The notes below the pieces were generated by a model. That model did not search any database. It saw only the letters and a list, made by a program, of their open reading frames with translations, and was not told the origin of the DNA. The position numbers and the translations under genes are program-made. From positions 1-32,658 of the IMG/VR virus record IMGVR_UViG_3300028392_000199: a DNA stretch of 32,658 nt; one strand, written 5' to 3'. This DNA is from a virus. The stretch's first letter is position 1. Each line of letters opens with the position of its first letter. This document shows positions 1-32,658 of this stretch, piece after piece.

Positions 1-275
1 CCCAAGAAGAAAAAGTTAAATCCATTCGGTCACAACAGGAACTCGTAACTAAGGGAGTTGAAAAAGAATATGAAGCTAAACTTAATCTTTTGCGCCAGTA
101 TTATGCTAATGGGGTGCGCCAGCCCAATACCAGCAAGTTGCCCACCATTTCCAACGCCACCACAGGTCTTGATGCAGTCACCGCCTACAATATTCTTGTT
201 GGACAATGCGCAGAAGCAACCCAGCAATTAGTCAGTTTGCAAGAATGGACTAAAGAGCAAATAGGCATTAAATGA
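1..275 (+). CDS. Rz-like inner-membrane spanin, 5' partial
   Basis: The frame is open from base 3 to the TGA at 273-275, so the N-terminus lies outside the window. The visible ~90 residues begin with a charged coiled-coil-like stretch, then LLRQYYANGVRQPN, a Ser/Thr/Asn-rich linker, and a C-terminal segment with one cysteine (LVGQCAEATQQLVSLQEW). This C-terminal Cys-x-x-x-T-x-x-L-x-x-L-Q-x-W pattern is that of phage Rz/i-spanin proteins, which fuse inner and outer membranes in the last step of lysis of Gram-negative hosts. The missing N-terminus should hold the transmembrane anchor. Its stop overlaps the endolysin start by ATGA, which couples the two lysis genes. No separate embedded o-spanin was recognised. 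Family call is by pattern, so moderate. Confidence 0.7.
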   Translation, partial: QEEKVKSIRSQQELVTKGVEKEYEAKLNLLRQYYANGVRQPNTSKLPTISNATTGLDAVTAYNILVGQCAEATQQLVSLQEWTKEQIGIK

Positions 276-784
276 CAGGTAATTTTAAAGAGTGTTTAGA
301 TTTAGTATTAAAGTCTGAAGGTGGTTGGGTCAATCATCCTAGTGACCCAGGAGGTGAAACCAATTTAGGCGTTACTAAGCGTGTCTGGGAAGAATATGTA
401 GGACATCCTGTAGAAAACCTTAAAAAGCTAACCAAAGAAGATGTAGCACCTTTATACGAACAGAAATACTGGAGGCCTTGCTATGGAGAAGTATTACCTA
501 GGGGACTCGACTTTGTTGTCTTTTCAATGGGAATTAACGCAGGGACAGGTAGGAGCATTAAATTGCTTCAGCTATCTATTGGATGCGTACCTGACGGAGT
601 TATTGGCCCTACAACAAGAGGACTTATTTCCGATAGTAATAGTGCAACTCTTATCGCAAAATTCTCAGAATCTCGCAGGGAATACTACCGTTCATTAAAG
701 AACTTCCCTATCTTTGGCAAAGGTTGGTTAAGCCGTGTAGACAGGGAAGAGTCTGAAGCAATTAATATGGCAAAAAACGGTTAA
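272..784 (+). CDS. Endolysin, glycoside hydrolase family 108 (N-acetylmuramidase-like)
   Basis: 170 residues, the usual size of GH108 phage lysozymes. The N-terminal motif EGGWVNHPSDPGG (residues 16-28) followed by ETNLGVT is diagnostic: the first Glu is the family's catalytic residue. The C-terminal half (FSMGINAGTGRSIKLLQ, then DGVIGPTTRGLI) matches the predicted peptidoglycan-binding domain that accompanies it. The enzyme cuts the glycan backbone of peptidoglycan at lysis. No signal peptide or membrane segment is evident, so a holin elsewhere is likely needed. Start ATG overlaps the spanin TGA. The 3' end overlaps the convergent small membrane-protein gene by 23 bases. The order spanin-then-endolysin is the reverse of lambda. 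Confidence 0.93.
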   Translation: MTGNFKECLDLVLKSEGGWVNHPSDPGGETNLGVTKRVWEEYVGHPVENLKKLTKEDVAPLYEQKYWRPCYGEVLPRGLDFVVFSMGINAGTGRSIKLLQLSIGCVPDGVIGPTTRGLISDSNSATLIAKFSESRREYYRSLKNFPIFGKGWLSRVDREESEAINMAKNG

Positions 785-953
785 GCACATATAGCGTAAG
801 AACTACTGCTGACAATACTCCTAAAACGCTCCAGATGTGGTGGTATTCGCTTTTCTCAGGTCTTTGTATAGCTGTAGACCAAGTGGCATCTTTAAACGCC
901 TCTGAAGCCGATTTATAGGTTTTACCTACCATTCCAAAATTGCGTGTACTCAT
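762..953 (-). CDS. Small single-pass membrane protein
   Basis: 63 residues from the ATG at 953, chosen because AAGGGGAAA sits at good spacing before it; an upstream in-frame ATG (1013) has no such site. The N-terminal half is soluble and polar (MSTRNFGMVGKTYKSASEAF); residues ~41-60 form one hydrophobic helix (VLGVLSAVVLTLYVL) followed by NRFLPY. This is a tail-anchored layout. It is the last gene of the leftward early operon and overlaps the endolysin tail on the opposite strand. It could be a membrane effector or an antiholin/holin-like protein, but there is no family match I recognise, and early-operon position argues against a classic holin. Confidence 0.6.
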   Translation of the reverse strand: MSTRNFGMVGKTYKSASEAFKDATWSTAIQRPEKSEYHHIWSVLGVLSAVVLTLYVLNRFLPY

Positions 954-975
954 TGTTATTTCCCCTTGTTTACAG

Positions 976-1155
976 TTAATCGTTAGACTTCCGTTTTTTT
1001 CCTTTATTAGCATTTTTTTCCTGTTCTATATATTGGCGCAAAATACTGATAATTCCAGCCTCTACCAGTATTCCTAGCCCTTTAGCGTCAAAGTGAACTA
1101 AAGCATCGGCTGACCCATCTTTATGCTCTTTAATAATTTCAATCTGGATTTGCAT
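976..1155 (-). CDS. Small hypothetical protein, 59 aa
   Basis: Starts MQIQIEIIKEHKDGSADALV and ends in a lysine-rich tail (KNANKGKKRKSND). A GAGGAA Shine-Dalgarno lies 4-5 bases before the ATG at 1155. The central part (HFDAKGLGILVEAGIISILRQYI) looks like a small beta-alpha protein with a basic C-terminal extension that could touch nucleic acid; that is inference. It overlaps the upstream 81-aa gene by 17 bases and ends 22 bases before the next gene, so it belongs to the same leftward transcript. No family recognised. Confidence 0.55.
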   Translation of the reverse strand: MQIQIEIIKEHKDGSADALVHFDAKGLGILVEAGIISILRQYIEQEKNANKGKKRKSND

Positions 1156-1384
1156 ACATTTCCTCGTAAGTTAGCCAAGGTTTAGATATTAGGGTAAACC
1201 CAAATATGTAAAACAATGGGGTATTAGCCCTAGCAATAATTTTTCTTTTAGCCTGTATCGTAGGACATTCAAGCAGTAAATGGGTAATGTGATTGCGGTT
1301 CTTAAACATTTCCCTGTTTTTAAGATTTGCCATCAAATTAAAGGCTGGAAACTCATTTTTCAAAAAGGTCTTCCTCTTTTCCAT
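1139..1384 (-). CDS. Hypothetical protein, 81 aa
   Basis: Basic N-terminal half (MEKRKTFLKNEFPAF, then NLKNREMFKNRNHITH) and a more hydrophobic C-terminal half (PLFYIFGFTLISKPWLTYEEMY). No recognised domain. The ATG at 1384 gives a 32-base overlap with the upstream Cys-rich gene; an alternative ATG at 1333 avoids the overlap but lacks a Shine-Dalgarno, so the start is uncertain. Its downstream end overlaps the 59-aa gene by 17 bases. Same operon as its neighbours; function unknown. Confidence 0.5.
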   Translation of the reverse strand: MEKRKTFLKNEFPAFNLMANLKNREMFKNRNHITHLLLECPTIQAKRKIIARANTPLFYIFGFTLISKPWLTYEEMYANPD

Positions 1385-1628
1385 CCCTTAGATGCTTACG
1401 CAAGTTTCTAAGGTATGTTTTCATGGCTGCGTCACTTTCAGGACTAAAAACCATTTTGTACATTTTTTTGTCTGGTTCAGTCTGGGGTTTGTTTACCCAT
1501 CTTTCTTCATTGATATACCAAAGAAACCGTCTACAAGCTAACTCTTCTGTAGCACAACGCTGTTTATATTCACAGTATTGGCATGGGTTAGGTTCATTTT
1601 CTAACCGTTTGTAAATATCGTTCCTCAT
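1353..1628 (-). CDS. Cys-rich small phage protein, possible metal-binding
   Basis: 91 residues with a cysteine cluster near the N-terminus, NPCQYCEYKQRCATEELAC (residues 14-32), spaced C-x2-C-x5-C-x7-C and followed by an aromatic stretch (RRFLWYI). This pattern recurs in uncharacterised phage proteins and could hold a zinc ion or an iron-sulfur cluster; that is inference. The ATG is preceded directly by TAAGGGGAC. It is the first gene after a 353-nt non-coding stretch and begins just beyond a terminator-like stem with a T-run, so its expression may depend on read-through. Function unknown. Confidence 0.7.
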   Translation of the reverse strand: MRNDIYKRLENEPNPCQYCEYKQRCATEELACRRFLWYINEERWVNKPQTEPDKKMYKMVFSPESDAAMKTYLRNLRKHLRDGKEEDLFEK

Positions 1629-1638
1629 GTCCCCTTAA

Positions 1639-1737
1639 AAAAAGAAATCAGGTCAAATTCTATTATGAGCGTTCGTCTAAGAGTACTTGTCTAACTAGTG
1701 TGATGACCTGATATAAGTAATTTATTCGTGTTTTTTA
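1639..1737 (-). ncRNA. Candidate ~100-nt small RNA or attenuator leader
   Basis: On the minus strand, a perfect 9-bp inverted repeat (ATCAGGTCA at 1712-1704 with TGACCTGAT at 1655-1647) encloses 48 nt and is followed at once by TTCTTTTTTT, the form of an intrinsic terminator with a long loop. A promoter-like pair lies just upstream (1773-1744). Together they delimit about 100 nt with no good ORF. The loop has two similar 9-mers, TTAGACAAG and TTAGACGAA. The terminator lies directly before the Shine-Dalgarno of the 1353-1628 gene, so it may instead act as an attenuator in the operon leader. Inference; no RNA family recognised. Confidence 0.35.
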
Positions 1738-1743
1738 ATGTTT

Positions 1744-1773
1744 TTAATAGGTGTTTACCCTTAGTGTTGTAAA
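1744..1773 (-). promoter_or_regulatory. Candidate sigma70 promoter
   Basis: Minus-strand TTTACA (1773-1768; five of six bases match TTGACA), an 18-bp spacer, then TATTAA (1749-1744; four of six match TATAAT). Predicted start near 1737, just before the terminator-bounded small-RNA candidate. Confidence 0.3.
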
Positions 1774-1803
1774 TAAACAACTATTTGTAAACTATGAGAA
1801 ACA

Positions 1804-1820
1804 TATATATTAAATATATA
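1804..1820. repeat. AT-only palindrome in non-coding stretch
   Basis: TATATAT-TAA-ATATATA, a 17-bp palindrome made only of A and T, in the middle of the 353-nt gene-free region. Easy melting could suit a replication origin or a promoter; there is no direct evidence for either. Confidence 0.4.
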
Positions 1821-1855
1821 GGGCTGTATTTGGCAGTTGCTACTTGTTAGGTGGA

Positions 1856-1976
1856 AAGCCGCAAAAACCCTAACTTACTGCATCCTACATTGGCGGCTTA
1901 ACGCCCTTAAATAAGGTGAGGCGGCAGGACTCCGTGATGTATGGTTGTGCAAAGGGGAAAGCACACCTACCGCCTC
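1856..1976. ncRNA. Structured non-coding region with an SD/anti-SD loop
   Basis: Two stems lie side by side: AAGCCGC (1856-1862) with GCGGCTT (1893-1899), and GAGGCGG (1918-1924) with CCGCCTC (1970-1976). Inside the second is a hairpin, GGTTGTGC (1943-1950) against GCACACC (1961-1967), with one bulged T and a ten-base loop AAAGGGGAAA (1951-1960). That loop is the exact extended Shine-Dalgarno sequence of several genes here; on the minus strand, the direction of the flanking genes, the loop would read TTTCCCCTTT, its complement. Nested GC-rich stems in an AT-rich genome suggest a conserved RNA. Strand and function unknown. Confidence 0.4.
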
Positions 1977-1981
1977 TTGAA

Positions 1982-2728
1982 TTAGTTTAACCCAGTTTTA
2001 AGTTTGTATATTTTCAGTAAAGACAAAAACATTTCGTAACCATCACGAATGGCTTGCTCCGTATGCTCATAGATAGCAACCTCACCAGTTTCACCATTAA
2101 TGTATACATTGGCGCATCGTGCTGTAGGGGCTAAAACCTCTCTGTAGGCTGCTAATTGTAGGGTATGCTCTAGGTAGGGTGTTAAATCACCAGGGGATTT
2201 TTCTGTCGTCTTAAAGTCAATTACTACCCCACCATGCTCGCCTTTTGCTTTGCAATATAAATCGCACTTACCGCCATAGCCTTCTTGATTAACTAGACTC
2301 TGTTCTGCAATCCATAACTGTGGCCCAAAATGAGCCGTGATAGCGTCATCTACTTTGCGGACATAGGTAGGCATCTCAGGTAGGTATTCTTGGTTGTAGA
2401 AGCTCTCTATAAAGTCATGTATAAGAGTTCCCCTAGTCATTGCTTCTTGGGATTTCCTCTTGGACAAGTCCATAACTCGGCTAATGTATTCTTTTTCCTC
2501 TTCACCTTCTTGGCGTGGATTTTCAGCAGCAGCTTTAATAGCCTCTGTTTGAAGCCATGTATTTAAACCATCTTTAGATAGCTGCCCATTGATAGTGGAC
2601 ACAGATGGCACTAAAGTACCAGGCGCTGCTTTAGCATCACGCAAGGTTACTGAGCGTTCCTTGCCGTTTTTACCAGTCATGGTGTAGCGTGGTGCGCCAG
2701 TTAAGGCGCAGTACCAATGTTGTGACAT
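1982..2728 (-). CDS. PD-(D/E)XK exonuclease (RecB/Cas4-like fold)
   Basis: 248 residues with the ordered motifs of a RecB-type nuclease: His in GTLIHDFIE (H104), Asp in YGGKCDLY (D156), D-x-K in VVIDFKTTEK (D171, K173), and the QLAAY motif at 191-195. These residues bind metal and cut DNA. In phages this nuclease usually resects double-stranded ends for a partner annealing protein, and the ERF gene lies three genes upstream in the same operon, so a two-component recombination role fits. The start is well marked by CAAAGGGGAAAAT before ATG. The gene is followed by a 353-nt structured non-coding stretch. Confidence 0.88.
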   Translation of the reverse strand: MSQHWYCALTGAPRYTMTGKNGKERSVTLRDAKAAPGTLVPSVSTINGQLSKDGLNTWLQTEAIKAAAENPRQEGEEEKEYISRVMDLSKRKSQEAMTRGTLIHDFIESFYNQEYLPEMPTYVRKVDDAITAHFGPQLWIAEQSLVNQEGYGGKCDLYCKAKGEHGGVVIDFKTTEKSPGDLTPYLEHTLQLAAYREVLAPTARCANVYINGETGEVAIYEHTEQAIRDGYEMFLSLLKIYKLKTGLN

Positions 2729-2747
2729 ATTTTCCCCTTTGTACTGC

Positions 2748-2945
2748 TTAATTAAGTAATTCTAAAATTGCTTCCCTGTCTGTGGTATTTAAACAACAAT
2801 CAGCACAAACCCTAATAACATCTTGAAGTACGGCAGCTAAGTCATTGACCTCAAACGCTATTAACTGTCTTTCTTCATCCACTCCAAATGGTTCTGTAGA
2901 AATCCTGGCTTTGTCGCCAATAACATCTTTGATTTGACTTAGCAT
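2748..2945 (-). CDS. Hypothetical acidic protein, 65 aa
   Basis: MLSQIKDVIGDKARISTEPF at the N-terminus; the C-terminal half is helical and carries three cysteines (VIRVCADCCLNTTDREAIL). The ATG at 2945 is preferred over the one at 2951 because AGGAG lies six bases before it and touches the earlier one. It sits between the SSB-like gene (9-base gap) and the exonuclease gene in the recombination operon. A link to recombination is likely from context only; no family recognised. Confidence 0.6.
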   Translation of the reverse strand: MLSQIKDVIGDKARISTEPFGVDEERQLIAFEVNDLAAVLQDVIRVCADCCLNTTDREAILELLN

Positions 2946-2954
2946 ATCCATCTC

Positions 2955-3197
2955 CTAAAACGGTAGGTCTGAATCTACAATTTCATCAGACCCTTTAGGT
3001 GTAAATCCTTTGGCCTCTTTTTCTTTGCCAATAGATATGCTAAAGAATTTCCCTTTAGTGCCTTCCTTAACCCACGCAGATAGGTAATGTTCACGGTTAT
3101 TGACCATGATAGAGCCTGTATAGTCTGGGTGATTCTCGGTACTTTTGCGGTCATTTTTAAATAGTGAACCACTACCTTCTTTTGGTATATAAGCCAT
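2955..3197 (-). CDS. SSB-like small protein with DSDLPF C-terminal tail
   Basis: 80 residues. The body, KNDRKSTENHPDYTGSI then NNREHYLSAWVKEG and GKFFSISIGKEKE, reads as a compact beta-rich domain found in small phage proteins near recombination genes. The last residues, DEIVDSDLPF, form an acidic tail ending in L-P-F, very like the D-D-D-I-P-F tip with which bacterial SSB recruits repair and replication proteins. Binding of single-stranded DNA and partner recruitment are therefore a reasonable inference. It overlaps the ERF gene by one base and is co-transcribed with it and the exonuclease. Not a full-length SSB, so the family is uncertain. Confidence 0.7.
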   Translation of the reverse strand: MAYIPKEGSGSLFKNDRKSTENHPDYTGSIMVNNREHYLSAWVKEGTKGKFFSISIGKEKEAKGFTPKGSDEIVDSDLPF

Positions 3198-3625
3198 TAG
3201 ATTTCCTTTGCTTTTACTACTGGTTTAGGTGACGAAGCGGCATTACCGTCATCGTCTGCTTGTACTACACCTACAACTGCTGCTACTGCGTATCTACGCA
3301 TATAAGTTAAAGCCGAGCCAGCGCCTTGTGGGTCTGTTTTGCTAACAGGCACAGACATTTCTTGACTAATCCATTCTCCAGAGGCGTGGGTCAGAATGGT
3401 AGTCAAAGACATAGACTTGTCTAAATCGGAATAAGTCCCAGGGAACTGAGCCACAGCCAAACCATTACCAGCCAACAAATCACGGCAAGCATCCCAAACA
3501 GACTCAAGGTCTGCATACTTACTTTTGAAAAAAGGGTTTGCAGAATCTTTTTTAGCATGGGTTAGTTTCCCTTGTACTATGGATAAGGCTTTGGCTAAGT
3601 TAGCAATGTTTTCAGATTGTTGCAT
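3197..3625 (-). CDS. erf: ERF-family single-strand annealing protein
   Basis: 142 residues matching the ERF superfamily core: KKDSANPFFKSKYADLESVW (residues ~25-44), the LAGNGLAVAQFPG segment, THASGEWI, and DPQGAGSALTYMRRYAV with the following VGVVQADDDGNAA. ERF proteins coat single-stranded DNA and pair complementary strands, letting phages recombine and circularise or rescue genomes without RecA. The protein is shorter than P22 Erf and keeps only a brief C-terminal tail. Start ATG is preceded by AAGGAG. The neighbouring SSB-like and PD-(D/E)XK genes complete a recombination set. Confidence 0.93.
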   Translation of the reverse strand: MQQSENIANLAKALSIVQGKLTHAKKDSANPFFKSKYADLESVWDACRDLLAGNGLAVAQFPGTYSDLDKSMSLTTILTHASGEWISQEMSVPVSKTDPQGAGSALTYMRRYAVAAVVGVVQADDDGNAASSPKPVVKAKEI

Positions 3626-3821
3626 TTGCTCTCTCCTTTTTGCGAACTTCCCATAAAACTTCTTCTTGCGACATTAATTCATCGTGTTTTTGTTGAAGCA
3701 TAGCAATAGCATCTTCAAGAATGTCTATTTTTAAAACATAATTTTCAGATTCAAATTCATTTGTATATGTAATTTTTGTTTCGTCAGACACAAGCCAGCG
3801 AACATTAAAAGCATTAAGCAT
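3612..3821 (-). CDS. Hypothetical protein, 69 aa
   Basis: Begins MLNAFNVRWLVSDETKITYT and ends in a charged helical segment (LQQKHDELMSQEEVLWEVRK). The ATG at 3821 is chosen because GGAGG lies five bases before it; upstream in-frame starts run deep into the preceding gene. It overlaps the preceding gene by 8 bases and ERF by 14, typical of coupled early genes. The N-terminal half looks like a beta strand pair, the C-terminal half like a coiled coil. Function unknown. Confidence 0.65.
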   Translation of the reverse strand: MLNAFNVRWLVSDETKITYTNEFESENYVLKIDILEDAIAMLQQKHDELMSQEEVLWEVRKKERANATI

Positions 3822-4011
3822 GATTGCCTCCAAAGATGTTTCCAAAGTCGTCAAATACATCTTGTAACAATGTATTGCGTGTTGGTTTGCCACAGGCGGC
3901 ACGAATGACATCTACATCGTCTTGGTCTAGTTCTGTGCCAAATTCCATGTTGTTAAGCGCTATTTCTAAGCGCTCTTCCATTTCCAGCATAAGTTGGTTT
4001 AATTCACCCAT
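3814..4011 (-). CDS. Hypothetical acidic protein, 65 aa; first gene of leftward operon
   Basis: Begins MGELNQLMLEMEERLEIAL, a likely amphipathic helix, followed by DQDDVDVIRAACGKPTRN and an acidic end (VFDDFGNIFGGNHA). CAAGGGG precedes the ATG at 4011. It is the first gene after the leftward promoter at 4081-4053, with an untranslated leader of about 35 nt containing a palindrome. Function unknown; its position suggests it is made first after infection. Confidence 0.7.
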   Translation of the reverse strand: MGELNQLMLEMEERLEIALNNMEFGTELDQDDVDVIRAACGKPTRNTLLQDVFDDFGNIFGGNHA

Positions 4012-4030
4012 TTAAATCCCCTTGAATGGC

Positions 4031-4046
4031 ATAGCAAAATTGCTAT
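4031..4046. promoter_or_regulatory. Operator candidate: palindrome at transcription start
   Basis: ATAGCAA-AA-TTGCTAT, perfect 7-bp arms around a 2-bp centre. It lies at the predicted +1 of the leftward early promoter, where a bound repressor would block transcription. Confidence 0.5.
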
Positions 4047-4052
4047 ACACGC

Positions 4053-4081
4053 ATATTAACATGGGAAAGTAAAAAAAGCAA
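4053..4081 (-). promoter_or_regulatory. Leftward early promoter candidate
   Basis: Minus strand TTGCTT (4081-4076), a 17-bp spacer, then TAATAT (4058-4053), with a TG one base before the -10 giving an extended -10 (TGTTAATAT). It would drive the leftward operon starting at 4011. Confidence 0.5.
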
Positions 4082-4090
4082 AGCCTTTGC
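4078..4090. promoter_or_regulatory. Operator candidate: palindrome over -35
   Basis: GCAAAG-C-CTTTGC, perfect 6-bp arms around one base, overlapping the -35 of the leftward promoter and lying upstream of the Cro-like gene. Its half-site shares GCAAA with the 4031-4046 palindrome, as expected for two sites of one regulator. Confidence 0.45.
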
Positions 4091-4121
4091 AAATAAACAA
4101 CATTTAAGTTAAACTGCGTGA

Positions 4122-4394
4122 ATGGACAAACTAAAACTAACCGACAGCGCCATTATTGACCTACTAGGCGGTACAGCAAAAGTGGCAAGGATGTGCAAAA
4201 TAGACAACGCAGCAGTATCTAATTGGCGTGTGCGTGGTATTCCAGCCGACAAATATATGTTTTTGGGCGCAAGAATAGAAAAAGAAAGTCATGGTTTAGT
4301 TACCAGGCAAGACTTGTTTCCTACTAACTTTTGGCTTATTTGGCCTGAGTTGTTAAAAAACAACGCTTTTGGTAAGCAAGATGAAGTTGAGTAA
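4122..4394 (+). CDS. Cro-like helix-turn-helix regulator
   Basis: 90 residues. Residues ~12-42 form a Cro/YdaS-type helix-turn-helix: LLGGTAKVARMCKIDNAAVS followed by NWRVRGIP, the usual recognition-helix and cap. The C-terminal part ends FPTNFWLIWPELLKN, seen in many small phage regulators of this type. It lies divergent from the leftward early operon, with two palindromes in the 110-bp gap, so it very probably represses that promoter and perhaps its own. There is no Shine-Dalgarno; a weak TTAAAC box about 10 bases before the ATG would give a nearly leaderless mRNA. The downstream gene overlaps its 3' end by 14 bases. Confidence 0.85.
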   Translation: MDKLKLTDSAIIDLLGGTAKVARMCKIDNAAVSNWRVRGIPADKYMFLGARIEKESHGLVTRQDLFPTNFWLIWPELLKNNAFGKQDEVE

Positions 4395-4935
4395 TGTAAC
4401 TATTTGCGCTATAGACTCAGTACAACCTGACAAAGCCAAAGCAGCAATAGAAAGAAGTAAAAGAAACATACAATTTGGTGGTGAATTAATGATTGACCAC
4501 ATGAGCATTAATAGTCGCCAAGCGTATAGCAAATTTATCCTACAAGAACTGCATAAATACATCCATACAGACTTTGTTTTAATTGTGCAATGGGATGGGT
4601 GGGTAATTGATGGAGCAGCGTGGCAACCCCAATTTTTAGACTACGATTACATAGGTGCTGTGTGGCCTTGGCATCCTGAAGGACTGCGTGTAGGTAATGG
4701 AGGGTTTTCCCTTAGAAGTAAAAAGTTGTTGGAATTAACCAACACTCCTAAGTTTGTTTACAGCGATAAAAATGAAGATGATTTAATCTGTCATATAAAC
4801 CGTGATTACTTGGTTAGCAATGGAATAAAGTTTGCCCCAGAAGAATTAGCAAGGTATTTTAGTTATGAAAGGGAACTTACAAATTTGCAAACCTTTGGTT
4901 TTCATGGAGATTTTCACATGAGTAAATACTTGTAG
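4381..4935 (+). CDS. DUF5672-like (glycosyltransferase-like) protein
   Basis: 184 residues from the ATG at 4381; a TTG four codons upstream is less likely. Ordered motifs: VTICAIDSV at the N-terminus, LIVQWDGWVI (67-76), DYDYIGAVWPW (88-97), VGNGGFSLRSKKLL (104-117), KNEDDLICH (130-138), IKFAPEELARYFSYE (149-163) and FGFHG (172-176). This is the layout of DUF5672 proteins, a family considered glycosyltransferase-like with a GT-A style fold; the WDG and NEDD acidic residues could bind a metal and a nucleotide sugar. Substrate unknown: DNA, virion protein or host glycan are all possible. It lies between the regulator and a structured non-coding region. Confidence 0.8.
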   Translation: MKLSNVTICAIDSVQPDKAKAAIERSKRNIQFGGELMIDHMSINSRQAYSKFILQELHKYIHTDFVLIVQWDGWVIDGAAWQPQFLDYDYIGAVWPWHPEGLRVGNGGFSLRSKKLLELTNTPKFVYSDKNEDDLICHINRDYLVSNGIKFAPEELARYFSYERELTNLQTFGFHGDFHMSKYL

Positions 4936-4944
4936 TAGAATCAC

Positions 4945-5167
4945 CTTCCTATCTTGAGGCTCTAACGACATACCAGGGGATAGGATTAAAAGCGCTACTG
5001 GGGGTAATGGATGAAACAGCGCAATATCGGTGGCGAAGCTAGTGCCGATTCCATGAACGACTGGTGGGTAAGCGATTCCTCAATGGAAGAACTTTGAAGG
5101 CAACCTAGGTAGGCTAGGTTCGCTCAAACCTCTTGGAAGTGGTATTTAAACAACTAGGGATAAATAC
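4945..5167 (+). ncRNA. Candidate structured RNA, ~220 nt, multi-stem
   Basis: This gene-free stretch holds a series of short perfect stems: TCCTATC (4947-4953)/GATAGGA (4979-4985); TTGAGG (4954-4959)/CCTCAA (5078-5083); GCGCT (4992-4996)/AGCGC (5018-5022); ATCGG (5026-5030)/CCGAT (5045-5049), extendable by G-T pairs; TTCCAT (5049-5054)/ATGGAA (5083-5088); AACCTAG (5102-5108)/CTAGGTT (5114-5120); and GTATTTA (5142-5148)/TAAATAC (5161-5167). Some exclude one another, but most fit one nested fold. It is more GC-rich than flanking non-coding DNA. No ORF of note and no tRNA, tmRNA or RNase P hallmark. The plus strand is assumed from flanking genes. Confidence 0.4.
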
Positions 5168-5239
5168 TAATAGCCATAACTATAAATTAAGAAGAAACTA
5201 AAAAGACTCAATAACGAGTAAACATTTAAGGGGAATTAA

Positions 5240-5551
5240 ATGAAAGATATTTTAGGTGCTTGTTTATTAGGCGTTGTATTTGCAGCTATGTTTGTTTACG
5301 GCATACCTGCTAAAGCGCAAACTTATCCAATGACTAACGCTCAAGGCTATAACATGGGTACAGTACAAATAAACGGCAACACCGCACAGTTTGTAAACCC
5401 ACAAGGTTACACCACTCAGACTGCTACAATATATCCTAACCAAGTCGTAATCACGACACCAAATGGTTATACACAAAGCGTTGTTGGTAACACAGGCTAT
5501 ACAGTTCCATCTAGCCCACCAACACCTATGTCCCCTAGGGTAATGCAGTAG
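5240..5551 (+). CDS. Secreted repeat protein with 20-residue repeats
   Basis: 103 residues. Residues 1-26 are a clear signal peptide (MKDILGACLLGVVFAAMFVY then GIPAKA, cleavage before QT). The mature part holds three repeats of exactly 20 residues starting at positions 33, 53 and 73, each with N/T-x-Q/N-G-Y near its start (NAQGYNMGTVQ, NPQGYTTQTAT, TPNGYTQSVVG). The end is Pro-rich. Such strand-turn repeats suggest a small periplasmic or outer-surface beta structure. AAGGGGAAT gives a strong Shine-Dalgarno. Exported phage proteins of this kind may alter the host envelope or exclude other phages; function unknown. Confidence 0.8.
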   Translation: MKDILGACLLGVVFAAMFVYGIPAKAQTYPMTNAQGYNMGTVQINGNTAQFVNPQGYTTQTATIYPNQVVITTPNGYTQSVVGNTGYTVPSSPPTPMSPRVMQ

Positions 5552-5560
5552 GAGAAAGGA

Positions 5561-5932
5561 ATGTTTGATGAATTCTGGTCTTTATATCCACGAAAAATTG
5601 CTAAAGCAGTTGCTAGAAAAGCCTGGCAACGACTTAGCGAAGAACAACAACTTATGGCTGCAAAAGCTATTGACGAACATTGCCAATACTGGAGCGCAAA
5701 AGAAACCGAGTTAGATTTTATTCCCCATCCTGCTACCTGGTTAAACCAAGAGCGATGGGAAGATGAATTGGTAATTGAGCCGAAAAAAGTAAAAGAATCT
5801 AAAGAATGGATGTTTAGCAATGAAGGCATTGAAGCTAAGGCTAAAGAGTTGGGAATTATTGGTAACGGTTACGACACTTATGCAAGCCTCAAAGCCAAAT
5901 GTATGAAACAGCTAGGCATCAGTGCGCTGTAA
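5561..5932 (+). CDS. Replication-protein-like (phage O/DnaT-type C-terminal module)
   Basis: 123 residues. The N-terminal 70 carry the pattern FDEFWSLYPRKIAKAVARKA, W-x-x-L, then PHPATWLNQERWEDEL (residues ~56-71). This F-W-x-x-Y-P-x-K ... P-x-T-W-L-x-x-x-R-W-x-D-E module is the C-terminal part of many phage replication initiators and helicase loaders, where it probably contacts the host helicase. Here it stands alone without the winged-helix origin-binding part, so it may be a loader without its own origin recognition, or a truncated relative. GGAGAAAGG precedes the ATG. Confidence 0.65.
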   Translation: MFDEFWSLYPRKIAKAVARKAWQRLSEEQQLMAAKAIDEHCQYWSAKETELDFIPHPATWLNQERWEDELVIEPKKVKESKEWMFSNEGIEAKAKELGIIGNGYDTYASLKAKCMKQLGISAL

Positions 5933-6093
5933 GGTATTTATGTGCATTACGACATAAAAAAGGTTTAGCTTGGTTTCGTAAATACATTAGCGACAAAGAC
6001 TTTAGCGAAAAATTATTAACTGATTTTTTTAATCAGTACCAACTTGGCAATAAAGGGGAATGGGGAAAATGGATATTGAAAAATACATCGTAG
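5899..6093 (+). CDS. Hypothetical basic protein, 64 aa
   Basis: MYETARHQCAVRYLCALRHK and then WFRKYISDKDF, ending in NKGEWGKWILKNTS. The only in-frame start is the ATG at 5899, giving a 34-base overlap with the preceding gene; no good Shine-Dalgarno is seen, so translation is probably coupled. The R-x-x-C-x-V-R-Y pattern followed by a charged helix resembles small uncharacterised phage proteins of the DUF7696 kind; that similarity is weak. The next gene starts inside its last 25 bases. Confidence 0.5.
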   Translation: MYETARHQCAVRYLCALRHKKGLAWFRKYISDKDFSEKLLTDFFNQYQLGNKGEWGKWILKNTS

Positions 6094-6218
6094 CAGCAAC
6101 AGGGTTAGGGTATCTAGTAGTAGGCCTAGCGCAATACTTTAAAGGCTCACCAAGCAATGCTTTTATTTGGTTGGGTTATGCTGCCGCACAAATTGGTCTA
6201 TGGATGAATCTTAAATGA
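6069..6218 (+). CDS. Small membrane protein, 49 aa
   Basis: Starts ATG at 6069 after AAGGGGAATGGGGAAA and ends TGA at 6216-6218, overlapping the next start as ATGA. Two hydrophobic segments (YIVAATGLGYLVVGLAQYF and AFIWLGYAAAQIGLWM) are separated by KGSPSN, a two-pass hairpin with short ends. Size and topology would suit a class II-like holin or a small membrane effector, but it lies in the early region away from the endolysin. No family recognised. Confidence 0.6.
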   Translation: MDIEKYIVAATGLGYLVVGLAQYFKGSPSNAFIWLGYAAAQIGLWMNLK

Positions 6219-6544
6219 AAGAATTTAGCCCACATAACGCTTATGACACGCTTGAACGCATAAAAGAAAAATATGCCAAAGCAGAAGGTTTAGTTGCTGG
6301 CTTAGATGCAAAGAAAAAAGCCATTGTTGCAATTATGATGAAAAAGTCCAATGAAAACGCATTGGGAGCACAGGAGCGTGAAGCCTACGCCTCTAACGAA
6401 TATGCAGAGTATTGCGCACAAATTGACATAGCAACCGCTAATAAAACTTTATTAAAATTAGAAGTAGCGCAGGCCCAGATGGAGTTTGAGGCATGGCGCA
6501 CAGAGCAAGCAACCAATAGAAATATAGAAAGACTGACTAGATGA
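6215..6544 (+). CDS. Coiled-coil hypothetical phage protein, 109 aa
   Basis: Almost wholly alpha-helical: YDTLERIKEKYAKAEGLVAG, AKKKAIVAIMMKKSNENALG, then NKTLLKLEVAQAQMEFEAWR and a TEQATNRNIERL end. The closing E-x-W-R-x-x-x-x-x-N-R pattern is shared by a common, uncharacterised phage family. It overlaps both neighbours by ATGA, so it is translated as part of a chain with the 49-aa and 58-aa genes. It may be a small nucleic-acid or complex-assembly factor; function unknown. Confidence 0.7.
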   Translation: MKEFSPHNAYDTLERIKEKYAKAEGLVAGLDAKKKAIVAIMMKKSNENALGAQEREAYASNEYAEYCAQIDIATANKTLLKLEVAQAQMEFEAWRTEQATNRNIERLTR

Positions 6545-6717
6545 CTGACTACTCTGAAAACTATTTGCGGATACAACAGTTATTAAAGTGTTATCACAAA
6601 GCTACGCTTAAAAAACAATACGAAAAAGCTACATTGATAGCCAATGACCTAGCAGAAGAAACCATTAAGTTAGAGTTTTCTACCTATGACCAAGTCAGAA
6701 AGCAATGGTTGGCATAA
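6541..6717 (+). CDS. Small helical protein, 58 aa
   Basis: Starts with the ATGA overlap at 6541 and stops at the TAA at 6715-6717, whose last base begins the next gene. Sequence runs MTDYSENYLRIQQLLKCYHK, then KKQYEKATLIANDLAEE and YDQVRKQWLA. Predicted as one or two amphipathic helices with one Cys and one His. Coupling to both neighbours supports real translation. No family recognised. Confidence 0.6.
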   Translation: MTDYSENYLRIQQLLKCYHKATLKKQYEKATLIANDLAEETIKLEFSTYDQVRKQWLA

Positions 6718-7145
6718 TGCAAATTAAAAAGTTTGACCAAGTCTTGCATGATATGTATGACCCTCCAGCTAGAAAAGCTGTATCCGAATGGATAAAAATG
6801 AAATGGGGGTTTCAAGTCAAAGATAACCCTGATATATACGGTACAGACTTAATACTTGGGCGTGATAACAAACGCATAGGCTATGCAGAAGTAGAAGTTC
6901 GACAATGGAATCCACAATGCCCATTTGACACCATCCATGTGCCATATAGAAAAAAACATATGTTAGAAGTGCCTAATACATTGTTTTTTGCTCTTACCCA
7001 AGATATGACCCATGCTTATTGGATTAAAGGAGAAAAAGTATTTGGGCATCCTTTATGGGAAATGAAAGATAATACTAAGCATGAGGCATACTACGATGTA
7101 CCTAAGAATTTATTTGATTTTGTGGATTTAACCCAACCCTTTTAA
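6717..7145 (+). CDS. PD-(D/E)XK-like hypothetical protein
   Basis: 142 residues from the ATG at 6717 (TAATG with the previous stop); an ATG at 6705 would overlap more. The segment YGTDLIL (41-47) followed by IGYAEVEVRQW (54-64) has the D-xn-E-x-E spacing of a restriction-endonuclease-like core, with Glu replacing the usual Lys. A conserved-looking stretch PFDTIHVPYRKKHML follows. Late residues are rich in aromatic and His (THAYWIKGEKVFGHPLW). It may process DNA next to the Ref-type nuclease downstream; the variant motif means activity is uncertain. Confidence 0.55.
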   Translation: MQIKKFDQVLHDMYDPPARKAVSEWIKMKWGFQVKDNPDIYGTDLILGRDNKRIGYAEVEVRQWNPQCPFDTIHVPYRKKHMLEVPNTLFFALTQDMTHAYWIKGEKVFGHPLWEMKDNTKHEAYYDVPKNLFDFVDLTQPF

Positions 7146-7429
7146 TGACCAAAGATGAAAAGAACGCTCTTAACAAGATTGCCGAACTCGGATGTATTCT
7201 CTGTTCCACCATCCTTGGGTTTGAAGGTACTCCGTCAGAACTCCATCATATCCGCAGGTATGGAGGTAAACGGTCTACATCCCCTTGCATCCCACTATGC
7301 CCAGAACACCATCGTGGAAACACTGGTGTTCACGGATTGGGTGCAAAAGGTTTTGAAAGTAAATGGGGAGTTACCCAGGCGTGGCTCTTGGAGCAAGTCA
7401 ATAAGAGACTTGGAAAGGTCAATGAGTGA
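7145..7429 (+). CDS. Ref-family HNH nuclease (RecA-dependent type)
   Basis: 94 residues with a compact zinc-HNH layout: GCILC (C17, C20), ELHHIRRYGG (His34-His35), then IPLCPEHHRGNTGVHG (C52, H55, H56, H63) and FESKWG. This is the pattern of phage P1 Ref and its relatives, nucleases that cut DNA at RecA filaments or displaced loops and boost recombination. Only the nuclease core is present, without the disordered N-terminal part of P1 Ref. It overlaps the preceding gene by one base (TAATG). Together with ERF and the PD-(D/E)XK enzyme it points to heavy use of recombination. Confidence 0.88.
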   Translation: MTKDEKNALNKIAELGCILCSTILGFEGTPSELHHIRRYGGKRSTSPCIPLCPEHHRGNTGVHGLGAKGFESKWGVTQAWLLEQVNKRLGKVNE

Positions 7430-7506
7430 ATGACTTATTACTTGCCTTTGGCGTATTAGTTTTATTGCTACCTATAATAGCTGTATGGATAAGCCTACAA
7501 TTCTAG
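7426..7506 (+). CDS. Tiny membrane peptide, 26 aa
   Basis: Reads GTG at 7426 overlapping the TGA of the nuclease gene (GTGA), then a single hydrophobic helix (LLLAFGVLVLLLPIIAVWI), ending SLQF before TAG. The stop-start overlap and almost pure transmembrane composition support it; the absence of a Shine-Dalgarno and its length keep confidence low. Last rightward gene before the convergent SprT-like gene, which it overlaps by 12 bases. Confidence 0.35.
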   Translation: MNDLLLAFGVLVLLLPIIAVWISLQF

Positions 7507-7842
7507 GGGGTCAAACCCCAATTCAGACGAGATACGGTGCGCTCTACTACGAAACTCCTTATCGTGGTGAGTCCACTTGTTTGTTGTGTGACGGCTCATG
7601 TGGATACATTCGTGGCACAAAACACGAATCACCGTATCTAAATGACCACAACGAGCAGACGAAATAGTTATAGTGTGTTCAAAATCCTCGCCTGTATCGT
7701 AGGTATATGAACCCATAACTCCTGGGTCTTTATCTACAATAAATTCTATTTCTTCTGGTATCGGCATATTCCAACGAGCAAAAGGCTGCATACAATAGAT
7801 TGCAGAATATAAGTTTTGTAAGATTGCTGGTGTTAATTTCAT
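7495..7842 (-). CDS. SprT-like zinc metalloprotease
   Basis: 115 residues. HECIHMSRH (residues 77-85) is an H-E-x-x-H zinc site, followed by WTHHDKEFRSRAHRISSELG with a further His (92/93) in the place of the third ligand; this is the core of SprT/Spartan-type proteases. The N-terminal part (FIVDKDPGVMGSYTYDTGED, then HTITIS) is the usual beta framework. The family includes enzymes that degrade DNA-protein crosslinks; bacterial SprT is uncharacterised. No C-terminal zinc ribbon is present. Start overlaps the metallophosphoesterase stop as ATGA. Confidence 0.85.
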   Translation of the reverse strand: MKLTPAILQNLYSAIYCMQPFARWNMPIPEEIEFIVDKDPGVMGSYTYDTGEDFEHTITISSARCGHLDTVIRVLCHECIHMSRHTTNKWTHHDKEFRSRAHRISSELGFDPLEL

Positions 7843-8798
7843 ACTTGATGAATCTTTCCACGAAACTCTACTTCATCCTCGCCCCATACTCTAATCATTT
7901 CAGGCTGAAGCAATTTGCTGCGCTCAAATGAAAGCATTACAAAACCACTATTCCAGTCTTTAGGAGTGTCCTCTGTATAACTGAACTGTTGTCCATTAGG
8001 GTCAGCTAGTGTTCCTGTCTGAACGCCCCAGCGTGTGCCGTTATAGTCATTAAAAGGTATAGCACTAAGTACATGAGTATGACCTGTAATCATATTAACC
8101 CCTGAATTGACAGCATTATTTCTGCCGCCAGTCCAACCACCCTTCCAACGGTGCTTAACGCAAGTATCTTCATTGAGCCAAACACTCCAACATGGCAACC
8201 ACATAGGGAAATAGTCTTTAAGACTTGTGCCAGGTATACCTTCAAACGAAGGTAAGTTAGCCACAATGTTGGCTTCTAGTCTTTGGTCATGATTGCCCAT
8301 AGGGAAAAACAACTTAGCACCTACAGCAGTCGCCTCAATTTCGCCTAAATAATGCTGACAGGCTTCTAACTCTTCTTTCATTGTTGGCAACTTATTCCAA
8401 TCGGTGCGTGGAAAACGACTAATGGAAGCCCCATCTAGGGCATCTCCATTGCAAATAACCGCAGTTGGCTTGAACTCTTTAATCATTTCTATCAGCGCTT
8501 TGTAGGCTGTAGTAGTTTCGTCAGGCCAAAAGTGTGCGTCACTAAAGACTATCACTCGACCTTTTTCTATTTCCATACCCCTGCGTACATTGCCAGGAGT
8601 CTGTTGTGTTTTCTTTACATAAGCAGGGTTTTGGCTATTGAATGTATCTAAAATGATACCAAGCCTATTTTCTATAGACCTACGCCTAGCCATAACATTT
8701 CTAATGGCTATACCATTGACTTTGGAAAATTCGCTAGGACTACCAATCTTATTCCAAGACTCTATCCACTGCTCATCGGTTAAATGATACCCAGCCAT
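7839..8798 (-). CDS. Calcineurin-like metallophosphoesterase with N-terminal HTH
   Basis: 319 residues. Residues ~1-50 look like a DNA-binding helix-turn-helix (DEQWIESWNKIGSPSEFSKV, then AIRNVMARRRSIE). The catalytic part has all five metal motifs: FSDAH (85-89), NGDALDG (117-123), GNHD (168-171), KHRW (215-218) and TGHTH (238-242). Such enzymes hydrolyse phosphoesters or act as nucleases; the added HTH suggests a DNA substrate. Related proteins are common in phage early regions. AAGGGGAAT precedes the ATG. It is the first gene of a two-gene leftward unit with the SprT-like protease, divergent from the VRR-NUC gene by only 45 bases. Confidence 0.9.
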   Translation of the reverse strand: MAGYHLTDEQWIESWNKIGSPSEFSKVNGIAIRNVMARRRSIENRLGIILDTFNSQNPAYVKKTQQTPGNVRRGMEIEKGRVIVFSDAHFWPDETTTAYKALIEMIKEFKPTAVICNGDALDGASISRFPRTDWNKLPTMKEELEACQHYLGEIEATAVGAKLFFPMGNHDQRLEANIVANLPSFEGIPGTSLKDYFPMWLPCWSVWLNEDTCVKHRWKGGWTGGRNNAVNSGVNMITGHTHVLSAIPFNDYNGTRWGVQTGTLADPNGQQFSYTEDTPKDWNSGFVMLSFERSKLLQPEMIRVWGEDEVEFRGKIHQV

Positions 8799-8843
8799 TT
8801 GATTCCCCTTATACTATAAGTTTACAAACACTAACATAGAATT

Positions 8844-9125
8844 ATGTCTTATATAAAAAAAGTTGATAAAAATCAGAAGGATGTTGTAAAAGCGCTACGA
8901 GATTATGGCGCTGATGTTTTCCTTTTACATACGGTTGGCGGAGGAATCCCTGACCTTATGGTGTGCTACGAAGATAATACTATTTTAATGGAAGTTAAAG
9001 ATGGGGAAGATAAAAAGCTCACTCCCCAACAAATCACCCTTTTTGCTAATTGGAGGGGTGGCCCTTTACATAGGGTAAATTCCGTGCAAGAAGCTATAGA
9101 AGTGCTAAAATTATATGAACTTTAA
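8844..9125 (+). CDS. VRR-NUC-like nuclease
   Basis: 93 residues, the size of stand-alone phage VRR-NUC proteins. After an N-terminal helix (NQKDVVKALRDYGADVFLLH) comes GGGIPDLMV (P36-D37) and ILMEVKDG (E50-V-K52), the metal-binding D...E-x-K set, then LTPQQITLFANWRGG, the typical Q helix. The fold cuts branched DNA in the FAN1-like family; phage versions are thought to resolve replication or recombination intermediates. It starts a rightward unit opposite the metallophosphoesterase. No strong Shine-Dalgarno. Confidence 0.85.
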   Translation: MSYIKKVDKNQKDVVKALRDYGADVFLLHTVGGGIPDLMVCYEDNTILMEVKDGEDKKLTPQQITLFANWRGGPLHRVNSVQEAIEVLKLYEL

Positions 9126-9134
9126 AGGTGTCCT

Positions 9135-9500
9135 ATGCAAGAAACTAAAAATGTCGCTATGTTTGCCGCTACTTTGTTGCATAGCAGCACTAACACTCAT
9201 TTCTTTCATTGGGCAACAAACTCTTACTCACAGCATAAAGCTCTGGGCAAATACTATGATGAGATAGTTGAGCTAATAGATAGCTATGTAGAAGCCTATA
9301 TGGGCTGCTATGAGCAGATTAAAGAGTTTCCTAGCGTCTATCACCAGCCTAAAGAACCACTCAAGTACTTGGAATCATTAAAGAATTTCGTGGCAGAAGC
9401 TAACGCAGATTTGCCGCAAAAGCAAGAACTAATCAACATTGTTGCCGAAATCCAGCAGCTTATTGACTCTACTATCTACAAACTCAAATACCTTAAGTAA
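9135..9500 (+). CDS. DUF5856-like helical protein
   Basis: 121 residues, all alpha. The N-terminal portion AATLLHSSTNTHFFHWATNS followed by HKALGKYYDEIVELIDSYVE has regularly placed His and Glu/Asp residues (H-x-x-H-W ... H ... Y-D-x-I-x-E-x-I-D), as in ferritin/Dps-like four-helix proteins and in the phage family DUF5856. Metal binding is therefore plausible. The C-terminal half (PQKQELINIVAEIQQLIDST) is a further helix pair. It overlaps the next gene by one base (TAATG). Cellular role unknown; protection of phage DNA is one speculation. Confidence 0.75.
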   Translation: MQETKNVAMFAATLLHSSTNTHFFHWATNSYSQHKALGKYYDEIVELIDSYVEAYMGCYEQIKEFPSVYHQPKEPLKYLESLKNFVAEANADLPQKQELINIVAEIQQLIDSTIYKLKYLK

Positions 9501-10078
9501 TGGCTGATTACGCTACCGATTTATTGGCGCAAGCAACACAGGCATATCCTTTTGTTGCAAAGCACAATCCTATGGTAGTTGTAAATCCTGCCGAAAATAG
9601 AGGATATGCAGAAACATACCCAGTTGGTGAAACTGGTGCGCCATTACCTGAAGGCGGTTTTAATAAACATTTATCTTTACCTATTGATAGGATTGGCGTA
9701 GAAGTATTTAAACCTAACCAATTTACGCACCATGATTTAGCCGCAGAAATGTTACATATTGACCCTGTTGCCAATCAAGCAAGGGAAGCATTAACTAAAA
9801 CTTGGTCGCCAAAACAATTAAAAACACTTAAAGAACACGCATTAGACTATCAAGCTACATTAGATGAAGGTAGACCAGAAGCTGATGCTATTAAAAATGC
9901 TACTGATTCTGCATTGCGTGGATATACAGTAGGGCAATGGCCTGAAGAAATAAACAAAGCATTGAAATATAGTCCTGCACAATTAAAAGTTCTTGAGTCA
10001 TTAAAAACTTATATGACACAACCACCAAGCCGTAAAGCTATTATTGAACAACAAATTAATCAATTACCACAGGAATAA
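9500..10078 (+). CDS. Hypothetical protein with shared C-terminal tag, 192 aa
   Basis: The N-terminal half is rich in Pro, Ala and His with motifs MVVVNPAENRGYAETYPVGE, GAPLPEGGFNKHLSL and FTHHDLAAEMLHIDP; the C-terminal half is helical (PKQLKTLKEHALDYQATLDE). It ends SRKAIIEQQINQLPQE. Nearly the same peptide closes the 136-aa protein encoded at 10485-10895. The THHDLAAEMLHIDP stretch could be a catalytic or metal site, but I recognise no family. It lies in a rightward cluster of small accessory genes upstream of the late region. Confidence 0.75.
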   Translation: MADYATDLLAQATQAYPFVAKHNPMVVVNPAENRGYAETYPVGETGAPLPEGGFNKHLSLPIDRIGVEVFKPNQFTHHDLAAEMLHIDPVANQAREALTKTWSPKQLKTLKEHALDYQATLDEGRPEADAIKNATDSALRGYTVGQWPEEINKALKYSPAQLKVLESLKTYMTQPPSRKAIIEQQINQLPQE

Positions 10079-10081
10079 ATC

Positions 10082-10261
10082 ATGCCACTCGACAAGTCTG
10101 GGTCAGCCCAATCAGTAGGTAAAAACTACAAAACAGAAGTTGCCGCTGGAAAACCAAAGAAACAAGCATTGGCTATAGCTTTAAGTGAGCAAAGAGCACA
10201 CGCTAAAGGCTCTACTAAATCTAAGCTAGAAGCTGCTTATAAGAAGCACATGGAGTCATAA
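10082..10261 (+). CDS. Small basic phage protein, 59 aa (DUF6496-like)
   Basis: MPLDKSGSAQSVGKNYKTEV is followed by AAGKPKKQALAIALSEQRAH and a lysine-rich end. The V-G-K-N ... G-K-P-x-K-Q-A-L-A-I-A-L core is a widespread motif of small uncharacterised phage proteins, similar to DUF6496. It is strongly basic, so nucleic-acid binding is possible. Four bases separate it from the 192-aa gene and TAATG joins it to the next. No good Shine-Dalgarno; coupling probably drives translation. Confidence 0.7.
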   Translation: MPLDKSGSAQSVGKNYKTEVAAGKPKKQALAIALSEQRAHAKGSTKSKLEAAYKKHMES

Positions 10262-10482
10262 TGAAACACATGACAAGAAGCTACCCACCAGAAGACGCTA
10301 TGCTTAGGCCGCACAAAGAATCAACGCTTGAGAAACAACAGAAAAAGCGTCAAGACCATAATCCTCCATTAGAGTTAGATGAGTCTGGCATCCTCAACAA
10401 GAAAGCTAACCAACGCATGAAGCGTAAACAGGCTTTAATGGATGCAATGAATAAGAACCACGACCCTGACATTGTGGGCTAA
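10261..10482 (+). CDS. Small basic hypothetical protein, 73 aa
   Basis: Starts at the TAATG joint with the previous gene. Very basic and polar: YPPEDAMLRPHKESTLEKQQ, KKRQDHNPPLELDESGILNK, then KANQRMKRKQALMDAMNKNH. Probably disordered or helical with nucleic-acid affinity. Two bases separate it from the next gene's GTG start. No family recognised. Confidence 0.65.
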   Translation: MKHMTRSYPPEDAMLRPHKESTLEKQQKKRQDHNPPLELDESGILNKKANQRMKRKQALMDAMNKNHDPDIVG

Positions 10483-10484
10483 TT

Positions 10485-10895
10485 GTGCCAATCACTGATT
10501 TTCAAAAGTATGCTCATTTAACATCAGATAACAAAGATTTGACTGCTGACTACAAGCCGTTAAATTTTGATGCCCTTATGAAAGCTGGTGCATTTAGAGT
10601 TACCCATCAAGGCTCAAGCACAGAAAAATATAACCCTGACCCCAAAGCAGGGTTTTCCCTAGTATCAGGTTACAACGATGCGCTTGGCGGAAATACTCCG
10701 CAATGGAAAAACAACCCATCTGCTTACCCTGTTGTACAGAATATGTTTCAAAACACTCCTGAAAACATAGGTGCGCATAAATACTTACAAATTATTCAGT
10801 CTGCCCAAGATTTAGGCATGACTCCAGAACAGATATATGCTCAACCAAATAGAAAACAAATAATTGAGCAACAAATCAACTCTTTGCCAGAATAA
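10485..10895 (+). CDS. Hypothetical protein with shared C-terminal tag, 136 aa
   Basis: Start is GTG at 10485; no ATG precedes the conserved-looking N-terminus (MPITDFQKYAHLTSDNKDLT). The middle holds an Asn/Pro-rich stretch (STEKYNPDPKAGFSLVSGYN, ALGGNTPQWKNNPSAYPVVQ). It ends PNRKQIIEQQINSLPE, closely matching the end of the 192-aa protein three genes upstream although the DNA differs at many third positions. This suggests a functional peptide kept by selection. Last gene of the rightward accessory cluster; no family recognised. Confidence 0.65.
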   Translation: MPITDFQKYAHLTSDNKDLTADYKPLNFDALMKAGAFRVTHQGSSTEKYNPDPKAGFSLVSGYNDALGGNTPQWKNNPSAYPVVQNMFQNTPENIGAHKYLQIIQSAQDLGMTPEQIYAQPNRKQIIEQQINSLPE

Positions 10896-10903
10896 TATAA
10901 ATC

Positions 10904-10988
10904 TACCGTGTAACTCAAACCCAACTTTGGTTGGCCTGTTTTGTAAATATACCGTGTAATATTAGTCCAACTTTGGTTACCCTGTTTT
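10904..10988. repeat. Two 39-nt direct repeats at a convergent junction
   Basis: Copies at 10904-10942 and 10950-10988, period 46 bp. Each has TACCGTGTAA, seven variable bases, CCAACTTTGGTT, two variable bases, then CCTGTTTT. The CCAAC-TTTG-GTTGG of the first copy can form a short hairpin. The second copy runs into the end of the convergent HTH gene. Possible regulator sites, weak terminators or recombination sites. Confidence 0.7.
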
Positions 10989-11153
10989 CATAAGCTGCTT
11001 TAAAGACAGGCAAGCCATCCCAATATGATTAGGGGCTTTCTGAGCCTTTGTTTCCCATCTGGTATATGTAACCCTATGAACTCCCAAAAGCCTCGCAGCG
11101 CTCGATTGGGTAAGTCCTAGCCCTACCCTCCATTTAAGTAGGTCGTATTCCAT
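10977..11153 (-). CDS. XRE-type helix-turn-helix protein, 58 aa
   Basis: ATG at 11153 with GGAG five bases upstream, stop TAA at 10979-10977. MEYDLLKWRVGLGLTQSSAA followed by RLLGVHRVTYTRWET is a complete XRE helix-turn-helix (residues ~5-36): the L-T-Q-x-x-A-A-x-x-L-G-V turn and the W-E recognition end are clear. The rest is a short basic helix. Only the DNA-binding unit is present, as in Cro-size repressors. It lies below a strong terminator and reads into direct repeats that might be its own sites. Confidence 0.75.
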   Translation of the reverse strand: MEYDLLKWRVGLGLTQSSAARLLGVHRVTYTRWETKAQKAPNHIGMACLSLKQLMKTG

Positions 11154-11164
11154 AAATGCTCCGC

Positions 11165-11192
11165 AAAATAAAGAGGGGAGCGAACCCCCCTC
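11165..11192 (-). terminator. Intrinsic terminator with UUCG loop
   Basis: On the minus strand GAGGGGGG-TTCG-CTCCCCTC forms an 8-bp stem (one G-T pair) with a UUCG tetraloop, followed by TTTATTTT. It closes the leftward small-gene operon 18 bases after the stop at 11210, before the HTH gene. Confidence 0.85.
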
Positions 11193-11209
11193 ATGTTAGT
11201 AAATGCCTC

Positions 11210-11440
11210 TTAATACTCTAAGCCTGCACTATCCATCATCATCGACTGGTTATGAATCATAAGAGTTCGTAAAGCCTTGAGAGCGTCTCTCACTTGATAT
11301 TTACTAAAGGCATCCCCCTCCATGTCTTTAATGATGTAGCGTAGGACTGAGAACATTTCGTCATAGTCGCTATAAGCCATATACAAAGACTCGGCGTATT
11401 GGTCTTCTTTAGTGAATTTAGGTGTTTTCTTAACTGTCAT
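11210..11440 (-). CDS. Hypothetical protein, 76 aa
   Basis: Start at 11440 (MTVKKTPKFTKEDQYAESLY) is chosen because AAGGGAG lies seven bases before it and the preceding small gene overlaps it as ATGA. The rest is helical with several Met (EMFSVLRYIIKDMEGDAFSK, ALKALRTLMIHNQSMMM). No membrane segment. Last gene before the UUCG-loop terminator in an operon of very small genes. Function unknown. Confidence 0.7.
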   Translation of the reverse strand: MTVKKTPKFTKEDQYAESLYMAYSDYDEMFSVLRYIIKDMEGDAFSKYQVRDALKALRTLMIHNQSMMMDSAGLEY

Positions 11441-11550
11441 AGTAATGCTCCCTTTTTGTGTGTGTGAACCCATGCACCATAAGACAAGGTTTTAATGCCT
11501 TGCTTGGCGCATAAGTATAGATAAGCACTATATTTGTCTTGAGTGGTCAT
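11437..11550 (-). CDS. Very small protein, 37 aa
   Basis: ATG at 11550 and TGA at 11439-11437, with ATGA overlaps at both ends, which is the main support. Sequence MTTQDKYSAYLYLCAKQGIK then TLSYGAWVHTHKKGALL. The basic, His-containing end overlaps the Shine-Dalgarno of the next gene, so translating this ORF would open that site. Function unknown. Confidence 0.55.
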   Translation of the reverse strand: MTTQDKYSAYLYLCAKQGIKTLSYGAWVHTHKKGALL

Positions 11551-11717
11551 AAATCCCCCCCAATCAATCGGCCTGTGTCTGTTTTGTAGTTGTGTGCCAT
11601 TTCGTCTAATAGCCTGGATAACTCAAGGGCCATGTCTTTTTTGCTGCCGTCTAAGATGCCATGCACACGCTCATAGATATATTTAGTGGCTACGCTACTG
11701 TTTCCCCATCCATTCAT
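11547..11717 (-). CDS. Small hypothetical protein, 56 aa
   Basis: ATG at 11717 preceded by GGAGG with seven-base spacing; stop overlaps the next start as ATGA. MNGWGNSSVATKYIYERVHG, then SKKDMALELSRLLDEMAHNY. Mostly helical, mildly acidic. The upstream gene ends two bases before it. Unrecognised; real on the grounds of good start signal and coupling. Confidence 0.6.
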   Translation of the reverse strand: MNGWGNSSVATKYIYERVHGILDGSKKDMALELSRLLDEMAHNYKTDTGRLIGGDL

Positions 11718-11719
11718 GA

Positions 11720-11884
11720 TTAAACCTCCTCCACGCTGTCAATATCCCATTCAAGCTCTGGCAGGTCATCCCATTCAAACTCTTGGTCTGACATTGTGAC
11801 CAGTCCAATAGCATCAGACTGGCTATCTGCCTCGATATTGATATATTCGTAGCTAGTACGCCTTGCGATTACACGATATAACAT
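11720..11884 (-). CDS. Small acidic protein, 54 aa
   Basis: ATG at 11884 preceded by AAAGGGGAAATACT, one of the best Shine-Dalgarno sites in the window. N-terminus MLYRVIARRTSYEYINIEAD reads as beta strands; the C-terminus is strongly acidic (SDQEFEWDDLPELEWDIDS). A DNA-mimic-like acidic tail is possible but speculative. Follows a small stem with a T-run that may limit its transcription. Confidence 0.65.
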   Translation of the reverse strand: MLYRVIARRTSYEYINIEADSQSDAIGLVTMSDQEFEWDDLPELEWDIDSVEEV

Positions 11885-11898
11885 AGTATTTCCCCTTT

Positions 11899-11919
11899 AA
11901 AAATGGGCTGAAATAGCCC
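11899..11919 (-). terminator. Weak terminator or attenuator stem
   Basis: Minus strand GGGCT-ATTTC-AGCCC followed by ATTTTT, running directly into the AAAGGGGAAA Shine-Dalgarno of the 54-aa gene. The 5-bp stem is short, so partial termination or control of ribosome access is more likely than full stop. Confidence 0.4.
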
Positions 11920-11929
11920 TTAAAACTGT

Positions 11930-12019
11930 TTAGATTGCGTTTATGGAAGTTAAGTACCAAAAATAGTACAAAATTCCGCCAATAAACAATGAAAGCAAAG
12001 CCGCCTGTAAGTTATTCAT
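11930..12019 (-). CDS. Tiny membrane peptide, 29 aa
   Basis: ATG at 12019, just after the stop of the 104-aa gene, to TAA at 11932-11930. MNNLQAALLSLFIGGILYYF then WYLTSINAI is essentially one transmembrane helix. Only a weak GGA precedes it. It fills what would otherwise be a 135-base gap in a dense operon. Low confidence because of size. Confidence 0.4.
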   Translation of the reverse strand: MNNLQAALLSLFIGGILYYFWYLTSINAI

Positions 12020-12021
12020 AG

Positions 12022-12336
12022 TTAAATCCATTCCTGTCTAAACTTCTTAGATGGAGAGAACCAATGATTGATGTTCTCTACTAAATGGAATCCCATATCC
12101 ATACCACAGCCTTTGACTACTAAGCCATTGTGTTTACCAATCTTTATACCTAATGCATTAGAGACAAGCCAATCTAATGAGATGATGCGACCTGCGTCAA
12201 TCATTCGTACGCTGATTTCTCTTTGCATGCCTGAACTGCTTACATGCCTAATAACTGTATAGATTGTGTCTGTTGGTATATCTTTTAGAATGTTTCCCAA
12301 CTCTTGTGCTGCTTCTGTTTTTACTGTGTTAGTCAT
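12022..12336 (-). CDS. Conserved phage protein of unknown function, 104 aa
   Basis: Recognisable as a common uncharacterised phage family: DTIYTVIRHVSSSGMQREIS (residues ~23-42), DWLVSNALG (55-63), then HNGLVVKGCGMDMGFHLVEN with a G-C-G-M-D-M-G-F-H core. The invariant-looking Cys, Asp and His may form an active or metal site. AAAGGGGAAAC precedes the ATG. First gene of the leftward small-gene operon, divergent from the late operon. Confidence 0.8.
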   Translation of the reverse strand: MTNTVKTEAAQELGNILKDIPTDTIYTVIRHVSSSGMQREISVRMIDAGRIISLDWLVSNALGIKIGKHNGLVVKGCGMDMGFHLVENINHWFSPSKKFRQEWI

Positions 12337-12361
12337 TTAAGTTTCCCCTTTGTTTGACTGT

Positions 12362-12384
12362 TTAACGATACTGCTAAGCGTTAA
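12362..12384. promoter_or_regulatory. Operator candidate in divergent region
   Basis: TTAACG (12362-12367) and CGTTAA (12379-12384) form perfect 6-bp arms 17 bp apart centre to centre, about 26 bases before the start of the 104-aa gene. Fits a dimeric regulator site. Otherwise the 224-base gap between 12336 and 12561 is AT-rich with no gene. Confidence 0.35.
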
Positions 12385-12475
12385 TGTAACCCATTGCTAC
12401 AAAGCTGTGTAATTTATTTACGCTTTATAACTAAATATTCTCATTACTGTTGTTTTTACAGCATAACTACTGTTT

Positions 12476-12486
12476 TATGATATATT
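12476..12486 (+). promoter_or_regulatory. Late-operon promoter candidate (extended -10)
   Basis: TG-A-TATATT at 12478-12486, an extended -10 without a well-spaced -35 (TTTACA at 12455-12460 is 15-20 bp off). It lies about 75 bases before the small terminase gene and is the best promoter-like site seen for the late genes. Confidence 0.3.
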
Positions 12487-12560
12487 GCGTCTAATTGAAT
12501 CAATAACTTAGGTTTAAATTAACTCCTTAATTGCTACAAGTTATAGAAAGCCACAGAATT

Positions 12561-12968
12561 ATGACTAATTCGTCTGAAGTCATCACAATTAACCCTGATG
12601 GAAGCATGGAAAAGCCTACAAAGCGTCTTCCTCCTAACGCTGGTAAGGGTAGACCCTTAGGAGCAGTCAATAAACATACAGCCATAGCCAAAGAAGCCAT
12701 AGCCAAGTTTGTAGATAAGAATTCCCCCAGGATGCAGCATTGGTTGGAAGAGGTCGCAAGCGGTATTCCTAAGACTGATAAGGAGGGATGTATCAGATAC
12801 GATAAGCATGGAGACATTATCTGGATTGTCCCTCCTAACCCTGAGAGAGCCTTTCTCATGTTGCAGGCTGTCATGGAGTATCACTTGCCCAAGCTAGCAC
12901 GCCAAGAGGTTGTTGGGGATGAGACAGCACCACAGAGAATGGTAATCAGTTGGAAGAGGCCTGAATGA
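12561..12968 (+). CDS. terS: Probable terminase small subunit
   Basis: 135 residues from the ATG at 12561; a TTG ten codons upstream is less likely. N-terminal PNAGKGRPLGAVNKHTAIAK (residues ~25-44) is the G-K-G-R-P-x-G-x-x-N-K-x-T segment that opens the DNA-binding part of many small terminase-like proteins. A helical middle (VDKNSPRMQHWLEEVASG) and a C-terminal helix (ERAFLMLQAVMEYHLPKLAR) would serve ring assembly. It sits directly before the large subunit with a 4-base overlap, the standard place. It recognises viral DNA for packaging by the partner. Assignment rests on position and the N-terminal motif. Confidence 0.75.
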   Translation: MTNSSEVITINPDGSMEKPTKRLPPNAGKGRPLGAVNKHTAIAKEAIAKFVDKNSPRMQHWLEEVASGIPKTDKEGCIRYDKHGDIIWIVPPNPERAFLMLQAVMEYHLPKLARQEVVGDETAPQRMVISWKRPE

Positions 12969-14314
12969 GTGATGAGGGGCTATTAGAAGTAGAGATGGAC
13001 TATTGCCCTCGTAAAGTATTCGAGGACTTCCACGATAGGAAAGAGAGATGGAGTGTCATAGTAGCCCACAGACGCTGTGGTAAGACAGTCTTATGTATCA
13101 ATGACCTGATATATAGAGCGTTGATGGATGGCAAGGAGAATGGGCGCTATGCTTATGTCGCTCCTTATATGAGCATGGCTAAACAAATTGCCTTCGATTA
13201 CTTACTAAGCTACGCAAGACCTGTAATGGCTAAAGCCAATCAGTCGGAGTTATGGGTAGAGCTAGTCAATGGGGCTAGGATAAGGCTCTTTGGTGCTGAT
13301 AACCCTGACACCCTTCGAGGCCTTTACTTGGATGGGGTAGTGTTAGACGAGTACGCTGACATGAAACCTAGTATCTTTGGCAGTGTCATCCGCCCACTAT
13401 TAACAGATAGGGGGGGTTGGGCTACCTTCATCGGTACACCTAAAGGTCATAACGCCTTCTGGGAAGTCTATAACAATGCTACTCAAGACCCTTCCTGGTA
13501 TGTCAAAGTTCTGCGAGCTAGTCAGACAGGGCTACTCGATAAGGGGGAGCTAGAGGATGCTGCAAAGACAATGACAGAAGACCAGTATCTTCAAGAGTTT
13601 GAATGTGACTTTGAATCAGCCATTCTTGGGGCTTATTTTGGTAAAGAGATGCGACAGCTTACAGATGATGGGCGGATAAGAGAGGTCGAATATGACCCTT
13701 TATTCCCTGTCCATACAGCATGGGACTTAGGTTACTCAGACGACACCGCTATATGGTTCTTTCAAGTAGTGCATGGGGAGATTAGATGTTTAGACTATCA
13801 CTCTTCAAATGGTCAGCCTGTCGCTTTTTATGCTGGAATTATCCAGTCTAGGGAGAAAGAGAGGGGCTATGTGTACGGAACACACTGGCTACCTCATGAT
13901 GCAAGAGCCAAGACCCTATCATCTAATCGTAGCGTTATTGAACAACTGGGGGATAAGATACCCCTAAAATCAATCAAAATAACTCCTAACCTTAAACTGC
14001 AAGACGGAATCCAAGCCAGCCGCCTCGCCCTAACGAGAACTTGGTTTGACCATAAATGTGCGGATGGTATAGAGTGCCTCCGTCAATATCAAAGGGAATA
14101 CGATGAAGATAAAAAGGTATTCAGGGATAAGCCTCGCCATGATTGGACTTCTCATGGTGCTGATGCTTTTAGATATTTGGCGCTAACTTGGAAAGATGAG
14201 GCAAGAATAGTAGACCCAGAAGCTCCTATAAGGGGGGTATTTGTTGGGCAAACTGATGTCAGTCTTAATGAGTTATGGAAAGAAACCAAAGTAAAAGCAA
14301 ACAATAGAATATAA
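12965..14314 (+). CDS. terL: Terminase large subunit (packaging ATPase/nuclease)
   Basis: 449 residues, usual length. ATPase domain: Walker A AHRRCGKT (34-41), adenine-side segment AYVAPYM, Walker B GVVLDEYAD (124-132) with Asp128-Glu129, and the coupling motif FIGTPKG (155-161). Nuclease domain of RNase H fold: AWDLGYSDDTAIW (Asp254), LPHDARAK (Asp312) and HDWTSHGADAFRYLA (Asp400). It pumps DNA into the prohead through the portal and cuts concatemers. Overlaps the small-subunit gene by ATGA-type coupling. Cutting style (cos or headful) cannot be read from sequence alone; the P22-like gene order hints at headful. Confidence 0.95.
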   Translation: MSDEGLLEVEMDYCPRKVFEDFHDRKERWSVIVAHRRCGKTVLCINDLIYRALMDGKENGRYAYVAPYMSMAKQIAFDYLLSYARPVMAKANQSELWVELVNGARIRLFGADNPDTLRGLYLDGVVLDEYADMKPSIFGSVIRPLLTDRGGWATFIGTPKGHNAFWEVYNNATQDPSWYVKVLRASQTGLLDKGELEDAAKTMTEDQYLQEFECDFESAILGAYFGKEMRQLTDDGRIREVEYDPLFPVHTAWDLGYSDDTAIWFFQVVHGEIRCLDYHSSNGQPVAFYAGIIQSREKERGYVYGTHWLPHDARAKTLSSNRSVIEQLGDKIPLKSIKITPNLKLQDGIQASRLALTRTWFDHKCADGIECLRQYQREYDEDKKVFRDKPRHDWTSHGADAFRYLALTWKDEARIVDPEAPIRGVFVGQTDVSLNELWKETKVKANNRI

Positions 14315-14368
14315 AAAAGGTAAAATAAGCAAACATTTCGCCAAATATTCAAACATTAAGGCAACTCT

Positions 14369-16633
14369 ATGGCAAACGATAAAGCAACGGTCAATCATAC
14401 TTATGAAGATTGGTATAAAACAATCGCAGGATATGAGCGCTCATATAAGCGTTGGGAAGCCAGAGTAGACCGCATTGTAAAGAAATACAAAGATGATTCC
14501 AGATATGACCGTAATCCTAACGCACGATTTAACATCCTCTGGAGCAATGTTCAGACTATTCAGCCAGCTATCTTTGCAAGACTTCCTAGACCTGATGTCA
14601 GCCGTAGATTTAGGGACAATGACCCAATAGGGCGTGTTGCCTCAATGATGCTTGAAAGAGCATTAGAGTTTGAATTAGAACACTATGGCGACTATAAGTC
14701 TGCTATGAACAATGCAGTTCTAGACCGCCTGCTTGGTGGTCGAGGAGTCGCATGGGTTCGTTACGAGCCACATATTGTTGGCGAAGAGCCAGGTGAGCCT
14801 GATGATGGCGTTGAAATCACCGAAGATACCGATGAAGCTGAAACAGCCGAAGGTATGGCAAATGAGAATCAAGAAAGAATTGAGTATGAGTGCTGCCCTG
14901 TAGACTATGTTCATTGGCGTGATTTTGGACACACCATTGCTCGCACATGGGAAGAAGTAACCGCAGTCTGGCGCAGAGTCTATATGAGTCGCCCTGCTCT
15001 TGTTGAGCGTTTTGGCGAAGAATTAGGGCGCAAAATCCCTTTAGACACAAAGCCTGACGACTTAAAACAATCGTACAAATCTGATGACGGTGTATATGAG
15101 GCGCTGATATATGAAATCTGGGACAAAGAAACAGGAAAAGTATTGTGGATTTCTAAGTCCCTCGGAAAGATATTGGATGAACGAGATGACCCATTACAGT
15201 TGGAAAACTTTTGGCCTTGTCCAAAACCTTTGTACGCCACTCTTACAACTGATAGCCTTGAGCCTATCCCTGACTTCGTTATCTACCAAGACCAAGCAAG
15301 AGAATTAGATGTTCTGTGCGACAGAATTGATGGCTTAATTAACGCCCTTAAAGTGCGTGGTGTGTATGATGCCTCTGCTACTGAGTTACAGCGTCTGTTC
15401 TCTGAAGGCGAAAACAACACAATGATTCCAGTACACAACTGGATGGCATTTGCTGAGAAACAAGGCATGAAAGGTGCTATTGATTTAGTAGACCTTGCCC
15501 CATTTGCCAGCGCATTGATGTCTTGTTACAGCGCAATGGAGCAAGTTAAGGGTCAAATCTACGAATTGATGGGTATTGCTGACATTCAAAGAGGTCAAAC
15601 AGACCCTAATGAAACCCTTGGTGCACAAATTATTAAGTCTAACAACGCTGCTGGTCGCTTAAAGACTCAGCAACACGCAGTTGTAGACTTTGCTACTTCA
15701 TTACTTTGCATTAAAGCGCAAATTATTTGCAATCATTTTACGGATGACACGCTAGTTAAGATTTCTGGTGCAATGCAACTGTCGCCAGAAGACCAACAAT
15801 ATATTCCACAAGCGATTGCTTTGTTAAGGGATGAAGCAGCTAAGAATTTCCGTATTGAAGTCACCTCTGATTCAATGATTTACCAAGATGAGCAACAAGA
15901 AAAAGCCGATAGAACTGCATTTTTAGCTGCTGTTGGTCAATTTATTTCAATGGCGTTGCCTACGGCTCAAGCTGCGCCTGAAATGACACCAATGTTGTTA
16001 GAAATGCTCAAATTTGGCGTTACTGCGTTCAAAGCTGGTAAGCAATTAGAGGGAATTATTGACCAAACTGCTGATGATATGCGTAAACAGTACGAAGCGA
16101 GCAAAGGTCAGCCTAAACCACCTGCTCCAGAGATGCAAAAGCTACAAATGCAGGCTCAATTAGAGCAAGCTAAGATGCAAAACCAATCACAGCTTGAGCA
16201 ACAGAAATTACAGGCTCAAATTGAGTTGGAAAGAGCTAAACAAGAGTTCCAAGCGCAAGAAAACAGCCTTAAATTCCAACTTGAAGAGCAGCGCAACACA
16301 ATGGACAGAGAAATGGAAATGAAAGTTTCTCAAATGAAGATGATGACCGAAAGAAACACCCAGGTATTGTTAGCTCATATCAATAATGGCGCAAAGATTG
16401 AAACTGCTCGTATTAGTGCTGGTACTGACGATGGCGCAGAAGCCTATTACATGGAAGAGGACATGGCTCACGCTATGGAACATCCAATGCAACCGATTGC
16501 TAACGCTATTGGTCAAGGAAACTCACAAATGGCACAAGCAATTAGCGCTTTAGTAGATACAATCAATGCTCAACACAATAGGCCTAAGACTGTAGTTCGA
16601 GGTGCTGACGGCAAAATCATCGGAGTCCAATAA
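14369..16633 (+). CDS. Portal protein (P22-like podovirus type)
   Basis: 754 residues, large as in P22-like portals (~725). N-terminal core: YERSYKRWEARVDRIVKKYK, NILWSNVQTIQPAIFARLPR and RPDVSRRF, then DYVHWRDF; a helix region DLLGG-like clip VLDRLLGGRGVAWVRYE. Residues ~585-690 form a long Gln/Glu/Lys coiled coil (KLQMQAQLEQAKMQNQSQLE), like the P22 portal barrel that reaches into the head. The dodecamer is the DNA gate and the docking site for terminase and tail. Just after the large terminase and overlapping the next gene by one base. AAGG precedes the start. Confidence 0.85.
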   Translation: MANDKATVNHTYEDWYKTIAGYERSYKRWEARVDRIVKKYKDDSRYDRNPNARFNILWSNVQTIQPAIFARLPRPDVSRRFRDNDPIGRVASMMLERALEFELEHYGDYKSAMNNAVLDRLLGGRGVAWVRYEPHIVGEEPGEPDDGVEITEDTDEAETAEGMANENQERIEYECCPVDYVHWRDFGHTIARTWEEVTAVWRRVYMSRPALVERFGEELGRKIPLDTKPDDLKQSYKSDDGVYEALIYEIWDKETGKVLWISKSLGKILDERDDPLQLENFWPCPKPLYATLTTDSLEPIPDFVIYQDQARELDVLCDRIDGLINALKVRGVYDASATELQRLFSEGENNTMIPVHNWMAFAEKQGMKGAIDLVDLAPFASALMSCYSAMEQVKGQIYELMGIADIQRGQTDPNETLGAQIIKSNNAAGRLKTQQHAVVDFATSLLCIKAQIICNHFTDDTLVKISGAMQLSPEDQQYIPQAIALLRDEAAKNFRIEVTSDSMIYQDEQQEKADRTAFLAAVGQFISMALPTAQAAPEMTPMLLEMLKFGVTAFKAGKQLEGIIDQTADDMRKQYEASKGQPKPPAPEMQKLQMQAQLEQAKMQNQSQLEQQKLQAQIELERAKQEFQAQENSLKFQLEEQRNTMDREMEMKVSQMKMMTERNTQVLLAHINNGAKIETARISAGTDDGAEAYYMEEDMAHAMEHPMQPIANAIGQGNSQMAQAISALVDTINAQHNRPKTVVRGADGKIIGVQ

Positions 16634-19428
16634 TGGCTATTACAGTCAAGCATAATAAGGTTTCAACGATACCTGACGATGCAGACACATCGTTAGTCCG
16701 CCCAAGTGATTGGAATGATGACCATGTACTAACAGGAACTGTTCCTGTAGCCAATGGTGGTACAGGCGCAGCGACTTTAACTGGTTATGTAGTCGGTAAT
16801 GGTACGGCTGCAATGACAGCTAGTGCAACTATTCCTAGCACCGCAGTTACTGGTCTTGGCACAATATCTACTCAGAACGCCAATAATGTAAGCATTACTG
16901 GTGGCTCAATTAGTGGAACAACAGTATCAGGGTATATACCTACTACTGAAAAAGCCGCAGCATTGGGCGTGGCAACACTAGATTCATCAACTAAAGTACC
17001 TATTAGTCAGATTCCTGATTCAGTTATTGGTGCATTAAGTTATCAAGGCACATGGAACGCATCAACCAACACGCCAACTCTTACAACTTCTGTAGGAACT
17101 AAGGGTTATTACTATGTTGTTAGCGTTGCAGGCTCTACAAACCTTAACGGCATTACTGATTGGCAAGTTGGCGATTGGGCTGTATATAGCGGCACAGCAT
17201 GGCAAAAGATTGACAATACTGACGGTGTAACCAGCGTAAATACTTATACAGGCGCAGTCGTATTAACTGCTGCTGATGTAGGCGCAGTACCCTATACAGG
17301 TGCTACTGGCGCAGTAGACTTAAATGCTAAGTCTTTAGTCAATGTAAGCAATTTAGGCATTAACACCACTACCGTACCAACTATTAAAATTAGAGCAGTA
17401 GGTGATAACAATTCATCGTCAAGAATTGCAATGCGTGGATATTCAAGTGATGCCAATAGTTCTGCTATTCGTGTTACTAAATTTAGAGGAACTTTTGCTG
17501 CACCGCAAGCACCACAAAGCGGTGATAGTTTAGGTAAATTTGAGTTAGCTGGTTACGGCACGACTTCTTCTGAAGGCTATCCACAGGCATCCCTTGAAGG
17601 TGTAGCTACAGAGGCTTGGGGCGCAACTGCTAGGGGTACGAAGGCTTTAATCAAAGTTACCCCAAATACTACAACTACCCAAGTTACCGCTTTAACGATT
17701 GACCAAAACTCAGCAGCTACTTTTGCTAGTTCTGTAACAGCAACTTCATTTAGTGGTTCAGGTTCAAGTCTTACTGGAGTAGTTACAAGCGTTACAGGCA
17801 CAAGCCCTGTAGTTTCAAGTGGTGGTCAAACCCCTGCTATTTCTATGCCTGCTGCCACTACAAGCGTAAGCGGTTATTTGACTTCTACCGATTGGACTAC
17901 ATTTAATAATAAGTCCAATACTAGCGGTACTGTAACAAGCGTTGCGGCTACAGTTCCTAGCTTTTTAAGTGTTTCAGGTAGCCCCATTACTTCTAGCGGT
18001 ACATTAGCTTTAACTTATTCAGGTACAGCTTTACCTATACTTAATGGTGGCACAGGTCAAACTACTGCGAGTGCAGCATTTAACGCTTTAAGCCCATTAA
18101 CTACTGCTGGTGATACGCTTTATGGTGGCACAAGTGGTGCAGGCACAAGATTAGCGATTGGCACAGCAGGGCAAGTATTAACAGTCAATTCTGGTGCTAC
18201 TGCTCCTCAATGGTCTACTCCTACTATTGGCACAGTAACAGCCGTATCAGTAACTTCTGCTAATGGATTTGCTGGTACTTCTAGCGGTGGTGCAACTCCA
18301 GCATTGACTTTATCTACTTCTATTACAGGCGTATTAAAAGGTAACGGAACGGCTATTTCTGCCGCAACTGCTGGTACAGATTATTCTGCTGGAACTTCAG
18401 CATTAGGTACAGGAATATTAAAAAGCACAACTACAACTGGTGCTTTGACTATTGCTGTTGCTGCTGATTTTCCTACTCTTAATCAAAATACAACTGGTTC
18501 TGCTGCTACTTTAACCACGCCTAGAGCCATTTATGGCAATAACTTTGATGGTTCTGTCGCACTTACTCAAATTATTGCTTCTACTTATGGTGGTACTGGT
18601 AATGGATTTACTAAGTTTACAGGCGCAACAACAGCAGAAAAAACTTATACCTTACCTGATTCAAGTGTCACTTTATTATATGCAGGAGGCCCTTTAGGTA
18701 CACCATCTTCAGGCACATTAACAAACGCTACTGGATTACCAGTTGGTGGTATTAGTGCTACTGGAACTCCATCTGCTAGTACTTATTTAAGAGGTGATGG
18801 TGCTTGGTCTGCTGTAACAGCTTCTTCAGCAACTAACTTGGCTGGTGGTGCATTAGGTTCTGTTCCTTATCAACTTTTATCAGGCACAACAGTATTTTTA
18901 GCTGGTAACACTACAACCACACCCCAGTTTTTAACATCTACAGGTGTATTAGGTGTAGCTACTGCTCCAGCTTATACAAGTTCAACTGGTAGCGGAAATG
19001 TGGTGTTGGCAACAAGTCCAACTTTAGTAACCCCAGTCTTAGGCACACCAACCTCTGCAACATTGACAAATGCTACTGGTTTGCCATTATCTACTGGTGT
19101 AACAGGTACTTTACCAGCCGCAAACGGTGGTACAGCCCAATCTACTTATGCAACTGGAGATATTCTTTATGCAAGTGCAGCAAATACATTATCTAAACTA
19201 ACCGTAGGCTCTACTGGTCAAGTTTTAACTGTAGCTAGTGGCGCACCTTCTTGGGCTGCTGCTGCAAGTAGCAATATTACTTCTTTGGGATTGTATGAAA
19301 ACTCTGCAACTATTGGCGCTAACTACACCATTGGCACAGGAAATAATGCTATGAGCGCAGGCCCAATAACTATCAGCACAGGATTTACTGTTACCGTTCC
19401 TACTGGTAGTACTTGGACTGTTGTGTAA
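16633..19428 (+). CDS. Large tail-fibre-like protein, 931 aa, low complexity
   Basis: Starts MAITVKHNKVSTIPDDADTS and is dominated by Ser, Thr, Gly and Ala with recurring units such as VANGGTGAATL, LNGGTGQTTASAA, TNATGLPVGG and TNATGLPLSTGVTGTLP, typical of trimeric beta-rich phage fibres. Residues ~225-360 form a less repetitive domain (SSRIAMRGYSSDANSSAIRV, LGKFELAGYGTTSSEG). The C-terminus, SAGPITISTGFTVTVPTGST then WTVV, is a fibre tip motif repeated in the 275-aa protein at 31220-32047. Its place between portal and head genes is unusual; fibres normally come last. It probably binds the host surface or decorates the head. Confidence 0.8.
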   Translation: MAITVKHNKVSTIPDDADTSLVRPSDWNDDHVLTGTVPVANGGTGAATLTGYVVGNGTAAMTASATIPSTAVTGLGTISTQNANNVSITGGSISGTTVSGYIPTTEKAAALGVATLDSSTKVPISQIPDSVIGALSYQGTWNASTNTPTLTTSVGTKGYYYVVSVAGSTNLNGITDWQVGDWAVYSGTAWQKIDNTDGVTSVNTYTGAVVLTAADVGAVPYTGATGAVDLNAKSLVNVSNLGINTTTVPTIKIRAVGDNNSSSRIAMRGYSSDANSSAIRVTKFRGTFAAPQAPQSGDSLGKFELAGYGTTSSEGYPQASLEGVATEAWGATARGTKALIKVTPNTTTTQVTALTIDQNSAATFASSVTATSFSGSGSSLTGVVTSVTGTSPVVSSGGQTPAISMPAATTSVSGYLTSTDWTTFNNKSNTSGTVTSVAATVPSFLSVSGSPITSSGTLALTYSGTALPILNGGTGQTTASAAFNALSPLTTAGDTLYGGTSGAGTRLAIGTAGQVLTVNSGATAPQWSTPTIGTVTAVSVTSANGFAGTSSGGATPALTLSTSITGVLKGNGTAISAATAGTDYSAGTSALGTGILKSTTTTGALTIAVAADFPTLNQNTTGSAATLTTPRAIYGNNFDGSVALTQIIASTYGGTGNGFTKFTGATTAEKTYTLPDSSVTLLYAGGPLGTPSSGTLTNATGLPVGGISATGTPSASTYLRGDGAWSAVTASSATNLAGGALGSVPYQLLSGTTVFLAGNTTTTPQFLTSTGVLGVATAPAYTSSTGSGNVVLATSPTLVTPVLGTPTSATLTNATGLPLSTGVTGTLPAANGGTAQSTYATGDILYASAANTLSKLTVGSTGQVLTVASGAPSWAAAASSNITSLGLYENSATIGANYTIGTGNNAMSAGPITISTGFTVTVPTGSTWTVV

Positions 19429-19907
19429 TGTTTCAAACAGCTTTTCAAAAGAACGCATTTCAAAATAATGCGTTTCAGATTGTCATTACCCCTGCTGAAC
19501 CAACAAAGTTTGGTGGGGATGACGCACCTTGGACAAGGGAAGAATTAAAGCGTTATAAAGGCATCCAAAAGAAACTGCGCCAGGCAGAAGAAAAACGCAT
19601 TAATGAATTAAAGCTAGACCAAGAAGCTAGAAAGCAAACTATTGCGGATTTGATTGACCCTCCAAAAGTCAGCAAACGCAAACAAAATAAAGTACAATCC
19701 AATCAAGAAGTTAGCGTTGATATACCGTCAAACCTAGCAAATATTGACCGATACATCGCTAATCTTGTAGCACAACAACAAGACCTGCAAATTGCAGTAG
19801 CAATGAGGGCAGCAAAACTCCGCTTAGAGCAAGAGTTAGCAATCCTTGAAGCCAAACGGCAAGCAGAATTAGACGATGAAGAGGCCCTATTAGCACTTAT
19901 CCTGTAA
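19428..19907 (+). CDS. Coiled-coil structural protein, 159 aa
   Basis: Starts at the TAATG joint with the fibre gene. The N-terminus MFQTAFQKNAFQNNAFQIVI has the F-Q-x-N-A-F-Q repeat seen in small proteins beside phage fibre genes. The rest is highly charged and helical (RYKGIQKKLRQAEEKRINEL, LEQELAILEAKRQAELDDEE). It could be a fibre-associated or chaperone-like protein that helps the neighbouring 931-aa protein fold or attach. Its last codons overlap the region from which the glycosyltransferase must start. Confidence 0.7.
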   Translation: MFQTAFQKNAFQNNAFQIVITPAEPTKFGGDDAPWTREELKRYKGIQKKLRQAEEKRINELKLDQEARKQTIADLIDPPKVSKRKQNKVQSNQEVSVDIPSNLANIDRYIANLVAQQQDLQIAVAMRAAKLRLEQELAILEAKRQAELDDEEALLALIL

Positions 19908-19942
19908 ATCCACACGCAAAATACAAAGAAGCCTACGAGCAT

Positions 19943-20800
19943 TTGCACCAAGGGCGTTATGACGCTGGTTTTAGGCTATTTGAATACCGTTGGCATCCTG
20001 AAGTTCTTGCCAATCAAGTAAGCGAATACACTAAAAAGCCACCAAGACCAGAAATTTGGCGAGGGCAATGTCTTTTAGGTAAATCTATTGTTGTCCAAAT
20101 GGAACAAGGCTTTGGCGACATTTTTATGTTTGCTAGATTCTTGCCTTTTCTTAAAGTCATGGGTGCAGAAGAAGTTGTATTGCTGACGCATGGCTCATTA
20201 CTTGGAGTTCTGGGGCAATTTGAGTGTGTTGATATATTAACTAATCAGCCAGAATGTCCAGAAGTTACCCTTTGCGATTATTGGATAGGCGATATGAGCC
20301 TTCCTTACTATATTTCATGCGCTGACAAGTACGCTAAAGCATTATTCCCTGTAACAGCTAAAAAAATCGTTGGTTCTGAAGGTTATATGGATGCTAAACC
20401 ATCTAATATTGAACCAAAAATAGGGGTAAATTGGGGCGCAAGTCGCAACATTCTATTCCATATTAAGTCTATTCCTGACCATGAAATGTACAAGTTAGTA
20501 GGGGATAACGCTTACAGCCTTTCTCCAGACCATGACGGCTTTTTCCACCCTTTGCCTAATGATGGCTGGAAAACCGATTGGAAGGTTACAGCAAGCCACA
20601 TGAAAGCTATGAAAGGCATTGTGACAGTAGACACAGGCACAGCCCACCTTGCAGGCGCATTGGGCGTTAAAACGATTGTATTGCTACCCAAAGAAGAATA
20701 TGTCTGTTGGCGTTGGAAAAACGGTAAATGGTATGACTCCGTTGTTGCACTGCGTCAAGAGGAATATTACAAAATACCTGACCTCATAAGGAGAATGTAA
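19943..20800 (+). CDS. GT9-like glycosyltransferase with TPR-type N-terminus
   Basis: 285 residues from TTG at 19943. Motifs: GRYDAGFRLFEYRWHPE (TPR-like), IVVQMEQGFGDIFMFARFLP (49-68), IGVNWGAS (160-167), and IVTVDTGTAHLAGALGVKTI (226-245), the GT9 C-terminal signature that binds the nucleotide sugar. Related proteins fuse a TPR to a heptosyltransferase-like domain. The TPR pattern continues upstream of the TTG (PVNPHAKYKEAYEH in frame), but no ATG, GTG or TTG exists there before the in-frame stop at 19877; ATT at 19889 follows GAGG at good spacing. True start may be that ATT. It may glycosylate virion proteins. Confidence 0.8.
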   Translation: MHQGRYDAGFRLFEYRWHPEVLANQVSEYTKKPPRPEIWRGQCLLGKSIVVQMEQGFGDIFMFARFLPFLKVMGAEEVVLLTHGSLLGVLGQFECVDILTNQPECPEVTLCDYWIGDMSLPYYISCADKYAKALFPVTAKKIVGSEGYMDAKPSNIEPKIGVNWGASRNILFHIKSIPDHEMYKLVGDNAYSLSPDHDGFFHPLPNDGWKTDWKVTASHMKAMKGIVTVDTGTAHLAGALGVKTIVLLPKEEYVCWRWKNGKWYDSVVALRQEEYYKIPDLIRRM

Positions 20801-21177
20801 TGAATTGCCCTAATTGCGGATGGAGCGAAAGCAACCATATTGAAGCTAAAAAGACCGATGAGGAGTTTTTTCTTGAGTGGTGGATACCGACTATTGGCGA
20901 AGAAGCTGCTAAAGCGTCTTGGTTAGATAAGGTTGCCATGAAAACTAGAGAAGCCCCTATGGTGATGTCTGACATACCAGGTCATATATCTATGGCTGAT
21001 GGCTCATGGGTTGATAGCCGTTCTAAGCATCGAGAAAACCTAAAGCGTAATGGATGTGTTGAATTAGGCAATGATGTACCAATGCAGCGTCAAGAAGCAA
21101 CAATCAGCACCAAGTCCCAAGAAGCAAGAAAGCGTCAAATTGCGGAACTGGCTTATGCAAAACTTAACTACAGATAG
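20800..21177 (+). CDS. CPNC zinc-ribbon-like virion-associated protein
   Basis: 125 residues. Starts MNCPNCGWSESNHIEAKKTD, a half zinc-ribbon with a following His. Residues ~50-90 hold APMVMSDIPGHISMADGSWV then SRSKHRENLKRNGCVE, a conserved block found in small proteins next to phage scaffold or coat genes. C-terminal part is basic and helical (SQEARKRQIAELAYAKLNYR). One-base overlap with the glycosyltransferase gene, nine bases before scaffold. Assembly role likely from position only. Confidence 0.7.
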   Translation: MNCPNCGWSESNHIEAKKTDEEFFLEWWIPTIGEEAAKASWLDKVAMKTREAPMVMSDIPGHISMADGSWVDSRSKHRENLKRNGCVELGNDVPMQRQEATISTKSQEARKRQIAELAYAKLNYR

Positions 21178-21185
21178 GAAAAACC

Positions 21186-22247
21186 ATGTCAGAAGAACAA
21201 TTAGACCGCAGAGCATTACTAGAACAAGCAATGGAGTCAGCAGATGAGCAAGAATCCTTGGAAAATGAAGAGGTTTTGGAAGAAAGTAATGCCGAGGAGT
21301 CCCTTAAAGAGGAAATTAGCGTTGCAGACGACAAAGAACCTACCGAAAGTGTTTCATCTGATGAACCTGAGAGTTCGTATGAAGAGGCGCAGGAAGCAGC
21401 AGAAGAAGTCAAACCTGTAGGCCGCCCTTCTACTTGGAAAAAAGAATATGTCCAAATTTGGGACAAAATGGAAAAAGGCGAACAGATTTCAAAAGACGAT
21501 TTTACTAAGTTTGCCGAATATGCCAACCAGCGTGAGTCTGAATATAAGAAGGGCGTATCAACTTATAAAGCTGAAGCTGACCGTGCTAGAGGATACGAAG
21601 AAGCGATTGCTCCTTTTGTGCCTGAATTGCAAGCCCAAGGGATTACTCCTGCCGCATGGATTAATAACTTAGGTAGAGCGCACATGATGTTATCAAAAGC
21701 GCCCTATGACCAAAAAGTAGAGATGTTTCAAAGACTTGCAAAAGATTATGGTATACAATTAAATAACGAGGGTCAGTTTGCAGCACCATCGCAGGCTGAT
21801 GCTTATACGCAACAACTGATGAATCAATTAAATTTGGTTAATCAGGAAGTTTCAAGCATTAAAGGTCGATTTGCCCAAGAGGAAAATCAACGCTTAATGG
21901 GTGAAATTGAAAGAGTAAGAAGTGATGTGGAGAAGTTTCCACATTTTGATGTGGTAAGGGAAGAAATGGCTCAACTACTTGAGCTAGGGAAAGCCCCAGA
22001 CCTAGAAACGGCCTACAAGAAAGCCGTGCGTATGAATGATGATGTTTGGGAATTGGAACAGGAACGACTCCTTAATACAGCCAAACAACAAGCATCCAAA
22101 GCACAGCAAGTAGCGAAGGCTAAGGCGGCAGCAGTAAGTCCGAAATCCGTTACTCCTAGCGGAAAAGTGGCAGAACCTGGCGATAAAAAGGATAGACGGT
22201 CTTTAATTGCAGAACAATTAGGTGATGCAATGAGCCGTAGGGTTTAA
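21186..22247 (+). CDS. Scaffolding protein
   Basis: 353 residues. Very acidic first third (ESLENEEVLEESNAEESLKE), a central stretch GRPSTWKKEYVQIWDKMEKG and EAIAPFVPELQAQGI, then helices with a coiled coil (QLNLVNQEVSSIKGRFAQEE) and a basic C-terminus (VTPSGKVAEPGDKKDRRSLI). This charge layout, length and place immediately before the coat gene fit podovirus scaffolds, which guide coat assembly and then leave. AGGAAA precedes the ATG. Confidence 0.82.
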   Translation: MSEEQLDRRALLEQAMESADEQESLENEEVLEESNAEESLKEEISVADDKEPTESVSSDEPESSYEEAQEAAEEVKPVGRPSTWKKEYVQIWDKMEKGEQISKDDFTKFAEYANQRESEYKKGVSTYKAEADRARGYEEAIAPFVPELQAQGITPAAWINNLGRAHMMLSKAPYDQKVEMFQRLAKDYGIQLNNEGQFAAPSQADAYTQQLMNQLNLVNQEVSSIKGRFAQEENQRLMGEIERVRSDVEKFPHFDVVREEMAQLLELGKAPDLETAYKKAVRMNDDVWELEQERLLNTAKQQASKAQQVAKAKAAAVSPKSVTPSGKVAEPGDKKDRRSLIAEQLGDAMSRRV

Positions 22248-22285
22248 CTAGCCAATTTTGGCGCATTTTTTTAAGGATAATAATC

Positions 22286-23260
22286 ATGGCATTTGCTAAC
22301 TCAGCAATCACCGATATTATCGCTACCACGATTCAAAGTCGTAGCGGTGAATTGGCAGACAACTTAACACAAAACAACGCAATTCTTCAGCGCTTGAACC
22401 AGAAGGGCAATGTTATGCCTTTCTCAGGCGGTAATGTGATTTTGCAAGAAATCATGTATGAGGATAGCTCTACTAACAACGCTAATTCTTATAGCGGATA
22501 TGAAGTATTGAACATTGCTCCAGACAGCCCTATTTCTGCTGCTCAGTACAAAATTGCTCAATACGCAGACTCAGTAACTATGTCTGGTCTTGAAATGTTA
22601 CAAAACAGCAGCAAAGAAGCAATCATCGACTTGTTAGATGGTCGTATGCAAGTTTCTGAAGCTCGCTTGTTAAACCGCATTTCTGGTGACTTGTATGGTG
22701 ATGGTACTGGTAACGGTGGTAAAAACCTTGACGGTCTTGGCGCTGCTGTAGCTGCTGTTCCAACTTCAGGTACATACGGTGGTATTAATCGTGCTACTTG
22801 GACTTTCTGGCAGAACCAAATCACTACTGGTGCTACTTCTGCAAACATTTTGGCTTCTATGACTACTGCTGCTATCAAGCAGATTCGTGGCACAGACAAA
22901 GCTGACTTGATTGTTGCTGGTAATACTATGTATCAATACTATGTAGGCGCATTGCAGTCTATTCAGCGTATCGCTGCTGAAGAGTCTGGCGCTGCTGGTT
23001 TTGCTTCCCTCAAGTTCTACGGTGGTGGTACATCTGCTGACGTAGTATTGGGTGGCGGTTATGGTTCACAAGAAACAGCTACATATATGTATATGTTGAA
23101 CACCAACTACATTTTCTTACGCCCACACAAAGAGCGTAACTTTGTACCTATTGGTGGTGAGCGTCAATCTATTAACCAAGACGCAATCGTGAAGCTCTAC
23201 GGTTGGGCTGGTAACTTGACAACTTCTAACAGCTTCCTACAAGGCTTATTGACAACTTAA
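22286..23260 (+). CDS. Major capsid (coat) protein
   Basis: 324 residues. MAFANSAITDIIATTIQSRS at the N-terminus, then GNVMPFSGGNVILQEIMYED, IAQYADSVTMSGLEMLQNSS, RLLNRISGDLYGDGTGNGGK and NTNYIFLRPHKERNFVPIGG. This matches a widespread podovirus coat family of the HK97 fold with a T-x-x-Q/Y-E-loop style region. Directly follows scaffold, as expected. Codon choice is visibly biased to common codons, suggesting high expression. AAGGATAATAATC precedes the ATG; a GAAA-capped hairpin follows the stop. Confidence 0.88.
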   Translation: MAFANSAITDIIATTIQSRSGELADNLTQNNAILQRLNQKGNVMPFSGGNVILQEIMYEDSSTNNANSYSGYEVLNIAPDSPISAAQYKIAQYADSVTMSGLEMLQNSSKEAIIDLLDGRMQVSEARLLNRISGDLYGDGTGNGGKNLDGLGAAVAAVPTSGTYGGINRATWTFWQNQITTGATSANILASMTTAAIKQIRGTDKADLIVAGNTMYQYYVGALQSIQRIAAEESGAAGFASLKFYGGGTSADVVLGGGYGSQETATYMYMLNTNYIFLRPHKERNFVPIGGERQSINQDAIVKLYGWAGNLTTSNSFLQGLLTT

Positions 23261-23265
23261 TAGTT

Positions 23266-23279
23266 AGGGCGAAAGCCCT
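23266..23279 (+). terminator. GNRA-capped hairpin after coat gene
   Basis: AGGGC-GAAA-GCCCT, a 5-bp stem with a GAAA tetraloop six bases after the coat stop, followed by TTTCTATT. May be a weak terminator or an mRNA-stabilising 3' end that raises coat output over downstream genes. Confidence 0.5.
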
Positions 23280-23319
23280 TTCTATTACTTGTTTAATTAA
23301 TTAATAAAGGAAATATATC

Positions 23320-23616
23320 ATGGCATTTACTATTACCCCCCTATCAGGGATTGATTTAAACGACACACAAACTGTTGCAGAACAAACAGCAAACGCTGGT
23401 TTAGTAACATTTGGCCCACTCGGTGCAGAAGTATTTGCTTCCGATGGTAAGCGTTATGTTTGGGCTAAAGCTGGCTCAACTATCGCTGCTTCAACAGCAA
23501 CTTGCTCTATCAACACTACAACTTTCGTAGCAACTGGCGGTGCTGGCTTGTATGCTGGCCCAGCCGTAGCTATGGCTTCTGGTGACTATGGTTGGTTTGG
23601 CGCTGCTTCTGTTTAA
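23320..23616 (+). CDS. Capsid decoration-like protein, 98 aa
   Basis: MAFTITPLSGIDLNDTQTVA then LGAEVFASDGKRYVWAKAGS and CSINTTTFVATGGAGLYAGP. Beta-rich, small, hydrophobic-neutral, placed between coat and the strong terminator. Proteins of this size and place often sit on the capsid surface and stabilise the head. Strong Shine-Dalgarno (TAAAGGAAATATATC). Role inferred from position and composition. Confidence 0.7.
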   Translation: MAFTITPLSGIDLNDTQTVAEQTANAGLVTFGPLGAEVFASDGKRYVWAKAGSTIAASTATCSINTTTFVATGGAGLYAGPAVAMASGDYGWFGAASV

Positions 23617-23655
23617 TAGGTTATCCCTCTTAAATTGAATAAATGTAGTAAAACT

Positions 23656-23692
23656 GGGATTCCCTCATAAGGGGAGTCCCTTTTATTTTTTT
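23656..23692 (+). terminator. Strong intrinsic terminator after head genes
   Basis: GGGATTCCC (23656-23664) pairs with GGGGAGTCCC (23671-23680) through nine pairs including a G-T, followed by TTTTATTTTTTT. Separates head from tail genes, so tail genes need read-through or their own promoter. Confidence 0.85.
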
Positions 23693-23721
23693 ATAACCCT
23701 AACCACTTAGGAGCATTAAAA

Positions 23722-24345
23722 ATGGCAATAGATAGCGATACTCAAGGTGCAGATGCACGATTAGCAGTCCAATTCTATAAAAAAAGCGTCAAGCAAGACA
23801 TCGCTTCAGACGAAGCTGGTAGACCGATTTTTAAAGAATTTGATTTTGTCCGTATTATGATTCCTGGCGATAATTTGACAGAAATTGACACATACGCTCA
23901 AGAGTCCCATAAACAGCGTTTTCCACGCCAATGGGCGCATTATCAAAACCAAGTAGCAAACCATGAAGATATTATTGGAACGCCTTTAGAGCAATGGCCT
24001 CAAGTTACTCGTAGCCAAGCTGATGAATTGCGTGGATTAAAGTTCCACACAGTAGAGTCTATTGCAGACTGTTCTGACCAGCAATTACAACGCATTGGCA
24101 TGGTAGCAGGGATGTCACCATATAATTTCCGCTTAAAAGCCAAGGCTTTCTTGAATTTAGCGACTGATTCTGCTGAAGTAGCACATAGAGAAGCAGAATT
24201 GCAAGCATTACGCTCAGAAAATGATAAAATCAAGGCAGAAACAGATGCGAAGCTGGCTGCTATGCAAGAGCAGATGTCAGCGCTACTTGCGGCTGTTGCG
24301 GAAAAGACCCCCAAAACACGCAAAACCAAAGTAGCCGAGGCTTAA
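23722..24345 (+). CDS. Structural/assembly protein, 207 aa
   Basis: N-terminal ARLAVQFYKKSVKQDIASDE and KEFDFVRIMIPGDNLTEIDT, then QESHKQRFPRQWAHYQN, a block common in podovirus genes between coat and adaptor. Residues ~112-145 (VESIADCSDQQLQRIGMVAG) resemble a helix-hairpin-helix. The C-terminus is a coiled coil with a basic end (LQALRSENDKIKAETDAKLA, KTPKTRKTKVAEA). First gene after the terminator. Possibly DNA-contacting in the head or a minor scaffold; uncertain. Confidence 0.65.
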   Translation: MAIDSDTQGADARLAVQFYKKSVKQDIASDEAGRPIFKEFDFVRIMIPGDNLTEIDTYAQESHKQRFPRQWAHYQNQVANHEDIIGTPLEQWPQVTRSQADELRGLKFHTVESIADCSDQQLQRIGMVAGMSPYNFRLKAKAFLNLATDSAEVAHREAELQALRSENDKIKAETDAKLAAMQEQMSALLAAVAEKTPKTRKTKVAEA

Positions 24346-24346
24346 T

Positions 24347-25258
24347 ATGTCCCAAACGATGTTGCAACTTGTACAACAGACAACTGCTGAGTTGAATTTA
24401 GCAGTCCCATCCTATGTTATTGGTAACACTAACCAAGATGTGCAACAAATTCTTGCTTTAATGAATGGCGCAGGCTATGAACTCTTAAAAGAGCATGATT
24501 GGCAAGCATTACAAGTGCAATATCGTTTTTACACTCAATCTTTAACCGCCAATGCCACAACTGTCAATGGTTCGTATAACTTGACTTTTGCGGCTGGCAC
24601 AGATTTAAGCGCTGTTGATAGCCAATGGCAATTAACAGGCTATAACATTCCTCAAGACACTTATGTAGTGTCCGCAGATAACAGCACTAAAGTAGTTGTT
24701 ATGAGCCAAATGGCTAGTGGTGATGGCATACAGTCAGTAGTATGCGCTCAAACCGCTTATGATTTACCGCCTGATTTTGAAACCATTACAGACCGCACTC
24801 AATGGGATAAATCCAAACATTGGGAAATGTTAGGGCCAGAAGATGCACAACAATGGCAATGGCTAAAGTCTGGTTACATTTCAACTGGGCCTAGAGTTCG
24901 TTGGCGTATTCTTGATGGTCAATTCCAAATATGGCCTGTAATGAATACCAATGAGTATTTAGGTTGGGAATACAGAAGTAAAGGTTGGGCAAGAAGCGCT
25001 GCTGGTGCTATTAAAAATAGCTTTACTGCCGATTCTGACACTACTGTGTTTGATGACCGCATTATGACGCTTTACACCAAACTCAAATATTTTCAAGTTA
25101 AATCTTTTGACACAACTGCGTTATTGCAAGATTATCAGCGTTATTTAACTATTGCTAAAGCTAATGACAAAGGTGCTCCTAATCTTAGCTTTGCGCCATA
25201 CCCATCTAAGGTGCTTATTGGTTATGCCAATATCCCTGATACTGGTTATGGAAGTTAA
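24347..25258 (+). CDS. Head-tail adaptor (P22 gp4-like)
   Basis: 303 residues. The N-terminus (MLQLVQQTTAELNLAVPSYV, then VQQILALMNGAGYELLKEHD and WQALQ) is the helical adaptor fold of P22 gp4/tail tubular A-type proteins, which bind under the portal ring. A beta insert (NATTVNGSYNLTFAAGTDLS) and a C-terminal helix region (LYTKLKYFQVKSFDTTALLQ) follow. Position right before the gp10-like hub supports this. Confidence 0.75.
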   Translation: MSQTMLQLVQQTTAELNLAVPSYVIGNTNQDVQQILALMNGAGYELLKEHDWQALQVQYRFYTQSLTANATTVNGSYNLTFAAGTDLSAVDSQWQLTGYNIPQDTYVVSADNSTKVVVMSQMASGDGIQSVVCAQTAYDLPPDFETITDRTQWDKSKHWEMLGPEDAQQWQWLKSGYISTGPRVRWRILDGQFQIWPVMNTNEYLGWEYRSKGWARSAAGAIKNSFTADSDTTVFDDRIMTLYTKLKYFQVKSFDTTALLQDYQRYLTIAKANDKGAPNLSFAPYPSKVLIGYANIPDTGYGS

Positions 25259-25260
25259 TT

Positions 25261-27030
25261 ATGCTGTTATCGCAACCAAAAAAGTTTACTGCTACTACAG
25301 CTAGCATCCCATCGCCTATTGGTGGTTGGAACGCTAGGGATTCGTTGGCTAATATGTCCCCAACGGATGCTGTACAGCTTGTAAATTGGTTTCCTACGCC
25401 TACTGATGTAAGTCTTAGAAAAGGCTATGCAAAGGCTTCTACAGGCATTACAGGCAAAGTTAATAGCTTAATGAATTATGCAGTTGTAACTGGTGGATAC
25501 AAGCTATTTGCTGCTGCTGGAACAAGTATTTATGATGCTTCTGCTGACCCTGCTACTGTTGTATATACAGGAATTACAGTTGATAAACTTCAGCATGTTA
25601 GCATTTCAAATACCGCAGGCAATTTTTTAGTAGCTTGTAATGGTACAGATGCCACAATGGTTTACGATGGCACTCGTTGGTTTAGCATTGCTACAACTAC
25701 AACTGCCGCAGCAATTAGCACAATTACCCATGTAGGTGCTGTAGCTACTTTAACTACTGCAACTGCACATGGTCTTGTTACAGGTAACAGAATTACTGTA
25801 GCAGGAGCAAGCCCAACTGACTATAACGGTACTTATGTTATTACAAGAACTGGCGCAACTACATTAACTTATACGATGTCTACAACGCCAGCGACTAATG
25901 CAATAACAGTAGGAACATACACTACAGTAGGAATTACTGGTGTTGATTCATCGACCTTTATTAGTGTCAATTTATTTAAAAGTCGCCTTTATTTTACTCA
26001 AAAAAATACCCTTAAATGTTGGTATTTGGATGTCAATTCTATTGGCGGTGCAGCAAACGCATTAGATTTTGGCTCGATTGCTCGTAATGGTGGTTTTTTG
26101 CAAGCAATGGGAACATGGACATTAGATGCTGGTCAAGGCGCAGACGATTACGCAGTCTTTGTAACAAATATGGGCGAAGTCATTGTTTATAATGGTACAG
26201 ACCCTACTTCTGCAACCACATGGTTATTAAAGGGCGTGTGGCAATTAGGTCAAACCTTTAATCGCAGATGTTTTTTCAAATGGGCTGGCGACCTTTTGCT
26301 TTTAACTCAAGATGGTTTAGTGCCTCTTGCGTCTGCCCTTCAATCTAGCCGATTAGACCCTAGAATTAATTTAACAGACAAGATTTATTTTGCTGTTTCT
26401 ACTGCTGCAACTAATTATTATGCTAATTTTGGTTGGCAAATTCAATATTTTGCTAGTGAAAATATGCTGATATTGTCTATTCCTACCGACAATGGCATGG
26501 AACAATATGTAATGCATACCATTACTAAGGCTTGGGCTAGGTTTACAGGAATTGAGGCTTATTGTTGGGAAGTATCAGGAAACGCTGATATGCACTTTGG
26601 TGGCGATGGTTATGTAGGCAATTTTTATAGTTCAAATTCTGATGCTGGTTCTAATATCCAAGCTGTAGCACAACAGGCATATAGCTATTTTGACAGTCCA
26701 GGACAATTAAAGCGATTTACAATGGTTCGCCCTATTTTGCAAACAAATAATGGTGTTCCAACCCTAGCTGCTGGTATTTCTGTGGATTTTGACACTCAAA
26801 CCCAGTTTGGCACACTTTCATTTAATCCTGCCATTGTAAAAGGCGGCATTTGGAATACTTCTGTTTGGGATGACGCTTTATGGAGCGCAGGCGATGTAAC
26901 TACAAAGATTTGGCAAGGTGTGTCAGGATTAGGTTTTGCAGGCTCTATTAATCTAGCAATAGCTTCTCAGGGCATTGACCTTAAATGGGCTTCTACAGAT
27001 TATGTAATGGAAAAAGGTGGCGTTCTGTAA
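25261..27030 (+). CDS. Tail hub / DNA stabilisation protein (P22 gp10-like)
   Basis: 589 residues. Starts with IPSPIGGWNARDSLANMSPT and AVQLVNWFPTPTDVSLRKGY, a pattern of podovirus tail tubular/nozzle proteins, followed by beta-propeller-like blades. Residues ~150-225 hold an inserted module (THVGAVATLTTATAHGLVTG, VAGASPTDYNGTYVITRTGA) also present in the 275-aa protein at 31220-32047. The protein would close the tail tube below the adaptor. Two-base gap from the adaptor gene. Confidence 0.78.
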   Translation: MLLSQPKKFTATTASIPSPIGGWNARDSLANMSPTDAVQLVNWFPTPTDVSLRKGYAKASTGITGKVNSLMNYAVVTGGYKLFAAAGTSIYDASADPATVVYTGITVDKLQHVSISNTAGNFLVACNGTDATMVYDGTRWFSIATTTTAAAISTITHVGAVATLTTATAHGLVTGNRITVAGASPTDYNGTYVITRTGATTLTYTMSTTPATNAITVGTYTTVGITGVDSSTFISVNLFKSRLYFTQKNTLKCWYLDVNSIGGAANALDFGSIARNGGFLQAMGTWTLDAGQGADDYAVFVTNMGEVIVYNGTDPTSATTWLLKGVWQLGQTFNRRCFFKWAGDLLLLTQDGLVPLASALQSSRLDPRINLTDKIYFAVSTAATNYYANFGWQIQYFASENMLILSIPTDNGMEQYVMHTITKAWARFTGIEAYCWEVSGNADMHFGGDGYVGNFYSSNSDAGSNIQAVAQQAYSYFDSPGQLKRFTMVRPILQTNNGVPTLAAGISVDFDTQTQFGTLSFNPAIVKGGIWNTSVWDDALWSAGDVTTKIWQGVSGLGFAGSINLAIASQGIDLKWASTDYVMEKGGVL

Positions 27031-27461
27031 TGCGTAGAGTTACTACAGAAAACCAAGAAGAATTAAGAAGTTGGATTACAGGTGTTTTAGGTACACAATT
27101 TGGCAAAGAAACCATGTGTATAGGACAGGAAATAGATGGAAAGGTAAAGGCTGTTATTGCTTATACCAATTTTCAAGATAAATCTTGTTGTATGCATGTA
27201 GCTTCAATAGTGCCAAATTGGATTAGTAGGGATTTATTATGGGCGGCTTTTGATTACCCCTTTAACTCATTGAAAGTTAAGGTTATACTAGCGGCAGTAG
27301 CTTCCACGAATACGGAAGCCCTGAAGTTAGACCGACACCTTGGTTTTGTTGATAAAGCGTATATCGAAGATGCCCATTTAGATGGCGATTTGGTGATATT
27401 AGCTATGAGGCGTGAAAATTGTCGATGGCTCGACATGAAAGCGCCTTTAAAAGGAGATTGA
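27030..27461 (+). CDS. GNAT-family acetyltransferase
   Basis: 143 residues from the TAATG joint at 27030. MRRVTTENQEELRSWITGVL, AVIAYTNFQDKSCCMHVAS, then VKVILAAVASTNTEALKLDR with HLGFVDKAYI and ILAMRRENCRWL. The N-x-x-A-x-x-x-x-x-x-L-G-F segment and the closing M-R-R-x-x-C-R-W-L are typical of phage GNAT proteins that use acetyl-CoA. Substrate unknown; lying inside the tail operon it may modify a virion or host protein early after entry or during assembly. Confidence 0.82.
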   Translation: MRRVTTENQEELRSWITGVLGTQFGKETMCIGQEIDGKVKAVIAYTNFQDKSCCMHVASIVPNWISRDLLWAAFDYPFNSLKVKVILAAVASTNTEALKLDRHLGFVDKAYIEDAHLDGDLVILAMRRENCRWLDMKAPLKGD

Positions 27462-27462
27462 C

Positions 27463-28287
27463 ATGGGTGGTGGTGGAGGAATTTTAAGTCCAATAACGGA
27501 CACATTATTTGGGTCGCCTCAGACAGTAGCGACACCAGACTATACAGGTGCTGCAAACGCTACAGCAGCAGGTAATCTTGCTGCGGCTCAAGCTGCAACT
27601 GCCGCCAATCGTGTAAACCAAGTTACTCCTTATGGTAATTTAAACTACGCAGAAACTGGCAAAGATTCTCAAGGCAATCCAATGTGGACTGCAACTCAGA
27701 CACAAACACCTGAATTGCAAAATCTTACCAATTCTTCTATTGGGCAGCTTACAAATCAATACAGTAGCACACCATTTACAGGTGGTAATTTACCTTCTTA
27801 TGGCATCAATCCAAATGAAACATATTCTGATGCAATCATGCGTAGACTTCAGCCTCAAATTGCTATGGAACAAAAACAGTTTGATGCACAAATGGCTAAT
27901 CAGGGTATACCAGTAGGTTCTGAAGCATATACAAATGCTTCAAGAGTATTCCAACAAGGTCAAAATGACAAGCTAACAAGCGCTGTAACAGGTGGCATGG
28001 GAGTTGGCTTATCTGCAAATCAACAACAATACAATCAAAATCTTACCAATTATCAGTTGCCATTAAATATTGCAAGCAATGTTAAAGCGATTGCAACGCC
28101 TGGCTATGTAAACCCAGCGCAACAAGCGACTACTGCTGGTGCTGACATTATGGGCGCAATGGGTCTTGCTAATCAAAACAATCAAGCTAATGCTAACGCT
28201 GCAAATGCTAGGTCAAATGCAACAATGGGTGGCTTATTTAGCCTTGCTGGTGCTGGAATGATGTCACCTAAAGGAACATTTACATAA
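27463..28287 (+). CDS. Internal/injection-type virion protein, 274 aa
   Basis: Gly-rich start (MGGGGGILSPITDTLFGSPQ), an Ala-rich helix (AAGNLAAAQAATAANRVNQV), then TPYGNLNYAETGKDSQGNPM and WTATQTQTPELQ, a block frequent in podovirus proteins between tail hub and fibre genes. C-terminus is Asn/Gln/Ala-rich and ends near LFSLAGAGMM. Likely ejected with DNA, similar in place to P22 gp14/gp7. Shine-Dalgarno AAAGGAG. Confidence 0.68.
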   Translation: MGGGGGILSPITDTLFGSPQTVATPDYTGAANATAAGNLAAAQAATAANRVNQVTPYGNLNYAETGKDSQGNPMWTATQTQTPELQNLTNSSIGQLTNQYSSTPFTGGNLPSYGINPNETYSDAIMRRLQPQIAMEQKQFDAQMANQGIPVGSEAYTNASRVFQQGQNDKLTSAVTGGMGVGLSANQQQYNQNLTNYQLPLNIASNVKAIATPGYVNPAQQATTAGADIMGAMGLANQNNQANANAANARSNATMGGLFSLAGAGMMSPKGTFT

Positions 28288-28607
28288 TGGATAATGTTTC
28301 TCAATATTTACAAATGATGGATTTAAGTGGTCAAACACCAACAATGCAAAATATTGGTGGTCAGCATGATTTATATAATCAAAATATGGCCGCAATGAAA
28401 GCATTAAGTCAGCAAGCATTATCAGGGAAAACAGCATCCCCATTGCAATCAATGGCTGATGCTTTAAGAGCACAACAAAAGCCTGGTTTAGCATTAGGTC
28501 AAATAAAAGATGTTCAAGGCAATATTGTGCCTGACCCTACTTATGCAGCAGGCGCAAATCCACTCAATTATCTTGTATCAAGCCCTGATTATTCATCAGG
28601 AGTTTAA
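28287..28607 (+). CDS. Hypothetical virion protein, 106 aa
   Basis: Starts at the TAATG joint. MDNVSQYLQMMDLSGQTPTM then AAMKALSQQALSGKTASPLQ and a Pro-containing tail (QGNIVPDPTYAAGANPLNYL). Helical first half, extended second. It is among presumed injection proteins and could be a small internal component or assembly factor. No family recognised. Confidence 0.62.
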   Translation: MDNVSQYLQMMDLSGQTPTMQNIGGQHDLYNQNMAAMKALSQQALSGKTASPLQSMADALRAQQKPGLALGQIKDVQGNIVPDPTYAAGANPLNYLVSSPDYSSGV

Positions 28608-28615
28608 GGAATATT

Positions 28616-29764
28616 ATGGCTACTTATGACCCAAATAACCCAGAAATTATTGGTTTAGCAGAACAAAAAGCGCTTGCTAAAGCATTAATACAACAAGGAA
28701 TGGACCAGAATTTAAAAGGTCAAATGATTTCTGGTCGTTTTGTTGGTGCTAGCCCTTTAGAGGGATTAGCAAAATTGCTTAATATTTATTCTGGTCAAAA
28801 ATCAATCGAAAATATTGCCGAAAAAGAAAAAACAATAGCAGAAGGATTGCGTCAAAAAGGCGTTAAAGATATTGAAGATGTTATGACAATGGCTGCTGGT
28901 CGCAAAGCATTGCCTAGCGAACAAGTAGCTGGCCCTGCTTATAATGGAGTTGCCCCTACTATTGATTATCCTGCTGTTCAAGCTGACCCAAGAGCAGCTT
29001 TGGCTAAAGCATTGTTGTCAGAAAATCCAAATGTGCGTTCTGTTGCGCCTGTACTTGCTCAAGAAGCATTTCCTAAAACTCCTGAAGCAATTACTAAATA
29101 CAATTTTGCTAAAACTCCTGAAGGTGGTAATTATAAGGGTTCATTAAATGAATTTGAAAATCAAATGACTCCTTATCAAAGAGCACATTTGGGTATTCTT
29201 GCAGGAAATCAAGCTCAATCAAGAGTTCCAATGGGTTATAGAATGACCAAAGATGGCAATTTAGAAGCTATTCCTGGTGGCCCATCAGACCAAAAAGCAC
29301 AAACAATTAATGCTGGCAAAGAAAATTTGAATATTTTGGTTACTGGATTAAGAGATAAATACGATACTTTAAAAGCATCAGGTGGAATAACAAGCACAGA
29401 AAATGGATTAAGCAATATTCCAGCTTATCTTTCTTCTTCAGGAATTGGTCAAACTGCTGGCAAAATTTTAGGCACAGAAAATCAATCAGAAAGAAACAAA
29501 ATTGCTCAATCTAGGCCATTATTGTTGCAATCTATTGCTAAGGCAACTGGTATGTCATCTAAACAAATGGATTCAAATGTTGAATTGCAAATGTATTTAA
29601 GAGCTGCTACAGACCCATCTTTAGATTATGAAGCTAACATTTACGCATTAGACCAATTACAAACATTGTTTGGCGGTGGTGCTGCTGTTGGTGGTGGTGG
29701 AGCTTTACCAAATACTTCTGATATTGATGCAGAAATTGCTCGCAGACAAAAAGGTAAAAAATAA
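28616..29764 (+). CDS. Internal/injection-type virion protein, 382 aa
   Basis: N-terminal helix MATYDPNNPEIIGLAEQKAL, AKALIQQGMDQNLKGQMISG, then FVGASPLEGLAKLLNIYSGQ, typical of podovirus internal proteins. Further helices and linkers, and a C-terminal Gly-rich patch (LFGGGAAVGGGGALP) before DIDAEIARRQKGKK. Likely travels with DNA through the tail as in P22 gp20/gp16. One-base overlap with the following gene (TAATG). Confidence 0.68.
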   Translation: MATYDPNNPEIIGLAEQKALAKALIQQGMDQNLKGQMISGRFVGASPLEGLAKLLNIYSGQKSIENIAEKEKTIAEGLRQKGVKDIEDVMTMAAGRKALPSEQVAGPAYNGVAPTIDYPAVQADPRAALAKALLSENPNVRSVAPVLAQEAFPKTPEAITKYNFAKTPEGGNYKGSLNEFENQMTPYQRAHLGILAGNQAQSRVPMGYRMTKDGNLEAIPGGPSDQKAQTINAGKENLNILVTGLRDKYDTLKASGGITSTENGLSNIPAYLSSSGIGQTAGKILGTENQSERNKIAQSRPLLLQSIAKATGMSSKQMDSNVELQMYLRAATDPSLDYEANIYALDQLQTLFGGGAAVGGGGALPNTSDIDAEIARRQKGKK

Positions 29765-31227
29765 TGGATTTATCCCAATTATCTGATGCCGATTTAATGG
29801 CTTTAAAGTCTGGTGGCTTATCTAAAGTATCAGACGAGGGATTAATGTTGTTAAAAGGAGGCCCTGTTGCCCCTGCTGGCACACGCACAATGGGTACAAA
29901 TATTAGTAGCGATGTGCCTAATGTTATTACTGACCAAAACAGAGGTAGCGTAGCGCCTGTTGAGCCACAGCGTAGTATGGCTGATAAATTAAAGGCTTTG
30001 TATGAAGTACCAACTACTGTAGCTAGTGGAATGGTTGCTCAACCTGTTGGAGCAGCATACGGTGTTTATAAAGGCGTTACAAGCCCTGAATATGGTACAC
30101 AAGCTGGAGTTGAACAAGGTCGTCAAGCTGGTGCAGCATTAGCCCAAAAATTACAATATGAACCTACTTCACTTGTTACAGGCGATGTTTTAGGTTCTGT
30201 TAATGAAGCTATTGGCGCTGCTAAATTACCTCCTTATTTGGGTAATATTGGGGCTATTCCTTCAATGTCTAACGCATTAAGAAACCCTGCATTAAATCAA
30301 GGCGTAAGAGAAGCTGGCACAGTTGCCAAAGCTGTTGGTGAAAATGTTAAACCTGTGGCTACAAATGTTGCAGAAACAATGGCAAGCGCATTGCGTAAAA
30401 AGCCAACCCTTGCTGAAACAGCGCCTACTTCAGCTTCATTGGCAGAAGAGTCTACAAAGTATTTTAATAAAGCAAAAGAATCTGGCGTTGAATTAAATCC
30501 AGAATATTTTGGAAATATGATGAAATCGGTAGGCACAGATTTAAGAGAATTAGGATATAGCGACAGAACGATGCCTAAAGTAGCTGTTGCATTAGATGAA
30601 ATGCAAAATAAAGCAATTCCTAAAGATTTTCAAGAATTAAGCGTTTTAAGAAAATTCATTAGAAATGCACAACGCAGCAAAGAGCCAGATGAAAAAATGG
30701 TTGCTACTCGTTTAAAAGCAGAGTTTGATGATTACATTGCTAATATGCCTGATTCTTCTGTAATTGGTGGAAATAAAGAAGGACTAGCTGATTGGAAAAA
30801 AGCTAGAGATTCCTACACAAAATTAAGCAAATCTGAAGTATTTGAAGATATGTTGGATAAAGCTGAAATTAGAGATTCTAAACTTAGTACAGAACAATAT
30901 TTACATAATAAATTGTTATCGTTATCAGAAGATGATAAGCGTATGCGTTTGTTTACCCCTGAAGAACAAGATGCAATTCGAAGTGCTGCTAAAGGCACAG
31001 GTATGCAAAACTTCTTAGCTCAAGCTGGTAAATATAGTATTAAAAACATTAGTGCAACAACCATAGGTTCTATATTAGGACTTGGTTTAGCTGGCCCAGT
31101 AGGGGTAGTTATCCCACCTATAATTGGTGGAATAGCTAAATACAAAGCTACAAAGATTAGAAAAAATGATGTTAATAATTTAGCCGCAATGGTAAGAGCT
31201 GGCAAACAAGGAGCAGCAAATGAGTAG
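29764..31227 (+). CDS. Ejection protein with C-terminal membrane segment, 487 aa
   Basis: N-terminus has two short repeats, LSDADLMALKSGGLSK and VSDEGLMLLKGG, a motif common at the start of phage ejection proteins. Middle is helical (ADKLKALYEVPTTVASGMVA; LREAGTVAKAV-like stretches). Residues ~430-465 form a long hydrophobic run (ATTIGSILGLGLAGPVGVVI, PPIIGGIAKY) that could insert in the host inner membrane to form a DNA channel, as the ejection proteins of P22 and T7 do. Overlaps the next gene by 8 bases. Confidence 0.72.
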   Translation: MDLSQLSDADLMALKSGGLSKVSDEGLMLLKGGPVAPAGTRTMGTNISSDVPNVITDQNRGSVAPVEPQRSMADKLKALYEVPTTVASGMVAQPVGAAYGVYKGVTSPEYGTQAGVEQGRQAGAALAQKLQYEPTSLVTGDVLGSVNEAIGAAKLPPYLGNIGAIPSMSNALRNPALNQGVREAGTVAKAVGENVKPVATNVAETMASALRKKPTLAETAPTSASLAEESTKYFNKAKESGVELNPEYFGNMMKSVGTDLRELGYSDRTMPKVAVALDEMQNKAIPKDFQELSVLRKFIRNAQRSKEPDEKMVATRLKAEFDDYIANMPDSSVIGGNKEGLADWKKARDSYTKLSKSEVFEDMLDKAEIRDSKLSTEQYLHNKLLSLSEDDKRMRLFTPEEQDAIRSAAKGTGMQNFLAQAGKYSIKNISATTIGSILGLGLAGPVGVVIPPIIGGIAKYKATKIRKNDVNNLAAMVRAGKQGAANE

Positions 31228-32047
31228 AAACGGTAGCGGAGTCTATGTACTCCCAGCAACAAATCCTGTAGTACCAGGTTCAACCATTTCTACGGTTTGG
31301 GCTAATGGCACTATGACTGACATCGCTACAGCCTTAACTGGCTCTTTGGCGGCTGATGGTCAAACCCCAATGACAGGCAATTTAAATGCCAATAGCAACA
31401 AAATTGTAGGTTTAATAGCAGGAACAGTAGCTGGCAATTCTGTTGAATATGCGCAGTTTGCTACCCCTACCTTTACTGGTGTAGCTACATTCCAAGCAGA
31501 TGGTTTGTTTACAGGAACAGGCGAAGTACAGCTTCCATCAGGAACTACCGCCCAAAGAACAGCAAGCCCATCAAGCGGAATGATTCGTTATAACACCTCT
31601 TTAGGTGCTTATGAAGGCTATTTAACTGGTATTCCAGGCGTAACAATTTCAGGCATTAGTTATGTAACTACTACAGCTACAGTAACAACTACAGGCTCTC
31701 ATGGGTTATCTACAGGCGCTTTAGTAACTGTTTCAGGTGCTAGTCCTAGTGCTTATAATGGCTCATTTAGCATTACTTATGTAAGCGATACCCAGTTTTC
31801 TTATGTAATGGGGTCAAATCCTGGTTCAAATGCAACAGGTGGCTCATATACCTATGGCGCATGGTCATCTATTGGCGGTGGTGCTACAGGTGGTGGTTCT
31901 AACCAAGTATTTGTATTAAATGACCAGACTGTAACTATTTCTTATACAATCCCTACAGGCAAAAACGCCAGTTCAGCAGGGCCTATTACTATTGCTACAG
32001 GTGTAGTTGTCACAGTTCCGACTGACAGCACTTGGGTAATCGTTTAA
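31220..32047 (+). CDS. Tail fibre/collar protein, 275 aa
   Basis: The N-terminus MSRNGSGVYVLPATNPVVPG then STISTVWANGTMTDIATALT is a strongly conserved phage fibre attachment domain, followed by MTGNLNANSNKIVGL. Residues ~145-215 carry the module shared with the gp10-like protein (SYVTTTATVTTTGSHGLSTG, VSGASPSAYNGSFSITYVSD). The end (SSAGPITIATGVVVTVPTDS, TWVIV) matches the tip of the 931-aa fibre. So it looks like a connector built of reused modules. Confidence 0.82.
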   Translation: MSRNGSGVYVLPATNPVVPGSTISTVWANGTMTDIATALTGSLAADGQTPMTGNLNANSNKIVGLIAGTVAGNSVEYAQFATPTFTGVATFQADGLFTGTGEVQLPSGTTAQRTASPSSGMIRYNTSLGAYEGYLTGIPGVTISGISYVTTTATVTTTGSHGLSTGALVTVSGASPSAYNGSFSITYVSDTQFSYVMGSNPGSNATGGSYTYGAWSSIGGGATGGGSNQVFVLNDQTVTISYTIPTGKNASSAGPITIATGVVVTVPTDSTWVIV

Positions 32048-32071
32048 AATACTGAAAACTAAGGATAAATT

Positions 32072-32458
32072 ATGGCTGGGAAATTAACAATCTCGACTTT
32101 GAACGATAGTAGCGGAGTTCTTGCCACGCAAAACGGCATGACTGGTATTGCTAAAGCATGGGTAAACTTTGCTGGCTCAAGCGGAACTATTGCTGGTGGT
32201 TTTAATGTTAGTTCTATTACAAGGACTGCAACTGGTAATTACACAATTAATTTTACAACTGCAATGCCAAACGCAAATTATGTAGTATGTGGAACTGCAC
32301 AAAATAATGGTGCTGGAACTGCCGCAATAGTTCCAAACGGAGGAAGTGGCTCTGCTTCTGTTTTAACAACAACTACTGCTCCTATTGCTTTGTGGACTAC
32401 ACAAGGTAGTGGTGTATATGATTCAACTGTAGTTTGCGTTGCATTTTTTGGAGCATAA
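32072..32458 (+). CDS. Tail fibre tip/receptor-binding-type protein, 128 aa
   Basis: MAGKLTISTLNDSSGVLATQ, GIAKAWVNFAGSSGTIAGGF, NVSSITRTATGNYTINFTTA and MPNANYVVCGTAQ. This A-K-A-W-x-N-F ... F-N-V-S-S-I-T-R-x-x-x-G-x-Y pattern is the C-terminal receptor-end domain of many phage fibres, here encoded as a separate gene. The next gene is a diverged paralogue, so they may form mixed or alternative tips. Preceded by AAGGATAAATT. Confidence 0.75.
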   Translation: MAGKLTISTLNDSSGVLATQNGMTGIAKAWVNFAGSSGTIAGGFNVSSITRTATGNYTINFTTAMPNANYVVCGTAQNNGAGTAAIVPNGGSGSASVLTTTTAPIALWTTQGSGVYDSTVVCVAFFGA

Positions 32459-32461
32459 ATC

Positions 32462-32658
32462 ATGGCTGGCACACTAACAATATCAACGCTATCAGACGGC
32501 ACTAATAGCACTTCTTCTACTAACTGTATTCAAGGTAGCGCAAAGGCTTGGGCTAATTTTAATGGAACTTCTAGCGGAAGCATTACCCCTCGTGCATCTT
32601 ATAATGTTAGTTCTGTAACAAAAAATTCAACAGCAAACTACACAGTAAACTTTACTAA
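32462..32658 (+). CDS. Second fibre-tip paralogue, 3' partial
   Basis: Begins ATG at 32462, three bases after the previous stop, and runs off the right edge. MAGTLTISTLSDGTNSTSST, CIQGSAKAWANFNGTSSGSI and YNVSSVTKNSTANYTVNFT align along their whole length with the preceding 128-aa protein, with different loops. Tandem duplication and divergence at a receptor-binding locus is the likely origin. Full length unknown. Confidence 0.72.
   Translation, partial: MAGTLTISTLSDGTNSTSSTNCIQGSAKAWANFNGTSSGSITPRASYNVSSVTKNSTANYTVNFT

Follow-up and report, generated by a model that had tools for sequence, protein, structure and literature searches.

The early nuclease mRNA of a phage represented by IMG/VR record IMGVR_UViG_3300028392_000199 likely contains, in its 3' UTR, a small C4-like antisense RNA that represses the nuclease mRNA itself as well as a set of other early genes in trans. 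The window, i.e., the whole stretch of DNA analyzed here, comprises 32,658 nucleotides of this record. In the mechanism that we propose, the RNA would fold into three helices (P1, P2, and P3) which expose a single-stranded C-rich loop, and this loop would base-pair with the Shine-Dalgarno (SD) sequence of the nuclease and with those of a number of further phage mRNAs from the early, non-structural class. Such pairing would block 30S binding, so that the target genes would be lowered as a set after the RNA accumulates; late genes and genes with ordinary AGGAG SDs would be spared. Comparison of related sequences strongly supports the loop–SD pairing, and the RNA probably turns the early genes down as a group, because the loop and its sites change together between lineages. 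As the nuclease would be both the source and a target of the RNA, negative feedback would also be expected. The similar systems compared below all favor repression by covering of the SD.

The RNA is 59 nt long, lies on the minus strand (window 1976–1918), and begins 5 nt past the nuclease stop codon (table 1). It reads GAGGCGGUAGG-UGUGC-UUUCCCCUUU-GCACA-ACCAUACAUCACGGAGU-CCUGCCGCCUC and is followed by ACC. When ten flanking bases were added on each side, the minus-strand fold had a predicted free energy of -26.7 kcal/mol and a z-score of -4.2, and the plus-strand fold was less distinctive (z = -1.7). An initial annotation of this DNA had described a GAGGCGG/CCGCCTC stem holding an inner hairpin, the ten-base loop of which reads AAAGGGGAAA on the plus strand. 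The two arms of this stem (1918–1924 and 1970–1976) and the loop, closed by UGUGC/GCACA in the minus-strand reading, were indeed found in place. However, the outer stem is longer than had been described: on the minus strand it comprises 11 bp (10 Watson–Crick pairs and one U.G) and continues directly into the inner hairpin. No Rfam family matched the region 1640–1990 up to E = 5. The Rfam C4 covariance model was unmatched in this region of the window, and among the relatives nothing reached its gathering score. A tRNA or tRNA-like gene was ruled out: ARAGORN detected no tRNA in the window, and the 11-bp P1 of the window's subtype comes without a clear T-arm.

Table 1. Positions of the three-helix RNA, its host gene, the proposed target sites, and the neighboring RNA module (numbered from the first nucleotide of the window).
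Feature	Position	Strand	Basis or remark
Three-helix RNA with conserved 3' ACC	1915–1976	-	Fold and z-score, covariation, position after nuclease stop
P1 helix	1976–1966 with 1928–1918	-	
P2 helix	1965–1961 with 1950–1946	-	
P3 region	1945–1929	-	
ACC	1917–1915	-	
Apical loop UUUCCCCUUU (putative anti-SD)	1951–1960	-	Core invariant while P2 varies; changes jointly with SD in clades B and C
PD-(D/E)XK nuclease gene	1982–2728	-	PF12705 and PHROG exonuclease matches; 3' UTR carries the RNA, SD is a proposed target
Nuclease SD AAAGGGGAAA	2731–2740	-	10/10 complementary to loop
SD CAAGGGGAAA of small gene starting at 953	959–968	-	
SD core AAGGGGA of gene 1353–1628	1630–1636	-	
SD core AAGGGGA of gene 3814–4011, first in recombination operon	4017–4023	-	
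SD core AAGGGGA of gene 5240–5551	5228–5234	+	Opposite strand
SD AAAGGGGAAT of small gene starting at 6060 or 6069	6052–6061	+	
SD core AAGGGGA of metallophosphoesterase gene 7839–8798	8804–8810	-	
SD AAAGGGGAAA of gene 11720–11884	11889–11898	-	
SD AAAGGGGAAA of gene 12022–12336	12342–12351	-	
Module 2 (second conserved RNA, covarying pseudoknot, same 3' UTR)	1821–1906	-	At least 119 viral stretches; compensatory changes

Comparison of related phages demonstrates the fold and its strand. A first set of loci yielded 46 distinct variants of the RNA. P1 occurs as GAGGCGG/CCGCCUC, GAGGUGG/CCACCUC, GGGGGCG/CGCCCCC, GAGGCUG/CAGCCUC, and other versions, and P2 as UGUGC/GCACA, UUGGC/GCCAA, CUGGA/UCCAG, UGCGA/UCGCA, AGGCG/CGCCU, AGAUGG/CCAUCU, and others; the loop is constant as U(U/A)UCCCCUU across more than ten different P2 stems. 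The subtypes were aligned separately, as a covariance model that mixed them had 7 pairs and was of no use. In the alignment of the window's subtype (17 variants), all 318 of 318 cells of the 20 helix pairs can pair, both sides have changed at 7 of the 20 pairs, and 32 double-change cells were observed vs 9.8 in shuffles. When control alignments were slid, the paired share went down to 33–59%. The second subtype showed six double-change pairs and a similar pattern overall, also for the P3 hairpin GUCUG-UCCGUG-CAGAC. P3 is weak in the window's own subtype and strong in relatives; P1, P2, and P3 are all present. Thus, compensatory changes, which the initial annotation had suggested looking for in related phages, are found in the helices of both subtypes.

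The helices also contain 28 G.U cells, each of which is possible solely on the minus strand, indicating that the RNA is the minus strand. A plus-strand RNA whose SD-like loop traps ribosomes had been put forward in addition, and the loop on that strand does have the sequence of the SD. On the other hand, the G.U pairs of the helices turn into A.C mismatches on the plus strand, and the module is fixed to the stop codon of the minus-strand nuclease gene. Sequestration of ribosomes by the plus strand was therefore left unsupported, and we find it hardly credible. The P3 loop (window 1945–1929 and relatives) is also kept while its stem varies, like the first loop. It is UCCGUG in one subtype and AUCACGGA in the other, each containing the complement of the other, and no partner for this loop was identified.

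The location of the RNA was then compared among 80 close viral relatives of the nuclease. In 78 of them the RNA is directly 3' of the nuclease stop (one of these is cut by the contig end), and in the remaining two (L061 and L077) another gene intervenes and the RNA lies further downstream. Across 91 loci measured, P1 starts 3–9 nt past the nuclease stop, and ACC adjoins the 3' end of P1 in 80 of the 91, as measured without requiring ACC. The loop is found 5–31 nt from the nuclease stop region. The gap that separates the RNA from the stop codon could scarcely accommodate a promoter, so the simplest reading is that the RNA forms the 3' UTR of the mRNA that encodes the nuclease. The closing stem followed by ACC might allow excision by host RNase P, as with the C4 RNA of phage P1; this is a fair guess, because the conserved ACC matches the RCC that is bound by RNase P RNA (PMC12710915).

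That the RNA adjoins the stop codon in almost every relative would also suit a hairpin that merely protects or ends the nuclease mRNA (a 3' stabilizer, processing signal, or terminator), with the likeness of loop and SD due to chance or composition; in one relative (L184) an intrinsic terminator even replaces the hairpin. However, there is no U-run 3' of the stem, and it is the loop that is conserved and the stem that is free to vary. In addition, loop and SD change jointly in three lineages and are lost jointly in a fourth (see below). We therefore regard a simple mRNA-end hairpin as very improbable.

The covariation of the loop with the nuclease SD is the central evidence for an antisense RNA. 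Clade A combines the loop UCCCCUU with the nuclease SD AAGGGGA, and AAGGGGA is present upstream of the nuclease in 80/80 close relatives, among variable surrounding bases. In clade B the loop is CCCCCUA and the SD UAGGGGG (L194–L198: loop UUACCCCCUAG, SD AUAGGGGGA). Clade C has the loop UCCCCCGA and the SD UCGGGGGA (L084 and L200–L208: loop UUCCCCCGAU, SD UUCGGGGGAA), with 9/9 positions complementary in L084. In clade N the C-rich loop is missing, the nuclease lacks a G-run SD, and module 2 is kept; at the place of the C-rich loop there is another hairpin, another module, or a terminator. One member of this clade, L167, keeps the P1-P2-P3 architecture, with the loop ACAAAAU and the SD AAGGAUC. 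In the nuclease tree, A, B, C, and N are each monophyletic and each on one side of a branch, and at least three changes of the loop/SD state are needed, all of them concordant; three independent changes are few, and for the nuclease taken by itself this small number is what chiefly limits the argument from covariation. Covariation beyond the core was considered for UAUCCCC loops and rejected: their outer position is matched in the SD in L027/L028 only and mostly unmatched elsewhere, suggesting that the constraint is limited to a core of 7–8 nt. Thus, the loop does track the SD in related phages, as the initial annotation had asked whether it would. Its broader proposal, that the minus-strand loop pairs with early-gene leaders, gains support from this joint change and from the compensation in the stems; taken with the plus-strand idea, its interpretation is supported in part.

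A joint change might also result if a DNA- or RNA-binding phage protein reads AAGGGGA (or the form of its lineage) and the loop is an extra binding site, with no RNA–RNA pairing. On DNA, loop and SD are one motif in opposite orientations, so that a change in specificity would alter both. Such a protein appears improbable to us, considering that the motif occurs at SD spacing and in SD orientation, that it always lies in the loop of an RNA with covarying stems and G.U pairs of one strand, and that the loop of the RNA strand shows the complement rather than the motif.

In the window, exact AAAGGGGAAA occurs four times (three SDs and the complement of the loop) vs 0.11 expected, and no shuffle reached 4. 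The ten-base motif had been named as the SD of three genes, all of which were verified (the nuclease gene and the genes starting at 11884 and 12336). Near-matches had been listed before 953, 1628, 4011, 5240, and 8798; these five are all real, but the list missed one before the small gene at 6060/6069. The core AAGGGGA, counted on both strands, has 12 occurrences: nine SDs, the loop, and two elsewhere. Because the targets 5240 and 6060 are on the opposite strand and hence not in the transcript of the RNA, pairing with them would have to occur in trans.

To define the gene set, we compared 31 related phage records (whole or large fragments) and the window. Before start codons, clade A (576 kb) has 107 aGGGGa and clade N (135 kb) a single one. 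Clade B has 11 aGGGGGa and one aGGGGa in this position, and clade C has eight cGGGGGa. G-run SDs precede 82/710 non-structural genes of clade A vs 0/266 genes homologous to structural genes of the window (P = 2e-12). In clade N, 1/161 non-structural genes has such an SD, again compared with 82/710 (P = 7.5e-7). Gene starts were called by a script favouring starts behind an SD, in the same way for all clades and gene classes, and phages within a clade are related, so these counts are not independent events. The safer numbers are the switch between clades, the comparison of orthologues, and a test with one gene per family. For the gene that opens the recombination operon, 8/8 clade A orthologues show AAGGGGA, and those of clades B, C, and N an AGGA-type SD. 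Orthologues of the window gene 5240 have AAGGGGA in 13/15 clade A cases and an AAGGAG-type SD in clade N. With one gene per family and the nuclease excluded, AGGGG was found in 23/25 for clade A vs 1/6 for clade B (P = 7e-4). Non-homologous genes bear the SD form of their own clade, and the large number of unrelated small genes among the carriers speaks for acquisition on several occasions. In clade C, targets beyond the nuclease are few; counting by gene gave a single ERF gene.

These data bear on whether the loop pairs with the SD of its own nuclease alone, the 5' and 3' UTRs being joined as in icaR, and the other SDs have another cause. The nuclease is a target in nearly all phages of clades A, B, and C, and icaR (UCCCCUG vs UAGGGGG) provides a mechanistic precedent. 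However, each clade A phage has about four further genes with the same SD, some of them on the opposite strand; this SD is absent from clade N, and the other genes of clade B also have UAGGGGG. Action in cis alone is thus unlikely, though it is the most serious of the alternatives, and the RNA would more probably act in trans as well.

Predicted pairing energies suggest how the set might be distinguished. The nuclease SD of the window is predicted to pair with its own loop at -14.0 kcal/mol vs -8.0 kcal/mol with the 16S tail, and the loop–SD pairing of clade C is predicted to reach -17.8 kcal/mol. For two late-gene SDs the order is reversed (loop, -5.5 and -5.3 kcal/mol; 16S, -8.2 and -8.9 kcal/mol). 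Considering these energies, the variant SD may set the gene group apart from ordinary SDs, with the ribosome still binding through G.U. The target SDs (AAGGGGA; UAGGGGG or CGGGGGA elsewhere) would then pair with 16S rRNA by G.U wobble and with the loop in full. This would amount to a private SD code, in which the host ribosome reads the early-gene variant by wobble and the phage's own 3'-UTR RNA reads it perfectly, a hypothesis to which we give an even chance. With such a code, one RNA could shut off the whole set and leave host and late genes untouched, and the lineages would have altered it (AAGGGGA, UAGGGGG, CGGGGGA) jointly in loop and targets.

If true, these phages would possess an RNA-based switch of translation whose regulator coevolves with its targets in the manner of a readable code. 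Such a switch would show how early and late protein synthesis can be separated without a repressor protein. The three natural, mutually distinct loop–SD pairs offer test material for ribosome binding versus riboregulation. Among freshwater phages the RNA is common, and Rfam does not contain it.

Other RNAs were observed in the same 3' UTR. Module 2 (GGGC-GUU-AAGCCGC...GCAGU..UGGGU...GCGGCUU...ACCCA...ACUGC...GCCC) directly follows the first RNA, with which it probably shares a transcript, and is kept in phages without the C-rich hairpin. It belongs to no Rfam family, and no copy turned up among genomes from 84,980 species of bacteria and archaea. The nuclease, sought in the same collection, gave one match only, on a metagenome-assembled contig; the phages are therefore probably not common prophages. 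In L041, L054, L082, L107, L167, L174, and others, a third module is located between the nuclease stop and module 2. It consists of stem-GAAAG...(A/G)AGUA-stem followed by ACC (e.g., UGACCGAAAGUGUAAAGAAACGAGUAGGUCACC), with variable inserts and closing stem; its GAA/AGUA pair resembles a loop-E motif, and some loci have two copies in tandem. A tRNA-Asn(GTT)-like gene occurs between the first and second modules in L068, L069, and L098, so that RNAs ending in ACC or CCA seem to accumulate in this 3' UTR.

Rfam family RF02932 (Betaproteobacteria-1 RNA) was detected at window 4946–5069 (+), preceding gene 5240, whose SD is a proposed target, and also in L084, L098, L167, L196, and L198. Its presence in phages of all four clades implies that this family is also a phage RNA, and it points weakly to freshwater betaproteobacteria as hosts. 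The terminase is 44% identical to those of a Rhodoferax phage and a Methylophilales phage and 43% identical to those of Pelagibacter phages. In a collinear distant relative, MW202674 (L270), the leader AUAUAGGUGAA or AAAGGUGAAA is repeated before several early genes (starts 1661, 2923, 4464, and 5503), and a G/C-rich fold follows its nuclease. This leader is possibly another version of the code; no convincing loop complementary to it was found in MW202674.

The initial annotation had stated that no phage RNA of this design was known. A search of the open-access literature likewise turned up no comparable anti-SD RNA described for the 3' UTR of a phage gene; nevertheless, the design has precedents in the icaR 3' UTR, in sX13 and RNAIII, and in C4 RNA. 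In the icaR mRNA of Staphylococcus aureus, UCCCCUG of the 3' UTR pairs with the transcript's own SD, UAGGGGG; the pairing impedes ribosomes and makes the mRNA accessible to RNase III (PMC3868564). Both systems set a C-rich 3'-UTR motif against the SD of the same mRNA, as found for the nuclease in clades A, B, and C, but icaR is one cellular gene with no conserved folded module or multi-gene SD set, and no variation of motif and SD between lineages is reported for it. C4 RNA of phages P1 and P7 has helices P1, P2, and P3, is cut from a longer transcript by RNase P, and covers ribosome-binding sites of phage mRNA with its loop (PMC5320573, PMC12197685). The RNA described here likewise has three helices and a loop complementary to phage ribosome-binding sites. 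Rfam does not class it as a C4 RNA, though we propose that it works like C4 and the icaR 3' UTR. C4 serves prophage immunity and has a neighboring target, whereas the present RNA, with no Rfam match and no sign of lysogeny, would have many targets scattered among early genes. Finally, sX13 of Xanthomonas and the UCCCC-loop RNAs of Staphylococcus, such as RNAIII, have C-rich apical loops (CCCC, CCCCC) that repress in trans mRNAs with GGGG near the start codon (PMC3771888). The phage RNA similarly combines a C-rich apical loop with a G-rich motif at several mRNA starts; however, sX13 and RNAIII are stand-alone cellular RNAs with several loops, whereas the phage RNA has a single loop, placed in a 3' UTR, and SDs that coevolve with it.

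Follow-up and report, generated by a model that had tools for sequence, protein, structure and literature searches.

The gap at positions 4936-5239 of the phage record IMGVR_UViG_3300028392_000199 contains a full-length member of the Rfam family RF02932 ('Betaproteobacteria-1'), an RNA of about 195 nt, and not a new family. In the window, which here denotes the whole analyzed stretch of 32,658 bases, an Rfam scan placed plus-strand positions 4946-5069 onto the entire 120-position model (model positions 1-120) with 91.8 bits against a gathering cut-off of 49.4, and this was the only match at the curated threshold anywhere in the record. Alignment to the model revealed that all three of its helices (P1, P2 and the PK3 helix) are present in the window RNA. 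Comparison with homologues further established that the conserved RNA runs from ~4946 to ~5139 and thus extends about 70 nt beyond the model end at 5069. In this additional 3' part (5070-5139), an AAGG linker joins a small hairpin A to a stronger hairpin B, whose 3' strand is GGCUAGG-like, and a tail follows. The whole part is missing, together with the P4 stem and the pseudoknots PK1 and PK2, from the consensus structure line printed for RF02932, which was compared as printed, while pseudoknot marking may exist in Rfam's own annotation beyond that line. RF02932 is an orphan family that has been catalogued without an explained function; no literature on it or on Betaproteobacteria-1 RNA was found among open-licence papers, and the word Betaproteobacteria is absent from PMC12286853 and PMC10085705.

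The initial annotation had suggested a structured and possibly new non-coding RNA at 4945-5167. Its structured, non-coding nature was confirmed by the RF02932 match together with compensatory changes in homologues. Novelty did not hold for the 5' part; 5070-5139, P4, PK1 and PK2 lie outside the printed consensus. The proposed span is accurate from ~4946 to ~5139, whereas 5140-5167 lies outside the conserved fold and belongs to an AT-rich tract (5140-5239, plus strand), recognized by its AT percentile across loci, that separates the RNA from the next ORF.

Judged by its gene content, the record is a phage. It encodes an endolysin (272), an exonuclease and an Erf-like annealing protein on the minus strand (1985-3625), a Cro-like regulator (4122), an ORF preceding the RNA (4369-4935) for which a PHROG search returned no match, a small protein following the RNA on the same strand (start at 5240), a replication-initiation protein (5561), and the terminase and portal (from 12965). 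Across the loci described below, one of 66 upstream proteins matched DUF5672 (Pfam). As initially noted, the 304 nt of the gap hold no plausible gene according to an ORF scan, the sole ORF of at least 40 aa reaching into it being an antisense frame of 41 aa (4846-4971), and a search of the 32,658-base window for tRNA and tmRNA likewise found none. A putative promoter-like site (TTCACA-17-TAGAAT, 4913-4941, plus strand) is located directly upstream of the RNA; with two such sites in 2 kb compared to 5.4 in shuffles, it constitutes weak evidence.

Homologues were collected with a conserved 18-base core pattern, which retrieved at least 120 stretches in viral contigs and 19 in genome contigs; an Rfam scan of 15 of the latter found RF02932 in 11. 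With the loci added by further patterns, one of which yielded none, 165 pattern places were examined, 142 of which were parsed through the 3' module and grouped into 72 clusters with one representative each. The 23 unparsed places include contig ends, pattern hits to ordinary DNA, and members that have diverged, e.g. L122 and L141. BLAST of the window region and its RNA against the phage collection yielded no match. Among homologue queries against the same collection, L011 matched Acidovorax phage AP1 and, marginally, a Vibrio phage (E 0.8), AP1 and L145 matched AP1 only, and L138 matched none. No match was obtained when the plasmid collection was searched with homologue queries.

Judging from these homologues, the RNA is a tightly folded core with stems P1, P2 and P4 and three pseudoknots, followed by a 3' module with hairpins A and B, a structured-RNA reading that is based on their compensatory changes. 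All features are on the plus strand. An alignment-free test, run in fixed windows on 69 of the 72 representatives (window locus left out), asked whether strands pair better within their own locus than with those from other loci; its four control pairings gave z values of -2.4 to 1.0. An aligned test comprised 44 pairs in eight helices for 29 close relatives aligned with the window. P1 (4947-4955/4977-4985) was paired in 260 of 260 cells, 105 of them changed on both sides (z 17.8), while P2 (4992-4996/5018-5022; z 17.6, 69 representatives) is nearly invariant in the close set. Every one of 145 cells was paired in both PK2 (5007-5011/5050-5054; 48 changed on both sides, z 12.7) and P4 (5026-5030/5045-5049; 35 changed on both sides, z 9.3), the latter enclosing a conserved UGGCGAA loop. 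PK3 (5038-5043/5060-5065) was paired in 174 of 174 cells (z 8.1), and one of its pairs is A-U in 11, C-G in 10 and U-A in eight of the 29 relatives with zero mismatches, the same being seen in 38 loci. For PK1, which joins the P1 loop to the P2 loop (4973-4976/4998-5001), 88.8% of cells were paired with two-sided change in two of four pairs; its z was 5.3 when tested loop-to-loop, but just 0.7 with crude fixed windows. In the 3' module, hairpin A (5070-5094, stem 5070-5072/5092-5094) reached z 14.5 with 84.9% of cells paired in the close set, and hairpin B (5102-5108/5114-5120) z 13.0 with 93.6%.

Taken over all helices in the 29 relatives, 96.9% of cells pair compared to 34-44% with slid partners, a control that favours the structure since the structure was drawn from the same family. 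Independent of that bias are the two-sided changes, which occurred at 21 pairs versus 17.5 in shuffles, with one of 500 shuffles as high. The covariation score was 0.473 against 0.191 (sd 0.009), and further pair types were not above shuffles (41 versus 45.2). Energy folding of the window region alone gave a modest signal (MFE -76.3 kcal/mol, z -2.25, matched by four of 100 shuffles), and the MFE fold was rejected as the true structure because it conflicts with the fold supported by homologue conservation. A long-range inverted repeat noted in the initial annotation (4954-4959/5078-5083) is present in the sequence, but its six pairs are all intact in only two of the 29 relatives (133 of 174 cells paired), and the pairing is best read as a chance match.

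The 3' module contains a direct repeat, with copy A in the loop of hairpin A (5078-5089) and copy B in the 3' tail (5129-5139), both on the plus strand and separated by 46-76 nt across loci (median 50). The repeat sequence varies between phages, while the copies match each other inside one phage. Ungapped best matches of A and B summed to 498 over the 72 representatives, compared to 331.5 on average and never more than 370 when partners were permuted 20,000 times; the match is weak (score 4 or 5) in 19 of the 72. In all 29 close relatives, the copies agree in the two letters that follow CC (TC 21, TT 4 and GC 4), and in 27 they agree in the two that follow GG, while the repeat middle differs constantly between the copies in the window group (AAU or similar versus UU). 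Equal ends combined with a constantly different middle argue against simple gene conversion, by which the middle would be evened out as well. Near-identical cores carry different A-B modules (L011/L131, L015 and L125/L074), and the module therefore seems to be exchanged as one unit. The repeats are richer in purines than the whole RNA (73% versus 59%; 53 of the 72 representatives, those with a score of at least 6).

A complementary partner of the repeat was sought within and near the RNA across loci, and also in nine of ten retrieved phage contigs and the window, a search in which repeats shorter than 9 nt say little. Own-versus-cross complementarity remained inconspicuous in the core (z 0.27), hairpin B (-1.69), downstream at 0-150 (1.35) and 150-600 (0.79), and upstream at 90-300 (0.74), while the z of 3.42 at 300-900 nt upstream could be caused by base composition. 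For repeats of at least 9 nt, no perfect reverse complement occurred in the contig pieces of G016, G006, G034 and G031. No convincing complementary partner was thus found within the RNA, nearby, or, for repeats of at least 9 nt, in these four contigs. That A and B covary toward identity suggests that the RNA either pairs with the DNA encoding it or presents a single kind of docking site twice; it is a constraint that searches for complementary covariation alone would overlook.

The RNA is located in early operons, with Cro-like, primase or replication-initiation genes close by. Among the 66 nearest upstream proteins, DNA primase (26) and Cro-like or repressor families (8) were represented. No conserved downstream gene was apparent, as none of the PHROGs was matched by more than four of the 66 first downstream proteins. 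The nearest large ORF is on the strand of the RNA in 40 of 54 cases upstream and 47 of 56 downstream, and a terminator-like site follows the RNA in two of 57 loci, compared to three and one in control windows. Based on these same-strand ORFs, rare terminators and unconserved downstream genes, the RNA would usually be an untranslated stretch inside a longer early transcript and tied to no single gene. The 80 nt past the tail are at a median 97th AT percentile of their own locus (70 loci) versus the 62nd for 237 other gaps.

This setting bears directly on the suggestion of the initial annotation that the RNA is a leader controlling the small, reportedly secreted protein at 5240. The RNA does lie upstream of this gene on the same strand with no same-strand terminator-like site between them. 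Against such a role, the first downstream gene varies among phages, and the RNA core is present in only 38 of the 80 loci where the 5240 gene has a relative, the other 42 having none in the stretch examined, some of them being cut by contig ends. We regard this reading as disfavoured and the most improbable of those considered here. Relatives with the 5240 gene that lack the RF02932 RNA have two other structured-looking untranslated types of ~250-300 nt in the same slot (type one in L272, L278, L282, L302, L304, L333 and L336; type two in L295, L303, L314 and L317), neither of which had an Rfam match in the three loci scanned for each. A short conserved hairpin-like stretch (GGCAGGCC ... GGCCTGCC) precedes the start codon of the 5240-gene relative in L313, L320, L332, L334 and L337.

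The mechanism we prefer, while holding it tentatively and at less than even chance, is R-loop initiation by the nascent RNA through pairing with the DNA template from which it is copied. The RNA would be made within the early/replication operon, with the pseudoknotted core holding loop A in place. As RNA polymerase passes the tail, nascent loop A would pair with the template strand at copy B and nucleate an RNA:DNA hybrid beside the AT-rich tract, and this R-loop may then prime replication or otherwise control the early operon in cis in the manner of ColE1 RNA II. Any repeat sequence would serve provided that A equals B, which could account for A/B identity covariation with no convincing third partner found. 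Consistent with this mechanism are also the AT-rich tract directly after copy B, the primase upstream in 26 of 66 cases, the replication-initiation gene at 5561 and the apparent embedding of the RNA in a longer transcript, given terminator-like sites in two of 57 loci. Purine-rich RNA is suited to RNA:DNA hybrids. On the other side, the differing middle of the repeat means that the putative hybrid would be interrupted, and DnaA boxes are scarce near the RNA (10 in 80 kb versus 43 in 599 kb elsewhere). Nor was a GC-skew shift seen across the RNA between co-oriented genes, the right side exceeding the left in seven of 19. The origin contemplated in the initial annotation may exist: several features fit a transcription-primed origin, the GC skew does not. 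With somewhat more reserve, we envisage a self-addressing RNA whose core presents an interchangeable loop equal to a site ~50 nt downstream, so that the nascent RNA could invade its own template and the R-loop could prime phage replication or switch the early operon, with the 3' module acting as a swapped specificity cassette.

We consider it just as likely as the R-loop that the RNA acts in trans. The core would in this case be a protein-binding scaffold in an RNA cut from the early transcript, while A and B would dock one diverging partner, either a protein of the phage or an RNA or protein of the host. The compactness and conservation of the core with its three pseudoknots, the dispersed copies outside phages (see below) and the other structured-looking RNAs occupying the same slot in relatives are all in line with this, and docking sites need not agree in their middle. 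It is less easily reconciled with the near absence of terminators after the RNA (two of 57), with nearest neighbours that include no linked partner gene, and with repeats that change between closely related RNAs. Moreover, two Paraburkholderia-linked phage-type copies have different repeats, which are thus not determined by the host alone.

A third possibility, which we rate only slightly below both the R-loop and a trans-acting RNA, and likewise as less likely than not, is a cis-acting processive antiterminator: the nascent RNA would bind RNA polymerase so that terminators of the early operon are read through. The early-operon position behind the Cro-like gene in the window, the shared strand with neighbouring ORFs (40 of 54 upstream, 47 of 56 downstream) and the unconserved downstream genes expected of an operon-wide effect would suit such a function, which leaves A/B identity unexplained. 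Furthermore, where some relatives combine the RF02932 RNA with an RNA that has a terminator, the latter is on the upstream side and not downstream.

A second structured RNA of ~135 nt was noted ending ~12-18 nt upstream of the RF02932 RNA in several loci (L007, L043, L065, L006, L009, L024, L097, L020 and others); it is absent at this place in the window. It consists of a TATAAT-like box, a 5' hairpin and a 20-bp terminator hairpin, with the loop of the 5' hairpin pairing to a bulge in the terminator. Its fold z was -5.7 to -8.3 in three examples, own-versus-cross pairing gave z 23.5 for the long stem and 9.5 for the loop contact (51 clusters, some perhaps other RNAs), and no Rfam match was obtained in 12 loci.

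In phages the RNA is mostly single, with one copy in 48 of 50 contigs and two copies in the remaining two, G010 (L041/L048) and G016 (L064), the copies of G016 differing in core and repeat. Among the isolates of the phage collection, one carries the RNA: in Acidovorax phage AP1, a copy lacking annotation follows the primase gene, and its repeat matches on inspection. Five of 399 Burkholderiales genomes passed the Rfam cut-off (seven at E 0.001), as did 11 of 58 genomes of Paraburkholderia, the genus of G052. Several Paraburkholderia copies sit between ordinary chromosomal genes, some intact-looking and some truncated, and ORF inspection of four such stretches revealed no common partner gene. 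A replication primer, as the R-loop mechanism may imply, would be odd for the intact-looking copies at these places. Dispersed chromosomal copies, some of them 5'- or 3'-truncated, were seen in G052, G316, G480, G484 and G506 (L203-L205, L224-L236 and L239-L249), and the same Paraburkholderia-type genomes contain a divergent subfamily of the RNA with short palindromes beyond the 3' end.

The dispersed and truncated copies, the identity between loop and flank, and flank matches that end at one base (query base 452) in nine genomes raise the idea of a small mobile RNA element, in which loop A would guide insertion and for that reason resemble the target site in the flank. However, hairpin B and the tail belong to the conserved RNA and not to the flank, the clean junction in the nine genomes falls within the 3' module of a copy that is truncated, and a clean empty site with both flanks was not found; we consider such an element very unlikely. 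Returning to the RNA as a whole, the partial catalogue model, the three pseudoknots and the identity-covarying sites together provide a first mechanistic handle on the RF02932 family.

Several known systems share individual traits with this RNA. A gene-specific leader or riboswitch goes along with a conserved downstream gene, which the 66 downstream proteins did not reveal. GOLLD and ROOL are larger orphan structured RNAs of phages and prophages, often located near tRNA islands according to PMC12286853. The RF02932 RNA is likewise an orphan structured phage RNA, but at ~195 nt and in a window without tRNA it does not fall into this class. The immunity RNAs of phages P4 (CI) and P1 (c4) have repeats in an early untranslated region that pair with a third complementary RNA segment. 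The direct repeats of the RF02932 RNA are similarly placed, but no third segment was found for them (core z 0.27; upstream 300-900 z 3.42). The put RNA of HK022, an early-operon RNA that makes RNA polymerase terminator-resistant, occupies a comparable place in a phage early operon; the RF02932 RNA is larger and pseudoknotted, and put is not known to have a repeat-identity feature. In the ColE1 RNA II preprimer, one loop of the growing transcript has the sequence of the non-template strand further downstream and is therefore able to base-pair with the template; RNase H cuts the persistent RNA:DNA hybrid, which DNA polymerase I then extends. In work by Masukata and Tomizawa from 1990, a G stretch of RNA II reportedly pairs with the template strand. 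The window RNA has a similar trait in that loop A repeats the downstream non-template strand at copy B, with different middle letters, and the region downstream has an AT-rich tract and lacks a GC-skew shift. Compared to ColE1 RNA II, the RF02932 RNA is much shorter, has ~50 nt between copies and is part of a phage early operon, and no sequence relation is claimed. Of RF02932 itself the window RNA is a member (91.8 bits) sharing P1, P2 and the PK3 helix, and to the model of that family, ending at 5069, it adds the 3' module with the identity-covarying repeat, P4, PK1 and PK2.
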